64,000 nucleotides of DNA from Cryobacterium psychrophilum (GTDB lineage Bacteria; Actinomycetota; Actinomycetes; Actinomycetales; Microbacteriaceae): the NCBI RefSeq assembly GCF_004365915.1, contig NZ_SODI01000001.1, forward strand, positions 868,001 to 932,000. The letters run 5' to 3'. Both the position numbers and the translations under genes were made by a program. The notes under the pieces were generated by a model. It did no database searches. It saw only the letters and a list, made by a program, of their open reading frames with translations, and was not told the DNA's origin. This document shows positions 1 through 64,000 of this stretch, piece by piece; within the stretch, counting starts at the first letter, position 1, and every line of letters begins with the position of its first letter.

Positions 1-214
1 TCTTGCACAGGGTCCCGATGAGGGTTGTCGCGATGCGTCTCAGCACCTTCGCGGCGGCATCCGCTTCGGGCAGGTTGAAGCGCAGTGCACCACAGGTGCG
101 ATTGCCGCGAAAGGCGACGAGGACCATGCTCTGCTCGGGCTGAAACCCGACGAGCTGGGGAACGAGTGCCAGGAAGTCGAATGCTTCGCTGGTCTTGACG
201 ATTGTCGGCTGCAT
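1..214 (-). CDS. DUF4192 domain protein, N-terminal part (runs off the window)
   Basis: The first 71 residues of a minus-strand protein can be read from ATG at 214 to the window edge. It opens MQPTIVKTSEAFDFLALVP and continues with a segment FQPEQSMVLVAFRGNRTCGA, which is the typical start of actinobacterial DUF4192 proteins (soluble, function unknown). The stop lies outside the window. It is separated by about 100 bp from the ABC transporter gene on the same strand. Family call rests on the opening motif only; no function is inferred. Confidence 0.75.
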   Translation of the reverse strand, partial: MQPTIVKTSEAFDFLALVPQLVGFQPEQSMVLVAFRGNRTCGALRFNLPEADAAAKVLRRIATTLIGTLCK

Positions 215-312
215 GCGATCAGAATGGCCGCCGTCGCCCCCGAGGAAGGCTGCCGGCGGCCACTCTGGGCACAACCACGTCGGTGGCGTGCTGGGGAGGA
301 ACCGCTACTGGG

Positions 313-2277
313 TCAGACCTCGTCCGCGATGGGAGCGGCGAACTGCGCCTCGTAGAGCGCGTGGTAGGCCCCACCGGCGGCAAGCAGGTCCGCGTGGCTG
401 CCCTGCTCCACGATCCGGCCGGATTCCATCACAAGGATGAGGTCGGCATCACGAATCGTCGACAGCCGGTGCGCGATAACGAAGCTCGTGCGTTCGGCCC
501 GCAGCGCGCTCATCGCCTTCTGCACGAGCACCTCGGTGCGGGTGTCCACGGAACTCGTGGCCTCATCGAGGATGAGCACGCTCGGCTTGGCCAGGAATGC
601 CCGCGCAATCGTGAGCAGCTGCATCTCACCAGCACTCACGTTGCCGCCCTCATCGTCGAGCACCGTATCGTAGCCGTCGGGCAGGGAGTGCACGAACCGG
701 TCAACATACGTGGCCTTGGCGGCGTCGAGTATTTCCTCCTCCGTGGACTCCGGCCGGCCGTAGGCGATGTTGTCGCGAATCGTTCCACCGAACAGCCACG
801 TGTCCTGCAGCACCATGCCCATTCGGCTGCGCAGGTCGCGACGCGTCATCTGAGCCACGTCAACGCCGTCGAGCAGAATGCGTCCCGAGTCGATCTCGTA
901 GAAGCGCATCATGAGGTTGACGAGGGTGGTCTTTCCCGCACCCGTCGGCCCCACAATGGCGATCGTCTGCCCGGGCTCAGCCACGAGGCTCAGGTCTGCG
1001 ATCAGCGGCCGGTCCGGCGTGTAGCGGAACGACACGTCTTCGAAGACCAGGCGCCCGTGCATCCCCTCGGGTGTTTCGGCTTCCTGGAGATCTTCGCTCT
1101 GCTCCTCGGCATCGAGCAGGTCGAAGACTCGCTCAGCGGATGCGACGCCGGACTGCAGCAGGTTCGCCATCGATCCGAGCTGTGCGAGCGGCTGCGTGAA
1201 TTGGCGGGAATACTGGATGAAGGCCTGCACATCACCGAGCTGCATGGCCCCGGAGGCCACCTGCAGGCCACCGGCGACCGCGATCGCCACGTACACGAGG
1301 TTGCCGATGAAGGTCATCGCCGGCATGATCAGGCCGCTGATGAACTGCGCGCCGAAACTCGCCTCGTACAGCTCCTCATTTTTTGCTGTGAAACGTTCTT
1401 CGACCTCTTTCTGCCGACCGAATACCTTCACGAGCGCATGGCCGGTGAAGGTCTCCTCGATCTGGCCGTTGAGCTCGCCCGTGTTTCTCCATTGCCCCAC
1501 GAATAGTTTCTGGGAGCGCTTGGCGATGAGTGCGGTGATCACCAGGGTCAGCGGCACCGTCACGAGGGCGATGAGCGCGAGCAGCGGCGACAGCAGGAAC
1601 ATCATCACGATGACACCGATCACGGTGAGCAGTGAGGTGACGACCTGGCTGAGCGACTGTTGCAGGCTCTGCGAGATATTGTCCACGTCGTTGGTCACGC
1701 GGCTGAGCAGATCGCCGCGCGGCCGCTTGTCAAAGTAGCTCAGCGGGAGGCGGTTGATCTTGGCCTCGATCTCCTCACGCAGGCGATACACGGTGCGCTG
1801 AACAATGCCATTGAGGACGAACGCCTGCAGCCAGCTGAACACGCTCGAGAGCACGTAGAGCGCGAGCGCCCAGAACAACACGGTGGAGAGCATCGCAAAG
1901 TCGATGCCGAGCCCCGGTGTGAGTGTCATCCCGCTGAGCATGTCGGCCCTGGCCGTATCGCCGGAGGCACGTAGTTGATCAATGACGGCGGCCTGCGTCG
2001 TTCCCGTCGGCAGCGCCTTCGAGACGATGCCGGAGAAGATGAGGTTGGTGCCCTCGCCGAGAAGACGTGGGCCCAGCACGGCGAACGTGACACTGATGAC
2101 GGCCAGTCCGAACACGAGCGCAAGCCACAGTCGCTCCGGGCGCAGCTTCCCCACGAGCCGCTTGCCGGAGGCCGTGAAGTTCAGCGCCTTCTCGGCTGGC
2201 AGGTTCATACCGCCGAAGGGTCCACCGCCGCGCGGCGGACGTGCGGCCGGCTTGTCGGTGGTGCTGGACTCGCTCAT
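313..2277 (-). CDS. ABC exporter half-transporter (transmembrane plus ATPase), catalytic-type partner
   Basis: A 654-aa fusion of a six-helix exporter membrane domain (about residues 45-385) and a nucleotide-binding domain. Walker A GPTGAGKTT is near residue 442, Walker B ends in LILDEATSSVD with the catalytic Glu, and the switch loop has the canonical His (AHRLSTI). The signature motif is degenerate: VSAGE instead of LSGGQ. The start ATG overlaps the stop of the upstream half-transporter by 4 bp (ATGA), so the two are translationally coupled and almost certainly form a heterodimer. Known heterodimeric exporters pair one canonical and one degenerate ATP site, which fits this gene combined with its neighbour. 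Substrate unknown; the TetR gene upstream suggests a drug or toxic-lipid exporter (inference). Confidence 0.93.
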   Translation of the reverse strand: MSESSTTDKPAARPPRGGGPFGGMNLPAEKALNFTASGKRLVGKLRPERLWLALVFGLAVISVTFAVLGPRLLGEGTNLIFSGIVSKALPTGTTQAAVIDQLRASGDTARADMLSGMTLTPGLGIDFAMLSTVLFWALALYVLSSVFSWLQAFVLNGIVQRTVYRLREEIEAKINRLPLSYFDKRPRGDLLSRVTNDVDNISQSLQQSLSQVVTSLLTVIGVIVMMFLLSPLLALIALVTVPLTLVITALIAKRSQKLFVGQWRNTGELNGQIEETFTGHALVKVFGRQKEVEERFTAKNEELYEASFGAQFISGLIMPAMTFIGNLVYVAIAVAGGLQVASGAMQLGDVQAFIQYSRQFTQPLAQLGSMANLLQSGVASAERVFDLLDAEEQSEDLQEAETPEGMHGRLVFEDVSFRYTPDRPLIADLSLVAEPGQTIAIVGPTGAGKTTLVNLMMRFYEIDSGRILLDGVDVAQMTRRDLRSRMGMVLQDTWLFGGTIRDNIAYGRPESTEEEILDAAKATYVDRFVHSLPDGYDTVLDDEGGNVSAGEMQLLTIARAFLAKPSVLILDEATSSVDTRTEVLVQKAMSALRAERTSFVIAHRLSTIRDADLILVMESGRIVEQGSHADLLAAGGAYHALYEAQFAAPIADEV

Positions 2278-4010
2278 GCTGCTTCCTCCGCGGTCAGCTG
2301 GGAGGACACAATTTCCTGATAGGTGGTGTTACTTTCCAGCAGCTCCTCGTGGGTGCCCCTGGCCACAATGCGGCCGTCCTCGAGAACGAGGATCTGATCG
2401 GCGTCAATGATGCTCGAGACACGCTGGGCCACGATCACCATCGTCGCTCCCTCCGTGCTCTGCTTCAGGGCCAGCCGGAGACGGGCATCCGTTGCAAGGT
2501 CGAGCGCCGAGAACGAGTCATCGAAGATGTAGAGGTCCGGACGTTTGACGAGGGCTCTGGCAATGGCGAGCCGTTGGCGCTGGCCGCCGGAAACGTTCGT
2601 TCCGCCCTGCGAGATGGGCGCATCGAGCCCGCCCTCCATCTCCTCCACAAAGTCTTTCGCCTGCGCGATGGTGAGGGCCCGCCAGAGTTCCGCCTCGGTG
2701 GCATCCGGCTTGCCGTATCGCAGGTTGCTGCGCACGGTACCGGAGAACAGGTAGGGCTTCTGCGGCACAAGTCCGATGTTGCCCCAGAGCAGGTCGGGGT
2801 TGAGGTCGCGCACGTTGACGCCATCAACGAGCACCGAGCCGCTCGTGGCGTCGAAGAGCCTGGGCAGCAGATTGACGAGGGTGGATTTGCCGCTGCCGGT
2901 GCTCCCGATGATGGCAGTCGTTTCGCCGTGGCGGGCAATGAAACTCACGTTGCGCAGCACGGGCTGTTCGGCGCCCGGGTAGGCGAAGCCCACGTCGAGG
3001 AGTTCGAGTTCGCCATGCCCGATGGTTTCGTTCACGGGGTTCGCGGGGGGCACCACACTGGAGTCGGTCGAGAGTACCTCGCTGATGCGATCGGCAGACA
3101 CCGCGGCGCGCGGGATCATGACAGCCATGAACGTGGCCATCATCACGGCCATCAGAATCTGCATGAGATAGCTGAGGAAGGCGATGAGCGTGCCCACCTG
3201 CATGGATCCGTCCTCGATCCGGAAGGCACCGAACCAGATGACGGCGACGCTCGACACGTTGAGCACGAGCATGACGATGGGGAACATGAGCGCCATCAGC
3301 CGCCCGGAACTCAGCGCGACCTCGGTCACGTCGCGGTTGGCAACAGCGAAGCGCTCGGTCTCAACGTCTTCGCGCACAAAAGCACGCACGACGCGGATGC
3401 CGGTGAGCTGCTCCCGCAGAACCCGGTTGACCGTGTCGATGCGGGTCTGCATCTTGCGGAACAGCGGCACCATCTTCACGATGATGAGGCCTACGGCCAC
3501 GAGCAGGATCGGAACACTCACGGCGATGAGCCAGGACAGCTGCACGTCCTGGCGGATGGCCATGATGACCCCGCCGATGCTGAGGATGGGGGCGGACACG
3601 AGCAGCGTGCAGGTGGTCAGCACGAGCATCTGCACCTGCTGCACATCGTTGGTGGACCGGGTGATGAGCGAGGCCGGCCCGAAGCGGGTCACCTCCTGCT
3701 CGGAGAACTCTCCCACGCGGGTGAAGACTCCGGCGCGCAGGTCACGTCCCACCTTCATGGCGACCTTGGCGCCGAAGTACACGGCCACGATCGCGCACAG
3801 GATCTGCGCGAGCGTGATGAGAAGCATGACGCCGCCGACGCGCAGGATGTAGCCGGTGTCCCCCTTCGCCACGCCCTCGTCGATGATGTCGGCGTTGAGG
3901 GTGGGCAGAAAGAGCGAGGCGATCGACTGGCCGAGCTGAAACACCACCACCGCCACGAGCAGTGGCCAGTATGGCCGCAGGTAGCGCACGAGCAGTTTCC
4001 ACAACAACAC
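2274..4010 (-). CDS. ABC exporter half-transporter with degenerate ATPase site
   Basis: A 578-aa membrane plus ATPase half-transporter. Walker A GSTGSGKST (about residue 368) and a canonical signature NVSGGQRQR are intact. However, the Walker B motif ends IFDDSFSALD, with Asp where the catalytic Glu belongs, and the switch-loop His is Gln (VAQRVSSI). Both substitutions mark the non-catalytic subunit in heterodimeric exporters such as TM287/288 (family knowledge). Its intact signature would complete the active site of the partner encoded by the next gene, while the partner's poor signature would face this degenerate Walker B. It starts 8 bp after the tetR stop, so tetR and both transporter genes form one operon. 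Confidence 0.93.
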   Translation of the reverse strand: MLLWKLLVRYLRPYWPLLVAVVVFQLGQSIASLFLPTLNADIIDEGVAKGDTGYILRVGGVMLLITLAQILCAIVAVYFGAKVAMKVGRDLRAGVFTRVGEFSEQEVTRFGPASLITRSTNDVQQVQMLVLTTCTLLVSAPILSIGGVIMAIRQDVQLSWLIAVSVPILLVAVGLIIVKMVPLFRKMQTRIDTVNRVLREQLTGIRVVRAFVREDVETERFAVANRDVTEVALSSGRLMALMFPIVMLVLNVSSVAVIWFGAFRIEDGSMQVGTLIAFLSYLMQILMAVMMATFMAVMIPRAAVSADRISEVLSTDSSVVPPANPVNETIGHGELELLDVGFAYPGAEQPVLRNVSFIARHGETTAIIGSTGSGKSTLVNLLPRLFDATSGSVLVDGVNVRDLNPDLLWGNIGLVPQKPYLFSGTVRSNLRYGKPDATEAELWRALTIAQAKDFVEEMEGGLDAPISQGGTNVSGGQRQRLAIARALVKRPDLYIFDDSFSALDLATDARLRLALKQSTEGATMVIVAQRVSSIIDADQILVLEDGRIVARGTHEELLESNTTYQEIVSSQLTAEEAA

Positions 4011-4018
4011 GGGTTCTC

Positions 4019-4687
4019 CTATTTCAGTGCGAGGTCGGGAATGGCAGCGAGTGGCGACGCGGGCGCGTCGACGGGGACAGGAGCGAGATCTTTGTGATGG
4101 GCGCCCATCGAGCCGTCGGCGCGGCGCCCCATGATGCCATACAGAATGACGTCCGTCACCTCATCGGCGCTGAACGTCAGCCCGCCACGGATCTGCTGGA
4201 TCGACGTCGAGAGGGCCACCATGCGAATGATCTGGCCCGCCCGTTCCGCACCGAAGTTCAGCCGATCGAGATCGGCTTCGACAGCCTGGCCGAGCACGTC
4301 TGTGAAATCATGCCGGGGGTCGTGCGCATGTGGGGGCCCGAACCGGCCCAGGGCGGTCATGATCGTGAACACGGTTGTGAATCGGTCGCGCATCAGCACG
4401 ACAATGGCGCGCACCTTGTCCTCGAGAGGCAGCGTCACGTCAATGCCCCTCAGCCGATCCCGGAACGGCTCCGGGTCGAGCTGACGGTCGACGGCAGCCT
4501 GGATCAGCTCATCTTTCGTGCCGAAGGCCCGAAAGATGGTCCCCTCGGCGATACCGGCCCCGGTGGCGATCTGTTTGGTCGTGAGCGCCTGGCCGTGCTC
4601 GATCAGCAACGGCGTCACGACGTCGATCAGCATCTCCTGCCGGTCTTCGACCGACAGGGAACGGGCTCGGGTTGCTTTATTACTCAC
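4019..4687 (-). CDS. TetR family transcriptional regulator (autoregulated, controls the ABC exporter)
   Basis: A 222-aa protein with an N-terminal TetR helix-turn-helix (about residues 15-60, including KQIATGAGIAEGTIFRAF) and a variable C-terminal ligand domain. The start is GTG at 4687. A TAGTAT -10 element ends exactly 6 nt before it, so the mRNA is probably leaderless. An 18-bp perfect palindrome lies between the -35 and -10 elements, as expected for a self-repressing TetR. The exporter pair follows 8 bp downstream. Inference: a substrate of the pump releases the repressor and induces the operon. Confidence 0.92.
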   Translation of the reverse strand: MSNKATRARSLSVEDRQEMLIDVVTPLLIEHGQALTTKQIATGAGIAEGTIFRAFGTKDELIQAAVDRQLDPEPFRDRLRGIDVTLPLEDKVRAIVVLMRDRFTTVFTIMTALGRFGPPHAHDPRHDFTDVLGQAVEADLDRLNFGAERAGQIIRMVALSTSIQQIRGGLTFSADEVTDVILYGIMGRRADGSMGAHHKDLAPVPVDAPASPLAAIPDLALK

Positions 4688-4693
4688 CCCAGA

Positions 4694-4722
4694 ATACTAA
4701 CTGAGTGAGCGCTCACTCACAA
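4694..4722 (-). promoter_or_regulatory. tetR-exporter promoter with embedded TetR operator
   Basis: Reading the minus strand: -35 TTGTGA (4722-4717), a 17-nt spacer and -10 TAGTAT (4699-4694), then 6 nt to the GTG start. The spacer overlaps a perfect 18-bp palindrome TGAGTGAGCGCTCACTCA at 4702-4719, where bound repressor would block RNA polymerase. Confidence 0.85.
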
Positions 4723-4747
4723 ACGGTTGTGTCGTTAAACGCACCGG

Positions 4748-5710
4748 TCAGGCGAACAGGTCAGAGATGAACGCGAGGTCCTCGATGGTGGGCTGCCACA
4801 TCGACGCTGCGGTCGCGTTCGCCACGATTTGTTCCGGCCTGGTTGCCCCGGCAATCACGCTCGTGAGCCCCGGCTGCGCGAGCAACCAGGTGAACGTGGC
4901 CGCGAGCATCGTGACCCCACGCTCGGCGCACCAGGCCTCGTACCGCTCGATCGTGTCCCACGGAGCGTTCTCAACCAGGTGCGGCCGGATCATCATGATG
5001 CGGCTGTCCGCCGGCCCCCCGCTGGGCGAGAACTTGCCGGTGAACAGCCCGTTGTAGAGCGGGAAGAAAGGCAGAAAACCGAGTCCGTAGGCGTTGACGG
5101 CGGGAAGCACCTCCTTCTCCGCGCCGCGCACCAGGAGGCTGTACTCGTTCTGGCTTGAAATGAACTTCGGGTGCCCGTTCAGCGTGGCGGTGAACTCGGC
5201 CTCGGCGATCTGCCACCCGGCCAGATTCGAGTGGCCGATGTAGCGAATCTTGCCCTCGCTGATCAGGTCGTCGAGCGTTGAGAGCGTCTCCTCGATCGGC
5301 GTGTGCGGGTCGGGCTCATGCAGTTGGTACAGGTCGATCCAGTCGGTCTGCAGGCGCCGCAGCGACGCTTCAACGGCCAGGCGGATGTACCGGCGCGAGC
5401 CGCGTGCGCCCCAATCGGGCCCGTTGGCCCCGCCCATGTCCATACCGAACTTGGACGCGAGCACGATCCGGTCGCGTTTGCCCTTGAGTGCATGTCCCAT
5501 GAGCGTTTCACTCTGGCCACGCTCGGCGCCGTAGATGTCAGCGGTGTCGAACAGCGTCACGCCCACATCGATCGCGGCATCGATTACCGCGTTCGTACCC
5601 GCCTGCGACGCGGTCACCGTTCCCGCTCGCCCGAAGTTGTTACACCCCAGCCCGATCGTCGACACGGTGAGTCCGGATGCGCCAAGCCTGCGGTATTCGA
5701 TCTGAGCCAT
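4748..5710 (-). CDS. Aldo/keto reductase
   Basis: A 320-aa NADPH-dependent oxidoreductase of the aldo/keto reductase superfamily (TIM barrel, cytosolic). The catalytic tetrad is visible: Asp and Tyr in DTADIYG (about residues 56-61), Lys in LASKFG and His in QLHEPD. The opening YRRLGASGLTVSTIGLGCNNFG is typical of the YhdN/Tas-like branch, and the C-terminal AGATRPEQI belongs to the cofactor site. It lies upstream of tetR on the same strand, but tetR has its own promoter. The physiological substrate cannot be read from sequence. Confidence 0.93.
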   Translation of the reverse strand: MAQIEYRRLGASGLTVSTIGLGCNNFGRAGTVTASQAGTNAVIDAAIDVGVTLFDTADIYGAERGQSETLMGHALKGKRDRIVLASKFGMDMGGANGPDWGARGSRRYIRLAVEASLRRLQTDWIDLYQLHEPDPHTPIEETLSTLDDLISEGKIRYIGHSNLAGWQIAEAEFTATLNGHPKFISSQNEYSLLVRGAEKEVLPAVNAYGLGFLPFFPLYNGLFTGKFSPSGGPADSRIMMIRPHLVENAPWDTIERYEAWCAERGVTMLAATFTWLLAQPGLTSVIAGATRPEQIVANATAASMWQPTIEDLAFISDLFA

Positions 5711-5809
5711 ATGCCAACACTACGACGACTCACGACTCCTCCCCAGGCCGGGCGCGTCCACCGGCGCACAGATGTCCGAATCCCGCCAGCCTGCGATCGG
5801 GGTGGCGGC

Positions 5810-5815
5810 TACAGT
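5810..5815 (+). promoter_or_regulatory. -10 element of ogt (leaderless)
   Basis: TACAGT followed by exactly 6 nt and then the ATG of ogt, the spacing that makes the start codon the 5' end of the mRNA. No good -35 hexamer is seen 17 nt upstream. Confidence 0.55.
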
Positions 5816-5821
5816 CGAAAT

Positions 5822-6318
5822 ATGACCACTTCCGATACCTCGCTGATCCGCGTGGCCAGCCCCATCGGTCGGCTCGAGATCACCGCCGATGCCACCGGCA
5901 TCGTGTCGCTGTCCGTCGAACGCGAAGGCATGCTTCCCCTCGAATCGATGGCGGAGTCCCCCTCCCCCATGCTGCGTATGGCCGCCGCACAGCTCGGTGA
6001 ATACTTCGCCGGCACGCGCACCGCTTTCGACCTTCCCGTGCGCCTGACAGGCGGCACCGTATTCCAGCAGCGCGTCTGGCGCGGCCTGCAGGGGCTTCGT
6101 TTCGGGGAGGTCATCTCCTACGGTGACCTCGGCGCCGCGATCGGTCGCCCCGGATCGGGCCGTGCCATTGGCGGTGCCGTTGGCGCCAATCCCGTGCCGA
6201 TCATCATCGCGTGTCATCGCGTGCTCGCGTCCACCGGTCGCATCACCGGGTACAGCGTCGGCGCGGGCATTCCGACCAAGGCCTGGTTGCTCGGCCTTGA
6301 GGGCATCGCCCACACGGT

Positions 6319-6322
<4 letters not shown>
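5822..6322 (+). CDS. ogt: Methylated-DNA--protein-cysteine S-methyltransferase
   Basis: A 166-aa suicide alkyltransferase that moves methyl groups from O6-methylguanine to its own cysteine. The acceptor Cys lies in IIIACHRVLAS, preceded by the NPVP segment, and the helix-turn-helix arginine-finger region (GEVISYGDLGAAIG) is present. The residue before the acceptor is Ala, whereas nearly all family members have Pro (PCHR). ATG 5822 was chosen because family homology starts there and a -10 box sits 6 nt before it; the open frame extends further upstream without homology. It overlaps tag by 4 bp (ATGA), making an alkylation-repair operon. Confidence 0.94.
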
Positions 6323-7937
<1,615 letters not shown>

Positions 7938-7997
7938 TTAGCCAGTTTCGGTCGTCCGGGGAAGCGAACCCCGTTTCGGCCGGCCGGGAACCTGTGG

Positions 7998-8780
7998 CTA
8001 GGGCCAGAAGATGGTGAACTCCGGTGCGGGACGGCTCGCGTCCACCACCAGTTCCAGCTCGCCGGCGGCACCTGGTCGCAGAATGATCTTCAGGGATCTC
8101 GCCCAATCGATGAGCTCATCCGTGGTCTGAAAATCGACGGCGTTCTGCACGAGCGCGCGCACGAATTCTCCCTTGGACTTCTTATTGAAGTGGTTGAGCG
8201 CCCGAGTACCACCGTCCACGTCCGTGACGACGCGCAGGAACACCGACTCCGCACGCTTCGGAGCCGCCCCGAGCGCCACGTAGGCCTCGGAGCGGAGGTC
8301 CAGCAGGAGACCGGGAGTGTCCTTGAGCACGGCCGCGACCGGTGCCCCCCAATGCTTCTTGAGGGCAAGGTCGGGGAGGCGCGAATCGGGGGAAATCCGG
8401 TACGCCGGAATCGCATCCAGCGCCCCGATGGGACCGAAGAGGGCAGAATGCACGAGCACGTGTTTCGCGGCAAAGTCACGTTGCTGTTCGGTGAGGGAGC
8501 CACCATCCAGGGCATCGAAAATGACGCCGGTGTAGCGGTCCACGGCCGGCATCGTGAGCGACGTCAGGAGAGAGCGGTTGCGCTCGATCTCGGCTGACTG
8601 CGTGCGGCCCAGTTTGAGTGCCGTCATGGCGGCATCCGGGTTCTTCGACAGGCTGACGAGGGCGCGGGCGAGCGAACGCCGTGCCGGAGTCAGGGACGGG
8701 AATGACAGCGTGGGCCAGTCCAGGGGTACAGCTTCGCCGCCGGAGCGTTTCGTCTCCGACGGCGGAAGCAGTACTAACAT
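7998..8780 (-). CDS. yaaA: YaaA family peroxide-stress protein (DUF328)
   Basis: A 260-aa member of the YaaA/DUF328 family, recognised by the start MLVLLPPSETKRSGG and by IDWARSLKI near the C-terminus. E. coli YaaA lowers free intracellular iron and protects DNA during peroxide stress; that role is transferred by family only. It follows atpC by 22 bp on the same strand and is probably read through from the atp operon. Confidence 0.9.
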   Translation of the reverse strand: MLVLLPPSETKRSGGEAVPLDWPTLSFPSLTPARRSLARALVSLSKNPDAAMTALKLGRTQSAEIERNRSLLTSLTMPAVDRYTGVIFDALDGGSLTEQQRDFAAKHVLVHSALFGPIGALDAIPAYRISPDSRLPDLALKKHWGAPVAAVLKDTPGLLLDLRSEAYVALGAAPKRAESVFLRVVTDVDGGTRALNHFNKKSKGEFVRALVQNAVDFQTTDELIDWARSLKIILRPGAAGELELVVDASRPAPEFTIFWP

Positions 8781-8802
8781 GCCGTTCTATACAGCTGGTG
8801 AA

Positions 8803-9066
8803 CTAAACCAGTGCCGCCTGGCGGGCGACGATGGTGACAATGTCGTTGTCAACGGACAGGAATCCGTCGGCAGCTTCAGCCACAATCTTCGACCCGTCGG
8901 CCAGGGTGAGGCGAACCTCACCCTCAGCGAGGATAGCCAACAGGGGCTCGTGGCCGGCCAGAATACCGATCTCGCCTTCCACGGTGCGCGCTACGACCAT
9001 GGTCGCCTCGCCAGTCCAGACCTGCTGGTCCGCCGAAACAACGCTGACGCTCAGCGGTGCTGCCAT
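8803..9066 (-). CDS. atpC: ATP synthase F1 epsilon subunit
   Basis: An 87-aa epsilon subunit (beta-sandwich: LSVSVVSADQQVWTG, EGEIGILAGHEPLLA) of the rotor stalk. ATG 9066 was chosen because it begins 2 bp after the atpD stop; the longer open frame adds 11 residues that overlap atpD without homology. At under 90 aa it lacks the long C-terminal helical hairpin of E. coli epsilon, as is common in actinobacteria. It is the last gene of the atp operon. Confidence 0.95.
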   Translation of the reverse strand: MAAPLSVSVVSADQQVWTGEATMVVARTVEGEIGILAGHEPLLAILAEGEVRLTLADGSKIVAEAADGFLSVDNDIVTIVARQAALV

Positions 9067-9068
9067 GT

Positions 9069-11455
<2,387 letters not shown>

Positions 11456-11504
11456 GTATCTCCTGGTTTCCTTGTCTGTCAGTGATTAATCGGGCGGCGA
11501 CGCT

Positions 11505-13142
11505 TTAGCGACGGTGCTTGACGATCTTTTCCTGAGTGACTTCTTCGACGGCGATGGCCTCGAACTTTTCGGTGCCCACGGAGGCAAGTGTCTTGCCTTC
11601 GCCGGTCTGGAATTCGAGCTTGAATTTGTCGATCTCAGTCGTCATGCTCGATACGGTGTCGTCGGTGAGCAGGTTGGACTCGCGCAGGTCCGACAGCACC
11701 GTGGTGTTGCGGGCCAGGTAGTCGAGCAGTTCGCGCTCGAAGCGCAGAACGTCTGATACCGGAACCTCATCGAGCTTGCCGTTGATGCCGGCCCAGATCG
11801 AGACGACCTGGTCTTCGACGGGGTACGGCGAGTACTGCGGCTGGCGCAGCAGCTCGGTGAGGCGGGCGCCGCGAGCAAGCTGGCGGCGGCTGGCCGCGTC
11901 GAGGTCCGATGCGAACATGGCGAAGGCCTCGAGTGAGCGGTACTGCGCGAGCTCAAGCTTCAGCGTTCCGGACACCTTCTTGATCGACTTGAACTGGGCG
12001 TCCCCACCGACTCGCGAGACCGAGATTCCCACGTCAACAGCGGGACGCTGGTTGGCGTTGAAGAGGTCGGACTGCAGGAAGATCTGGCCGTCGGTAATCG
12101 AGATCACGTTGGTCGGGATGTACGCTGCAACGTCGTTGGCCTTGGTCTCGACGATCGGCAGACCCGTCATCGATCCGGCGCCGAGGGCGTCGGAGAGCTT
12201 GGCACAACGCTCGAGAAGTCGGGAGTGAAGGTAGAACACGTCCCCGGGGTACGCTTCGCGTCCCGGCGGACGGCGCAGGAGCAGCGAAACGGCGCGGTAG
12301 GCCTCTGCCTGCTTGGACAGGTCATCGAAGACGATGAGAACGTGCTTGCCAGCGTACATCCAGTGCTGGCCGATGGCCGAACCGGTGTACGGGGCGAGGT
12401 ACTTGAAGCCGGCCGGGTCAGAGGCGGGGGCGGCGACGATGGTGGTGTACTCCATCGCTCCGGCATCCTCGAGCGCACCCTTCACCCCGGCGATGGTGGA
12501 GCCCTTCTGGCCGATGGCGACGTAGATGCAACGCACCTGCTTCTTCGCGTCGCCCGACTCCCAGTTCGCCTTCTGGTTGATGATGGTGTCGATCGCGATG
12601 GCGGTCTTACCGGTCTGGCGGTCACCGATGATGAGCTGACGCTGACCACGGCCGATCGGGATCATGGCGTCAATGGCCTTGATTCCGGTCTGCATGGGCT
12701 CGTGCACGCTCTTACGATCCATGACGCCGGGCGCCTGCAGCTCGAGGGCACGACGCCCTTCGGTTGCAATCTCGCCGAGACCGTCGAGGGGCTCACCGAG
12801 CGGGTCGACGACGCGGCCGAGGTAGCCGTCTCCAACAGGAACGGAGAGAACCTCGCCGGTGCGGTGCACCTCCATGCCCTCAACGATTCCGGCGAACTCG
12901 CCGAGTACGACGACACCGATCTCGTCTTCGTCGAGGTTCTGGGCGAGGCCCAGGGTACCGTCGGCGAATTTGATGAGCTCGTTGGCCATCACGCCGGGCA
13001 GTCCCTCTACGTGGGCGATGCCATCGCCTGCGGTGGTGACGTAGCCGACCTCGGTGGTGGAGGTCTTGTTCGGCTCGTAGGACTTGACGAAGTCCTGGAG
13101 AGCGTCGCGGATCTCATCGGGGCTGATCGTTAGTTCTGCCAT
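11505..13142 (-). CDS. atpA: ATP synthase F1 alpha subunit
   Basis: A 545-aa non-catalytic nucleotide-binding subunit: P-loop [14 protein letters not shown], and the alpha signature [14 protein letters not shown]. Two adjacent ATGs (13145 and 13142) are possible; the second is preferred because the AGGG ribosome-binding core lies 6 nt before it and the sequence [11 protein letters not shown] is the usual start. It follows atpH after an 84-bp gap. Confidence 0.97.
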
Positions 13143-13226
13143 CATCTTCCCTTTTCTGTACTGGTTGTACAGGTGTTAGCTGTTGTGAAACGCTGCCGTC
13201 TCGAGGTTTGTGTGGTGCTGCTCGTT

Positions 13227-14024
13227 CTAGTGAGCGAGCTGAAGTCTCAGGTCCGCGAGGCGGGTAGCGATGCTGCCGTCAATGACGTCATCACCAATCT
13301 GAATGCGCACGCCGCCGAGAACCGCCGGGTCAATGACCAGGTTGATGCTGAGCTTGCGTCCGTAGCGCTCCGACAGGCTCTCGGTGAGTCGCTGGAGTTG
13401 GGCCGGGGCCAGGGCTCCGGCAGACGTTATTGTGGCGATCGACATTCCGGCCTGGTCTGCGACAACCGCGGCAGCCTGCCGAAGCAGCTCACCGATTCGG
13501 CGGCCGCGAGGCTGCTGAACGAGGTGGCGCACGATGGCGAGCGTCTGACCGGAGACTTTCCCGGCCAGAAGAGTGTCAACCAATCCCGCTTTCGCCGCCG
13601 GGCGACCCAGCTTGCTGGCCAGGGCCAGCTCCAGGTCGGCGTCCGAAGATACGGCTGTTCCGAACGCGAACAGTTCCGCACCAATCGACACCTCGGCCGG
13701 GGCCGAAATCGCGGTCGCCCGCAGGCCCAGGTCTTCAATGCCGGCGAGCAGGTCATCGTGGTCTGACCAACGCTCGGCCACAACGGCTCCCAGGAGTTCG
13801 AGTGCCTGGGGTGTCACGGTGCTGCCGAATACTGCCTTGACCAGCGTGACCTTCGCCTCAGCGGATGCCGCCGGGTCAGCCAGCGCGGAGAGCAACTGCG
13901 ACGAGGCACCCACAACACGGCCGGCACTGAAGAGGCTTTCGCCCGTGGCCAGATCAATCGTTGCTACCGAGTCGGACAGAACCGATCTCGATGATGCCAA
14001 TGCTTCTCTGGTGGCGCTTCCCAT
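13227..14024 (-). CDS. atpH: ATP synthase F1 delta subunit
   Basis: A 265-aa delta subunit that ties the peripheral stalk to the head. The conserved C-terminal segment (LVIDPAVLGGVRIQIGDDVID) is clear. It is longer than the roughly 180-aa E. coli protein, as is usual in actinobacteria, where the N-terminal part is expanded. It starts 3 bp after the atpF stop. Confidence 0.95.
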   Translation of the reverse strand: MGSATREALASSRSVLSDSVATIDLATGESLFSAGRVVGASSQLLSALADPAASAEAKVTLVKAVFGSTVTPQALELLGAVVAERWSDHDDLLAGIEDLGLRATAISAPAEVSIGAELFAFGTAVSSDADLELALASKLGRPAAKAGLVDTLLAGKVSGQTLAIVRHLVQQPRGRRIGELLRQAAAVVADQAGMSIATITSAGALAPAQLQRLTESLSERYGRKLSINLVIDPAVLGGVRIQIGDDVIDGSIATRLADLRLQLAH

Positions 14025-14027
14025 TGA

Positions 14028-14597
14028 CTACTTCTTCCCTGCTGTCTCGGCAGCGTTCTCCGAGGCTTCAAGTTCAGCCAGGAAGCGGTCGACAATAGCG
14101 CTCGCCTTGGCGTCGTCGGTCAGGCTCTCGCCAATGACACCGGATGCCAGGTCGATGGCCAGGGTTCCCACTTCACTACGAAGTGAAACAACGGCTGACT
14201 GACGCTCGGCTTCGATCTGAGCCTTGGCGCTTGCGGTGACGCGAGCGGCCTCTGACACGGCCTGGTCCTTGTGCTCAGCGACAATGCGCTGGCCGTCGGT
14301 GCGTGCCTGGTCACGAATCTGTCCAGCTTCGGCGCGAGCCTCAGCGAGCTGAGCCGTGTACTGCTCGAGAGCAGCTTCGGCCTTGCGCTGGGCGTCGTCG
14401 GCCTTGGCGATGTTGCCCTCGATGGCCTCTGCACGGTTGTCAAGAAGCGTCTGCATCTTCGGAAGAGCGTACTTCCAGAAGAAGAACAAAATCACGACAA
14501 AGCAGACAGCCGACCAGATGATGTCGTAGACAGCCGGGATGAGGGGGTTTTGCGCCTCTTCCGTGGCGGCGGCTGCAATTACTGCGTGAAGCATCAT
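14028..14597 (-). CDS. atpF: ATP synthase Fo b subunit
   Basis: A 189-aa peripheral-stalk subunit: one membrane helix (about residues 25-46, with IIWSAVCFVVILFFFWKYALP) followed by a long charged coiled coil rich in Ala, Glu and Arg. Two tandem ATGs at 14597 and 14594 follow a GGAGG ribosome-binding site; the second has the better spacing. It lies between atpE and atpH as usual. Confidence 0.96.
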   Translation of the reverse strand: MMLHAVIAAAATEEAQNPLIPAVYDIIWSAVCFVVILFFFWKYALPKMQTLLDNRAEAIEGNIAKADDAQRKAEAALEQYTAQLAEARAEAGQIRDQARTDGQRIVAEHKDQAVSEAARVTASAKAQIEAERQSAVVSLRSEVGTLAIDLASGVIGESLTDDAKASAIVDRFLAELEASENAAETAGKK

Positions 14598-14624
14598 GCC
14601 TCCTTTACTAGTGAGAAAAGAGGA

Positions 14625-15724
<1,100 letters not shown>

Positions 15725-15884
15725 CGCTTTCTCCTGTTTCGGGGCGGTGAGCTCTGCTCGCGCTTCGACGAATGTGGGACGGGTTTACGACGCTGTAGAA
15801 GAGCTGCAAACCAGGGGGGATCGGTGTTCACCCTACCGGAAATCCGGCCCTGCAACGAATCGAGACACCGCATGAGTTCCCGTG

Positions 15885-16355
15885 TCACTCGTCAGCGGGT
15901 GCTGGGGGCAGGGTGACGTCACTCACGTAACTCATTCGGCTCTTCATTACGACGACCGCGTCGACGACGAGGGAGCCGATGACTCCGGCAACAATGCTCA
16001 GGAACAGCACGATCGGTGAGATCCAGGCCTGGTCGCGCAGCAGCACCATGAGGACCAGGAAAACCACGAATTTGAGCAGCCACCCGCCCATGACGATTCC
16101 GAAGAATGCACCAATGGCGGCTTCACGTCCGGCAAAGCGATTGGCCAGCAGGATGCTCCCGGCCGTGATGCCCATGAACACAACCGCCATGGCAGTTCCA
16201 ACCAGGGCACTCACCACGCCGATGGAGCCTTCGACGAGGCCGCCGACGACGGCGCCGACGACGGCAATGCCGAGCGCGAGGAATCCCCCGTAGACGAGGA
16301 TTCGCCGGAGAATGGGGATGGACGTGGGCTGCGGGGGCAGGGTCGGGCTTGTCAT
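15885..16355 (-). CDS. atpI: AtpI-like membrane protein
   Basis: A 156-aa protein with four predicted membrane helices (about residues 18-40, 45-68, 80-102, 108-132). Small hydrophobic proteins at this position before atpB are ATP synthase protein I homologues, thought to help c-ring assembly or Mg2+ supply; the assignment here is mainly by position and topology. Its ATG overlaps the stop of the upstream glycosyl-phosphate transferase by 4 bp. A 160-bp gap follows before atpB. Confidence 0.75.
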   Translation of the reverse strand: MTSPTLPPQPTSIPILRRILVYGGFLALGIAVVGAVVGGLVEGSIGVVSALVGTAMAVVFMGITAGSILLANRFAGREAAIGAFFGIVMGGWLLKFVVFLVLMVLLRDQAWISPIVLFLSIVAGVIGSLVVDAVVVMKSRMSYVSDVTLPPAPADE

Positions 16356-17587
16356 GCGGTCTCCTCGGCAGGCTTCACAGTCTGCGCGGCCTCATCAAGA
16401 GGGTCGAGTTGGGCGATTTCTTCGGTTTGGGGGGCGCTGCTGGGGTAGAGCTGACTTTCCCGCTCGCCTGCCTTGCGTCTGCTCAGCGGCGCGAGGGTCA
16501 CCATGGTGCAGATGATCAGGGCGACGACGAGAAAGACCGTGGCGTACCACGTGGGCAGGCCCAGGTAGCCGGGGAGCACGAAGTACAGCAGGCATCCCAC
16601 CGACGCGGCCGCCGTCCAGCCGTAGAAGATGAGCACGGCATGCAGGTGCGAGTGGCCCATGTCGAGCAGCCTGTGGTGCAGATGTTTGCGGTCGGCGCTG
16701 AAGGGAGACTTGCCTGCTCGTACGCGACGGAACACCGCAAGCCCGAAGTCCAGGAGCGGGATGATGAGAATTGCCACGGGAAGCAGGATGGGAATGAAGG
16801 CGGGGATGAGCTGGGAGCGATTGACCGCGGTGGGGTCGACCTGGCCCGTGATGGCGATCGCCGAGGTGGCCATGAGCAATCCGACGAGGAGCGCCCCGGC
16901 GTCGCCCATGAACATGCGGGCCGGGTGCCAGTTGAGCGGAAGGAATCCCACACAGGCGCCCACAAGGATGGCGGCGATCAGCGAGGCGAGATTGAAGTAG
17001 TTGGTGGGAGAGGTGTCACGCACGAGCAGGTAGCTGTAGACGAAGAAGACACCGTTGGCGATGAGGGCAACACCCGTGACCAGACCGTCGAGCCCATCGA
17101 TGAAGTTGATCATGTTCATGACAACGACGATGGCCACGACAGTGAACACGATCGACATCCAGCCGCTACCCACGGTGAGCCCGCCGATGGGCAGCGAGTA
17201 GATCTGCACGCCCTGCCAGGCCACGAGACCCGCCGCGATGAACTGGCCGGCCAGTTTGGTCATCCAGTCCAGGTCCCACAAATCGTCGGCGACACCGACG
17301 AGCACGATGAGCAGCGCCGCCCCGAGGATGGCGAGGATCTGCTCCGGATCGGCGAACACGAGTTGCAGCGGCGGAAACTGTGACGACGCCAGATATGCGA
17401 CTCCGAAGGCGAACAGAATACCCAGGAACATGGCGATCCCGCCGAGGCGCGGAGTGGGCCGCGTGTGCACGTCCCTGTCGCGGACCTGGGGGTACAGCTG
17501 GTAGCGATGGCTCAACTTATAGACGACGATGGACAACCCAAAGGTCACGAGCGCCGATACCAGCGCGAGCAGCATGAAAATAGTCAT
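16352..17587 (-). CDS. Undecaprenyl-phosphate sugar-1-phosphate transferase (WecA/TagO/MraY family)
   Basis: A 411-aa polytopic membrane enzyme that loads a UDP-sugar phosphate onto undecaprenyl phosphate, the first step of a lipid-linked wall glycan. It has the family motifs in order: DD in VADDLWDL, NMINFIDGLDGL, FMGDAGALL, and the cytoplasmic His-rich loop HLHHRLLDMGHSHLH. WecA-type enzymes carry this His loop. The gene occupies the position of mycobacterial Rv1302 (rfe), directly upstream of atp genes. It is coupled to atpI by an ATGA overlap. Confidence 0.92.
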   Translation of the reverse strand: MTIFMLLALVSALVTFGLSIVVYKLSHRYQLYPQVRDRDVHTRPTPRLGGIAMFLGILFAFGVAYLASSQFPPLQLVFADPEQILAILGAALLIVLVGVADDLWDLDWMTKLAGQFIAAGLVAWQGVQIYSLPIGGLTVGSGWMSIVFTVVAIVVVMNMINFIDGLDGLVTGVALIANGVFFVYSYLLVRDTSPTNYFNLASLIAAILVGACVGFLPLNWHPARMFMGDAGALLVGLLMATSAIAITGQVDPTAVNRSQLIPAFIPILLPVAILIIPLLDFGLAVFRRVRAGKSPFSADRKHLHHRLLDMGHSHLHAVLIFYGWTAAASVGCLLYFVLPGYLGLPTWYATVFLVVALIICTMVTLAPLSRRKAGERESQLYPSSAPQTEEIAQLDPLDEAAQTVKPAEETA

Positions 17588-17590
17588 GGG

Positions 17591-18334
17591 TCAGTCGCGA
17601 TTGCTGGGGTCGCGCGGCACGTCGAGTTCTGGCTCTGGCTCATCCTTGGGGGCGAGAGCGTCACCGATCACGGCCTCGATCGCTGCCCGGCTCACGACGC
17701 CGTCCCGCACGATATGCAACCTGCCGCCGTTCGAGTCGAAGCCCGTGGCGTCCACGATCGTTGACGACAAGTTAACGGATGCCCCGGCATCCGCCTCGTA
17801 GGACTCACCGGCCACTCCCCCGTCGAGGTAGACGGCCACGCGGTCGCCGAGCGCGGCTTCGGCGGATTGGGCGTCGACGGCGGCGGGCTGGCCGCTCAGG
17901 TTGGCCGACGAGACCGCGAGCGGCCCCGTCTCCTTGAGCACATCGAGGGCCACCTGGTTGCTCGGCATGCGCAACGCAACGGTTCCCCGTGTCTCGCCGA
18001 GGTCCCACACGAGGGACGGCTGCGCGTTGAGAATGACGGTCAGTCCGCCCGGCCAGAACTTTGCGACCAGGTCACGAACCGGCTCGGGGATCCCCACGGC
18101 GAGGGCATCCATTGTGGTCACAGCGGGAATCAGCACGGGCGGCGGGGACGTGCGCCCGCGACCCTTGGCGTCGAGGAGGTTTTGGACGGCCCCCGGGCTG
18201 AAGGCGTCAGCGGCAATGCCGTACACGGTGTCGGTCGGGATGACGACGAGAGCGCTGCGACCGATCGCCGAGAGGGCCATTCTCATGCCGGCGGCGTATT
18301 CCGCTTCGACCGAGCAATTGTAGATGCGTGTCAT
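17591..18334 (-). CDS. tsaC: L-threonylcarbamoyladenylate synthase (YrdC/Sua5 domain)
   Basis: A 247-aa enzyme making threonylcarbamoyl-AMP for the t6A37 modification of ANN-decoding tRNAs. The YrdC core is visible (VVIPTDTVYGIAADAF, KGRGRTSPPPVLI, FWPGGLTVIL, PLAVSSANLSGQPA). ATG 18334 fits homology; the longer frame adds 39 Arg/Pro-rich residues without homology. A short acidic C-terminal tail follows the domain. It stands 3 bp before the transferase gene and 49 bp after prmC. Confidence 0.93.
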   Translation of the reverse strand: MTRIYNCSVEAEYAAGMRMALSAIGRSALVVIPTDTVYGIAADAFSPGAVQNLLDAKGRGRTSPPPVLIPAVTTMDALAVGIPEPVRDLVAKFWPGGLTVILNAQPSLVWDLGETRGTVALRMPSNQVALDVLKETGPLAVSSANLSGQPAAVDAQSAEAALGDRVAVYLDGGVAGESYEADAGASVNLSSTIVDATGFDSNGGRLHIVRDGVVSRAAIEAVIGDALAPKDEPEPELDVPRDPSNRD

Positions 18335-18383
18335 TTCCTTCAATTCTAGCGGAGGTACCCTGACGCTTCGGCGTGAGCGCGGG

Positions 18384-19295
18384 CTAGGTGTTGCGGATGG
18401 CGGTCGTGGCCCGGTCCCTGGTCGTGTAATCGCGGTGCGTCGCCGGGGCACGCCAGCCGTCGTCGGTGAGGATCTGGCGAATTTCAGCGCCCTGCAGTTC
18501 CCCGTGCTCGATCACGAGCACGCCGCCCGCGCGCAGCAGGCGCAGCGCCGTGTGCGAAACCTGCCGAACGATGTCGAGCCCGTCCGTTCCGCCGAACAGC
18601 GCACGGGCGGGGTCGAACAGGCGAACCTCGGGGTCGCGGGGAATGGCATCCGCGGGAATGTAGGGGGGGTTCGAGATGACCACGGCGACGGTGCCATCGA
18701 GGTCCGTGAACGCGTCGGCCAAGTCACCGAAGGCGAGCGTGGCGTTCGCTGCGCCGACCTCGACGAAATTGCGGCTGGTCCATTCGAAGGCCTCTGGCGA
18801 GTTCTCGACCGCCCACACCCTGGCGTGTGGAACCTCGGTGGCGAGCGAGAGCGCGATCGCTCCGCTTCCGGTACCGAGGTCCACGGCGATCGGTTCGGGA
18901 TCGGGCATCGACCGCAGGGCATCGATAGCGAGCTGGGCGACTTGCTCCGTTTCGGGGCGCGGCACGAACACGCCGGGGCCGACGCGGAGGTTGAGGGCAC
19001 GGAAGGGGGCACGGCCGGTGATGTGCTGCAGGGGTTCGCGGCTGGCACGACGAGCGGCGAGTTCGAGGATCGCCACGGCATCCGCTTCGGCCAGCGGTTT
19101 GCGGAGGATGCCGGCGGCCTGCACCTGCCCCCGACTCTGGGCGAGTACGTGGCCGATCAGCAGGTCGGCGTCGACTCCGGCATCGGCGATGCCCGCGAGG
19201 GAGAGCCGGTCAATGAGCTGTTCTCGCAGAGAATCTATGTCTGCGGGAATACCCGGCTCGTCGCGGTTGCTTGGCTCTATTACGGGAAAGGTCAC
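18384..19295 (-). CDS. prmC: Peptide chain release factor glutamine methyltransferase
   Basis: A 303-aa SAM-dependent enzyme that methylates the Gln of the GGQ motif in release factors. The NPPYIPAD catalytic motif, the SAM site VDLGTGSGAIALSL and the N-terminal substrate-recognition helices are present. GTG start at 19295. In many genomes it follows prfA directly; here cysK-cysE on the other strand lie between them. Confidence 0.95.
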   Translation of the reverse strand: MTFPVIEPSNRDEPGIPADIDSLREQLIDRLSLAGIADAGVDADLLIGHVLAQSRGQVQAAGILRKPLAEADAVAILELAARRASREPLQHITGRAPFRALNLRVGPGVFVPRPETEQVAQLAIDALRSMPDPEPIAVDLGTGSGAIALSLATEVPHARVWAVENSPEAFEWTSRNFVEVGAANATLAFGDLADAFTDLDGTVAVVISNPPYIPADAIPRDPEVRLFDPARALFGGTDGLDIVRQVSHTALRLLRAGGVLVIEHGELQGAEIRQILTDDGWRAPATHRDYTTRDRATTAIRNT

Positions 19296-19379
19296 AGTGA
19301 AATCTACCGCACTCCCCTAAGCGCCCCACTGCCCGTAGGCTGAACACGGCCACTGCCCCCGAGTGAAAGTTGACTCCGA

Positions 19380-20318
19380 ATGCCCCAGAAAATTTACGCT
19401 GACATCACGAAGGCCGTCGGTGGAACCCCGCTCGTCCAGCTCAATCGTCTGACGACCGGCCTTGATGCAACTGTTCTGCTGAAGCTCGAGTTCTACAACC
19501 CGTCCAGCAGCGTGAAGGACCGCATCGGTGTCGCCATTGTCGACGCTGCCGAAGCGGATGGCTCGCTGCAGCCGGGCGGGACCATCGTTGAGGCCACCAG
19601 TGGCAACACGGGCATCGCGCTGGCCATGGTGGGCGCCGCTCGCGGCTACAAGGTGATCCTGGCCATGCCGGAGACCATGAGCAAGGAACGCCGCGTGGTG
19701 ATGCGCGCGTACGGAGCGGAAATCGTGCTCACGAGCGGTGCCGACGGCATGCGCGGCGCCGTGGAGACCGCCAATTCCATTGTGGCGTCCACCCCGGGTG
19801 CGATCCTCGCGAGCCAGTTCACCAACCCCGCCAACCCTGCTATCCACCGCGCGACGACCGGTGTGGAGATTTGGAACGACACCGACGGCGCCGTGGACAT
19901 CCTGGTTTCCGGTATCGGCACCGGCGGTACGATCAGCGGAACCGGAGCGCTTCTGAAGGAGCGCAAGAGCTCGGTCGTCGTGGTGGGTGTTGAGCCGATC
20001 GACTCCCCCATCCTCACCGGCGGTAAGCCCGGCCCGCACAAGATCCAGGGGCTGGGTGCGAACTTCGTGCCAGAAACCCTCGACCGCACCGTGTATGACT
20101 CCGTCACCGATGTGACCCTTGCCGATTCCCTCGCCACGGCGCGCTCGCTCGCTCGCCAGGAAGGCATCCTCGCCGGCATTTCCGGTGGAGCGGCCGTCTG
20201 GGCCGCTCTGGAGCAGGCCAAGCTGGCCGAGAACGCCGGCAAGACGATCGTGGTGATCGTTCCCGGCTTCGGGGAGCGGTACATTTCGACGGTCCTGTAC
20301 GAAGACCTCCTGGATTAG
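19380..20318 (+). CDS. cysK: Cysteine synthase A
   Basis: A 312-aa PLP enzyme converting O-acetylserine and sulfide to cysteine. The PLP lysine lies in SSSVKDRIG, the substrate loop is [11 protein letters not shown], and the glycine-rich phosphate site [10 protein letters not shown] follows. It is divergent from prmC, with 84 bp between them that contain a possible -10 TAGGCT at 19336-19341. cysE follows 20 bp downstream, so the operon makes both the substrate and the enzyme. Confidence 0.97.
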
Positions 20319-20338
20319 GTCAGCCGAGTATTCCTGAG

Positions 20339-20929
20339 ATGACCGTGGTGGCGCGTGTTCGCGAAGATATTGCGAACGCGCGCCGACACGACCCCGCATC
20401 ACGCAGCGACGCGGAGGTCTTTCTCGCCTACAGCGGCCTGCACGCGGTGTGGACGTACCGCATCGCCCACCGGTTGTGGACGAGGGGTTTTTACTTGGGG
20501 GCCCGTCTGCTTTCGCAGTTCGCCCGTTTTCTGACGGGCATCGAGATTCATCCCGGAGCCACCATCGGGCGTCGACTGTTCATCGATCACGGCATGGGTG
20601 TCGTCATTGGCGAGACCGCGATTCTCGGTGATGACGTCATGCTCTACCACAGCGTGACTCTCGGCGGCAAGAGCCGCCATGGCGTGAAGCCCGGGGATAA
20701 AAGACACCCCACCCTCGGCGACGGTGTCACGGTGGGTGCCGGCGCGAAGGTACTCGGCGACATCACCATCGGGGAGGGAAGCACAATCGGAGCGAATTCG
20801 GTCGTAACCAAGGACGCCCCGCCGTATTCGCTTCTTGTGGGTCTCCCGGCGAAGGTGCGGCCAGTAAAGCCGGCAACGACGGAATCGGCCCGCGGCGGGG
20901 TCTGCTGGCCGGAGGACTACTCGGTCTGA
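20339..20929 (+). CDS. cysE: Serine O-acetyltransferase
   Basis: A 196-aa short-form acetyltransferase (left-handed beta-helix hexapeptide repeats, including [20 protein letters not shown] and [14 protein letters not shown]). The catalytic His lies in the DHGMG segment. It lacks the long N-terminal domain of E. coli CysE, as usual in actinobacteria. The extreme C-terminus ends WPEDYSV and lacks the C-terminal Ile by which CysE docks in CysK; whether a cysteine synthase complex forms is therefore uncertain. Confidence 0.95.
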
Positions 20930-20956
20930 CCAGCCCGACCGGCACAGCGTGCCGCG

Positions 20957-21010
20957 CCTGCACAGACCAGTGGACCCCGGCTTTCACCGGGGCCCACTGG
21001 TCTGTGCAGG
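20957..21010. terminator. Bidirectional hairpin terminator between cysE and prfA
   Basis: Two 24-nt arms (20957-20980 and 20987-21010) pair with one mismatch around the loop CTTTCA. The structure lies 27 bp after the cysE stop and 14 bp after the prfA stop on the other strand, so it can end both transcripts. No strong U-tract follows. Confidence 0.9.
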
Positions 21011-21024
21011 CATCTGGGCTGTTG

Positions 21025-22104
21025 TTACTCCGGATCGCCCAGCTCGGCGAGACGGGTTTCCTCGTCGGCCGTGATGCAGGACTCGATGACCGCGTGCAGG
21101 GCACCGTTCATGACGGCATCCAGATTGTAGGCCTTGTAGCCCGTGCGGTGATCGGCAATACGGTTTTCCGGGAAGTTGTACGTGCGAATGCGCTCTGAGC
21201 GATCCATCGTGCGAATCTGACCCTTACGAACCAGGCTCGCCGCAGCGTCGATCTCTTCCTGCTGCCGGGCCAGAACCCGGGCACGCAGAACCCGCATGCC
21301 CGCTTCCTTGTTCTGAAGCTGGCTCTTCTCGTTCTGCATCGCCACCACGATGCCCGTGGGCAAGTGGGTGATGCGAACGGCGGAGTCGGTGGTGTTGACC
21401 GACTGGCCGCCGGGGCCGCTCGAACGGTAGACGTCGATCTTCAGGTCGTTCGCGCTGATTTCGACTTCTTCGGGCTCATCGACCTCGGGGAAGACGAGAA
21501 CACCCGCCGCCGAGGTGTGGATGCGTCCCTGGGACTCGGTCGCCGGCACGCGCTGAACACGGTGCACGCCACCTTCGTATTTCAGGTGTGCCCACACGCC
21601 CTCGGCAGGGTCGCTCGAATTGCCCTTGATCGCGAGCTGGATGTCCTTGATTCCGCCCAGGTCGCTCGAGGTCTGCTCGATGACCTCGGTCTTCCAGCGC
21701 TTCGACTCTGCATAGTGCAGGTACATGCGCAGCAGATCAGCGGCGAACAGCGCGGATTCCGCACCGCCCTCCCCCATCTTGATCTCCATGATCACGTCAC
21801 GCGCGTCGAGTTCGTCACGCGGGATCAGCAGGCGACGCAGCTTTTCGGCCGTGATCTCCAGCTGTTTCGTGAGCTCCGGGATCTCTTCAGCGAATGCCGA
21901 ATCCTCCTCCGCGAGTTCGCGAGCGGCGTCGAGGTTGTCGCTGACCGCTTTCCACTCGTGGTACGCGGCTATGACGCGACTGAGCTCGGCGTAGCGCCGG
22001 TTGACCTTCTTGGAACGGACCGGATTCGCGTGCAGTTCCGGATCCGCCAACTGCGACTGTAGGTCGTCGTGCTCAGCCAGCAGGGTAAGGACGGATTCGA
22101 ACAT
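21025..22104 (-). CDS. prfA: Peptide chain release factor 1
   Basis: A 359-aa RF1 that terminates at UAA and UAG. The peptidyl-tRNA hydrolysis motif GGQ is in [18 protein letters not shown], the target of PrmC. The start ATG overlaps the rho stop by 1 nt (TAATG), so it is coupled to rho. Confidence 0.97.
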
Positions 22105-24491
22105 TAGCGATCCTTGTCCGACCCGCTCAGGGTCGGCATCGACTTCTGCACCTGGGCGAGGAATTCGACGTTCGAGGCGGTTTCCTTGAGACGACCGAGG
22201 ATGAGCTCAAGCGCCTGCTGCTGCTCCAAGCCGGCGAGGGCGCGACGCAGCTTCCAGGTGACCTTGACCTCGTCGGCGCTCATGAGCATTTCTTCGCGGC
22301 GGGTGCCCGATGCGTTCACATCAACGGCCGGGAAGATGCGCTTGTCCGCCAGGTGGCGGGACAGGCGAAGCTCCATGTTTCCGGTGCCCTTGAACTCCTC
22401 GAAGATGACCTCATCCATCTTGGAACCGGTCTCAACGAGTGCCGAGGCGAGAATGGTGAGCGAGCCACCGTTTTCGATGTTGCGCGCCGCGCCGAAGAAA
22501 CGCTTCGGCGGGTAGAGAGCGGATGCGTCGACGCCGCCGGACAGGATGCGTCCCGATGCCGGGGCGACGAGGTTGTACGCGCGGCCCAGTCGGGTGATGG
22601 AGTCCAGCAGCACGACGACGTCGTGGCCCAGCTCCACCAGACGTTTGGCGCGCTCAATGGCGAGCTCCGCGACCGTGGTGTGGTCTTCTGCCGGGCGGTC
22701 GAAGGTGGAGGCAATGACCTCACCCTTGACGGTGCGCTGCATGTCGGTGACTTCTTCCGGACGCTCATCGACCAGGACAACCATGAGGTGGACCTCGGGG
22801 TTGTTCGTCGCGATGGCGTTCGCAATCTGCTGCATGACGATGGTCTTGCCGGCCTTGGGCGGGGCGACGATGAGACCGCGCTGGCCCTTGCCGATCGGGG
22901 CGACGAGGTCGATGATGCGCTGGGTGACCTTGCCGGACTCGGTTTCGAGGCGGAGTCGTTCCTGCGGGTACAGGGGCGTGAGCTTCTGGAACTCCACGCG
23001 GGTGGCGGCTTCTTCGACGGTCAGACCGTTGATCGAGTCAACCTTGACGATCGCGTTGTACTTCTGGCGACCGCTCTGGTCACCCTCGTGCGGCTGGCGA
23101 ATGGAGCCGACCACGGCGTCACCCTTGCGCAGGTTGTACTTCTTGACCTGGCCGAGGGAAACGTACACGTCGCTCGCGCCCGGCAGGTACCCGGACGTAC
23201 GCACGAAGGCGTAGTTGTCGAGCACGTCAAGGATTCCAGCGACGGGGATGAGAACATCATCGTCGTTGACCTCCGGCTCGAGTTCCTCGCCGGCGTTCGG
23301 TCCGCGGCGCTTGCGGTCGCGGTAGCGGTTCCGGTTGCCGCGGCCGTTGATGTCGTCGTCCAGTCCCGTGCGGTCAGGACCCTGGTTACGGTCCTGCTGG
23401 CTGCGGTCGTTCTGACCACCCTGGTTGCGATCGTTCTGGCCGCCCTGGTTGCGGTTGTTCTGCTGGCGCTGGTTCTGCTGGCGGTTACCGTCGTCCTGGG
23501 CGCCCTGGTTGCGATCGTTCTGGTTGCGGTCCTGGGCCTGATTACTGTCCTGCGCCTGGTTACGGTCCTGGGCCTGGTTACGGCCCTGGCCCTGGCCCTG
23601 GCCCTGGGCACGATCCTGGCCCTGGGTGGTGCGCTCGGGCTGGGCGTTGCGATCGGCAGCCTGAGTGCGATCTCCACCGCGGCTGCGGTTGCGGCTGCGG
23701 CCCTGACGAGGCTGCTCCTGCTCGGGTTCTTCGGCCTGAACGTCCGTGTCCTGCGCGGAAACGGTCTCCGCAGGCGCGGCCTGTACCGGAGTTTCGTCCT
23801 GAGCAACCTTGGGGCGCTGCGACGAGGCGCGGCGCGAGTTACGACGCGATCCGGTCGCGGGAGCGTCGGTCACGGAAGCCTCGGCCGCGGGTGCCTCCGA
23901 GTTCGCAACAGCGTCGACCGTGTCGCTGACGACGCCGTCGGCCTCACCCCGGTCGATGGGGGCAACGCGAACGCCGCGCTTGCGTGTCTGGCGTGCGGGC
24001 TTCTCGTCGGAGCCGGCGTCAACGTCGTTGGACGTGACGGTGGGCTTGGCTTCCGGAAGGATGATTCCGAGCAGTCCGAGGCCGTCAGCCGGAGAAACAG
24101 CCGGCGCTGCCGTTGCGGAGCTGGCACGACGCGGTGCGCGCTTGCGCGGGGCGGTCGGCGCCGACTCCGCTGCGGCAACAGGGGCGTCCTGAACCGGAGC
24201 GTCAGCGACGACGGGCGCTGCCGGCGCCTCGTGGACCGGGGCGTCTTTGTCCGCGGGGGCGTCGACGGGAGCGTCGACCGGTACATCGTTGGTACTGGTG
24301 GTGTCTACTGCGACGCCCTCATCGGCGACCTTGGCTTGTTGCGCAGCGATGGCGTCCACGAGTTCTCCTTTACGAAGTTTGGATGCGCCCTGGATACCCA
24401 GTCCGCCGGCCAGAGCTTGCAGCTCGGCGACGCGGAGAGTGTTCAGGCGAGAAGTGTCCGTACCAGTGGAACGGAGATTGACATCGGTCAC
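22104..24491 (-). CDS. rho: Transcription termination factor Rho with a long N-terminal insertion
   Basis: A 795-aa Rho. Residues 1-45 form the SAP-like N domain ([20 protein letters not shown]). About residues 45-400 are a low-complexity insertion: first Ala/Asp/Pro-rich, then Arg-rich, then an Asn/Gln/Arg/Asp repeat block at about 297-375 ([20 protein letters not shown]). The RNA-binding cold-shock fold ([19 protein letters not shown]) and the RecA ATPase with P-loop [11 protein letters not shown] (about 547) follow. GTG 24491 was chosen because MTDVNLRS fits other actinobacterial Rho starts; the frame extends further upstream without homology. E. coli Rho is 419 aa, so the insertion accounts for the length difference. 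Confidence 0.94.
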
Positions 24492-24738
24492 GAAGGGGGT
24501 TCCTTTCCCCTGACGCCATACAGAACGTGCCAGGAGAGATGTGTGCAGCGACTGATCGCGCTGCGAGTGAACCAATCCGACAAATGAGGGGGATTGGTGT
24601 GAACACACACAGCCACGGTCTAACGACGCAATAGCAGTGAGTTACAGGGAATGCACCGGAGAAGAGGTCGCAGTTATCGCGGTTTCTATCGGGTACGCAG
24701 CCACTCTAACACTTCCGCACGCCGCGAAAAGGCACCGA
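24492..24738. other. rho leader region
   Basis: About 250 bp between rho and the thrB terminator contain no convincing gene. Two inverted repeats can form hairpins in the rho leader: 8-bp arms at 24571-24578 and 24591-24598, and GCAGCG/CGCTGC at 24546-24564. rho mRNAs are often autoregulated through long leaders, but no specific element is recognisable here. Confidence 0.4.
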
Positions 24739-24777
24739 GGGGCGCCTCGACGCGGTACTACCGCTTCGAGACGCCCC
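24739..24777 (-). terminator. Terminator after thrB
   Basis: Two 19-nt arms (24739-24757 and 24759-24777) pair with two mismatches. The hairpin lies 10 bp beyond the thrB stop on the minus strand and is followed by a short T-rich stretch (CCTTTTCG), closing the hom-thrC-thrB operon. Confidence 0.8.
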
Positions 24778-24786
24778 ACGTTCGAG

Positions 24787-25734
24787 CTACGCGGCCGCGT
24801 CGCTGACAATCGGCGCGACGGTCGCACCCTGAAAGTCCACGGCGAGCATCAGAGCCCGCCAGGGCGTTTCTGATTCCTTCGCCACGAGCTCGGCGGCGAC
24901 GAGGCGCTGCCCCGGGTCGCTCGCGAGCACGAGAATCGATGGTCCGGCACCGGAGACAACGGCAGCGAAACCGTGCTCACGCAGCAGCGAGATGAGGCGA
25001 TTCGTCTCCGGCATGGCCGTGGCACGGTAACTCTGGTGCAGCTTGTCTTCCGTGGCGGTGAGCAGAAGCTCTGGGCTCTGGATGAGCGCCGCAATCAGCA
25101 GCGCCGACCGTGACAGGTTGAAGACGGCGTCTTCGTGGGGCACCGACTCCGGCTGCAGGCTGCGGGCCAGCGCCGTGGACATCACGTGCTCCGGCACGAA
25201 GACGAGCGGCTTCACACCGCGGTGCACCATGAGCTTCTTGTGCTTGGGACCCTCGGGGGTCATCCACGCAATGGTCAGACCGCCGAACAGAGCGGGGGCC
25301 ACGTTGTCGGGATGCCCCTCCATTTCGGTGGCGAGGGCAAGCAGCGCTTCGGCGTCGAGGTCGACGATTCCCTCCAGCAGCCCCTTGGCCGCGAGAATGC
25401 CCGACACGATTGCCGCACCCGATGATCCGAGACCCCGGCCATGCGGAATCACATTCTGCGCGATCAGGTTGAGGCCGGGCATCCGCTGCCCATAGGCGGC
25501 GAAGGTGTGCGCGATCGCTCGCACGACGAGGTTGGTTTCGTCGGTCGGAACCTCACCCTCCCCCACACCGTGCACCTCAACGGTGACGCCGGGTTCGTCG
25601 CGCACGCGCACTTCGAGGTGGTCATACTGGGCCAGGGCGAGACCGAGCGTGTCGAAGCCCGGTCCGAGGTTCGCCGTGGTGGCCGGAACCTGAACCGTTA
25701 CGGCTCGGCCGGCAAACGAGGGTGTCTCGCTCAT
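24787..25734 (-). CDS. thrB: Homoserine kinase
   Basis: A 315-aa GHMP kinase phosphorylating homoserine in threonine synthesis. The N-terminal VPATTANLGPGFDTLGLAL and the ATP loop IPHGRGLGSSGAAIVSG are diagnostic. ATG 25734 overlaps the thrC stop by 4 bp; the longer frame adds 32 residues inside thrC that lack homology. Confidence 0.96.
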   Translation of the reverse strand: MSETPSFAGRAVTVQVPATTANLGPGFDTLGLALAQYDHLEVRVRDEPGVTVEVHGVGEGEVPTDETNLVVRAIAHTFAAYGQRMPGLNLIAQNVIPHGRGLGSSGAAIVSGILAAKGLLEGIVDLDAEALLALATEMEGHPDNVAPALFGGLTIAWMTPEGPKHKKLMVHRGVKPLVFVPEHVMSTALARSLQPESVPHEDAVFNLSRSALLIAALIQSPELLLTATEDKLHQSYRATAMPETNRLISLLREHGFAAVVSGAGPSILVLASDPGQRLVAAELVAKESETPWRALMLAVDFQGATVAPIVSDAAA

Positions 25735-26882
25735 GCTTTGCCCAGCCCAAGAACGCTGGCAACTTCGGCGGTGTCGACGGGCACAATCGTGGGCGTCACG
25801 TCGGAACCGTCGGCGGTGCGAAGGGCCCACTGCGGGTCTTTCAAACCGTGGCCGGTGACGGTGATAACAATCGTCGCGCCGGCGGGAATGAGGCCAGCCT
25901 CTGAGCGTTCGAGCAGGCCGGCCACGCCGATGGCGGAGGCCGGTTCAACGAAGATGCCCACCTCAGCGGAGAGGATGCGATGCGCTTCGAGGATCTTGGC
26001 GTCGGTGATGGCCCCGAAGTAGCCGTCGCTGTCGGCGCGGGCCTTGATCGCGAGATCCCACGATGCCGGATTGCCGATGCGGATGGCGCTCGCAATCGTG
26101 TCGGGGTTCTCGACGCGGTGTCCGAGCACGATGGGTGCGCTGCCGGAGGCCTGGAAGCCGAACATGCGCGGGAGCTTTGTGGTGGCGCCGCGCGCCACCT
26201 CTTCGCTGTAGCCGCGGTGGTACGCCGTGTAGTTTCCAGCGTTGCCCACGGGAACGAAGTGGAAGTCGGGGGCGTCGCCGAGAACCTCGACAACCTCGAA
26301 CGCGGCCGTCTTCTGGCCCTCGATGCGGTCGGGGTTCACCGAGTTCACGAGGTGAACCGGGTAGTTTGCGGCGAGATCGCGGGCGATGTCGAGGCAGTCG
26401 TCGAAGTTGCCCTGCACCTGAAGCAGCTGGGCGTTATGCGCCACAGCCTGGCTGAGCTTGCCCATGGCGATCTTGCCCTCGGGCACGAGCACCGCGGCGG
26501 TGATGCCGGCGTGCGTGGCGTAGGCCGCGGCAGACGCCGAGGTATTACCGGTCGAGGCGCAGATGACGGCCTTGGCGCCGTCCTCCATCGCCTTCGAGAT
26601 AGCCATGGTCATGCCGCGGTCCTTGAACGAACCGGTGGGGTTCATGCCCTCGAACTTGATCCACACCTTCGCACCCGTGCGGGCGGAGAGCGCCGGTGCG
26701 GGGATGAGCGGCGTGCCACCCTCGCCCAGGGTGATGATGGGCGTGGCGTCGGTGACATTGAGTCGATCCGCGTATTCACGCAGCACCCCGCGCCACTGCC
26801 GCGATGGGGGTGACTTGACTGCGGCCAGAACGGACTCGTCCGCGCTGGACGACTTCAGGCTGGTCTCTCGTACGACGGACAT
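25731..26882 (-). CDS. thrC: Threonine synthase
   Basis: A 383-aa PLP enzyme converting O-phosphohomoserine to threonine. The PLP lysine lies in NPTGSFKDRGM and the substrate loop in STGNTSASAAAY. It overlaps hom by 1 nt (TGATG) and thrB by 4 bp, so all three genes are translationally coupled. The first 25 residues are a short, poorly conserved extension, and an internal start cannot be excluded. Confidence 0.96.
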   Translation of the reverse strand: MSVVRETSLKSSSADESVLAAVKSPPSRQWRGVLREYADRLNVTDATPIITLGEGGTPLIPAPALSARTGAKVWIKFEGMNPTGSFKDRGMTMAISKAMEDGAKAVICASTGNTSASAAAYATHAGITAAVLVPEGKIAMGKLSQAVAHNAQLLQVQGNFDDCLDIARDLAANYPVHLVNSVNPDRIEGQKTAAFEVVEVLGDAPDFHFVPVGNAGNYTAYHRGYSEEVARGATTKLPRMFGFQASGSAPIVLGHRVENPDTIASAIRIGNPASWDLAIKARADSDGYFGAITDAKILEAHRILSAEVGIFVEPASAIGVAGLLERSEAGLIPAGATIVITVTGHGLKDPQWALRTADGSDVTPTIVPVDTAEVASVLGLGKA

Positions 26883-28216
26883 CAGACTCCTTCAACTCTC
26901 AAAACGGATGCGACGGTGGTGACAAAACGGTTGGCCGCGAGATCGCGCACGGTAGCGGCAAGTGCGGCTTCCGTGGCGTCGTGTGTTCCGATCACAAGGG
27001 TAGCCGTGGCGGACACGGCCGCACGACTCACGGTCTTGGCGACAGCAGGGGTCATGGACTGTTCCACCAGCGCGAGCGACACGTGGTGGTCGCTGAACAC
27101 GCTGGCAACCTCGGCGAGCACGCCGGGCTCGTCGGTGACCTCAAGGGTGACCGCATACCGCGTCATCACACTGCCGATGTCGAAAACCGGGAGCTCGGCG
27201 TGGCTTGAAGCCGCGACACCGGGGCCGCCGGCCACATGGCGACGTGCCAGGGACACGAGGTCACCGAGAACGGCCGAAGCCGTCTCCACTCCCCCGGCGC
27301 CGGCGCCGTAGAACATCAGGCTGCCGGCCGCTTCAGCCTCGACGAACACCGCGTTGTTGGCGCCGTGCACCGCCGCGAGCGGGTGGCTGCGCGGCACCAT
27401 GGCGGGATACACCCGCGCCGAGACCCCATCGACACCGTGCTCGTCCGTGAAACGCTCACAGATGGCGAGCAGCTTCACGACGTAGCCGGCCTTGCGCGCC
27501 GATTCGATCTGGGCCGGCGTCACAGACGTGATGCCCTCCCGGTAAACGGATTCGAGCGGCACCGTCGTGTGAAAAGCCAGGCTGGCCAGAATGGCCGCCT
27601 TCTGGGCGGCGTCGTACCCTCCGACATCGGCGGTCGGGTCGGCCTCCGCATAGCCGAGGGCCGTGGCCGAAGCGAGTGCTTCTTCGAGGGAGTCTCCCGC
27701 TTCGTCCATGCGGTCGAGGATGTAGTTCGTCGTGCCGTTAACGATGCCGAGGATGCGAACGACGCGGTCGCCGGCGAGGCTTTCGCGCAGGGGGCGCAGG
27801 ATGGGGATCGCCCCGGCAACGGCGGCCTCGTAGTTGAGCTGGGCGCCGACCTGGTCGGCGGCAGCGAAGAGCTCCGCGCCGTGCTCGGCGAGCAGCGCCT
27901 TATTCGCTGTCACGACGTCTGCGCCGGAATTGATGGCGAGCAGAATGTAGCTGCGGGCCGGTTCGATGCCGCCCATGAGCTCGATCACGACGTCGGCGCC
28001 GAGAATGAGGGATTCGGCATCCGTGGTGAAGAGTTCCTTGGGCAGGTCCACGGTGCGCTCGGCGTTCACGTCGCGCACGGCGATGCCCACCAGTTCGAGG
28101 CTTGCGCCCACTCTGCCGGCCAGTTCGTCGCGCTGCTCGAGGAGCAGGCGAGCGACCTGGGCGCCTACGGAGCCGCCGCCCAGCAGGGCGACTCGCAGGT
28201 TGCGGTATTCGATCAT
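26882..28216 (-). CDS. hom: Homoserine dehydrogenase
   Basis: A 444-aa NAD(P)H enzyme reducing aspartate semialdehyde to homoserine. The Rossmann motif LLGGGSVGAQVARLL is N-terminal, the catalytic core includes GIVNGTTNYILDRM and YAEADPTADVGGYDAAQK, and a C-terminal ACT domain (LEVTDEPGVLAEVASVF) gives feedback control by threonine. It overlaps lysA by 4 bp. Confidence 0.97.
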   Translation of the reverse strand: MIEYRNLRVALLGGGSVGAQVARLLLEQRDELAGRVGASLELVGIAVRDVNAERTVDLPKELFTTDAESLILGADVVIELMGGIEPARSYILLAINSGADVVTANKALLAEHGAELFAAADQVGAQLNYEAAVAGAIPILRPLRESLAGDRVVRILGIVNGTTNYILDRMDEAGDSLEEALASATALGYAEADPTADVGGYDAAQKAAILASLAFHTTVPLESVYREGITSVTPAQIESARKAGYVVKLLAICERFTDEHGVDGVSARVYPAMVPRSHPLAAVHGANNAVFVEAEAAGSLMFYGAGAGGVETASAVLGDLVSLARRHVAGGPGVAASSHAELPVFDIGSVMTRYAVTLEVTDEPGVLAEVASVFSDHHVSLALVEQSMTPAVAKTVSRAAVSATATLVIGTHDATEAALAATVRDLAANRFVTTVASVLRVEGV

Positions 28217-29664
28217 CGGGTGGTTCCTCCATCATGTGCGGTGGTCGAGCCACTGTTGTTGGTCGTGTCTACGCGCTGGTCGTGGCCCCAGCCAGCATCG
28301 CGCGCCAGCAAGTCGGCGATTGTTTCGCCGCGCACGAGCACGCGGGCCTGCCCGCCCGAAACAGCGACGACGGGCGCGCGGCCCAGGTAGTTGTAGTTGT
28401 TGGCGAGCGACCAGCAGTACGCGCCCGTCGCCGGAACCGCCACGAGATCGCCGGGGGCGACATCGCCGGGAAGGTAGTCGGCACTCACCACAATGTCGCC
28501 GCTCTCGCAGTGCTTGCCGGCCAGGCGCACGAGTACGGGGTCGGCCGACGAGACGCGATTGGCCAGGCGAACGGAATAGTCCGCGCCGTAGAGCGCCGGA
28601 CGCACGTTGTCGCTCATGCCACCGTCGACGCTCACATACAGCCGGGTGTCGCCGGAGACGTCTACGGGCTTCGTCGTGCCCACCTCGTAGAGTGTCGCCC
28701 CGGCCGGTCCGATGATGACCCGCCCGGGCTCGAAGGCCACGGTGGGTATGGGGATGCCGCGGCGCGTGCACTCGGCGGAGACAATGTCGGCCAGTCGCGC
28801 AGCCAGCTCCCCGATCGGCGTGGGGGTGTCGGCGTTTGTATAGGCGATGCCGAAGCCGCCTCCCAGGTTGAGCTCGGGAACCGGGCCGCCATCGAGCAGG
28901 TCGGCGTGCACCGCGAGCAGCCGTGAGGCGCTCTCGGCGAAGCCGTCGGCGCCGAAGATCTGCGAGCCGATGTGGCAGTGCAGACCGATGAACCGCAGCG
29001 ATTTCTCGGCACGAATGAGGGCAACGAGCCGCGCAGCGTCGCCCAGCACGACACCGAATTTCTGGTCTTCATGCGAGGTCGCAAGGAATTCGTGGGTGGA
29101 GGCGTGTACTCCGCTGTTCACACGCAGCCGCACGTTGAGAACGACCCCGTGCCTCGCGGCGGCCGCGGCAACCCTCGCGATCTCGATTTCGCTGTCGATC
29201 ACGAGCGAGCCGATGCGCACGCGTGCGGCCTCGTCGATCTCCGCGAGTGATTTGTTGTTGCCGTGGTAGCCGAGGCGGGCGGGGTCGGCACCGGCGGCGA
29301 GGGCGACCGCGAGTTCCCCGGTGGTGCACACGTCGATGTTCAGGCCGGCATCGAGCATCCAGCGTGCGATCTCGATCGACAGGAACGCCTTGCCGGCGTA
29401 ATACACGTGCACCTCGCCGCCGATACGGGCGAATTCGGTCTCAAAGACGCGCAGCAGCTCGGAGGCGCGACTGCGGGCATCCGCTTCGTCAACTACATAG
29501 AGAGGCGTGCCGAATTCGGCGACAAGGGCGGAGGCGCTGACACCGCCGATCTCGAGTTCGCCGAGGGCGGTGCGTGAGGCGTTCGCGGGCCAGAGGCCGG
29601 GTGCGAGGGCGTTGGCGTCGGGGGGCAGGGCGAGCCATGCCGGGGCGAGCGGGTTCGGTGGCAC
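28213..29664 (-). CDS. lysA: Diaminopimelate decarboxylase
   Basis: A 483-aa PLP enzyme for the last step of lysine synthesis. The PLP lysine lies in YYAGKAFLS, the fold-III barrel shows LHCHIGSQIF and LNLGGGFGIAY, and the active-site Cys/Glu pair is in GKHCESGD. GTG start at 29664. It opens the lysA-hom-thrC-thrB run, so lysine and threonine branches are co-transcribed. Confidence 0.97.
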   Translation of the reverse strand: MPPNPLAPAWLALPPDANALAPGLWPANASRTALGELEIGGVSASALVAEFGTPLYVVDEADARSRASELLRVFETEFARIGGEVHVYYAGKAFLSIEIARWMLDAGLNIDVCTTGELAVALAAGADPARLGYHGNNKSLAEIDEAARVRIGSLVIDSEIEIARVAAAAARHGVVLNVRLRVNSGVHASTHEFLATSHEDQKFGVVLGDAARLVALIRAEKSLRFIGLHCHIGSQIFGADGFAESASRLLAVHADLLDGGPVPELNLGGGFGIAYTNADTPTPIGELAARLADIVSAECTRRGIPIPTVAFEPGRVIIGPAGATLYEVGTTKPVDVSGDTRLYVSVDGGMSDNVRPALYGADYSVRLANRVSSADPVLVRLAGKHCESGDIVVSADYLPGDVAPGDLVAVPATGAYCWSLANNYNYLGRAPVVAVSGGQARVLVRGETIADLLARDAGWGHDQRVDTTNNSGSTTAHDGGTTR

Positions 29665-29821
29665 GAGTGTAAACCTCAGAAGGATCGGGTGCGCGAGCGG
29701 TGTGGCGCGGGCGGGAATACCGAGCGAGCGAACCCGGATTGGTCCCTGAAGCCGAGCTTGCAGCCGCAGGATGCGGGCCAGCTGGTATGAATTCTAGCGA
29801 ACCTGGGTGTGGGAGCCGAAA

Positions 29822-30577
29822 TCACCCGGGGCAGGTGCCCAGGGTGGCGAGCGACTGCGTGGTGAGCACTAGTGTGCTTGAGTCCAGCGTAATACGTGCC
29901 CGCTCGGGGGTGACATCCGCGCTCCGCACGGCGACTTCCGCGGGCAGGTATTTCGCCACGCAGATGCGGATCGGGGTCTGCCCCAGCACGGTCGCCACGA
30001 TCCCGCTCAGGTCGAGGGTGCCGAGCTCGGTCGTCACCTGCGCGCCGGTCGGCGTGAAAAGGAGAGAGTCGGGGGTGGTCGACGGGGTCGCGGTGGCGAG
30101 GTAGCCGGTCGTGATTCCGAGCACGTCGAGGTTTCCGGTGTAGGTCACCTCATCCGTCCCGAGCACGAGTTCTGTCTCGGGCGGGGTGCCTGCGGCGTGC
30201 GCGAGGTTGTTGAGCGCCTCGGGCGTGAGGTCGATGGTGGCCACCACATGACCGATGCTGCCGCCCAGTTTCGGCTGTACATCGGCGGCCACGACACGAA
30301 TGGATGCCGGCACGCCGTCGACCGTGAGCCGCGGTGCCGTGAGCTCCACCTCGTCAAAACTGCCGGTTACATACTGGGTGATCACGGAGACACCGCCGAT
30401 GGACACGTTCACGTCACCCGTCGCCGACGCCGGGAGGGCATCGCGAATCTGGCTCTCCGCCTGCCCCTCGGCAAAGGCACGCAACCCGAAGTCGACGAGA
30501 AAAAAAGCACTGACGAGCAACCCCACCATCACGACGAGCATGATGAGGCGGCCGGGACCGCGGCGTTTGCCGGCCAT
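29822..30577 (-). CDS. DUF2993 (LmeA-like) membrane-anchored protein
   Basis: A 251-aa protein with one N-terminal membrane helix (about residues 11-32) and an extracytoplasmic DUF2993 domain. The pattern FAEGQAESQIRDAL and the repeated beta segments are typical. The mycobacterial homologue LmeA binds phospholipids and helps lipomannan maturation; whether that holds here is unknown. It starts 2 bp after the argS stop and probably shares its transcript. Confidence 0.8.
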   Translation of the reverse strand: MAGKRRGPGRLIMLVVMVGLLVSAFFLVDFGLRAFAEGQAESQIRDALPASATGDVNVSIGGVSVITQYVTGSFDEVELTAPRLTVDGVPASIRVVAADVQPKLGGSIGHVVATIDLTPEALNNLAHAAGTPPETELVLGTDEVTYTGNLDVLGITTGYLATATPSTTPDSLLFTPTGAQVTTELGTLDLSGIVATVLGQTPIRICVAKYLPAEVAVRSADVTPERARITLDSSTLVLTTQSLATLGTCPG

Positions 30578-30579
30578 TT

Positions 30580-32256
30580 CTACATCTTTTCCGGAGCGGC
30601 CACGCCGAGCAGACCGAGGCCGTTGCGAACGACCTGGCCGGTGGCGTCGTTGAGCCAGAGGCGGGTGCGGTGCACGTCGGTGATGGGTTCTTCACCGAGC
30701 GGGATGACGCGGCAGTTGTCGTACCAGCGGTGGTAGTAGCCGGCGACCTCTTCGATGTAGCGGGCAACACGGTGCGGTTCGCGCAGCTCGGCGGCCTGCG
30801 CCACGACGCGGGGGAATTCCTGCAGCACACCGAGCAGGGCGGATTCGCTGTCGTGCACGAGAAGCTCGGGCGCAAAGACCGTGCGTTCCACGCCGGAGGC
30901 GGCGGCGTTGCGGGCGACCGAACACGTGCGGGCGTGGGCGTACTGCACGTAGAACACGGGGTTCTCGTTGGTGCGCTTCCCGAGCAGGTCGAGGTCGATG
31001 TCGAGCTGTGAGTCGCTGCTGGAGCGCACGAGCGAGTAGCGACCGGCGTCGACCCCGACGGCGTCGACGAGGTCATCGAGGGTGACGATGGTTCCGGCGC
31101 GCTTGCTCATGCGCACCGGTTCGCCGCCCTTGAGTAGGTTGACCATCTGGCCGATGAGAATCTGCAGGTTCACGCCCGGCTCGTCGCCGAAGGCGGAGAC
31201 CATGGCCATCATGCGTCCCACGTAGCCGTGGTGGTCGGCGCCGAGCATGATCAGGCACTGGTCGAAGCCACGCTCGCGCTTGTCAAGGTAGTAGCCGAGG
31301 TCGCCGGAGATGTAGGCCGGTTCGCCGTTCGAGCGAATGATGACGCGGTCACGGTCGTCGCCGAAGGTTGTGGTGCGCAACCAGATGGCGCCGTCAGCCT
31401 CGAAGATGTGGCCCAGCTCGCGCAGGCGGGCGATCGCTCGGTCAACGGCACCGGACTCATGCAGGGAGTCTTCGTGGAAGAACACGTCGAAGTCCACGCC
31501 GAAACCGTGCAGCTTCTCTTTGATCTCCGTGAACATGAGGTCAACGCCTACCGAGCGGAAGACCTCCTGCTGGTCGTCGCGGGCGAGGGTCGCGATGTCG
31601 CCGTCGTAGAGGCCCACGACCGTGTTCGCGATGTCTGCGATGTACGCTCCGCCGTAGCCGTCTTCTGGGGTGGACTCGCCCAGGTAACTCGCGAGCACGC
31701 TACGAGCGAAGCGGTCGATCTGCGAGCCGTGATCGTTGAAGTAATACTCGCGCGTGACATCCGCCCCCTGCGCCGTGAGCACGCGGGCGAGGCTGTCGCC
31801 TACGGCCGCCCAGCGCACACCCCCCATGTGCACGGGGCCGGTGGGGTTCGCGGAGACGAATTCGAGGTTGATCTTGAGGTCGTCGTAGAGGTGACCCGTG
31901 CCATAGGAGGGGCCCGCCTCAACGATTTTCTTGGCGAGTGCGCCGGCGGCGGCGGCTTCGAGGCGAATGTTGATGAAACCGGGACCGGCAACCTCAACGG
32001 ATGCGACGTCGTCGAGCTTCTCAAGCCCCGCGGCCAGCTCTGCGGCGATTTCGCGCGGCGACGTGCCGAACGGCTTCGCGATCTTCAGGGCGATGCTTGA
32101 GGCCCAGTCGCCGTGATCGCGGTTTCGTGGGCGTTCGAGGGTGACGTCCGACACGGAGAGGCCGAGGTCCACCGCGTCGTTCTCACCGTCGTGTCGGCGC
32201 TCACCAGCTTCGCTGATGAGGTCGAAGAGGGTCTGGGCAAGTTCGGCGGGAGTCAC
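30580..32256 (-). CDS. argS: Arginyl-tRNA synthetase
   Basis: A 558-aa class I synthetase. The HIGH-like motif is in [18 protein letters not shown] (HMGG form) and the KMSKS-like motif in [11 protein letters not shown]. The N-terminal Add1 domain and the C-terminal DALR anticodon domain ([16 protein letters not shown]) are present. GTG start at 32256. A cognate tRNA-Arg(CCG) gene lies 0.7 kb away. Confidence 0.97.
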
Positions 32257-32287
32257 ACCTTTAATCTTACCGGCCCCTCACTCTTGG

Positions 32288-32293
32288 TAAGGT
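32288..32293 (+). promoter_or_regulatory. -10 element of the 32.3-kb lipoprotein gene (leaderless)
   Basis: TAAGGT followed by 6 nt and then the GTG start; no ribosome-binding site could fit between them. Confidence 0.5.
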
Positions 32294-32299
32294 CAACGC

Positions 32300-32944
32300 G
32301 TGACTGACTCTCGTGCTACCCCAGTTCTTGCTCGCGCTCGTCGGCGTCATTCCGGCGTCATTCTGGCAGGTAGCGCTCTCGCGCTGCTCGTTCTCACCGG
32401 ATGCACGCCTGCGGATTCGACGTCCCCCAGCGCCTCCGCGACGCCCACGGCGAGCGCAGCGGCCACAGCGAGCGCAACACCGACACCGACGCCGACACCC
32501 ACGCCTGAGCCCACCGGCACGCCCGTCGCTTACAAGTGCGACCAGATTCTCACGGCGCAGGATGCCTACGACTTCAACCCGAACTACGGCACCGCGCCCG
32601 GTTACGAACCTGCCGACGGCAGCCTCGCCGCCACCGCAGTAAAGTACAGCGGCGTGTCGTGCGGGTGGTCGAACCAGTCGAGCGGTGAGGTCATCGCGAT
32701 CTCTGTCGCCCAACCGGAAGATGCACTGAACACGACACTGAAGGATGCGGCGATCGAGGGCAGCCAGGTCGTTCCGACCTACAGCACCTCCCCCGAAATC
32801 GAGGGCTTTTTCACCGTGAGCGCCGGCACCGGCCAGGTACAGGTCTTCAACGGCACGTATTGGGTCACGCTCAGCTCCCCCGCCTTCTTCGAGCCGGGCG
32901 ACGCGCAGTCGCTCGTGGCGACGGTGCTCGGCCACCTGGGCTAG
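32300..32944 (+). CDS. Secreted lipoprotein, function unknown
   Basis: A 214-aa protein with a lipobox: after Arg-rich residues 11-17 comes a hydrophobic stretch ending ALLVLTGC, with Cys about residue 35 as the lipidation site. A flexible Ser/Ala/Thr/Pro linker with TP repeats (about 40-72) joins it to a small folded domain of about 140 residues with two Cys. Divergent from argS. The domain was not recognised. Confidence 0.85.
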   Translation: MTDSRATPVLARARRRHSGVILAGSALALLVLTGCTPADSTSPSASATPTASAAATASATPTPTPTPTPEPTGTPVAYKCDQILTAQDAYDFNPNYGTAPGYEPADGSLAATAVKYSGVSCGWSNQSSGEVIAISVAQPEDALNTTLKDAAIEGSQVVPTYSTSPEIEGFFTVSAGTGQVQVFNGTYWVTLSSPAFFEPGDAQSLVATVLGHLG

Positions 32945-32981
32945 TCACCCGCCACGGGGTGCTAACCTTATGAACACCCTG

Positions 32982-33053
32982 GCCCCCATAGCTCAGGGGA
33001 TAGAGCACTGCCCTCCGGAGGCAGGGGCGGCAGTTCGAATCTGCCTGGGGGCA
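32982..33053 (+). tRNA. tRNA-Arg (anticodon CCG)
   Basis: A 72-nt cloverleaf. The acceptor arms GCCCCCA and TGGGGGC pair with discriminator A. The anticodon loop is CTCCGGA on a CTGCC/GGCAG stem, the T arm is GGCAG-TTCGAAT-CTGCC. CCA is not encoded. It serves as a presumed integration site, because the end of an integrase gene begins 31 bp downstream. Confidence 0.96.
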
Positions 33054-33064
33054 CACTCGCCAGA

Positions 33065-33082
33065 TCCGCGTAATCACGCGGA
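33065..33082 (+). terminator. Hairpin after the tRNA-Arg
   Basis: TCCGCGT/ACGCGGA arms (7 bp) around the loop AATC, 12 nt after the tRNA; a probable transcript end. Confidence 0.55.
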
Positions 33083-33083
33083 A

Positions 33084-33315
33084 CTAAGCACCTTTCGACG
33101 CTTCGCCTGATGTTGTCAAATCGTGGTTTGCCCACATTTTGCCCACATTCATTTTAATAATGACCTGATTCAGGGCAGCTGCAACGCTGTCAAGGTCCGC
33201 ATCAAAGAGATCGCTGTACGTGTCCAGCGTCTCTTTTGCTGACGCATGTCCGAGCATTCTCTGAAGCGCTTTTACGTTGGCACCCGCCGATACAGCCAAG
33301 CTCGCGCACGTATGG
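33084..33315 (-). pseudogene. Tyrosine integrase, C-terminal remnant
   Basis: The minus-strand frame ending at 33084 carries the last catalytic part of a phage-type integrase: HTCASLAVSAGANVKAL, LGHASAKETLDTYSDL with the nucleophile Tyr. Homology stops at 33315, exactly where an IS21-type terminal sequence begins, between the Arg and His of the expected HxxRHT motif. The N-terminal domains and the other catalytic residues are missing. Position and orientation next to a tRNA 3' end are typical of an integrated element. Confidence 0.85.
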
Positions 33316-33357
33316 TGGCGAGTAGCGCTTGGTGGTAGCGCCAGTCCAGGCAGGTGG
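33316..33357 (+). repeat. Solo IS21-type terminal sequence (scar)
   Basis: This segment starts TGGCGAGTAGCGCTTG and matches the terminal repeats of the complete IS21 element at 37454 and 43537 over about 40 positions before diverging. No transposase genes accompany it. It cuts the integrase gene. Confidence 0.85.
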
Positions 33358-33426
33358 TGTGTTATGAGACTCATCGTCCGCGAAGTGATGAGATTTAGTG
33401 TCCACGATGTCACGAGATAACACACC
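33356..33426. repeat. 71-bp inverted-repeat unit, probable end of another insertion element
   Basis: Perfect 10-bp arms GGTGTGTTAT (33356-33365) and ATAACACACC (33417-33426) flank two imperfect direct repeats, GAGACTCATCGTCC and GAGATTTAGTGTCC. This resembles the compound ends of insertion sequences; the element was not identified. Confidence 0.5.
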
Positions 33427-33873
33427 AACAACGTGGACTACCAGTACCAAAAGCAACTACCCGCCATCTAAATCTCTATTACTGTATGTTGATTCTATTA
33501 ATATTGAGGCGGGATGCACGGGCCTGCTCGCCTAAGCGACCGCAGGCTTTCTGAGCTCGTGGATATCGAGGGCCGTCAATGTATAGCCTGACAAACACAC
33601 AACCAGAATCCATCTTGGCCTCACCCGAGCCTGACGTAGGGCCTCACCGTACCGAACCGCGATGAGGCATTGGATAAGCAACCCCAGTAGTGCAGGCCCG
33701 GCGTGTCGGCTCCGCTGGCCCCGTCCCCCGCCGGCGAGCACAAAAGGCCTGAAGAGTGGATCATCGGCCCTGCCATTTCCCGGCGGACTCGCACAGGGCC
33801 ACACGTCAAGCGGCAACTGCCCCTGGGGCAGCTCGGGAATGACTCCACCGAGCCGAGATGTAGACTCGCCTCC
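33427..33873. other. Non-coding stretch with an AT-rich patch
   Basis: No convincing gene. Positions 33465-33515 are clearly more AT-rich than the rest of the window (for example TATTAATATTGA). A -10-like TAGACT (33861-33866) lies 7 nt before the next lipoprotein gene. Confidence 0.5.
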
Positions 33874-34674
33874 ATGCGGGGGCCTGGGTTAATTATCGGA
33901 ATCGTGTTGGCATTCACTCTGACAGGCTGCGTCTCTGCCGGCGGCCCGGACGCCGCACCAGCAGTATCCGAGACACCGAGTACTGTCCCGTCCGTGACAG
34001 TCCCGACGGCGGTCCCCTCACCGTCGGCTGAGCCAACAGGGTCACCCCGCAGCCCGTCACCGACTGCCACGACCGCCACAGGCTGCCCCGCCAATAACGT
34101 GCCCGTTCCCACCGATGCGGTCTTGGCCACAATTCAGGACGTCGACTTCGACGGGCGTCCCGACACTGAGTTCTACTCCGAGGTGGACGGGTTTTACTAC
34201 GGCATCCGCACAGCGTCCGGAGCCACAATCCTTCTAAAAGATGACCTCGCAGGACCTAACACACACAGTGGATGGACGTCCATCCGAGAGGGAGGCACCG
34301 TCACCGTCCTGGACGATGGTCGCACGACAACGCTGCACGCATTCATCGACTGTACATTTGCCACAACAACCGATGTCGGCGGCACTCCCTACCGATTCGG
34401 GCTCAACGGATTCAGTGACTACGGGACCGGCGTAAAGTGCACAGACCAAAATGGCGGCGCCCTCCTCTACGGCGTCCTGGCTAAACGTCAGAGCAATGGA
34501 CTGTACGACCTCACCGGAACGCAAATCATCCTTAACGACAGAGGCCGCATCGCTCGAAATTCCACTCTCAACTGGGATATCGCACAAAACCTACCCAGAG
34601 CCGACGCACAAGCAACCCTCGCAATGAGATCAACATGCGGGCAAACCCCCATCGTTCACACCTCCGGACGATAA
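33874..34674 (+). CDS. Lipoprotein, function unknown
   Basis: A 266-aa protein with signal sequence MRGPGLIIGIVLAFTLTGC, whose Cys19 is the lipobox cysteine. A Ser/Pro/Thr-rich linker (about 25-75) precedes a domain starting VLATIQDVDFDGRPDTEFYS. The DVDFDGRPD segment looks like an FG-GAP or EF-hand-like DxDxDG calcium loop. ATG 33874 was chosen because the signal peptide begins there; the frame extends upstream without signal features. It sits between the integrase scar and the resolvase, hence likely cargo of the island. Confidence 0.8.
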   Translation: MRGPGLIIGIVLAFTLTGCVSAGGPDAAPAVSETPSTVPSVTVPTAVPSPSAEPTGSPRSPSPTATTATGCPANNVPVPTDAVLATIQDVDFDGRPDTEFYSEVDGFYYGIRTASGATILLKDDLAGPNTHSGWTSIREGGTVTVLDDGRTTTLHAFIDCTFATTTDVGGTPYRFGLNGFSDYGTGVKCTDQNGGALLYGVLAKRQSNGLYDLTGTQIILNDRGRIARNSTLNWDIAQNLPRADAQATLAMRSTCGQTPIVHTSGR

Positions 34675-35043
34675 CGACAAACGCCCCGTCAGCAGACCGG
34701 ACCAAACTGACTCTGCGAAAAGCAGCCACCAGCCTCGAGCTCCACACCGCACAGCTGCCCCAAAGAGTACATCGCAGGCATCTCATTAAAGGTTCCTTTG
34801 ACGGGACAGACAGCCGACACGTCACCACCTGCCTCTGAGATTCACGCGCCAGCAGTGTGTCATTTTCAGCACTTGCCTGCACAGCCCCGAAAACATGCGG
34901 GCAATCGTGCAAACGAGTGCTGAAAATGACATCGACTGTTCGCGGCGTGCCCGCGTCCCAACTGTCTCAACAACGTGTCTCATACGGATATTCTCAAGAA
35001 CACGTCAGGAGGTCCTTTGACGAGATAGCGGAAGACGAGCGAC
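34675..35043. other. Non-coding stretch before the resolvase gene
   Basis: No gene seen. It contains the 16-bp inverted repeat at 34858-34931 and a pair of TGTCTC motifs near 34974-34990. Confidence 0.6.
34858..34931. promoter_or_regulatory. 16-bp perfect inverted repeat, candidate resolvase binding site
   Basis: Arms TGTCATTTTCAGCACT (34858-34873) and AGTGCTGAAAATGACA (34916-34931) are perfectly complementary with 42 nt between. Each arm starts with TGTC, as do half-sites bound by Tn3/gamma-delta resolvases. It lies about 110 bp upstream of the serine recombinase gene. Confidence 0.6.
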
Positions 35044-35625
35044 ATGACGAGACTTGGGTATGCCCGAGTGAGCACGGCGGACCAGAACACCGAGCTGCAG
35101 ATCCGGGAACTTGAAGCCGCCGGCTGCGAACGTATCTACCGCGACCAGGGGGTCAGCGGAACCACGACTAGTCGCCCCGAACTGGACAAAATGCTCGACC
35201 GCCTCAGCCGAGGCGACGAAGTTGTGGTGTGGAAGCTAGACAGGTTGGGACGCAACACCCGCCACCTTTTGGAACTGCTGGACGGCTTCACCGAGCGCGG
35301 CATCAAGTTCCGCTCCCTACGTGACGGCATCGCCACCGACCCGGACAGCGAACTGGGCGGCGCCATCGCCCGGGCCATGGTCACCATCATCTCCGCGTTC
35401 GCACAGCTCGAACGCGACCAACTCTCCGAACGCACCCGCGCCGGCATGGCCGTGGCAGCCTCCCACGGGCGCAAAGCAGGACGACGCGAAATCACCGCCG
35501 ACCACGCCAACGTCAAGCGCGCCCACGAGCTGAAGGCCCAAGGCCTGAAACCTGCCGATATCGGGAAGATCATCGGAACCAGCCGTGCCACCGTCTACCG
35601 GTATCTCAGCATGGGCCTCCATTAG
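35044..35625 (+). CDS. Serine recombinase (resolvase/invertase)
   Basis: A 193-aa small serine recombinase of the Pin/TnpR type. The catalytic Ser is in GYARVSTADQN, the conserved Arg residues are in WKLDRLGRNTRHL, and the dimer/E-helix region ERDQLSERTRAGM is present. A C-terminal helix-turn-helix follows (LKPADIGKIIGTSRATVYRYL). A complete gene with its own upstream inverted repeat suggests a functional site-specific recombinase; no transposase of the Tn3 type is in the window. Confidence 0.93.
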   Translation: MTRLGYARVSTADQNTELQIRELEAAGCERIYRDQGVSGTTTSRPELDKMLDRLSRGDEVVVWKLDRLGRNTRHLLELLDGFTERGIKFRSLRDGIATDPDSELGGAIARAMVTIISAFAQLERDQLSERTRAGMAVAASHGRKAGRREITADHANVKRAHELKAQGLKPADIGKIIGTSRATVYRYLSMGLH

Positions 35626-35754
35626 CGACGGTCTCGGGAACCATTTGTTTAGACAGCGGAAGAGGACAGATCTCCATGCCGCAGGAGGTAGGGCGGGAGA
35701 CATCTTGTATCCCGAGGTCACGAGAATGTCGGGGGGTCATGATTGGCTTCAGCA

Positions 35755-35967
35755 ATGAACGAGATGGATCGACCTAATCTAATCGGTAAGCCGTTCGTCG
35801 TACTTGCCGTCAGAGGGCTTCCGACCCCGAACGGTTGCAGATGGTGTGGCCTCGACGCGCGGTCGCATGGAATAAGTCACGCTCGATCAACAAAATTTCA
35901 TACTTGGGCAAACCCCACGACTGCGCAGCGGAAGGCGCGCATGCGCGCACGGGCGCAAACTAACTAA
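35755..35967 (+). CDS. Small phage-type Cys/His protein
   Basis: A 70-aa ORF containing GCRWCGLDARSHG and ending TTAQRKARMRARAQTN. Short proteins with a CxxCG knuckle, a His-rich middle and a (K/R)ARMRAR tail are common in actinophages; function unknown. ATG 35755 is used; a TTG at 35743 would add four residues. It converges on the OLD nuclease gene with overlapping stop codons. Confidence 0.55.
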   Translation: MNEMDRPNLIGKPFVVLAVRGLPTPNGCRWCGLDARSHGISHARSTKFHTWANPTTAQRKARMRARAQTN

Positions 35968-37453
35968 ATCGCAAGCTCAATGAGGGCCTGAAATGCATCT
36001 CTAAGCTGCTCGGGAACGTCTTCAGGTGACTTGACGTGCAGAGCCATAGCAACCATCACGTCAGGCTTTCCACTCGGACCGTCCAGGCTCTGTTCTCTTA
36101 GCTCAGTGAGGAGGTCCTTGCTGAACTTCTTTTCCCGGAGAGAAGCGAAGTGAGATTTCGTCCAGGCAGTCTGATCCTCGCGTGGCCATTGAGCATTGGC
36201 GAGTTGTGCCCACTGAGCGTCTGAGAAGAGGTCCTCGATCTCGTTCGGGGCACCAATGTAAAGGGCGTGCTTATCCGGGTCAAGGCCACGCTGTCTTAGC
36301 TTCCCCTCCGAGAAGACATGCTTGACGTTGCGGCTGTCGGCATCGACGAGAAAAGCGACAGAGCGGCCGTGTTTCACAAGGAAACTCGCGAAGTCAGCCG
36401 CCCCTTCGTTGTTCCGGCAGGCCCAAATAGCTATGCCACACGACTCGAGTTGTTGACCCATAGCCGTTTTGAAAAGAACCGGCAGAGCGGCAGTTTCGGT
36501 AGGGCCCTCAACCCCAACGAACAGCCGTTCGTGAAGTAAGACGGTGTTGCGCAGCCCGAGAGACGCAGCCACAGCGCCCAGGTGCTGGCCAACTTCCGTG
36601 GTATCGCCAAGTTGGTCAGCGACCGTCCGGTGATCGACATGCTTGATGTGGATAACGTCGCCTATGTCGACGCCATCGATCAAATTCATGGAATGTGTAG
36701 CAATGACCATTCTCACGTTAGGCAGTCGGGATTGGTCCCTGACAACGCGCATAAAATCGCGTTGGTGCTTGTAGTCCAAGTGGGTATCCGGCTCGTCGTA
36801 GAGCAGGACAACATCACCCGCTCCATCGAGCAGACCAGTTGTGTATTCCCATACCGCGAGCGAAACGCGCCGGGCCCGACCAGCCCCGGCCTCCCCCAAG
36901 TGAATGTCCTCGCCCTTTTTCCCCGTGACGCTTATCTGCGTCGACTTTAGCCCTGAGCTGAAACTTACCGCCGGCAGGATCTCGACCTCGCCTATGTCGC
37001 CACATCGCGCGCGAATGTGATCACGGATTGCTTCGGCATCCTTTTGCAGCTTGCCTTCAAGTTCTTCTTCGAGGCTCCGAACGGTTCCCTGCAAAGCATC
37101 GGCCTCAACATGCTTCTTGTAAGCCGTTTGCAGCGCAGATTGAATTGAGTTCTCAGCGTCCCGCAAGCCGCTTGGCTCAAAACGCTCAACTTTCGGCAGG
37201 CGCTTAACAACAGTCGACGCAAGGGATGCCCACGCGTCCTGCTGTTCGACCGCTGCGAGAACGTCCAAAGCAGCGATTAAAACCGGCTTGGCACCCTTGG
37301 GGACTTCGCTCCCGAGTTCAGCGAACAGCTCTCCGAGCTCGACCACAGTTTTACCCGCGTAGTCGCGCAAGAGCGGATTTGCGGAAACTTTAGTCAAATA
37401 CTCATAGCCTGATGATGCGCCATCAGTGGCGATCCGACGGATACGGACTTCAC
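35964..37453 (-). pseudogene. OLD-family ATPase/TOPRIM nuclease, C-terminal portion (split by IS21)
   Basis: The ABC-type ATPase second half and TOPRIM nuclease domain: Walker B VVLLYDEPDTHLDYKHQRDF with the H-switch ATHSMNLIDG, then TOPRIM residues in VGVEGPTETAALP and FLVDADSRNV. The reading frame is open up to the IS21 junction at 37453. Joined with 43538-43844, counting the 6-bp duplication once, it gives an uninterrupted 596-aa protein. OLD nucleases act on DNA in phage defence (for example GajA of Gabija); no UvrD-like GajB partner is in the window. An internal start could still produce a 477-aa fragment without Walker A. Confidence 0.9.
37448..37453 (+). repeat. IS21 target-site duplication, left copy
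   Basis: CTTCAC directly before the IS21 left end; an identical copy follows the right end at 43538-43543. Confidence 0.92.
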
Positions 37454-37500
37454 TGGCGAGTAGCGCTTGATGGTAGCGCCAGTCCGGCGAGTTGGTAGCG
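37454..37500 (+). repeat. IS21 left terminal inverted repeat
   Basis: Pairs with 43491-43537. A third TGGTAGCG-type repeat occurs just inside, near 37515. Confidence 0.93.
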
Positions 37501-37554
37501 CAGTTCTGACGAGGTGGTAGCGGCCCGGTCGGGTTGCCCGGGCCGCCTCCGGTG

Positions 37555-38322
37555 TTATTCCCAGTAGGTCTCGTGGGCGCGGGCTTGGTCGTTGCGGTGC
37601 CTGCGCATGTCGATCTGGCCGAGGTTGATGATTCGGGCGTTGTTGGCGAGGCGGTTCACGATCGAGTCCGCTGCGACCCGGTCAGGCAGCTCGGCAACCC
37701 AGTGCGCGGGTCCGGTTTGCGAGGCGATCATTGTCGGGAGCCGGTGTTCGCGGTTCGCGAGGATCGCGAACAGGTCGCTGGCGGCGTCGCTGTCGATGCC
37801 GACGGTGAGGAAATCGTCGATGATGAGCAGGTCGATGTTGGAGAGCTCGTTCAATAGCTTTTGGTGGGCGATGCCGTCGCCGCGGGCGATGATGAGCCGT
37901 CGGGCGAGGTCGTCCATCCGGAAGTAAAGAACCGAGTGCTCGCTCTGGCAGGCGCCGATGGCCAGCGCGCAGGCGAGGTAGGTTTTCCCGCCTCCGGTGG
38001 GCGAGATGATGAGCAGATTCGTCGGATCTGCCCGCCAGGCATGGTCGGCATAGCGACGCATTCTGACCGGTGTGATCCCGCGCCCCTCGCGGTAGTCGAC
38101 CTCGGCAACCGTCGCGCCCGGGATCGGGAAGGTGGCCTGGCGGATGAGTTTGTCGACCTTGTTGATGCGCCGGGACTCCAGCGCGTCGTCGACGGCGGTG
38201 AGGAAGAGCTGCTCGGGGGTGAGGGTGTCGTTGCCCTCGTCCTGGATCAGTTCCTCCAGCCGGGTCGCAACGTGGGTGACGCGAAGGGCCCGGAACTTGT
38301 CGTAATCGACGCTGGTGAACAT
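37555..38322 (-). CDS. istB: IstB-like helper ATPase of IS21
   Basis: A 255-aa AAA+ ATPase that selects target DNA and activates the IstA transposase. Walker A is in ISPTGGGKTYLACALA, Walker B in LLIIDDFLTVG. ATG 38322 overlaps the istA stop by 1 nt (TGATG). The longer open frame runs into istA without homology. It is intact, so it could serve other IS21 copies in trans. Confidence 0.95.
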   Translation of the reverse strand: MFTSVDYDKFRALRVTHVATRLEELIQDEGNDTLTPEQLFLTAVDDALESRRINKVDKLIRQATFPIPGATVAEVDYREGRGITPVRMRRYADHAWRADPTNLLIISPTGGGKTYLACALAIGACQSEHSVLYFRMDDLARRLIIARGDGIAHQKLLNELSNIDLLIIDDFLTVGIDSDAASDLFAILANREHRLPTMIASQTGPAHWVAELPDRVAADSIVNRLANNARIINLGQIDMRRHRNDQARAHETYWE

Positions 38323-39180
38323 CACTTGCCCTCCTCGCCGCGTGCGTAGTGTGAGGCGTCGCGAACATAAACGTCTGGCATGCTGTCGCGGAAAACGACG
38401 GTGCTGACGCGTTTGCGTGTCGAGGCCGCCGGGACGACTGGCCGGGGTTTCTTCGCGTCGCTGTCGATGGCCGCCATCAAACGTTTCAGGGTGGAGTAGG
38501 TCGGGTGGGCGCTGCGGTTCACGAGCTCCTGGCAGGCCGCCTCCAACCGTTCCCGGTTGTTCTTGCCGAGCCCGTCGAGGATGTTCTGGCAGGACAGGTA
38601 GCCCTGCGCCTCGATCACCTGGCCGTCGAGGATCTGCTCGATCACCGTGACTGTGGCCGGCCCAAAGCTGCGCGCCCGGTCGGTGAACCACCGCCTGGAC
38701 CACAGCCCGTCGATGTTGCGGTGCTGCGGCGGGACGTGTTCGGGCAGGGTCGAGTATTGGCCTTTGCGGCCCGTCAGCCGAGTGTGTTCGCAGATGCTCT
38801 CGTGTCCGTCGAAAATCGTCACTCGGGAAGACGTCAGCCTCACCCGCAGCAGCTTGCCCGCCAGAGCGAAGGGCACGGAATACCGTTGTGTGTCCGCGGT
38901 GACGTGGTAGTTCCGGGCGGCCTTGAGCTCCTTCCACTCGACGTCCTCGAACCCGGCGTCGGGCAACGCGCCCAGCAGCTCCCGCTCCTCAGCGTCGAAC
39001 CTCTCCCACCGGGTCGTGTCGTCGGCGCGGCGGATGTCATGGTTGATCTCCCGCACCCGCACCCGCTCCTGGATCGCAGCATTCAACTCGCTCAGCGTGG
39101 TGAAGACATCGTCCTCGAGGTAGCCGATGACGCGTTTGTTGACCACATTCACCGCATTCTCGGCTGATGCCTTGTCGCGC
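38322..39180 (-). pseudogene. istA: IstA transposase, C-terminal portion (split by RIT element)
   Basis: It contains the third catalytic residue region (KASAENAVNVVNKR, Glu of the DDE triad) and the C-terminal DNA-contact domain (QRYSVPFALAGK). The reading frame is open to the RIT junction at 39180. Joined to 42649-43392, with the 7-bp GTCGCGC counted once, it gives an in-frame 531-aa transposase. GTG 39152 could start a fragment, which would lack two catalytic Asp residues. Confidence 0.93.
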
Positions 39181-39207
39181 TTATCCCGAATTCGGGATAA
39201 GCGCGAC
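39174..39207. repeat. 34-bp perfect palindrome at the left RIT boundary
   Basis: The two 17-nt halves meet at 39190/39191 (centre GAATTC). It is built as target copy GTCGCGC, a 20-bp inner palindrome TTATCCCGAATTCGGGATAA, and an inverted target copy GCGCGAC. There is no counterpart at the right end. Confidence 0.95.
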
Positions 39208-39290
39208 TATCCCGAGGATTTTGTTATCCCGAGTTTCAGTCGCGGAGCCTGTGCGTTGGCGGCCTGAGTGGCCATTTCCTCGGGATAATC
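39201..39290 (+). repeat. RIT left inverted repeat (90 bp)
   Basis: About 81 of 90 positions match the reverse complement of 42566-42655. It contains repeated TATCCCGAG motifs in both orientations, probable recombinase binding sites. Confidence 0.93.
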
Positions 39291-39345
39291 GCGGCCTGTT
39301 TACGCTGGCTCATCTCTATCGATTTTCACTGGAGGTGAGCCAGAG

Positions 39346-40590
39346 ATGAGTGTTTCTATCAGCGATGTGATCGTGCAGGCTGACGCGGCAATTGGTCCGC
39401 TGGGACATGCGCCGTCGACGACCATGCAATACCGGTGGGCTTGGTCCCAGTTCGCGAGGTTCTGTTCCCGCGACGGCATCGAGGAGTTCTCCGAGGAGGC
39501 TGTTGCCTCGTTTGTCGCCTTCATTGCGGCGGAACACCGGGCTGGCCGGTTCAAGGACTGGAAACACAGGCTTCTTCGCAAGGCTGTTCTGGTCTTGTCC
39601 GAGGTGGCACGGACGGGCTCCTACCAGTGGTGTTTGTCTCGCCAGGCTCATCCTAATGATGCGCTGAATGCTGTCTTCCGTCCCGTCCAGGAACAGTTCG
39701 AGGTCTGGTTGCAGAGCCAGTCGGTGGCCGTTGCGACCCAGAGTTTGTATGCCACGGTGTCCCGCACCGCGTTGGCGTGGTTGCCCGAACGCGCAGTGGC
39801 TGATGCCCAGTCGATATCTGTCTCGGACGTGTCAGCGATGGTGGTGTTCCTCGGCGGCCGGTATCAGCCGGGGAGTATGAGGACGGTGGTGTCGGCGCTG
39901 CGCGTGCTGTGTCGATTCTTGGAAGAATCCGGCAGCGTCACCGGACTCTCACACGCGATCCCAGCTCAGATGGTGCGACGTGTCCGCTCGGTGGGAGTTG
40001 TCCCAGCCGACGGAATCGACGCGCTGGTGAACTCCACGGATATCTCCACGCCGATGGGTCTGCGGGACAGGGCGCTGTTGCTGCTGGGCGCCAGGACGGG
40101 CCTGCGGCCGGTGGACATCGCCGGTTTGCGGTTGCGTGATATCGATTGGGCGCAGGCGAAGATCACCCTCGTCCAACACAAAACGGGGGCGGTGTTGACG
40201 TTGCCGCTGCTTGCCGATGTTGGTGAGGCGATCGCGGACTATCTCCTGCACGGCAGACCGGTTGGTGGTGAAGACGATCATGTGTTCCTTCGCTCTCATG
40301 CTCCCTACGTCGGCCTTCGCCCATGTGACAGTTTGTATTGGGTGGCCTCACGCGCCTTTGCCCGCAGCGGGACCATCACCCAGAACGGCACGGGCCGCGG
40401 GTTCAGAGTATTGCGAGCCTCGTTCGCCACCCGGCTACTCGAGGGCGGAACGCTACTACCGGTGATCTCCGGAGCGCTCGGGCACCGGACGATCGACTCG
40501 GCGAAACACTACCTGTCCACCGATGAGACGCGGATGCGGGCCTGTTGTCTGGACTTCGCGGGCATTGCACCTCGAGGGACACGATCATGA
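39346..40590 (+). CDS. RIT tyrosine recombinase A
   Basis: A 414-aa tyrosine recombinase. The N-terminal SAM-like domain (TTMQYRWAWSQFARFC) is followed by the catalytic domain: Arg in GARTGLRPVDIAGLRLRDID, a box II with RVLRASFATRLLEGG where the usual first His is Val, then LGHRTIDSAKHYLS with the nucleophile Tyr. A GGAGGTGA ribosome-binding site precedes the ATG, partly inside an 8-bp inverted repeat (39305-39312 and 39336-39343) that could hide it. Its stop overlaps the next gene by ATGA. Confidence 0.92.
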   Translation: MSVSISDVIVQADAAIGPLGHAPSTTMQYRWAWSQFARFCSRDGIEEFSEEAVASFVAFIAAEHRAGRFKDWKHRLLRKAVLVLSEVARTGSYQWCLSRQAHPNDALNAVFRPVQEQFEVWLQSQSVAVATQSLYATVSRTALAWLPERAVADAQSISVSDVSAMVVFLGGRYQPGSMRTVVSALRVLCRFLEESGSVTGLSHAIPAQMVRRVRSVGVVPADGIDALVNSTDISTPMGLRDRALLLLGARTGLRPVDIAGLRLRDIDWAQAKITLVQHKTGAVLTLPLLADVGEAIADYLLHGRPVGGEDDHVFLRSHAPYVGLRPCDSLYWVASRAFARSGTITQNGTGRGFRVLRASFATRLLEGGTLLPVISGALGHRTIDSAKHYLSTDETRMRACCLDFAGIAPRGTRS

Positions 40591-41561
40591 GCGGCTTTTA
40601 CAGCGGTCTGGCCGAGCCATTGCGGTCCCTGCTCGAGGTCAAACACGCGCTCGGGTTGCCCTACGAGGAGTCCGAGCGGCATCTGCATCGTTTCGACCAG
40701 ATGTGTGCGGAGGACTTTCCCGGCCAGGTGGCGTTAACGAAGGAGATGGCGATGGCCTGGGCCGTCGCCCGGCCCGCAGAACACGTCAACGGCCAGATGC
40801 GGCGGATGAGCCCGATCCGGCAACTGGCCAAACACATGAATGGGCTCGGCATGACCGCCTACGTCATCCCGTCAGGAATCCCGGGAAAACAAATCCGTTA
40901 CCGCCCGCACATCTTCACCCACGAGGAGCTGCGAGCCCTCTTCGACGCCGCCGATACCATCCAGGCCACCAGCTTCGGCGGCAGGCGGGAAGTGATCATC
41001 CCGGTAATCTTCCGGATGGTCTACTGTCTGGGACTGCGTCCCAGCGAAGCCCGCACGCTGCACCGCAACGACGTCGACCTGCTTCGTGGCACCGTGAACA
41101 TTCGGCAGTCCAAGGGCCACAAGGACCGCATCGTGTTCCTGTCCCCGGATTTGCACGAGTACTGCCAAAACTATGACGCCACGATCAGCGCCCACCATCC
41201 AGATCGGATGCCGTTCTTCCCCAACCGTTCGGGAAACTTCTATAGCCATTGCACCATCGACTATTGGTTCCAGCAGCTGTTAGGCGCCGCCGATCCGCAC
41301 ATCGCGTCCAGCCCGGGTTCTCCGCCGCGCGTTTATGACCTCCGTCACGCCCACGTGGTCGAGAACATCAACCGGTGGACGGTCGCCGGGAAAGATCCGG
41401 AATCGTTGGTGCCCTATCTGAGTTTGCACCTCGGACACAGCAACACCGAAGACACCTGGTACTACTTCCACCTCGCGGCGGATTTCCATCCTGATCTGCG
41501 CCGCCTCGCCAACACCGGCATCGAAGGCGCTCTGCCGGAGGCGCCCGATGGCCTCCGTTGA
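40587..41561 (+). CDS. RIT tyrosine recombinase B
   Basis: A 324-aa tyrosine recombinase. Catalytic Arg in LGLRPSEARTLHRNDVDL, HxxR-type box in VYDLRHAHVVENI, then LHLGHSNTEDTWYYFHL with the nucleophile among YY. ATG 40587 overlaps the stop of recombinase A by 4 bp; it overlaps recombinase C by 14 nt. The tight coupling suggests a fixed stoichiometry of the three proteins. Confidence 0.92.
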   Translation: MSGFYSGLAEPLRSLLEVKHALGLPYEESERHLHRFDQMCAEDFPGQVALTKEMAMAWAVARPAEHVNGQMRRMSPIRQLAKHMNGLGMTAYVIPSGIPGKQIRYRPHIFTHEELRALFDAADTIQATSFGGRREVIIPVIFRMVYCLGLRPSEARTLHRNDVDLLRGTVNIRQSKGHKDRIVFLSPDLHEYCQNYDATISAHHPDRMPFFPNRSGNFYSHCTIDYWFQQLLGAADPHIASSPGSPPRVYDLRHAHVVENINRWTVAGKDPESLVPYLSLHLGHSNTEDTWYYFHLAADFHPDLRRLANTGIEGALPEAPDGLR

Positions 41562-42567
41562 GTTCTTCGCCCTGGTCCGTGCATGGCTGACTATCCATCT
41601 GCCGCGGGCCCGCCGGCTCAGCCCGCACACCATCCGCTCCTATAAAACGGCGCTAAACACGCTGCTGGACTTCCTGCGCGAAACCCAGCACCTCACCCTC
41701 GCGGAGGTCAGCTTCGAGGCGATCGACCGCGCCACCATCACCGCCTTTTTCACCTGGCTGCTCGACACCCAGCATCTGAGCGTGTCCTCGGCGAACCAAC
41801 GCCTTGCCGCGATCAAGTCGTTCCTGTCCTATTGCGCTGGCGAGGATCCGGCGCTGGTGTCGATCTGGTTAGGCGTCCGACAGGTCAAACCCGCCCGAAT
41901 ACCCGCGCGGGCACCGGATGGGTTGAGTATGCCTGCCGTCGACGCGTTGATCCGCGCGCCCGGACAGAACACCAACCGGGGCAGGCGAGACACGACTCTA
42001 ATCCTGCTCATGTTTGACGCCGCAGCACGGATCCAGGAAATGCTGGATCTGACTCCGGCCGATATCGACACCACAGTCGGCGCCGCCCGGGTGACGCTGA
42101 CCGGCAAAGGCCACAAGATCAGAACTGTTCCCCTGATGGATAAAACTGCGCGCCACCTGGAGCAGTATCTGGCCGAGTTCCATCCCGGCACCCCCGAAGC
42201 AGCTTCCCCGTTGTTCTTCACAATCCGGGCGGGCCACCGACAGCAGATGAGCCAGGACAACATCACCTACCTGCTCAACAAACACGCCGCGATCGCACAA
42301 CAGGAATGTCCGGAGGTCCCGGAGAAGATCCATGCCCACCAGCTGCGGCACGCCCGCGCGATGCAGATGCTGCGCGCCGGGGTTCCTCTTCCCCATATCA
42401 AGGAGTTCCTCGGCCACGCCAACATCGCGACCACGAGTATCTACGCGTCAGCGGATAACGAGATGGTGCGTCAAGCGATCCAGAAAGCCGGCAGCGCCAA
42501 CCCCGAGCTCGCACCGCTTTGGACGGGAGGCGACGATCTCATCCTCCAACTCGCTGGCCTGAAATGA
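41548..42567 (+). CDS. RIT tyrosine recombinase C
   Basis: A 339-aa XerD-like recombinase: SAM-like N-domain (RLSPHTIRSYKTALNTLLDF), catalytic Arg in FDAAARIQEMLDLTPADID, HxLRH in IHAHQLRHARAMQML, and FLGHANIATTSIYAS with Tyr. All four canonical residues are visible, so it is the most standard of the three. Its stop codon lies in the first two bases of the right inverted repeat. Confidence 0.93.
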   Translation: MASVEFFALVRAWLTIHLPRARRLSPHTIRSYKTALNTLLDFLRETQHLTLAEVSFEAIDRATITAFFTWLLDTQHLSVSSANQRLAAIKSFLSYCAGEDPALVSIWLGVRQVKPARIPARAPDGLSMPAVDALIRAPGQNTNRGRRDTTLILLMFDAAARIQEMLDLTPADIDTTVGAARVTLTGKGHKIRTVPLMDKTARHLEQYLAEFHPGTPEAASPLFFTIRAGHRQQMSQDNITYLLNKHAAIAQQECPEVPEKIHAHQLRHARAMQMLRAGVPLPHIKEFLGHANIATTSIYASADNEMVRQAIQKAGSANPELAPLWTGGDDLILQLAGLK

Positions 42568-42655
42568 TTATCCCGAGGAAATGGTCGCTCAGGCCGCCAA
42601 CGCACAGGCCTCACGGCCAGAACTCGGGATAACAAAATCCTCGGGATAGTCGCGC
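42566..42655 (-). repeat. RIT right inverted repeat (90 bp)
   Basis: Partner of 39201-39290. Ends with GTCGCGC at 42649-42655, which is the retained target copy. Confidence 0.93.
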
Positions 42656-43392
42656 GGTTTTTTCACTCTGGCCGGGACAATTGCAGTCTGGTAATGGTCT
42701 GCGAGCTGCTGATATCGGGCGTTCACGACCCGCTCCGCGTCGCCCTTATGAGTTTGGTGCGTGGAGGTCGTCGGGTTGTCCGGCACGATAATCTGCGTCA
42801 CGCCGCCGAAGAACGCGAACGCTTGAACGTGGGCGTCGAGCCAGGCCGGGGACTTCATGTCCGCGTAGGCGCGGCAGAACATCAGCCCCGAGAATGGCAG
42901 CACCGCGACGAACAAGATTGCCCGGACCACCTCGCCGGTGATGGTGTCGACGACATCCATCGTGTCGCCGGCCCAGTCCACCAGCATCGCCCGGCCCGGC
43001 TCGTGGCGGAGTACCGCCACCAGATCGTGGCTGCGGAGGTAGTCGGTGAACAGGGCGCAGAACTGCGAATACCCGTACTTCTTTCCCGCGTCTTTGGTGT
43101 CGACGTATCGGCGCCAGGCCAACAGCAACGTGAAGTGCCGGTTCGCTTTCATCGAGGCCAGCACCCGCGAGAGGTCGGGCTGGTCGTACTCTTCCGACAC
43201 TTTCCGGCGCCCGTCCGGGAACCATTCCGCGACGTCAGCGTCGGTGATCGCGACCGCCGAGGTCAGACCCCGCTCCTGGACCTCCTGCCGGACCCGGGCC
43301 ACGTCGCGATGCGAGCACCCCGCGATCTCGACAACCTCGCGGTAACTGCGCCCTTCCAGCAACAGTCCCAATATTTTTCGATAGTCCGCCAT
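42649..43392 (-). pseudogene. istA: IstA transposase, N-terminal portion (split by RIT element)
   Basis: It contains the helix-turn-helix (SYREVVEIAGCSHRDVARVR) and the first two DDE aspartates (MLVDWAGDTMD and IIVPDNPTT). ATG 43392 was chosen because MADYRKILGLL is the family start. Past 42649 the open frame continues 60 nt into the RIT repeat and ends, so any product is truncated and lacks the catalytic Glu. Confidence 0.93.
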
Positions 43393-43490
43393 GAACCCGC
43401 CCTTAGCAATGAAACGACAACGCCGTATGCGTTGTCCTTCCACAGCAGAGCAGTACACCGCCCGGCGGCGCTACCGTGTTCCCGGAAACG

Positions 43491-43537
43491 TGCTACCAAC
43501 TCGCCGGACTGCCGCTACCACCAAGCGCTACTCGCCA
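43491..43537 (-). repeat. IS21 right terminal inverted repeat
   Basis: Partner of 37454-37500. Confidence 0.93.
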
Positions 43538-43543
43538 CTTCAC
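43538..43543 (+). repeat. IS21 target-site duplication, right copy
   Basis: CTTCAC, identical to 37448-37453. Confidence 0.92.
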
Positions 43544-43844
43544 AGCGGTCACCAAGGCCCAGCTCGGTCTGTTCGACTTCTGAGAGAGCGAATACCCCTT
43601 CGACCCAGGACTGGGGCACTCGACGGCCACTCTGATTCTCCTCCAGGCCTTCCTCTTGGTTGGCCACATAAGTACGGTCGCGCTCCAGAAGCGCATAATC
43701 GTTGAGTAAGAACCGAATCGCGTCGAGGATGGAAGATTTTCCAGCATCGTTGTGGCCCGTCAGAAGGGTCGGAGCACCAATCCCCAGCTCAGGCAAATCT
43801 GCGATCGACCTGAACCCCTCTATCGCAATTCTTGTCAGTTTCAT
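43538..43844 (-). pseudogene. OLD-family ATPase/TOPRIM nuclease, N-terminal portion (split by IS21)
   Basis: It begins MKLTRIAIEGFRSIADL and has Walker A GHNDAGKSSILDAI, followed by the start of the lid region. ATG 43844 has a GGGGGG-A ribosome-binding site; the frame opens slightly earlier at a TTG. The last native codons (GLGDRCE) are joined across the duplication to VRIRRIATDG of the distal part. Without Walker B and TOPRIM the fragment cannot be active. Confidence 0.92.
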
Positions 43845-44027
43845 CGTTCCCCCCAATTATTGACACGTCTGCGTGACGTAACCCAACATATCTCTAGCTA
43901 ATGACGTCAGAGGGACTGCTCTCGAATTTGATGGATTCGCTGACGTGCTCTCCGTCAAACGCTCGCGTCTCCGCGTCGTAAGCGGCTGAACGCCCTGACG
44001 ATATCGGGGACGATTGCACGCGCCCGA

Positions 44028-44033
44028 TACAGT
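44028..44033 (+). promoter_or_regulatory. -10 element of the 44.0-kb lipoprotein gene (leaderless)
   Basis: TACAGT, 6 nt before the ATG at 44040. Confidence 0.5.
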
Positions 44034-44039
44034 GAGCGG

Positions 44040-44435
44040 ATGAAGAAACTTGTTCCCGTGGTATTTGCGGCGGCCCTGCTCCTCTCTGCTTGCTCCGGTA
44101 CGGCTGAGCCTGTAGATACGTCCTCTGGTACGACTGCGCCCGTTGCGACTGTCGTCGATCGAACGGCGGACGTTTCTGCCGCGCTTTCACCAGAGCTCGC
44201 TGCGTTCGTCACCCAGGCCGAAGAGCCAGAAACGGGTCGCATTAATGTTTCAACGACCATCGTTGATCCACGCGGTTCTAACGGAAGTGCGGATGCCGTC
44301 ACAGCCCTAGCGATATGCACCGCCGTGTCTCAACTCGATGGAATTGAGAACGTAAGCATCTACGAGGCGGATGGTACGAGCCTCGTGCTCTTTGGGCATC
44401 CTTCAGTGCCGGCAGGCAAGTGCGGCGAGGTCTAA
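44040..44435 (+). CDS. Small lipoprotein, function unknown
   Basis: A 131-aa protein: signal MKKLVPVVFAAALLLSAC with lipidation Cys18, a short Thr/Ser-rich linker and a domain of about 90 residues with two Cys. The pattern INVSTTIVD then ALAICTAVSQLDGIENVSIYEADGTSLVLF resembles small alpha/beta lipoproteins seen in actinobacteria. No function recognised. It is divergent from the OLD nuclease gene. Confidence 0.75.
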   Translation: MKKLVPVVFAAALLLSACSGTAEPVDTSSGTTAPVATVVDRTADVSAALSPELAAFVTQAEEPETGRINVSTTIVDPRGSNGSADAVTALAICTAVSQLDGIENVSIYEADGTSLVLFGHPSVPAGKCGEV

Positions 44436-44832
44436 CCAGCACTACCTGCAGATGTCCGTTGTCCAGTCGTCAGCCCACCGCTTGCTGAATATCTTCCGCA
44501 GGAAATCGACGGATATAGTACGGCCATTTATCGTCGCTATTCACAAGTCGAATCCGTATCTCTTGCGCGATTCGGCGCCGTGAACCTGACTTGAGCAATG
44601 CAACACCGCCCCAGAAATCAATCCTGACCCACGGAGCGCGGACCGTTTCGCACTCAATGAACTGGGACGACTTCATTCCGAAGGAACACCGCCCGGGCTG
44701 CAGAGCGGACGCTCGACATGCCAGAAAGCGACCTGATCGGATATAGGCTGGAGCTTTGCCCGCGCTGCGAGGCCCGCGCCGTCAACGTGTGCGCAAACTG
44801 AGCGTTGACCTGACGATCACGTTGGAGCGTCC
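44436..44832. other. Intergenic stretch with a weak minus-strand ORF
   Basis: A 68-aa minus-strand ORF (44470-44676, opening MKSSQFIECETVRAPWV) has plausible composition, and a 27-aa plus-strand ORF at 44718 has a CPRC knuckle; neither has a recognised family or a good ribosome-binding site. Otherwise nothing is seen. Confidence 0.35.
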
Positions 44833-46340
44833 ATGCAAAGTGACACAGCAGCTCCAGAGCGACGATTCATGGAAGACAACGGTTTGAATCCAAACTTGAT
44901 CGTTCGGTCGGCCACCCAACTACAATCCGATTTTGAGTACCGGGAGCTCCTCGAAGCGGCGCCGGATGCCATGGTAATTGTGAATGCGGACAGCGAGATC
45001 GTGCTTGTCAACGCTCAGGCGGAACGAATTTTCGGCTATCCCCGTGCTGAGTTGCTCGGCCAGGGACTTGAAATTCTCCTCCCCGAGCGATTCCGTACCG
45101 GGCATGCCAGTCACCTGGCCCGCTTTGCTGAATGCCCGAGCACGCGGGCCATGGGCTCGAACGTCGAGCTTGTCGGACGTCGCCGAGACGGGTCGGAGTT
45201 CCCAGTGGAGATCGCTCTCAGCCCCCTGAAAGCTGATCGGGGGATGCTCTTCTCCAGCGCCATCCGCGATGTTACCGAGCGCAAACGCACCGAGGCATCC
45301 CTGCGGATGCTTTCGGCACAAGTTGAAGCGTCGAGCGACGCTATCTTTAGTTGTGGCACCGACAACGTGATCACGACCTGGAACGCAGCGGCAGAGTCCA
45401 CGTTCGGGTACTCCGTAGAGGAGGCTGTGGGGCAGCCTGCATCGCTCATGCTCGGGACGGCTGATCACGACGTTGACACACAATTGGACGCAGGCACTCA
45501 GGTTCGGTCGCTGGAGACGGTTGGGCACCGAAAAGACGGATCGACCGTCGAGATTTCGCTCAGCGTGTCCTTCTTGTACGACGCCCAGAACGTGAAGATG
45601 GGATCCTCCTTCATCGCCCGCGACGTCAGTGAAGCGAATCTTCGTCGAGCGGAGTCGGATCTTGATCGGGCCCGCCTCGCCACCACACAACACACAGCGG
45701 GTGTTGGCAGCTTCGAGCTCGATCTGACTACCGGGGAACGGTGGTGGTCCGACGAGTTTTGGCGAATTCTCGGGGTCGATGTAGCCGAGAATGCGTCGTT
45801 GGAACTGATGCTGACCGGTGTTCACCCCGACGACCGTGAAACCGTGGAAAACGCCGTGACGAGTCTTTACTCCGGTGCACCGGTCGACCTCATTTACCGC
45901 GTCGTGAGTCCTTCGGGCCACGTCCGATGGGTGCACTCCCGCGCGAATGCCGAATTTGCCGAGGACGGATCCCCCGTCCGAATCCTTGGCACGACATTGG
46001 ACGTAACGGATCTGCATCTGGCACATACCCAACGCCGGGAGGCCGAGACCAACTTCCAGATAGGTTTTGACCTTTCTCCCATCGGCACCGCGATAGCCAC
46101 TCTCGCCGGACGGCTTACCCAGGTGAACCCCGCAGTGTGCGACATCCTCGGACGCACAACGGATAAAATTCTCGGCAAACTGCTCCAAGCCTTTCGGCAC
46201 CCTGAAGACACTGCGGGCCAACTAGAGGCATTCGAGCTTAATCGAGCGGTCAAGTCGCGTCCCGCGCACGTCGACCGGCAATACCAGCAGCCTGATGGTG
46301 ACGTGGTGTGGGTGCAGGAAACCGTGTCAACCGTGCCTGG
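44833..46340 (+). pseudogene. Multi-PAS sensor protein, truncated before its output domain
   Basis: Four PAS modules in order: about residues 35-150 (EAAPDAMVIVNADSEIVLVN), 155-270 (SSDAIFSCGTDNVITTWN), 290-400 (GVHPDDRETVENAV, a PAS fold-3) and 405-503 (FDLSPIGTAIATL). The fourth module ends QETVSTVPG, where such proteins normally continue into DITERK and an output domain (GGDEF, EAL or histidine kinase). Instead the frame runs 50 codons antisense through the end of the pucR-type gene. The break coincides with that gene's stop codon, so the 3' part was lost by rearrangement. Confidence 0.8.
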
Positions 46341-47591
46341 TCAGGCGCTCCTGAGAGCTGCCCGCAGGGGCGCACGCGCGGGGGTTGCCCATAAACCGGT
46401 CAGTCGCACCGCTCGAAGGGCGGTAAACAGCTCAGCTGCCTGGCCGGGTTTCGCTACGGAGCGCCCGGTCATCTCGGTTATCCGACCCAAGCGGTGAAGG
46501 ACGGTATTTCGGTGGCAATGAAGTTGCTTGCCACACTCGGCGGTCGAGCCGTCGGTAGCGAAGAAGCATTCCAGCGTGTCCAGCAGCACGCGAGCATCAT
46601 CCGGATCAAGGTCGGCCAGCCCGCCGAGAACGCCGTCACGGAGTTCGGCAGCGTATGCGGGTTGAGCAACAAGCATGGTGTCGATCGGGGCTGCGCCGTA
46701 GAGATGCACTCCCACCGCGGTGGGGGCGATGCAGCGCATGGCGAGAAGCGCTTGCCGCACAGCGTCTGGCGCGCGCTCGAGAGATTCCAGCGGCAGGCTC
46801 GCCCCGATTCGTGACCTGACGGTTCCGTCAAGTGCCTGCGCCGCGGCGGACGGGTGCGCACCCGCCCCGCTTCCGAGCAGGCCCAGGTACTCACCTTTCC
46901 ACGGGGCCCATGCCGAGCTGACCCCCATCCCTCGAAGCAGGTCGGTGATAGCGGGAATCGGATCATCATCTGAGTGCCGCATCTCGACGGCAAGAACGAC
47001 GAAGGTCGCTTGGTTGGGAAGGCCAAGAGCGCGAACCGCTCGACCGGCGTCGCCCGAGAACTCGCCTTCCAGAATCGTGAGCAACATGACGTTCTTGCTC
47101 TGCTGGTCTTTGCGTTCTCGTTCGTCAACGACCTCTCGATACGTCTCCGCGGCGGCGCTCGAGTACCGGTCGATGATGCCCCAGACTCCGGATGACGCGG
47201 TGAGCAGCGCGGTTGCGTGTTCGGGTGTCGTCGCCTTCGCCATCATCGCGTCCCACAGGTGCAGACCGGCAAGCCGGTAGGCGTGCAGCAGACTCGCCAT
47301 AGGGATACCGTGCTCGGCTTTCACGCGGCCGGCATGGCGTGGGGCGGCGAGCGAGTCATTGATGCCGAGCAGGCACTGCAGGATCGCCTCGAGGTTGTCG
47401 TGCACAATGCCTTCGAGCACACCTTCGGCGAGGACGCTCTCGGCGTAATCGTGCTCGCCGTTGATAATCTGGGCGACGACGCTGTCTGACAACTCGCCGA
47501 CCGAGTCGATCATGCCCGAGAAGAGCTCGCGAGCGCCCTCCACCATGGCATCCGGGGTCGGCACACTCTGCGGCGCTCCATTGCTTTCCAT
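46341..47591 (-). CDS. PucR/CdaR-type transcriptional regulator
   Basis: A 416-aa regulator. The C-terminal PucR helix-turn-helix is clear ([20 protein letters not shown]), preceded by a GGDEF-like CdaR middle domain and an N-terminal sensory part with [15 protein letters not shown]. It is divergent from the aldehyde dehydrogenase operon; an 18-bp palindrome lies in the 168-bp gap. Many PucR-type genes control the adjacent catabolic operon, so it probably activates that cluster when the alcohol or aldehyde substrate is present (inference). Confidence 0.9.
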
Positions 47592-47624
47592 GCGTTCAGT
47601 GTAATCCGGTAGTTATGCCGATTG

Positions 47625-47642
47625 GTTGTGCGGCCGCACAAC
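47625..47642. promoter_or_regulatory. 18-bp palindromic operator candidate
   Basis: GTTGTGCGGCCGCACAAC is a perfect palindrome in the divergent gap, 34 bp from the regulator start and 118 bp from the dehydrogenase start. It is the obvious binding site for the PucR-type regulator. Confidence 0.7.
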
Positions 47643-47759
47643 GCAGGGGGCCGAAGTCGCGGCGGCGGCCTATCGCTATCGCCGACAGCGGAGCCAATAC
47701 TGGGCTGACACGGCAGGCCTGAATTCGAGTCGCCGTCAGGGAACAATCAAGGGAGATTG

Positions 47760-49511
47760 ATGACCACCACCGATCCGACGTCGAGGACACAGGCCGTTAC
47801 GGCCCTCGACCAGCAGCAGCGCGATGAACTCGATGCCGCCATCACTGAGTTGGCCTCGGGCGCCAAGCTTTGGGCAAGCACCCCACTTTCCGAACGAGCC
47901 GGATTGCTGGGGGCTGTGCACGCGGCGATGACGGGGGCCGTCCAGGAATGGGCCGAGACGGCCGCTGCGATCAAGGGACTGGATCCTTCCTCCCAGCTCA
48001 TCGGGGAAGAATGGATCGCCGGCCCATATGCGGGCCTTGCGGGCGCAGGTACCCTCGCGCATTCCGTCGCAGCACTCGCTGCGGGAACGAGTCCTCTTGC
48101 CACCAGCCGGTTCGGGACGGCGCCCGGTGGTCGCGTCACCATCCCGGTGCTTCCCACCAATGGGCACGAGTGGTTGCTGCTGCACGGATTCAGCGCTGAG
48201 GTCTGGATGGCTCCGGGCCGCTCTGCCGGGGAGGTGCGGGCCAGCGCCGGCCTTGGTGAGCTCACGCCGTCGATGTCGGGCGGAGTGGGACTCGTGCTCG
48301 GTGCCGGCAACATCACGTCGATCCCACCGCTCGACGTGCTGTACGAGATCGTCGCGAACAACCGGGCGGTGCTGCTCAAGCTCAATCCGGTCATGGCCGG
48401 AATGAAATCTGTTTTCGACAAGGCTCTCGCCCCCCTGATCGACTTCGGGGTGCTTCGCATCGTGCAGGGCGCTGGAGACGTTGGGGCGTATCTCACGCAG
48501 CACGATGTCATCTCTCACGTACACATCACCGGCAGTGCGGCAACTCACGATGCCATCGTCTGGGGTACGGGCGAGGATGCTGCGCGCCGCAAGGCAGCAG
48601 GCAGCCCGTTGCTCGCGAAGCCCATCACCAGCGAACTCGGCGGAGTATCGCCCATCATCATCGTGCCGAGCGCATGGACGAAGCATGACCTGCGCTACCA
48701 GGCCGAGCACGTCGTCACCCAGCGCCTACACAATGGAGGTTACAACTGCATTGCCGGCCAGGTGGTTGTGGTCAGTAGCAACTGGCCCCAGAAGAAAGCG
48801 TTCCTCGCCGAACTCCGCCGGGCACTCGCGGCCGCCCCTCACCGCCCAGCCTGGTATCCCGGTAGCGATGGCCGAATGAGGGCCGCATCAGCCGCCTATC
48901 CGGCTGCCGAGAGGATGGGCAAAGACGGCTGCCGCCTGCTGATCGATGTTCAGGCCGAAGACAACGCATCGCATGTGCTCACTACGGAATATTTTTCCCC
49001 GGTGCTGGGCGTTGTCGAAGTGCCGGGCACAGGGCAGGCCTTCCTCGACGCTGCCGTCACTCTGGCCAACGACGAGTTCGTTGGCACCCTGGGCGCCAAC
49101 CTCATTGTCGAACCGAAGGTCATCCGGCAGCTCGGGACCGGGTTCCTGGGCGCCGTTGCACGCCTACGTTACGGCACGATCGCCATCAACGCGTGGACCG
49201 GCCTCGGCTTCCTCACCGCAACCGCATCGTGGGGCGCATTCCCCGGCGCCACCATCGACAACGTGCAGAGCGGCATCGGAACTGTTCACAACGCCCTGCT
49301 CATCGATCGGCCAGAGCGCACGATCGTCCGCGGCCCGTTCCGGCCGTTCCCGCGATCGTTCGCGCACGGAGAGTTCACCCTTTTCCCAAAGCCGCCGTGG
49401 TTCGTGCAGGCGCGTTCCGCCGCGACCACCGGACGACGTCTCGCCGGGTTCGCGGCCAAGCCGTCATGGCTGAAGATGCCCGCAATCTTCTTTGCGGCAT
49501 TCCGGGCCTGA
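47760..49511 (+). CDS. Aldehyde dehydrogenase family protein
   Basis: A 583-aa NAD(P)-dependent dehydrogenase. The catalytic Cys lies in NGGYNCIAGQVVV and the general-base Glu in ITSELGGVSPIII. It is longer than usual (about 490 aa) with an extra N-terminal part and a hydrophobic C-terminus ending PSWLKMPAIFFAAFRA. ATG 47760 has a GGGAG site 5 nt upstream, better than the TTG one codon earlier. First gene of a cluster with a CoA ligase and a GMC oxidoreductase, suggesting oxidation of an aldehyde made by the latter. Confidence 0.9.
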   Translation: MTTTDPTSRTQAVTALDQQQRDELDAAITELASGAKLWASTPLSERAGLLGAVHAAMTGAVQEWAETAAAIKGLDPSSQLIGEEWIAGPYAGLAGAGTLAHSVAALAAGTSPLATSRFGTAPGGRVTIPVLPTNGHEWLLLHGFSAEVWMAPGRSAGEVRASAGLGELTPSMSGGVGLVLGAGNITSIPPLDVLYEIVANNRAVLLKLNPVMAGMKSVFDKALAPLIDFGVLRIVQGAGDVGAYLTQHDVISHVHITGSAATHDAIVWGTGEDAARRKAAGSPLLAKPITSELGGVSPIIIVPSAWTKHDLRYQAEHVVTQRLHNGGYNCIAGQVVVVSSNWPQKKAFLAELRRALAAAPHRPAWYPGSDGRMRAASAAYPAAERMGKDGCRLLIDVQAEDNASHVLTTEYFSPVLGVVEVPGTGQAFLDAAVTLANDEFVGTLGANLIVEPKVIRQLGTGFLGAVARLRYGTIAINAWTGLGFLTATASWGAFPGATIDNVQSGIGTVHNALLIDRPERTIVRGPFRPFPRSFAHGEFTLFPKPPWFVQARSAATTGRRLAGFAAKPSWLKMPAIFFAAFRA

Positions 49512-49570
49512 CCACCCTGTCATCCCGCACGCTCCCCCACCAATCCTCCCCAGCCAGAAGGCGAGCCGCC

Positions 49571-51157
49571 GTGTTCAACAGTCCCTTTCCCGACGTCGAA
49601 ATCCCGAATCTCAGCGTATTTGACTACCTCTTCGGATCGCTAGACACCGCATCCGCCGACCGGGTTGCCCTCACCGACGGGGCGACCGGTGAGGCCACCA
49701 CGTATGGAGAGCTGGTGCGCCAGATCGAAGCACTAGCTCGGGCGCTCGCCGCTCGTGGCATCGGTGTGGGCAGCGTCGTGGCGCTGCATTCCCCGAATCG
49801 ACCCGATTTCGCGGTGGCGTTCCACGGGATTCTGCGAGCTGGCGCGACGGCGACGACGGTCAACGCGCTGTCGACGGCGGGCGAGATGGCAACGCAGCTC
49901 ACCGACTCGAAAGCGGTAGCCATCATCGCAGCGGATGCGCTGTTCCCGGTATCTGCGGAAGCCGGAAAGTTGGCCGGTGTTGCAGCTGAGCGCATGATCA
50001 GCCTCGGGGAGGTCGATGGGAGCACGAGTCTGGCCGACATGGTTCGCGAGACTCACCCCGCTCAGGATGTGAGTTTCGATCCGGCGACGCACCTGGCGGT
50101 GCTGCCATATAGTTCGGGCACGACGGGCAAAGCAAAGGGTGTCATGCTCACCCACCGCAACCTCGTGGCGAATGTCGCACAGTCGGCATCCCTCGTAGGG
50201 GTGACGAAAGATGATCGCGTTCTAGCTGTGCTTCCGTTCTTCCACATCTACGGCATGACGGTGTTGCTCAACATAGCGCTCGCGCAACGGGCAAATCTGG
50301 TGACCATGGCGAGATTCGATCTGGCCGATTTCCTGGGCCTCATCCAGTCCGCGCGCATCACCTACGTCTTTATCGCGCCTCCCATCGCGGTCGCGCTGGC
50401 GAAGCATCCGCTGGTCGCCGAATTTGACCTGTCAAGCCTTCGCACGGTGTTCTCTGGAGCGGCGCCCCTCGATGGCAGCGTCGGTGGCGCTGTTGCCGAG
50501 CGACTGAACTGCGAGGTTCTCCAGGGCTACGGGATGACCGAAATGAGCCCCGTGTCGCACGCCTCGCCCCGAGGTCGAACCGACATCCCCCTGAACTCGG
50601 TCGGTCTTACGGTGCCGAACATCCAGTGCCGCATCGTCGATCCGCTCACCGGAAGCGACATAGCGATCCCGACGGTGGGTGTGAGTGAGCCCGGCGAACT
50701 GCTATGCCGTGGCCCGAACATCATGGTGGGCTACCTCGGCAACGATGAGGCAACCCGGGCGACTCTCGACGTGGACGGATTCCTGCACACCGGCGACATT
50801 GCGACGGTGAGTGCCGAGGGGTTCGTGACTATCGTCGACCGGCTCAAGGAGCTCATCAAGTACAAGGGCTACCAGGTGGCGCCCGCGGAACTCGAGGCGT
50901 TGTTGTTGGGCCATCCCCAGATCGCCGACGCCGCCGTCATCGGCGTGATCGACGCGGACGGAGAAGAGGTGCCCAAAGCATTCCTGAGGCTGCAGCCGGA
51001 GGCAACGCTCAGCAAGGAGGACGTCATGATTTGGGTCGCTGAGCGGGTGGCCCCGCACAAGAAGGTTCGACAGGTAGAAATGATCGACTTCATCCCGAAG
51101 TCGGCGTCAGGCAAGATCCTGCGCAAGGATCTGCGATCAAAAGGAGCTCTCGTATGA
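49571..51157 (+). CDS. AMP-forming acyl/aryl-CoA ligase (4-coumarate-CoA ligase type)
   Basis: A 528-aa adenylate-forming enzyme: P-loop-like LPYSSGTTGKAKGVMLTH, A5 motif GYGMTEMSP, hinge DGFLHTGDIA and catalytic Lys in PKSASGKILRKDL. The GTG start at 49571 is where homology begins; the frame is open further upstream inside the dehydrogenase gene. Its stop overlaps the GMC start by 4 bp. It would activate the acid produced by the dehydrogenase. Confidence 0.95.
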   Translation: MFNSPFPDVEIPNLSVFDYLFGSLDTASADRVALTDGATGEATTYGELVRQIEALARALAARGIGVGSVVALHSPNRPDFAVAFHGILRAGATATTVNALSTAGEMATQLTDSKAVAIIAADALFPVSAEAGKLAGVAAERMISLGEVDGSTSLADMVRETHPAQDVSFDPATHLAVLPYSSGTTGKAKGVMLTHRNLVANVAQSASLVGVTKDDRVLAVLPFFHIYGMTVLLNIALAQRANLVTMARFDLADFLGLIQSARITYVFIAPPIAVALAKHPLVAEFDLSSLRTVFSGAAPLDGSVGGAVAERLNCEVLQGYGMTEMSPVSHASPRGRTDIPLNSVGLTVPNIQCRIVDPLTGSDIAIPTVGVSEPGELLCRGPNIMVGYLGNDEATRATLDVDGFLHTGDIATVSAEGFVTIVDRLKELIKYKGYQVAPAELEALLLGHPQIADAAVIGVIDADGEEVPKAFLRLQPEATLSKEDVMIWVAERVAPHKKVRQVEMIDFIPKSASGKILRKDLRSKGALV

Positions 51158-52782
51158 GTAACAGCACGGAAGAATTCGACTACATCGTGGTCGGTGCCGG
51201 ATCGGCCGGAGCAGCTGTCGCCGCTCGACTCACCGAAGATGCGAGCATCTCCGTTTTGCTGCTCGAAGCCGGCGGTGTCGACGACAAACAGGAGATCGTC
51301 ATCCCGGCGGCATTCCCGAAGCTGTTCAAGTCCGACGCCGATTGGAACTACCAGACCGAGCCGCAGGGCGAGCTCGAGGGGCGGTCGATCTACTGGCCAC
51401 GTGGCAAGGTGCTCGGCGGCTCATCCTCCCTCAATGCCATGATGTGGGTGCGCGGATTCGCTGCAGATTACGACAACTGGGCGAGACTCGCCGGTGCCGA
51501 CTGGTCGTACGAGGCGCTCCTGCCATATTTCCGCAAGGCGGAGGCCGTCGAGGGCAACACAGATCCTGACCAGGGCACGAACGGAGCGAATTCGATCTCG
51601 CACCAACGCAGCCCGCGATCGCACACTGCAACCTTCCTCAATGCTGCCGTCGAGGCCGGCCTGCCACTCGTCGCCCCGAACTCGGCAAACCCTGAAGGGG
51701 TCAGCCAGACGATGGTCAGCCAGCGTGGCGGCATGCGGCACAACACCGCGGCGGCCTACCTCGTACCGGCAGCCGAGCGCTCCAACCTCGTCGTTCAAAC
51801 CGGGGCACACGTCACTCGCGTGCTCTTCGAGGGAACCCGCGCTGTAGGTGTCGAGTACCTCAGCGATGGCACCATGACCTCGGTCTCCGCGCGCCGCGAG
51901 ATCGTACTGAGCGGCGGAGCAGTGAACACGCCCCAGCTGCTCATGTTGTCGGGTATTGGCGATGCCACGCACCTCCGCTCCTTCGGAATCACCGTGCTTG
52001 TCGACGCTCCGGAGGTCGGCTCGAACATGCGCGACCACCTGTTCGCCACGCTCGCGGTCGACACCGACGATGACACCCTCTTCGGCGCCGAGACCGAGGA
52101 GCAGCTCAACGACTTCGTCTCGCAGCAGCGCGGCATGCTCACCTCCAACGTTGCGGAGGCCTACGGGTTCGTCAAGACCGACCCGTCACTCGCCTACCCA
52201 GACATTGAAGTGCTCTTCGCTGCCGTGCCCTACATCGGTGAGGGGCTTGTGGCCGCACCGCGACACGGCGTCAGCGTCGGCGCTATCCTGCTGCAGCCGA
52301 AAAGCCTCGGAACCGTGCAACTCGCATCCGCCGATCCGCTCGCGAAGCCACTGATCGATCCGAACTACCTGGGAGACCCGGAAGGGGAGGATCGCGCCAC
52401 ACTGCTCGCGGGCCTCGGCGTGTGTGAGCGCATTCTTGCCGCCCCGGCGTTCGCGTCAACGCGGGGCGATGGTAAGTTCATCCAACCCGCCGGGTCAGAT
52501 GCACAGGCGCCAGCCGTGCGGGCTGCAACGGTGATCGATGAGTTCTCGCAGACCCTGTACCACCCGACGAGCACCGCTCGCATGGGATCGGATGCTGGAT
52601 CGGTGGTCGACCCGGAGTTGCGTGTGCGCGGTGTGCAGGGACTTCGCATCGCCGACGCGTCGATCATGCCTGAGATCATCCGGGGGCACACGAACGCTCC
52701 ATCCATCATCATCGGCGAGAAGGCGGCGGATCTTCTGCGCGCGTCGATGCCGACTTTGGAGGAAGCGGCTTCGGTTCATTGA
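51154..52782 (+). CDS. GMC-family FAD alcohol oxidoreductase (choline-dehydrogenase-like)
   Basis: A 542-aa flavoprotein: FAD-binding YIVVGAGSAGAAVAARL, GMC signature 1 GKVLGGSSSLNAMMWVRG, signature 2 GGAVNTPQLLMLSGIG, active-site His in LYHPTSTARMG and Asn/His near GHTNAPSIIIGE. It oxidises a primary alcohol to the aldehyde that the linked dehydrogenase can use. The real substrate is unknown; choline itself is unlikely because an acyl-CoA ligase is in the operon. Confidence 0.95.
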   Translation: MSNSTEEFDYIVVGAGSAGAAVAARLTEDASISVLLLEAGGVDDKQEIVIPAAFPKLFKSDADWNYQTEPQGELEGRSIYWPRGKVLGGSSSLNAMMWVRGFAADYDNWARLAGADWSYEALLPYFRKAEAVEGNTDPDQGTNGANSISHQRSPRSHTATFLNAAVEAGLPLVAPNSANPEGVSQTMVSQRGGMRHNTAAAYLVPAAERSNLVVQTGAHVTRVLFEGTRAVGVEYLSDGTMTSVSARREIVLSGGAVNTPQLLMLSGIGDATHLRSFGITVLVDAPEVGSNMRDHLFATLAVDTDDDTLFGAETEEQLNDFVSQQRGMLTSNVAEAYGFVKTDPSLAYPDIEVLFAAVPYIGEGLVAAPRHGVSVGAILLQPKSLGTVQLASADPLAKPLIDPNYLGDPEGEDRATLLAGLGVCERILAAPAFASTRGDGKFIQPAGSDAQAPAVRAATVIDEFSQTLYHPTSTARMGSDAGSVVDPELRVRGVQGLRIADASIMPEIIRGHTNAPSIIIGEKAADLLRASMPTLEEAASVH

Positions 52783-52783
52783 T

Positions 52784-53419
52784 ATGAGTCCGGCGACGAG
52801 GATCGCGTTGCAGCGCTCATCCACCAGGCGCAGGATCACGATCGCGGCGAGAGTCTCCCTCGCGACCGGTGGTGGCGTGAACCAGCGGATGGTCAGCGAT
52901 GTCTGCGAGCAGATCGGGCTTCATCCGCACGCATTTCGCTCCCTGTTCCCGACCGATGATGTGCTGCTTGATGCGGTGAATGAGCTCCTCGTCGAGGAGT
53001 GCGCGGAACGGCTTCAGGGTGGAGTTTCGGCGTTCACTCCGAAAGGTGACGGTTCAGAATTCACTGAGGCTGCGCTGGCTCTCGCGAAGTCGTGGCCGCT
53101 CGATCGAAGCGCCATGATCATTCGCGCGGAGCGCAGATTTCTTGCGCTCCATAAAGGCGAGGGCGATCGGACGGTCACCGCTGCTGAGCGACGGTTCGTT
53201 TCGGTTCTCACCAGCGTGTTCAACGGACTCCTGCCGAAACTAGATCGCACGTTCAGCTGGAATCCGACTCTGGCCGTGCGCGTGATTCTCGACACCTGGG
53301 AGAGATCCTTCGAGGCCTGGCTTCTCGACGGGCACAGCGAGTCGAGCTTCTTCGAATCTCCCTATATCGCCAGGACTTTGCCTGCGTTGCTGGAACAGGT
53401 CAGCGAAAGGCGAACGTAG
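52784..53419 (+). CDS. TetR-like transcriptional regulator
   Basis: A 211-aa protein with an N-terminal helix-turn-helix of TetR type (NQRMVSDVCEQIGLHPHAFRSLF) and an all-helical remainder. ATG 52784 directly follows the GMC stop; the longer open frame inside the GMC gene has no homology. It probably fine-tunes the cluster in addition to the divergent PucR-type regulator. Confidence 0.8.
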   Translation: MSPATRIALQRSSTRRRITIAARVSLATGGGVNQRMVSDVCEQIGLHPHAFRSLFPTDDVLLDAVNELLVEECAERLQGGVSAFTPKGDGSEFTEAALALAKSWPLDRSAMIIRAERRFLALHKGEGDRTVTAAERRFVSVLTSVFNGLLPKLDRTFSWNPTLAVRVILDTWERSFEAWLLDGHSESSFFESPYIARTLPALLEQVSERRT

Positions 53420-53506
53420 TCGGGCAGCACCGCGGGGTGGCCACGAGGATGCATACCCAGATCGGAATGTGAATCAAGCGCACCCAGCCTGCGGCGGCTA
53501 GACGAA

Positions 53507-53549
53507 ATGCGGGTGTTCCACCCTTGAGGCTGGGGCTGAACACCCGCAT
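53507..53549. terminator. Terminator between convergent genes
   Basis: Perfect 12-bp arms ATGCGGGTGTTC (53507-53518) and GAACACCCGCAT (53538-53549) around a 19-nt loop, placed between the TetR gene (+) and the nuclease gene (-). Confidence 0.75.
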
Positions 53550-53603
53550 ATCCAGGCCGAGACGTGGTGCTGATTCGTGCACGGTCGGGAAGCCGGAGGC
53601 GGT

Positions 53604-54701
53604 CTAGCCTTGGTGCAGCTTCACGGTCCCTCGGATCGCCGCAGCATGCAGGTAGATTTCGTCGAGCGAGTCGATGGGGTGGCGGGTCTCGTTCTTGTCA
53701 CTATCAAACAGCCCGATGTACTTCTGTTTCTTGCTGTTGAAGTGCAGGCGTGCAATCGGTTTGCGATTGTTGTTGTCCAGCAGAATCGCGAAATAGGACT
53801 TGGCATCGCGGTGCGTGACTTGCTGGGGCTTGACGTCACTACAGGCGATTGCCTTCACAATCTGGTAGCCCTCGAGCTCCTCGAGAGTCGTCTCGATTTC
53901 AGTGTCGCGGTCCAGATCCTCTTGGGCGACCGGCTTGCTGCTGATCGCATCCGCACTCTCGTCAGCGATTGTCGAGTCGAAATTCGATCCGCCGAGAGCA
54001 GTCTTCAGCCTGGCGTTCACCTGATCATTCAGGAACTGCTTCGTCGCTTTCGTCACCAGCGACGTGAACTGCTCACGAACCTTCTGCGTGAACGCACCTT
54101 CATAGACACGGGTGGTGAAAAACCGAATCCACTCGTCCTGCGGTTCCGTGAACTGCGCAGCGATGGTCCGCTTGATCTGGCCAATGTACTTCAGCTCCTC
54201 CGCAGAACTGATGATGGAGTTGAGGTCGAAGACGTCCTTGGTCAACTTGCGGACTTCAGGGATCAACGTCTCGTCAATATCCAGAAGGTCAAGAACGAGG
54301 AACGGCTTCTCGTCCATCCGGTTGGGGGCGTCGAGGTCCGTGTAGAACTGATAAACCTCACCATTTGTGAGCACTGCGATACGCGCGTTCGTGACTGTGA
54401 AATAGCGGAAAAGCTGAGAGGCGTGTTCAATCCGGAGCGGTTCGATCGACTTCTTGCACTCGATCAGAATCTGAACTTCTCCCCCGCGCATGATGGCATA
54501 GTCGACCTTTTCGCCACGCTTCACCCCGACATCGGCGGTGAACTCGGGAACCACCTCAAGCGGGTCGAACACGTCGTAGCCGAGAATCGACGAGATGAAA
54601 GGCATGACGAACGCGTTCTTCGTCGCCTCCTCCGTCTGAATCCCGTCTTTCTGGTTCCGCACCTTCAGCGCCAATGCTGCAAGCGATTCCGCAAAATCCA
54701 T
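53604..54701 (-). CDS. Solitary HsdR-N-like nuclease
   Basis: A 365-aa protein whose N-terminal half resembles the nuclease domain of type I restriction subunit R: TEEATKNAFVMPFIS, then KVDYAIMRGG and ILIECKKSIEP, giving the D...ExK pattern of PD-(D/E)xK nucleases. No helicase, HsdM or HsdS gene accompanies it. The C-terminal half (EETLEELEGYQIVKA, KQKYIGLFDSDK) is a separate conserved unit of unknown role. ATG 54701 is preceded by GGGGGAAC. Possible roles are defence or DNA repair; unproven. Confidence 0.8.
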   Translation of the reverse strand: MDFAESLAALALKVRNQKDGIQTEEATKNAFVMPFISSILGYDVFDPLEVVPEFTADVGVKRGEKVDYAIMRGGEVQILIECKKSIEPLRIEHASQLFRYFTVTNARIAVLTNGEVYQFYTDLDAPNRMDEKPFLVLDLLDIDETLIPEVRKLTKDVFDLNSIISSAEELKYIGQIKRTIAAQFTEPQDEWIRFFTTRVYEGAFTQKVREQFTSLVTKATKQFLNDQVNARLKTALGGSNFDSTIADESADAISSKPVAQEDLDRDTEIETTLEELEGYQIVKAIACSDVKPQQVTHRDAKSYFAILLDNNNRKPIARLHFNSKKQKYIGLFDSDKNETRHPIDSLDEIYLHAAAIRGTVKLHQG

Positions 54702-54856
54702 TGTTCCCCCAATTGGTCTCGTCATCCCGACGATAGTAGAGACCACCGTCGATACGGCACATGACCTTCGACATGCCCTGCGCCCACTGCCCTCTCGGCC
54801 CCGCCGCGCCGCGCCGCGCCATGAAATCCCGGCACCCCTGCCGGACATGCCTCAGT

Positions 54857-55435
54857 ATGAGAGCTGTGACCGACACCGAGCGCGAGAAACGGATGTGCAC
54901 CCTCGTCGCGCTCGTCGCCGACCCTGTGCGCGGCTACCTGCACCGCCGCACCGACGCCGCGACGGCTGACGACGTGCTCGCCGACACCCTGCTGGTGTGC
55001 TGGCGTCGCCTCGACGCAGTGCCCGTCGACGCCCTCCCCTGGGCGATCGTCGTCGCTCGGCAGTGCCTCAGCAACGCCCAGCGCGCCGAGCGTCGCCGCA
55101 ACCGTCTCATCGGCCGCATCATCGCCATAGACCCGCCGCCGGCCGCTGCAGACGACAGCCCCGCAGCATCCACGGTCGACGGCACCACCGCCGTCGACGT
55201 CCGCGTGACCACCGCACTCGCAGTCCTGCGGCGAAACGACGCCGAGATACTGCGTCTGTGGGCGTGGGACGAGCTGACGAGCCCACAGCTTGCCATCGTG
55301 CTCGGCATCAGCGCGAACGCCGCGGCGATTCGCCTGCACCGCGCGAAGGCGCGCCTCAAGCATGAGCTGCTGAAATCCGACAACCCGGCCGGACATGTAT
55401 CCACCGACGGAGGGAGCACCGATGCACGACGATGA
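54857..55435 (+). CDS. ECF-type sigma factor-like protein
   Basis: A 192-aa protein with sigma region 2-like (VRGYLHRRTDAATADDVLADTLLVCWRRLDAV) and region 4-like segments (ILRLWAWDELTSPQLAIVLGISANAAAIRLHRAKARLKHEL). ATG 54857 was chosen since homology begins after it. It overlaps the next gene by 14 nt, the common arrangement for a sigma factor and its membrane partner. Confidence 0.88.
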   Translation: MRAVTDTEREKRMCTLVALVADPVRGYLHRRTDAATADDVLADTLLVCWRRLDAVPVDALPWAIVVARQCLSNAQRAERRRNRLIGRIIAIDPPPAAADDSPAASTVDGTTAVDVRVTTALAVLRRNDAEILRLWAWDELTSPQLAIVLGISANAAAIRLHRAKARLKHELLKSDNPAGHVSTDGGSTDARR

Positions 55436-56030
55436 CCGTGCGCTGCGCAATCAGCTGCGCGCCGCCGATCCGGCCCGCGCGCTGCCCCCTGCCTCGCCGA
55501 CGTGGCTCGACCACAGAATGGAGCAGATCATGACCGACCAGTCCCCCACCACCACGCCGGTCACCCCCAAGGCGCCGCGTCCCGCCTTCCGGCGATGGAT
55601 GCCGGTGGTCGGCGTCGCCGCCGCCCTCGCCATCGCCGCCGCAATCGTCGTGCCCCTCGCCCTCGGCGGCCCGGAACCCACCGTCGAGGCGCTGAAGCTT
55701 CCCATGGGCGGAGGCCTCGCGAGCGGCAGCTGCCTCGTGCTCGAGCCGGCGACCGTGGCCGCGCAGGAGCAGGCGTTCGCCGCGACGGTCCTGCAGATTC
55801 GGGGCGACACCGTTTTGCTGGAGGTCACGGAGCGTTTCGCCGGCGACGTCGCCGACCGCGTCGAGGTGACGCAGGTCAACGCGATGACCTCCGATTTCTC
55901 GGGCATGCCCTTCGAGGCCGGCCAGAACTACCTCGTCGGCGCACGCAACGGAACGATCACCAGCTGCGGCGTCACCGGGCCCGACAGCGCCGAGCTTCGC
56001 GCCGTCTACGACGCAGCGTTCCCCGGTTGA
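55422..56030 (+). CDS. Single-pass membrane protein, probable partner of the sigma factor
   Basis: A 202-aa protein: a cytoplasmic part of about 60 residues, one membrane helix (about 63-85, VVGVAAALAIAAAIVVPLAL), and an external domain with two Cys. The topology suits an anti-sigma factor, but no zinc-binding anti-sigma motif (HxxxCxxC) is present. AGGGAG precedes ATG 55422. Confidence 0.75.
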   Translation: MHDDDRALRNQLRAADPARALPPASPTWLDHRMEQIMTDQSPTTTPVTPKAPRPAFRRWMPVVGVAAALAIAAAIVVPLALGGPEPTVEALKLPMGGGLASGSCLVLEPATVAAQEQAFAATVLQIRGDTVLLEVTERFAGDVADRVEVTQVNAMTSDFSGMPFEAGQNYLVGARNGTITSCGVTGPDSAELRAVYDAAFPG

Positions 56031-56296
<266 letters not shown>

Positions 56297-56334
56297 AACG
56301 CGGTGGCCCGTCTCAGAAGACGGGCCACCGCGTT
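56297..56334. terminator. Terminator after the CHRD-domain gene
   Basis: Perfect 17-bp arms (56297-56313 and 56318-56334) around the loop CAGA. It is 33 bp beyond the CHRD gene stop; T residues follow on both sides, so it can work in both directions. Confidence 0.9.
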
Positions 56335-56366
56335 TTGTGCCCAGGAAAGGTTCCTGGCTGTGTTTA

Positions 56367-57044
56367 TTACTGCAGAACGCCGCAGGCGGCCGGGTCCGTG
56401 GCTTCTGCCGGAAGGTCCGGGTTGAGTTCGCTCGCACCGTGACTGAAGTCATACTCGTCATTGCCGTTGTAGTCGAGTCCGTGGATCACAACGACGCCTT
56501 CACCCTTGCGGATGGAATCTGCGATTTCCTTGGCCTTTCCGCTTCCCTCCACCTTGGTGATGCGGATGTTGTCGCGGCTGTAGTCATAACTGCCGGCGTC
56601 AGAAACAGGAAAACGGGCGACGTCCACGACGCTGGCCGGACTAGTGTCGCCCGTTGTGGTCAACGAAACGACTACCGGTCCGTACGCGGGAATGCCTTCC
56701 ACCGTGTTCAGATGGCCATCCTCGTTCGCGTCATCCCCTGGCAGGGTGGGGCACTCGTGCCGCGCTTGGTCGCCGAAGTGGATGTGTTGCGCGTGCGGAG
56801 CGTCTGGCGTTAGCCCGGAAGCATGCACTTCTACGTGCTTGATCTTCTGGTTGCGAACTACGACGGTTGCGGTTCCGAATGCCCCGGAACCGTTGAGCTC
56901 CGTAAGATTGGCGCTCAGTGTCACCGTTTTGTGGGCTCCGCTGGGTTCAGGACTATGTGCTTGAGCTGCGGTGGATCCGAGTGCAGCCGCAGCAAGTAAC
57001 GCAACGGTCGAGGCCCCGATAATCCCAATTCTGTATCGTTTCAC
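56367..57044 (-). CDS. Secreted CHRD-domain protein
   Basis: A 225-aa exported protein: signal peptide (RIGIIGASTVALLAAAALG, cleavage near AQAHS) and a CHRD domain (VTLSANLTELNGSGAFGTA, HAQHIHFG). CHRD domains occur in extracellular proteins of unknown function. GTG 57044 was chosen because AAGGAG lies 6 nt upstream; the ATG six codons earlier would place that site inside the gene. Ends in its own terminator. Confidence 0.88.
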   Translation of the reverse strand: MKRYRIGIIGASTVALLAAAALGSTAAQAHSPEPSGAHKTVTLSANLTELNGSGAFGTATVVVRNQKIKHVEVHASGLTPDAPHAQHIHFGDQARHECPTLPGDDANEDGHLNTVEGIPAYGPVVVSLTTTGDTSPASVVDVARFPVSDAGSYDYSRDNIRITKVEGSGKAKEIADSIRKGEGVVVIHGLDYNGNDEYDFSHGASELNPDLPAEATDPAACGVLQ

Positions 57045-57373
57045 GAATTTCTCCTTGGTCATAGGCCAACGAGAATGTCCCGTTGGTCATTCGCGGTTCG
57101 TAGCAGACTGTACATCGGTTTGGTGAATTATATGAGTTCTTCTCACACAAACAGTGCGCGGCGGGAGTGGTGCTGCACGTGGCGTCAGGCCACTTTGTCC
57201 GATCGTCATCGCGGCGTCGTCGAACCTACCGCAATGGATGTCCTTCCCCCGCAGCCACATGATTCCTCGACACCCACACCGGCTGGCAGTCGGTGTCGCC
57301 AGGTCGATGGGGTGAAGACGCGCAAGAATGGGAGGCATGTCGTCCGTCCGCGGCGACCGAATTGGAGCCCCGC
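57045..57373. other. Intergenic stretch
   Basis: Promoter space for the two divergent genes; no gene or clear element is seen. Confidence 0.5.
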
Positions 57374-57748
57374 ATGACTGAATCCGAGCTCGTCAACCTG
57401 TGGATCAAGACCCGCTGGCACATTATCGTGTCCCAGTTCGCCCCCACTTTCCTGCTCACGGCGCTGGTGGGCTTCTTTGCCCTGGGCCTGGCCACGGCAG
57501 ACCCGAGCGTGCGGGCCGCCGCCGCCGGCGTGCTGCTGGCCTCTGGCATCCTCGGCGCGCTGGTGCAGATCAACGCCGCCAATGAAGCTCTGGCGGTCAT
57601 CGCCGACCTACGAGCTGTGGATGGCATGTCAGCCGTCACGCGGCGAATCCTGTCAGCGGCACCCTGGGTGAACGTGGTGCGGTTCGTTACGCCGGCCGTG
57701 TTCGTCGTCGTCTACGTTGCCCTGCTCATCGCCCTGTTCGCCGGCTGA
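57374..57748 (+). CDS. Small membrane protein, function unknown
   Basis: A 124-aa protein with three hydrophobic segments (about residues 18-38, 44-64 and 98-122). It starts MTESELVNLWIKTRWHIIV at ATG 57374; the longer frame lacks homology and hydrophobicity. Not recognised. Confidence 0.7.
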   Translation: MTESELVNLWIKTRWHIIVSQFAPTFLLTALVGFFALGLATADPSVRAAAAGVLLASGILGALVQINAANEALAVIADLRAVDGMSAVTRRILSAAPWVNVVRFVTPAVFVVVYVALLIALFAG

Positions 57749-57904
57749 GGCAGCTTCGGTCAGGTTCTCGGCCATTTATCCTGACGTTCCACTGATGTTG
57801 TAACCGCGGTCACGGGGCCAGATGTCACGGATGTCGACGTGGAGTCTGCCGTGATGGTCGCTCTGGATTTAGCCTCAATACCGTTCAGTTAAGGGGTTTG
57901 CCGG

Positions 57905-57910
57905 TATGAT
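57905..57910 (+). promoter_or_regulatory. -10 element of the IS4-type transposase remnant
   Basis: TATGAT, 6 nt before the ATG at 57917. Confidence 0.45.
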
Positions 57911-57916
57911 TGGGGT

Positions 57917-58137
57917 ATGGCTCGATCTGGTTGGGTAAAGCCGGTCTCTGACCGCCGGTTGTCGGATTTTGTGTCGGTGGGCCTGTTGACGCGGGTGTTT
58001 CCTGCGGGTGTGGTTGATGAGGTGATTGCTGCGGCGGGGCGTACTGAGGTGCGTCAGCGTGCGTTGCCGGCGCGGGTGATGGCGTATTTCTCGATTGGGA
58101 TGGCGTTGTATTCGGAGGACTCTTACGAGGACGTATT
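57917..58137 (+). pseudogene. IS4-family transposase, N-terminal remnant
   Basis: The reading frame encodes the N-terminal domain of IS4-type transposases (RLSDFVSVGLLTRVFPAGVV, RALPARVMAYFSIGMALYSE, SYEDVF) and then loses homology at about 58137. The catalytic DDE domain is absent. Confidence 0.85.
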
Positions 58138-58232
58138 TCTGTCTTCTTCGTCACAGCATCAAGTGTCGTCATCACGGCACCTTTCCCGCCAGACCCAAGT
58201 CCAGCGCGTTAGGCCGGAAACACCGTTTAAGA
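58138..58232 (-). mobile_element. Probable end of a second insertion element
   Basis: On the minus strand the segment runs from CTGTCTCTTAAACGG to a start-like ATG ATG ACG (58175), opening MMTTLDAVTKKTEI before the IS4 fragment cuts it. This looks like the left end and first codons of another transposase gene; the family was not identified with certainty. Confidence 0.35.
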
Positions 58233-58813
58233 GACAGTCCCGATTCAGGTTGAGCCACCGGCCACACCAGGGACGACTCTCGCAACATGGGTCAGCGTGC
58301 CCGACACTGCGCTCGGCGATCCCTATCGACGCCCAGGGCGAGGGCCTGTGAATCGCCCTTGACTGCGCCGGGAAGGGGACCGTGACAGTCGACATGAGCG
58401 ACGGCACGTCGTCCACCTTCCAATGCACCTCGGACACAGTGTCGCACTATGGCAATCACTCCAACCAGCCTCACGGACAGTCAACGGTCTCGGTGTCCAC
58501 GACGGACGATGTTGTCTGGGGACTAACGATCTCGAGCGCGCCGCTCACCGACCCAAGTCAGGGCTGAGGCGACGTCACTGTGTCACGGACTGGGAGCACG
58601 CAGCAGCATCCACCTGTCTACGATTCGGTCCGATAGCCGTTGATTTTCGAAACAGCGACGCTATGTGAGCACGCAGGCGGTGCTGCAATCTGGTCCCAAC
58701 CGGCAGGGCCGAGAGTCCCTGAAGTCCCGTTCAGTGATGAATCGACAATCGCTCCGCTGCCCCGCGGGCACGGAGGTGACTTCGTTGATTCTGCGGCATT
58801 GGCATGTCATGCG
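58233..58813. other. Intergenic stretch with a possible gene fragment
   Basis: Positions 58382-58567 encode 61 residues, GTVTVDMSDGTSSTFQC and then STVSVSTTDDVVWGL, like the C-terminal end of a secreted beta-rich protein; there is an in-frame stop just upstream (58345). Nothing else is seen. Confidence 0.35.
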
Positions 58814-58837
58814 AATGTAGCAATGTGCTGCTACATT
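58814..58837. promoter_or_regulatory. Candidate GntR operator
   Basis: Perfect 9-bp arms AATGTAGCA and TGCTACATT with a 6-nt spacer, 45 bp before the membrane-protein/GntR operon. Confidence 0.7.
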
Positions 58838-58881
58838 ACTGTAGCGTTCAGGTGATACAAGAGAGTGAAGGGTCGCAGCGC

Positions 58882-59799
58882 ATGACGTGGTTGTATCTGT
58901 TGGTGTTCGGCTCCCTCGTCGCGGGTATTATTCTCGCGTTGGCGTGGTGGCTGATCTGGGGGCGCAGGGCCGGGCTGCCATTCGGTCCCGCTAGCGGCTT
59001 CACAATCACCGCGGGACTTCTTGCCCTGGTGGGTGACATCGTGAGGCGTCTACTTGACGCGTCGATTCTGCTGCCTTTCGACGTGCCGCGTTTCCTGAGC
59101 GATTGGTATTGGGACTACCGGTTCACTGTCCCGCTACTGGTAGGTATTCTCAGCGTGGTGTTCCTCGCATTCCCGGTTCATGCGCGTGGCGGGCGGGGTA
59201 CGGCGGAGCTCACCCGACGTTCGCCGATATCTTTCGCGCGAGCGAGGTGGTTCCTTGCCCCAGGCGTTCTCCTCGCCCTCATTCTTCTCATCACAGTCGT
59301 GGCGGGGGCAGCGTCTGAGCCAGACTCTGTGACGGGTCGCTACACGATGTACTCCGTGGATCTCGGCGGGGAGCGGGGAATGGGAACCGGCATCTACGGA
59401 TGGTTCTTCTCCATTCCGGCCATGATTCTCACGGGCATCCTGATCGTGATCAGCATCGTCGGCCTGTCTCTCATCGCCCGGCCAGCACTGGCCGAGGATC
59501 AGGAGCGAGATATCCGCGTGCGCACTATCCGCACCCGCAACATCGTCGTCGCAGGAACAGGCGCGCTGCTGTTGCACCTGGGACTCATCTTCAGCTCGCT
59601 CGCCGGGACCGCATCGATTCGAGCATGGTTCACTACCTCCGAGGGACCCGTGGCATTTTGGACCACGTTCTCCGCCCTCCAGCCTGTGTTCACTGCCGCG
59701 TCTATGCTGTGTGCCGCGCTCGGTATCGCACTCTGGGCTACCATCGCGCTGTCAGCCATTCCGTCGCGTCGCCGCGTGCCGGTCATGGTCGGGTCATGA
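58882..59799 (+). CDS. Polytopic membrane protein in a GntR operon
   Basis: A 305-aa protein with about seven membrane helices (first at residues 2-24, TWLYLLVFGSLVAGIILALAW without its last Trp). An ATG at 58882 preceded by GAAGG is preferred over the longer frame. It overlaps the downstream GntR gene by 4 bp (ATGA). Membrane proteins paired with YtrA-type regulators often belong to cell-envelope stress or export functions; nothing specific is recognised. Confidence 0.8.
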   Translation: MTWLYLLVFGSLVAGIILALAWWLIWGRRAGLPFGPASGFTITAGLLALVGDIVRRLLDASILLPFDVPRFLSDWYWDYRFTVPLLVGILSVVFLAFPVHARGGRGTAELTRRSPISFARARWFLAPGVLLALILLITVVAGAASEPDSVTGRYTMYSVDLGGERGMGTGIYGWFFSIPAMILTGILIVISIVGLSLIARPALAEDQERDIRVRTIRTRNIVVAGTGALLLHLGLIFSSLAGTASIRAWFTTSEGPVAFWTTFSALQPVFTAASMLCAALGIALWATIALSAIPSRRRVPVMVGS

Positions 59800-60182
59800 T
59801 TATCACCTTGTCCGGGTCCGCGCCACCGACGGATCAGATTCACGACCAGATCCACGGGCTGGTCGCGACCGGTCGGCTGGCGGCCAACGAACGCCTCCCC
59901 TCAGTGCGCCAGCTCGCCAAAGACCTCTGTGTTGCCACGGGTACCGTCGCAAAGGCCTATCGAGCGTTGGAAGCCGAGGGCTTCCTCGTCAGCCGAACCG
60001 GCAGCGGAACCCGCGTCAGCCCCACCGCGTCCACGACAGCCCGACCCGTGCTCGAAGCCGCCCGCCGCCTCGCTGGTGCCAGTACCCGTGCCGGCACCAG
60101 CCTCGACGACACGATTCGTATCCTCCGCGCCACCTGGCCGGTCGCGCCCGGAGCCGACACGACAAAACAGAACAGGTCATGA
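59796..60182 (+). CDS. GntR (YtrA subfamily) transcriptional regulator
   Basis: A 128-aa regulator with the winged helix of GntR: SAPPTDQIHDQIHGLVATGRL, then LPSVRQLAKDLCVATGTVAKAYRALEAEG. The C-terminal part is only about 50 residues, typical of the short YtrA type. ATG 59796 overlaps the upstream stop. It probably binds the inverted repeat at 58814-58837 and represses its own operon. Confidence 0.9.
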   Translation: MIITLSGSAPPTDQIHDQIHGLVATGRLAANERLPSVRQLAKDLCVATGTVAKAYRALEAEGFLVSRTGSGTRVSPTASTTARPVLEAARRLAGASTRAGTSLDDTIRILRATWPVAPGADTTKQNRS

Positions 60183-60429
60183 ACCCCGCCACCACCAGGT
60201 CAATAAGATGACAACCGGACTCCACCAGATAGTACGAATGCGCTAGCCGAGACCTCTGCGGACGTCCTGCAAGGGTTGGGCGGACGGGCGCTCCTGGTTG
60301 GTGTAGTTTACGGCTGGCCGACCGTGGAGTCCTCTGCCGCGAGAGCAGACAGCAGGAGGTGCCGGCCACGGAGCTGAAAACCCGCCAACGCGATGAGGTC
60401 CTCAACGTCGGCGGGATCCAGATACTCCG

Positions 60430-60591
60430 TCACTTGGAGAGGGCGTCGAGCAGTTCCGTTTTCTCGTGCATGATGCGCTCAAAGAGCGCGCGGGCACGGG
60501 TATTCTTATCCGCTTTGGCGGCGCCCTCTTCAACGGCCATCTTCACGACTTCCGTCTTCGAGCGGCGCCCTTGCGCGGCGAGAGCCTCCAT
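60430..60591 (-). pseudogene. Ribbon-helix-helix antitoxin, N-terminally truncated
   Basis: A 53-aa minus-strand frame: MEALAAQGRRSKTEVVKMAV continuing to LFERIMHEKTELLDALSK. RRSKTEVVKMAVEE is the alpha-2 segment of RHH/CopG-type antitoxins, whose DNA-binding beta strand normally precedes it. Upstream in frame is a TGA (60595-60597) preceded by strand-like residues, so a nonsense mutation probably removed the start. No toxin gene adjoins it on this strand. Confidence 0.5.
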
Positions 60592-60671
60592 GCTTCACAG
60601 CGCGTGTGGAGGCGAGGTGAGCGTGCGACGGCACCGTTTTACCTTTCCGATTGGCGAGGCGGTCGCGTCGT

Positions 60672-61049
60672 TCAGCGCTCTTCGCTGCCCAGCGCAATTC
60701 GGTCAGCGATATCGGAAACGTCATCAAGGCGCCCGGAAGCCACATCCATGATGAATTCGTAGGCATCATCATTGGACCAGGTCAACCGTCGTCCGTTCAG
60801 ACCGAGGAAGGCGATCAAGGCAGCGAGACTCAGCCGCTTGTTGCCGTCAATCAGTCCGTGATTGCGGGCCAAGGAATGCGTCAGCGCCGCGGCCTTCTCA
60901 TTGAGACTCCCGTAGGCGTCTCCTCCGAACGCGCTCGCGCGTGGACGGGCCAGCGCTGACTCAAGCAGTCCCTGGTCCCGAACCGGCATGTCTCCTCCAA
61001 GAACTCGCTGCCCAACGTAGAGGAGATCCGCGTAGGTGAGATAGATCAC
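60672..61049 (-). CDS. Doc-like (Fic-fold) toxin
   Basis: A 125-aa protein with the Doc/Fic motif HGLIDGNKR (in LARNHGLIDGNKRLSLAAL), and the Doc opening IYLTYADLLYVGQRV. Doc phosphorylates elongation factor Tu and stops translation. In Doc the motif is usually HxFxDGNKR; here Leu replaces Phe. GTG 61049 overlaps the antitoxin stop by 4 bp (GTGA). Confidence 0.9.
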   Translation of the reverse strand: MIYLTYADLLYVGQRVLGGDMPVRDQGLLESALARPRASAFGGDAYGSLNEKAAALTHSLARNHGLIDGNKRLSLAALIAFLGLNGRRLTWSNDDAYEFIMDVASGRLDDVSDIADRIALGSEER

Positions 61050-61249
61050 TTTCCGAGACGTTCAAGCGCTTCGGCGTAGCGCGGGAGCTGCTCGTCGAGA
61101 ACACTGCTCAGGAGGTCCTGGCGACTGTGATTCTCGACGTATTCCCGCACCGCCTGCTTGACGACGTCCTGCATGGATCGGCACTCATATTCGGCGCGTC
61201 GACGCAGGGCGTCCGCCTCAGCATCAGTCAAGCGAAGGGTCATTGGCAT
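61046..61249 (-). CDS. RHH-type antitoxin of the Doc toxin
   Basis: A 67-aa protein: MTLRLTDAEADALRRRAE then SMQDVVKQAVREYVENHS, a ribbon-helix-helix DNA-binding domain, and a C-terminal tail (LLSSVLDEQLPRYAEALERL) likely to bind the toxin. Starts at ATG 61249 or 61243 are possible, and a GTG at 61255. It precedes and overlaps the toxin gene, as expected for a type II pair. Confidence 0.85.
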   Translation of the reverse strand: MPMTLRLTDAEADALRRRAEYECRSMQDVVKQAVREYVENHSRQDLLSSVLDEQLPRYAEALERLGK

Positions 61250-61320
61250 GCACACATGGTATCACCGGTGACACCGTTGGCCACAGTGTCCCGGCGAGGG
61301 TTCGCCGACCGGTGGCATCC

Positions 61321-61563
61321 CCGCTGCTTGCGCTGAAGCCCGACATTCAGTTGACCCTGTTGATCGGCCGGTACGCCCAAATTCACTATCTGCCGTCGGC
61401 GCTGCACAACACGCTGACAGACACGGTGCGCAACTGTCAGCTATTCGTACCGCAGCGGTTTCCGCTCGTGCACCCGTCGCCGCTGAACTTCCGCTGGCAG
61501 GCACAGAACCCGTGGTTCGTCACCGAGGTGCTCCCGGAGCTGCGCACGCACGCCCACCGCCGC
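61321..61563 (+). pseudogene. Uracil-DNA glycosylase family protein, C-terminal remnant
   Basis: The frame encodes QLTLLIGRYAQIHYLPSA, LTDTVRNCQLFVPQRFPL and VHPSPLNFRWQAQNPWF, the C-terminal half of short uracil-DNA glycosylase family proteins with the HPSP loop. The N-terminal catalytic part is missing, replaced at about 61320 by DNA next to the antitoxin gene. No start codon belongs to it. Confidence 0.7.
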
Positions 61564-61624
61564 CCTCGACAACCCGATCGCCGACAGCCACCACCGTCGC
61601 GGTCCTTCCTGAGAGACTGGTGTC

Positions 61625-62752
61625 ATGACCCAACGGCAGAGCGTTCAAGCCTTCCACGCGCACGCGGCGAGCATGACCGCCGTCGTCACCACGGGTGTTG
61701 GAGACTTCGACCGGCTCGTTATGAGCGAGGTCCCCAAGCCGGCGGCCGGACCGGGAGAGGTTCTCGTTCAGGTGCTCGCGGCTGGCGTCAACAACACCGA
61801 CATCAATACCCGGCTCGGCTGGTATTCGTCGACCGTATCGACCGCCACCAACGAATCATCCGACGGGATCGATGGTCTGGGAGCAGGTCGCACTGACGGA
61901 GGCTGGAACGGGGCCACACCGTTTCCGCTGATCCAGGGCACAGACTGCTGTGGCCGTGTCGTCGCCGTCGGCACCGGGGGCGACGAGGCCGTCGTCGGTG
62001 CCCGGGTGCTCATTCGTTCGTGCATGCCGCTCGGCGACGGGGCAGATTCCCACGAGACGGAGTGGCTCGGGTCTGATCGTGACGGCGCATTCGCTCAGTT
62101 CACCGTCGTTCGCGCCCGCGACGTGTTCCCGGTCGAGAGCACGTGGAGCGATGCAGAGCTCGCAACGATTCCCTGTGCGTATGGCACCGCGGAGAATATG
62201 GTGAGCCGTGCCGGGATCACCGTGGGCACGCGCGTGCTCGTTCCCGGAGCATCCGGGGGCGTTGGATCGGCCGTCGTGCAGCTTGCGAAACGACGTGGCG
62301 CGTACGTCATCGGGATCGCGAGCGCCGCGAAACGCGACCGTGTGCTCGAGATCGGTGCCGACGAGGTGCTTGAGCGGGGAACGGACCCGGTTGTGCAGCT
62401 GGGTGCCCAGAGCGTCGACGTCGTGATCGACAACGTCGCCGGCAGCGGGTTTGGCAGCATGCTCGCCCTGCTGCGTCACGGAGGCGTCTATGTGACGTCG
62501 GGTGCAATCGCCGGCCCGATCGTCGAACTTGACCTGCGCACGCTCTACCTGGGCGACCTGCGGCTCATCGGGTGCACCGCCTGGGATGAGCATGTGTTTG
62601 CCGACGTCGTTTCGTACGTCGAACGCGGCGAGATCCGCCCGCTGCTCGAGCGCACCTACCCGATGAGCGACATTGTCACCGCGCAGCGAGACTTTCTTGA
62701 AAAGCGCCACGTCGGAAACGTCGTCCTGATTCCGCCAACGTTGAGCAACTGA
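61625..62752 (+). CDS. Zinc-independent quinone oxidoreductase / alcohol dehydrogenase (MDR superfamily)
   Basis: A 375-aa medium-chain dehydrogenase: GroES-like N-domain (GPGEVLVQVLAAGVNNTDINTR), NADPH-binding VPGASGGVGSAVVQLAK and IDNVAGSGFGSML. The structural-zinc Cys cluster is absent. An extra segment of about 30 residues with STVSTATNESSDGIDGLG lies between the first two domain parts. ATG 61625 is used; a second ATG at 61673 is closer to the usual start. Confidence 0.9.
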   Translation: MTQRQSVQAFHAHAASMTAVVTTGVGDFDRLVMSEVPKPAAGPGEVLVQVLAAGVNNTDINTRLGWYSSTVSTATNESSDGIDGLGAGRTDGGWNGATPFPLIQGTDCCGRVVAVGTGGDEAVVGARVLIRSCMPLGDGADSHETEWLGSDRDGAFAQFTVVRARDVFPVESTWSDAELATIPCAYGTAENMVSRAGITVGTRVLVPGASGGVGSAVVQLAKRRGAYVIGIASAAKRDRVLEIGADEVLERGTDPVVQLGAQSVDVVIDNVAGSGFGSMLALLRHGGVYVTSGAIAGPIVELDLRTLYLGDLRLIGCTAWDEHVFADVVSYVERGEIRPLLERTYPMSDIVTAQRDFLEKRHVGNVVLIPPTLSN

Positions 62753-62798
62753 TTCGCGACGGAACACCGGCCGTGTCTGTCTTCAGCCGTCCGCGACG

Positions 62799-62832
62799 CT
62801 TCTATCGGCTCACGGCTGGTCGCCGATAGAAG
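62799..62832 (+). terminator. Terminator after the quinone oxidoreductase
   Basis: Perfect 11-bp arms CTTCTATCGGC and GCCGATAGAAG around a 12-nt loop, 47 bp after the stop. Confidence 0.75.
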
Positions 62833-62929
62833 TTCAAGCCGGGGGTCTGGCAAGCAGCGGTTCACGGCAACCTTCGACACCGTTGAGACGCCGAGCGATG
62901 ACTCGGGATAGTTCGCATGCCCCCGCGGT

Positions 62930-62935
62930 TAGGCT
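62930..62935 (+). promoter_or_regulatory. -10 element of the HNH gene (leaderless)
   Basis: TAGGCT, 6 nt before the ATG at 62942. Confidence 0.5.
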
Positions 62936-62941
62936 GAATCC

Positions 62942-63304
62942 ATGCCCCACCCGAACAGTCGCGCTGCCAAGGCCGTTCGTCGACGCAAACGACGCACGGC
63001 GCTGGTCGAAAGCGATCTGACCGCAGACCAGTGGGCGACGCTGCAGCAGCTATGGGACGGCTGCGCCTATTGCGCAGCACACGACCGTGCCCTGCAGCGC
63101 GACTGCGTGTAACCAATTTCCCGGGGTGGGCGATACACCCTCGACAACATCGTTCCGGCGTGCGGCGCCTGCAACGCAAGCAAGAGCAACGACGAGGTGA
63201 CGAGCTGGATGCGCCGCAAGAAGTTGGATGAGCGCCGCTTTCTCGTGCGGTTAGTCGAGGTGCGGGCCGCACTGACCCTGAAACCGGATGCTGCCACGCC
63301 CTGA
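62942..63304 (+). pseudogene. HNH endonuclease interrupted by an in-frame TAA
   Basis: From ATG 62942 the frame reads a basic N-terminus (AVRRRKRRTALVESDLT), WATLQQLWDGCAYC and ALQRDCV, then TAA at 63110-63112, then in the same frame PISRGGRYTLDNIVPACGACNASKS without its last Ser, to TGA 63302. A single C-to-T change (CAA to TAA) would explain the stop. The first Cys pair (CAYC) and the second (CGAC) bind the structural zinc of HNH nucleases, so the two parts are one domain. Confidence 0.85.
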
Positions 63305-63788
63305 CCTGAACGTGGTGTCCGTCAGTGAGCGTGAGCCGGCGGCCGTGTTCGCCGCCCCCGACGAAAGGCGCGTCATCGCTGCGGGCGTATTCAACTCGGG
63401 GCTGTTATCGAGGGCTCGCCCGTTGCCCGGGGCCACAAACAACAACGCAGCCGCACCGCACGACCTGCTGCGCCGTGTCGACGCCCTCATCGACGTGCTC
63501 GAGCAGCGTGCGGTGACACTGCCGCAGGCCGCGATTGCCTTCCCGCTCCACAATTCTGCCGTCGCGAGCGTGGTTCTCCGGATGCGCACGGCGGCGCAGG
63601 CGAACGAGAATTGCGATCTGCACGAGACGGCGATCGAGCCGTCACTGTGCGGAGAACGTCGCGGTGCGGGGCTACTGGGCTGGGGTCGCGCCCGTCGTTT
63701 CCCCACGGTCGAGCTCGTCCTCCGGCGCTTTGGCACGAGCGTGCTGCGAGTTCGAGTTGCTCTCGCCGCATTGCTCGCCGCAAACTAG
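63288..63788 (+). pseudogene. Aldo/keto reductase, C-terminal remnant
   Basis: An open frame whose part from about 63366 to 63680 matches the C-terminal third of aldose/L-fucose dehydrogenase-type aldo/keto reductases: VIAAGVFNSGLLSRARP, PGATNNNAAAPHDLL, VTLPQAAIAFPLHNSAVA and VVLRMRTAAQANENC. The catalytic tetrad lies in the missing N-terminal part. The frame runs on about 35 unrelated codons. Confidence 0.75.
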
Positions 63789-63836
63789 AGGTACCGGATC
63801 GCTATTGAGTCTTCCGCCTACGGCTAAGGAGCTCCC

Positions 63837-64000
63837 ATGACCGAACCGAACGACGCACGCGTCGGTCTCTACATCGACTTCGACAACATCGTCATCTCGC
63901 GTTATCAGCAGCTGCACGGGCGCAACGCGTTCCAGCGCGACGGTATCCGTGACTTCGACAAGTCGAGGGCGGATGCCGACCCCGAGATCGCCGCGAGACT
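63837..64000 (+). CDS. NYN-domain (LabA/DUF88-type) protein, N-terminal part
   Basis: The window ends after 54 residues: MTEPNDARVGLYIDFDNIVIS and then YQQLHGRNAFQRDGIRDFD. The GLYIDFDN segment holds the first catalytic Asp of the NYN/PIN-like nuclease fold. AAGGAG lies a few nt before ATG 63837. The rest is outside the window. Confidence 0.85.
   Translation, partial: MTEPNDARVGLYIDFDNIVISRYQQLHGRNAFQRDGIRDFDKSRADADPEIAAR

Follow-up and report, generated by a model that had tools for sequence, protein, structure and literature searches.

A RIT element nested in istA of an IS21-family element in Cryobacterium psychrophilum, and probable sequence-directed homing with a proposed two-core attachment site among its actinobacterial relatives

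The window, a stretch of 64,000 nucleotides from Cryobacterium psychrophilum (contig NZ_SODI01000001.1, positions 868,001 to 932,000), contains an IS21-family element (37454-43537, reverse strand, termini TGGCGAG...CTCGCCA) whose istA gene is interrupted by a recombinase-in-trio (RIT) element of 3,475 bp. The helper ATPase gene istB is an open frame on the reverse strand (37555-38325; Pfam IstB_IS21, 1.5e-37), although its match to NCBIfam NF038214 lies below the cut-off of that model. On the same strand, istA is divided into a 5' part that encodes the N-terminal region with the rve domain (42656-43392, the likely start codon at 43392 being assigned by reading) and a 3' part that encodes the C-terminal region and holds the catalytic glutamate codon (38322-39174), as delimited by flank alignments and domain searches. 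An istA with rve domain, an AAA+ gene istB, TG/CA ends and a short target duplication characterize the host as an IS21 element, and the NCBIfam IS21 models match it with scores below their cut-offs. The IS21 family, with its IstA/IstB proteins and TG...CA ends (PMC10122671), is here the victim rather than the inserted element.

The inserted element carries three tyrosine recombinase genes on the forward strand, which overlap one another in the order A-B-C: ritA (39346-40590, 414 aa; Phage_integrase 6e-17), ritB (40587-41561, 324 aa in its longer frame, with an ATGA overlap with ritA) and ritC (41548-42567, 339 aa; Phage_integrase 3e-27). They are enclosed by terminal inverted arms of 90 nt each that are 90% complementary, the left one adjoining ritA (39201-39290, forward strand) and the right one ritC (42566-42655, reverse strand). 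The initial annotation had already identified this arrangement as a RIT element, and the reading frames, the arms and the identities to the Rit proteins of C. necator pHG1 (30% for RitA, 32% for RitB and 37% for RitC) agree with that assignment. RITs of Cupriavidus and other bacteria have been described as three overlapping A-B-C genes of ~3.5 kb with an inverted repeat and an overlapping palindrome (PMC3414803, PMC2864759), and gene order, size, inverted repeat and palindrome are all common to the element in the window. The terminal palindrome, which the initial annotation lacks, is perfect over 34 bp (39174-39207) and lies at the left end. The heptamer GTCGCGC occurs at 39174-39180 and again at 42649-42655. 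Comparison with relatives (see below) divides these ends into host base G39174, an element-borne outer crossover spacer TCGCGC of 6 bp (39175-39180, forward strand), the 20-bp palindrome TTATCCCGAATTCGGGATAA between both cores (39181-39200), and a target-derived far spacer TCGCGC (42650-42655, forward strand); copies with swapped cores identify a second, inverted inner spacer of 6 bp, GCGCGA, the reverse complement of TCGCGC (39201-39206, reverse strand).

The insertion point is defined by four IS21 copies of the same genome (L013-L016) that are uninterrupted at the RIT site and 85-86% identical to the window flanks. Each istA flank was aligned to them separately, the istA pieces being left unjoined, and the two flank alignments overlap by exactly 7 bases in all four copies. 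The empty site is thus a single GTCGCGC at the junction, with no extra codons, and the base-exact nesting proposed in the initial annotation holds. By arithmetic, removal of the 3,475 bp leaves an istA of 1,596 nt (531 codons and a stop) and reduces the composite, 6,084 bp between its termini, to an IS of 2,609 bp.

The composite is bordered by a 6-bp target duplication, CTTCAC, read directly at 37448-37453 and 43538-43543. A second composite in the same genome (L010, 6987-13071; 6,085 bp) is 100% identical and flanked by its own 5-bp repeat, GGGGT. An identical second copy with a different duplication suggests that transposition of the composite as an IS21 followed the disruption of istA by the RIT. 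Despite the break, IstA acting in trans probably mobilized it once more, and relatives ~86% identical in the same genome could have donated that IstA. The insertion had also been called precisely datable, a view we do not share: both composite copies are identical and carry no age signal. The composite itself interrupts a gene for an OLD/GajA-like ATPase, possibly a phage-defence gene, whose pieces lie at 35964-37397 and 43544-43856. About 4 kb upstream, a stretch 88% like an IS21 end (33317-33358) is perhaps the relic of another copy.

A genome scan yielded 35 RIT loci, among them 25 with 66-84% identity across alignments of 258 residues or more; of these close loci, 24 come from records named Actinomycetota and one (L056) from a bin named Proteobacteria. 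With counts that include the window's own genome, RitC relatives were found at E <= 1e-70 in 2 of 398 genomes of the family and 2 of 394 of the class, and at E <= 1e-40 in 6 of 198 genomes of the order. With up to one mismatch allowed, nine of the 56 Cryobacterium-group genomes contain the palindrome, and a search of the window's order found it in one of 396 genomes, namely the window's own. RitC relatives were not found in IMG/VR, and a search of phage records gave no match. Within the 35-locus scan, the flank and core counts leave out loci whose contigs end at or in the element ends (L038, L043, L050, L051, L053), whose ends were unrecognised (L042, L054), whose flank was too short (L056), or which are distant or partial (L058, L060-L068). 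The draft-genome contigs of L038, L051 and L053 stop at the RIT ends, as expected for collapsed multi-copy elements. A plasmid RIT of Ca. Mycobacterium methanotrophicum (L032/L041) has two annotated recombinase genes, with no ritA among them, and its left end is unrecognisable.

Comparison of the close relatives shows that the target of this actinobacterial RIT subfamily is nearly fixed. The flank test covered 25 places, including the window and loci added from other searches, and flanks were obtained for 24, L073 and L082 possibly being the two flanks of a single insertion. IstA was matched by 35 of 37 flanks, and 22 of the 24 loci are inserted in istA, where the break falls at P-x-D | K, the codons that shortly precede the catalytic glutamate. 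This glutamate was compared with the solved IS5376 IstA by way of an IS21 related to the window's host, and it aligns there with E233, the third catalytic residue. Some IstA flank matches are weak (1e-6 to 1e-10) and the IS21s concerned distant, and the motif is nonetheless at the junction. One of the two exceptions, L059, interrupts another kind of transposase gene (rve at 2.7e-4, short of the curated threshold), where reading gives P-T-D-K. The other, L145, lies in an OpuAC-type gene that contains CAAGGC as a DNA word but in a different reading frame; the target thus appears to be recognised as DNA, not as a gene.

Nineteen elements, that of the window included, have a readable palindrome and were compared for their attachment site; in 13 of them the other end is readable as well. 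All 19 share the order target, outer core, palindrome, inverted inner core, element, and the 13 complete ones end in element, far core, target. The palindrome measures 20 bp (12 bp in L057), and the arms and palindrome halves mostly read TCGGGATA[A/G]-TCNNNN-TTATCCCGA. On the palindrome side the target is AAGGC or a close variant (AAAAG, AAACC, AAAGC etc.) in 19/19, including L145, which shows the same AAGGC word though outside istA. The palindrome adjoins ritA in nine elements and ritC in ten. With its side fixed and the orientations split in this way, it is the element that flips, and not the palindrome side. The terminal 26-nt arms differ by a mean of 0.23 bases within elements (13 comparisons) and 1.47 between elements (156 comparisons); the two ends of an element thus seem to evolve together.

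These elements also define the crossover region. Base 1 of the heptamer differs between the outer and far copies in L039, L044, L048, L052 and L150, and in all five of these informative elements the inner copy equals the far one; base 1 is therefore part of the flank, which leaves 6 bp for the spacer. Native cores were assigned by pairwise alignment to the nearest intact IS21; some values of 1.0 appear to stem from very short overlaps (L046, L049, L059 and L082 among them) and were set aside, and a BLAST recheck of nine elements with flanks of 174-300 bp upheld the native cores quoted here. The nearest intact IS21 of L034 (97%, both flanks) reads TTTA at bases 4-7, as does the far core, as opposed to TTTC in the outer core. 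L036 has a native GCGC (flanks 99.7% and 100%) that equals its far core, against an outer TTTA, and L035, whose far end is missing, has a native GCGC (99.7%) and an outer TTTT. Together, L034, L036 and, in part, L035 indicate that the element brings the outer spacer with it and that the far spacer derives from the target. This polarity, based on two complete cases with known native cores and one partial case, would hold for the subfamily. The initial annotation had taken the 7-bp repeat both as a duplication made by insertion and as a crossover region of the size expected for a tyrosine recombinase. The second view fits the 6-bp spacer seen across the 19 elements, whereas the first fails in L034 and L036, where the palindrome-side copy differs from the native sequence and the far copy matches it. 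We reject a 7-bp target-site duplication on the grounds of the native-core mismatches, the behaviour of base 1 and the BLAST recheck; the pattern of repeats is consistent with a crossover spacer, TCNNNN, of 6 bp.

The three cores of the window differ neither from one another nor from the native target, and we suggest that carried and target spacers happen to match there. More generally, outer and far cores agree at bases 4-7 in 10 of the 13 complete elements, and none of 20,000 shuffles came as close, so that matching cores are favoured or mismatches repaired. The inner core equals the far core at these bases in 6 of the 13. Even four mismatches are tolerable, since the used core of L036 differs from the far core at all four variable bases. 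L035 fits no matching rule; its unused core, GCGC, rather than the used TTTT, equals the native target. In L040, counted as a mismatch among the 13, outer and far cores differ at 4/4 bases; its palindrome flank is 87% identical to the IS21 L078, whereas its far flank, for which DNA comparison gave no match, resembles another IS21 with a protein match of 29%. This element may be a recombinant of two IS21 lineages or a misassembled contig. In two further elements the native core may differ by a single base: the nearest intact copies (95%) of L037 read CTTG where both of its ends read CTTC, and those of L149 read TTTT against its TTTG.

Genome G990 (genus of Cryobacterium flavum) holds two RITs that are 100% identical over 3,455 bp. 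The first has an outer TTTG, an inner GCGC and a far TTTG, its ritC lies beside the palindrome, and the interrupted IS21 reads K-A-S-V-E-N. In the second, the outer core is GCGC, the inner TTTG and the far GCGC, ritA lies beside the palindrome, and the IS21 reads K-A-A-A-E-N. Swapped cores together with opposite orientation are the outcome predicted if one circle can integrate via either core. The orientation of the first copy had been predicted before its region was analysed and was then found as predicted; the ritA side of the second was already visible. The empty sites, together with the pair of identical copies in separate targets of G990, imply that RITs of the window type may be mobile as units.

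We therefore favour the reading, which we consider well supported and quite probable, that this actinobacterial RIT subfamily homes by DNA sequence on the IstA P-x-D-K codons and uses a circle with a two-core attachment site. The excised element would be a circle with the junction arm, core 1, palindrome, inverted core 2, arm. Either core could recombine with the target, the used core becoming the outer one while the other stays inside, and the orientation of the RIT would be set by the core used. Crossover would begin between bases 1 and 2 of the heptamer, so that the carried spacer lands beside the palindrome and the far end receives the spacer of the target. In the window, such an insertion would have separated the catalytic glutamate codon from the istA frame before the composite moved, probably through IstA in trans. 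Searches for the exact two-sided circle-junction pattern in 153 loci and for a one-sided palindrome-arm pattern in viral_contigs found neither.

Three other explanations deserve consideration. In a phage-like integration, the 7-bp identity would be an attP/attB core, the palindrome a binding site or hairpin, and only one crossover core would exist. The three identical cores of the window, equal to the native target, and the agreement of outer and far cores at bases 4-7 in 10 of 13 elements speak for such a model. It fails, however, on the swapped cores with flipped orientation in G990, on the 9:10 orientation split with a fixed palindrome side, and on a palindrome with istA on both sides, and we consider it improbable. 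The last of these was found in genome G939 (L074/L137, palindrome at 1501 of L137), where the halves on either side of the palindrome come from different istA genes and the RIT is missing, a junction that in L137 reads as a recombination scar. A Rhodococcus RIT of another family (L116) has, by reading, palindromes at both ends (near 2587-2620 and 6118-6151), and for the scar and this double palindrome recombination at the inner site is the easiest explanation. A locus of genome G988 (L138, 1501-1544) contains two palindromes 4 bp apart between apparent transposase-gene halves, and no match to RitA, RitB or RitC of the window was found in its 8.5-kb region.

Alternatively, the palindrome might be re-made with each insertion, or perfected by hairpin (cruciform) replication or repair, the inner core then duplicating the outer. 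At bases 4-7, 10 of the 19 elements do have identical outer and inner cores, and in three more these cores differ by one base. They differ at three or four of the four bases in L034, L035, L097, L149 and L150, however, and separate insertions share a 20-bp palindrome of nearly the same sequence; as the main explanation this process is improbable, although it could still act additionally. The least likely explanation is shared descent, in which IS21::RIT composites spread as units and fresh RIT insertion is rare: the composite was copied as a unit in the window's genome, but istA targets of the relatives span a wide range of similarity, the RIT occurs either way round, a single genome carries identical RITs in two distinct IS21s, and L145 lies in an OpuAC-type gene. 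As the whole story, spread of the RIT solely with its IS21 is rejected on the evidence of the G990 pair.

The targets of other RIT families were examined in 18 plasmid RIT loci, hand-picked from 304 records and thus not a random sample. For 11 of them an end could be placed in a recognisable gene (the seven others being L121, L124-L128 and L130), and 10 of the 11 split conserved, mostly active-site, motifs. Tyrosine recombinase genes are split in L115, L117, L118 (right end only) and L123, at what we take to be the tyrosine motif or box II; the assignments of L115 and L117 are based on record annotation and reading, and the L117 piece has no Pfam hit. A YhcG/DUF1016 nuclease is split in L119 and L122 and, by reading, in L116. 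In L120 a group II intron reverse transcriptase is split at GTPQGG, and in L131 and L132 ArdC-type proteins are split at the HExxH motif. L129 splits a ParB-type gene, for which an active site is not claimed. In a second RIT family from the Cryobacterium group, an rve transposase is split at N-P-Y-S-E. RITs might generally be parasites that home on active-site codons in genes of other mobile elements, with the palindrome as a two-register module that offers one core per target class (for example, the Lys-codon and Arg-codon IstA motifs), the core used setting target and orientation. We give this broader reading somewhat less than an even chance; the loci were hand-picked, and a DNA word conserved within a gene is likely to encode active-site residues in any case, which makes the generalisation a tentative one. 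As judged from reading frames, an IS21-like pair of istA and istB apparently interrupts a second-family RIT (L151, 6634-8648). L085 and L127 have another palindrome, TTAAGCCGAATTCGGCTTAA, between cores of a similar kind and likely represent another RIT family; in L127 each end has this palindrome, within near-perfect inverted repeats of 170 bp.

RITs described earlier interrupt the tnpA of IS66, a Tn6049-like transposase gene and radC (PMC3414803, PMC2864759). In comparison with these, the subfamily of the window has its target defined to the codon, its spacer to 6 bp, and its palindrome read here as the centre of a two-core attachment site. The portions of PMC3414803, PMC2864759, PMC10214605 and PMC8138268 available to us contain no codon-level target, spacer or second core for RITs (Ricker et al. 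2013 is outside this scope), and in a table of PMC10214605 the RIT entries for target specificity and for the empty site are given as not tested. There is a parallel with the strand-biased circularizing integrative elements (SE), which also have a 6-bp spacer with the carried and target 6 bp at opposite ends (PMC10214605). That polarity is found here in two complete RIT cases and one partial case, as a shared pattern and not as membership. SE elements have four core genes, intA, tfp, intB and srap, in contrast to ritA, ritB and ritC in the window; their range is narrow and gammaproteobacterial, and the available portions of that source describe no palindrome with a second core for them (PMC10214605). 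GInts and Tn554-like elements resemble RITs in that several tyrosine recombinases or their relatives act jointly on a target site, but they consist of ginA-D and tnpA-C, respectively, and neither corresponds to ritA-B-C (PMC10214605).

The cooperation of the three RIT recombinases was called hard to understand in 2012 (PMC3414803). The comparison yields a testable anatomy in which three kinds of half-site, namely element arm, palindrome and target, surround a 6-bp spacer, and it adds two usable cores and a defined target sequence for RITs. It also presents a case of one transposon disrupting the catalytic centre of the enzyme of another, a point relevant to the ways in which mobile elements restrain one another.
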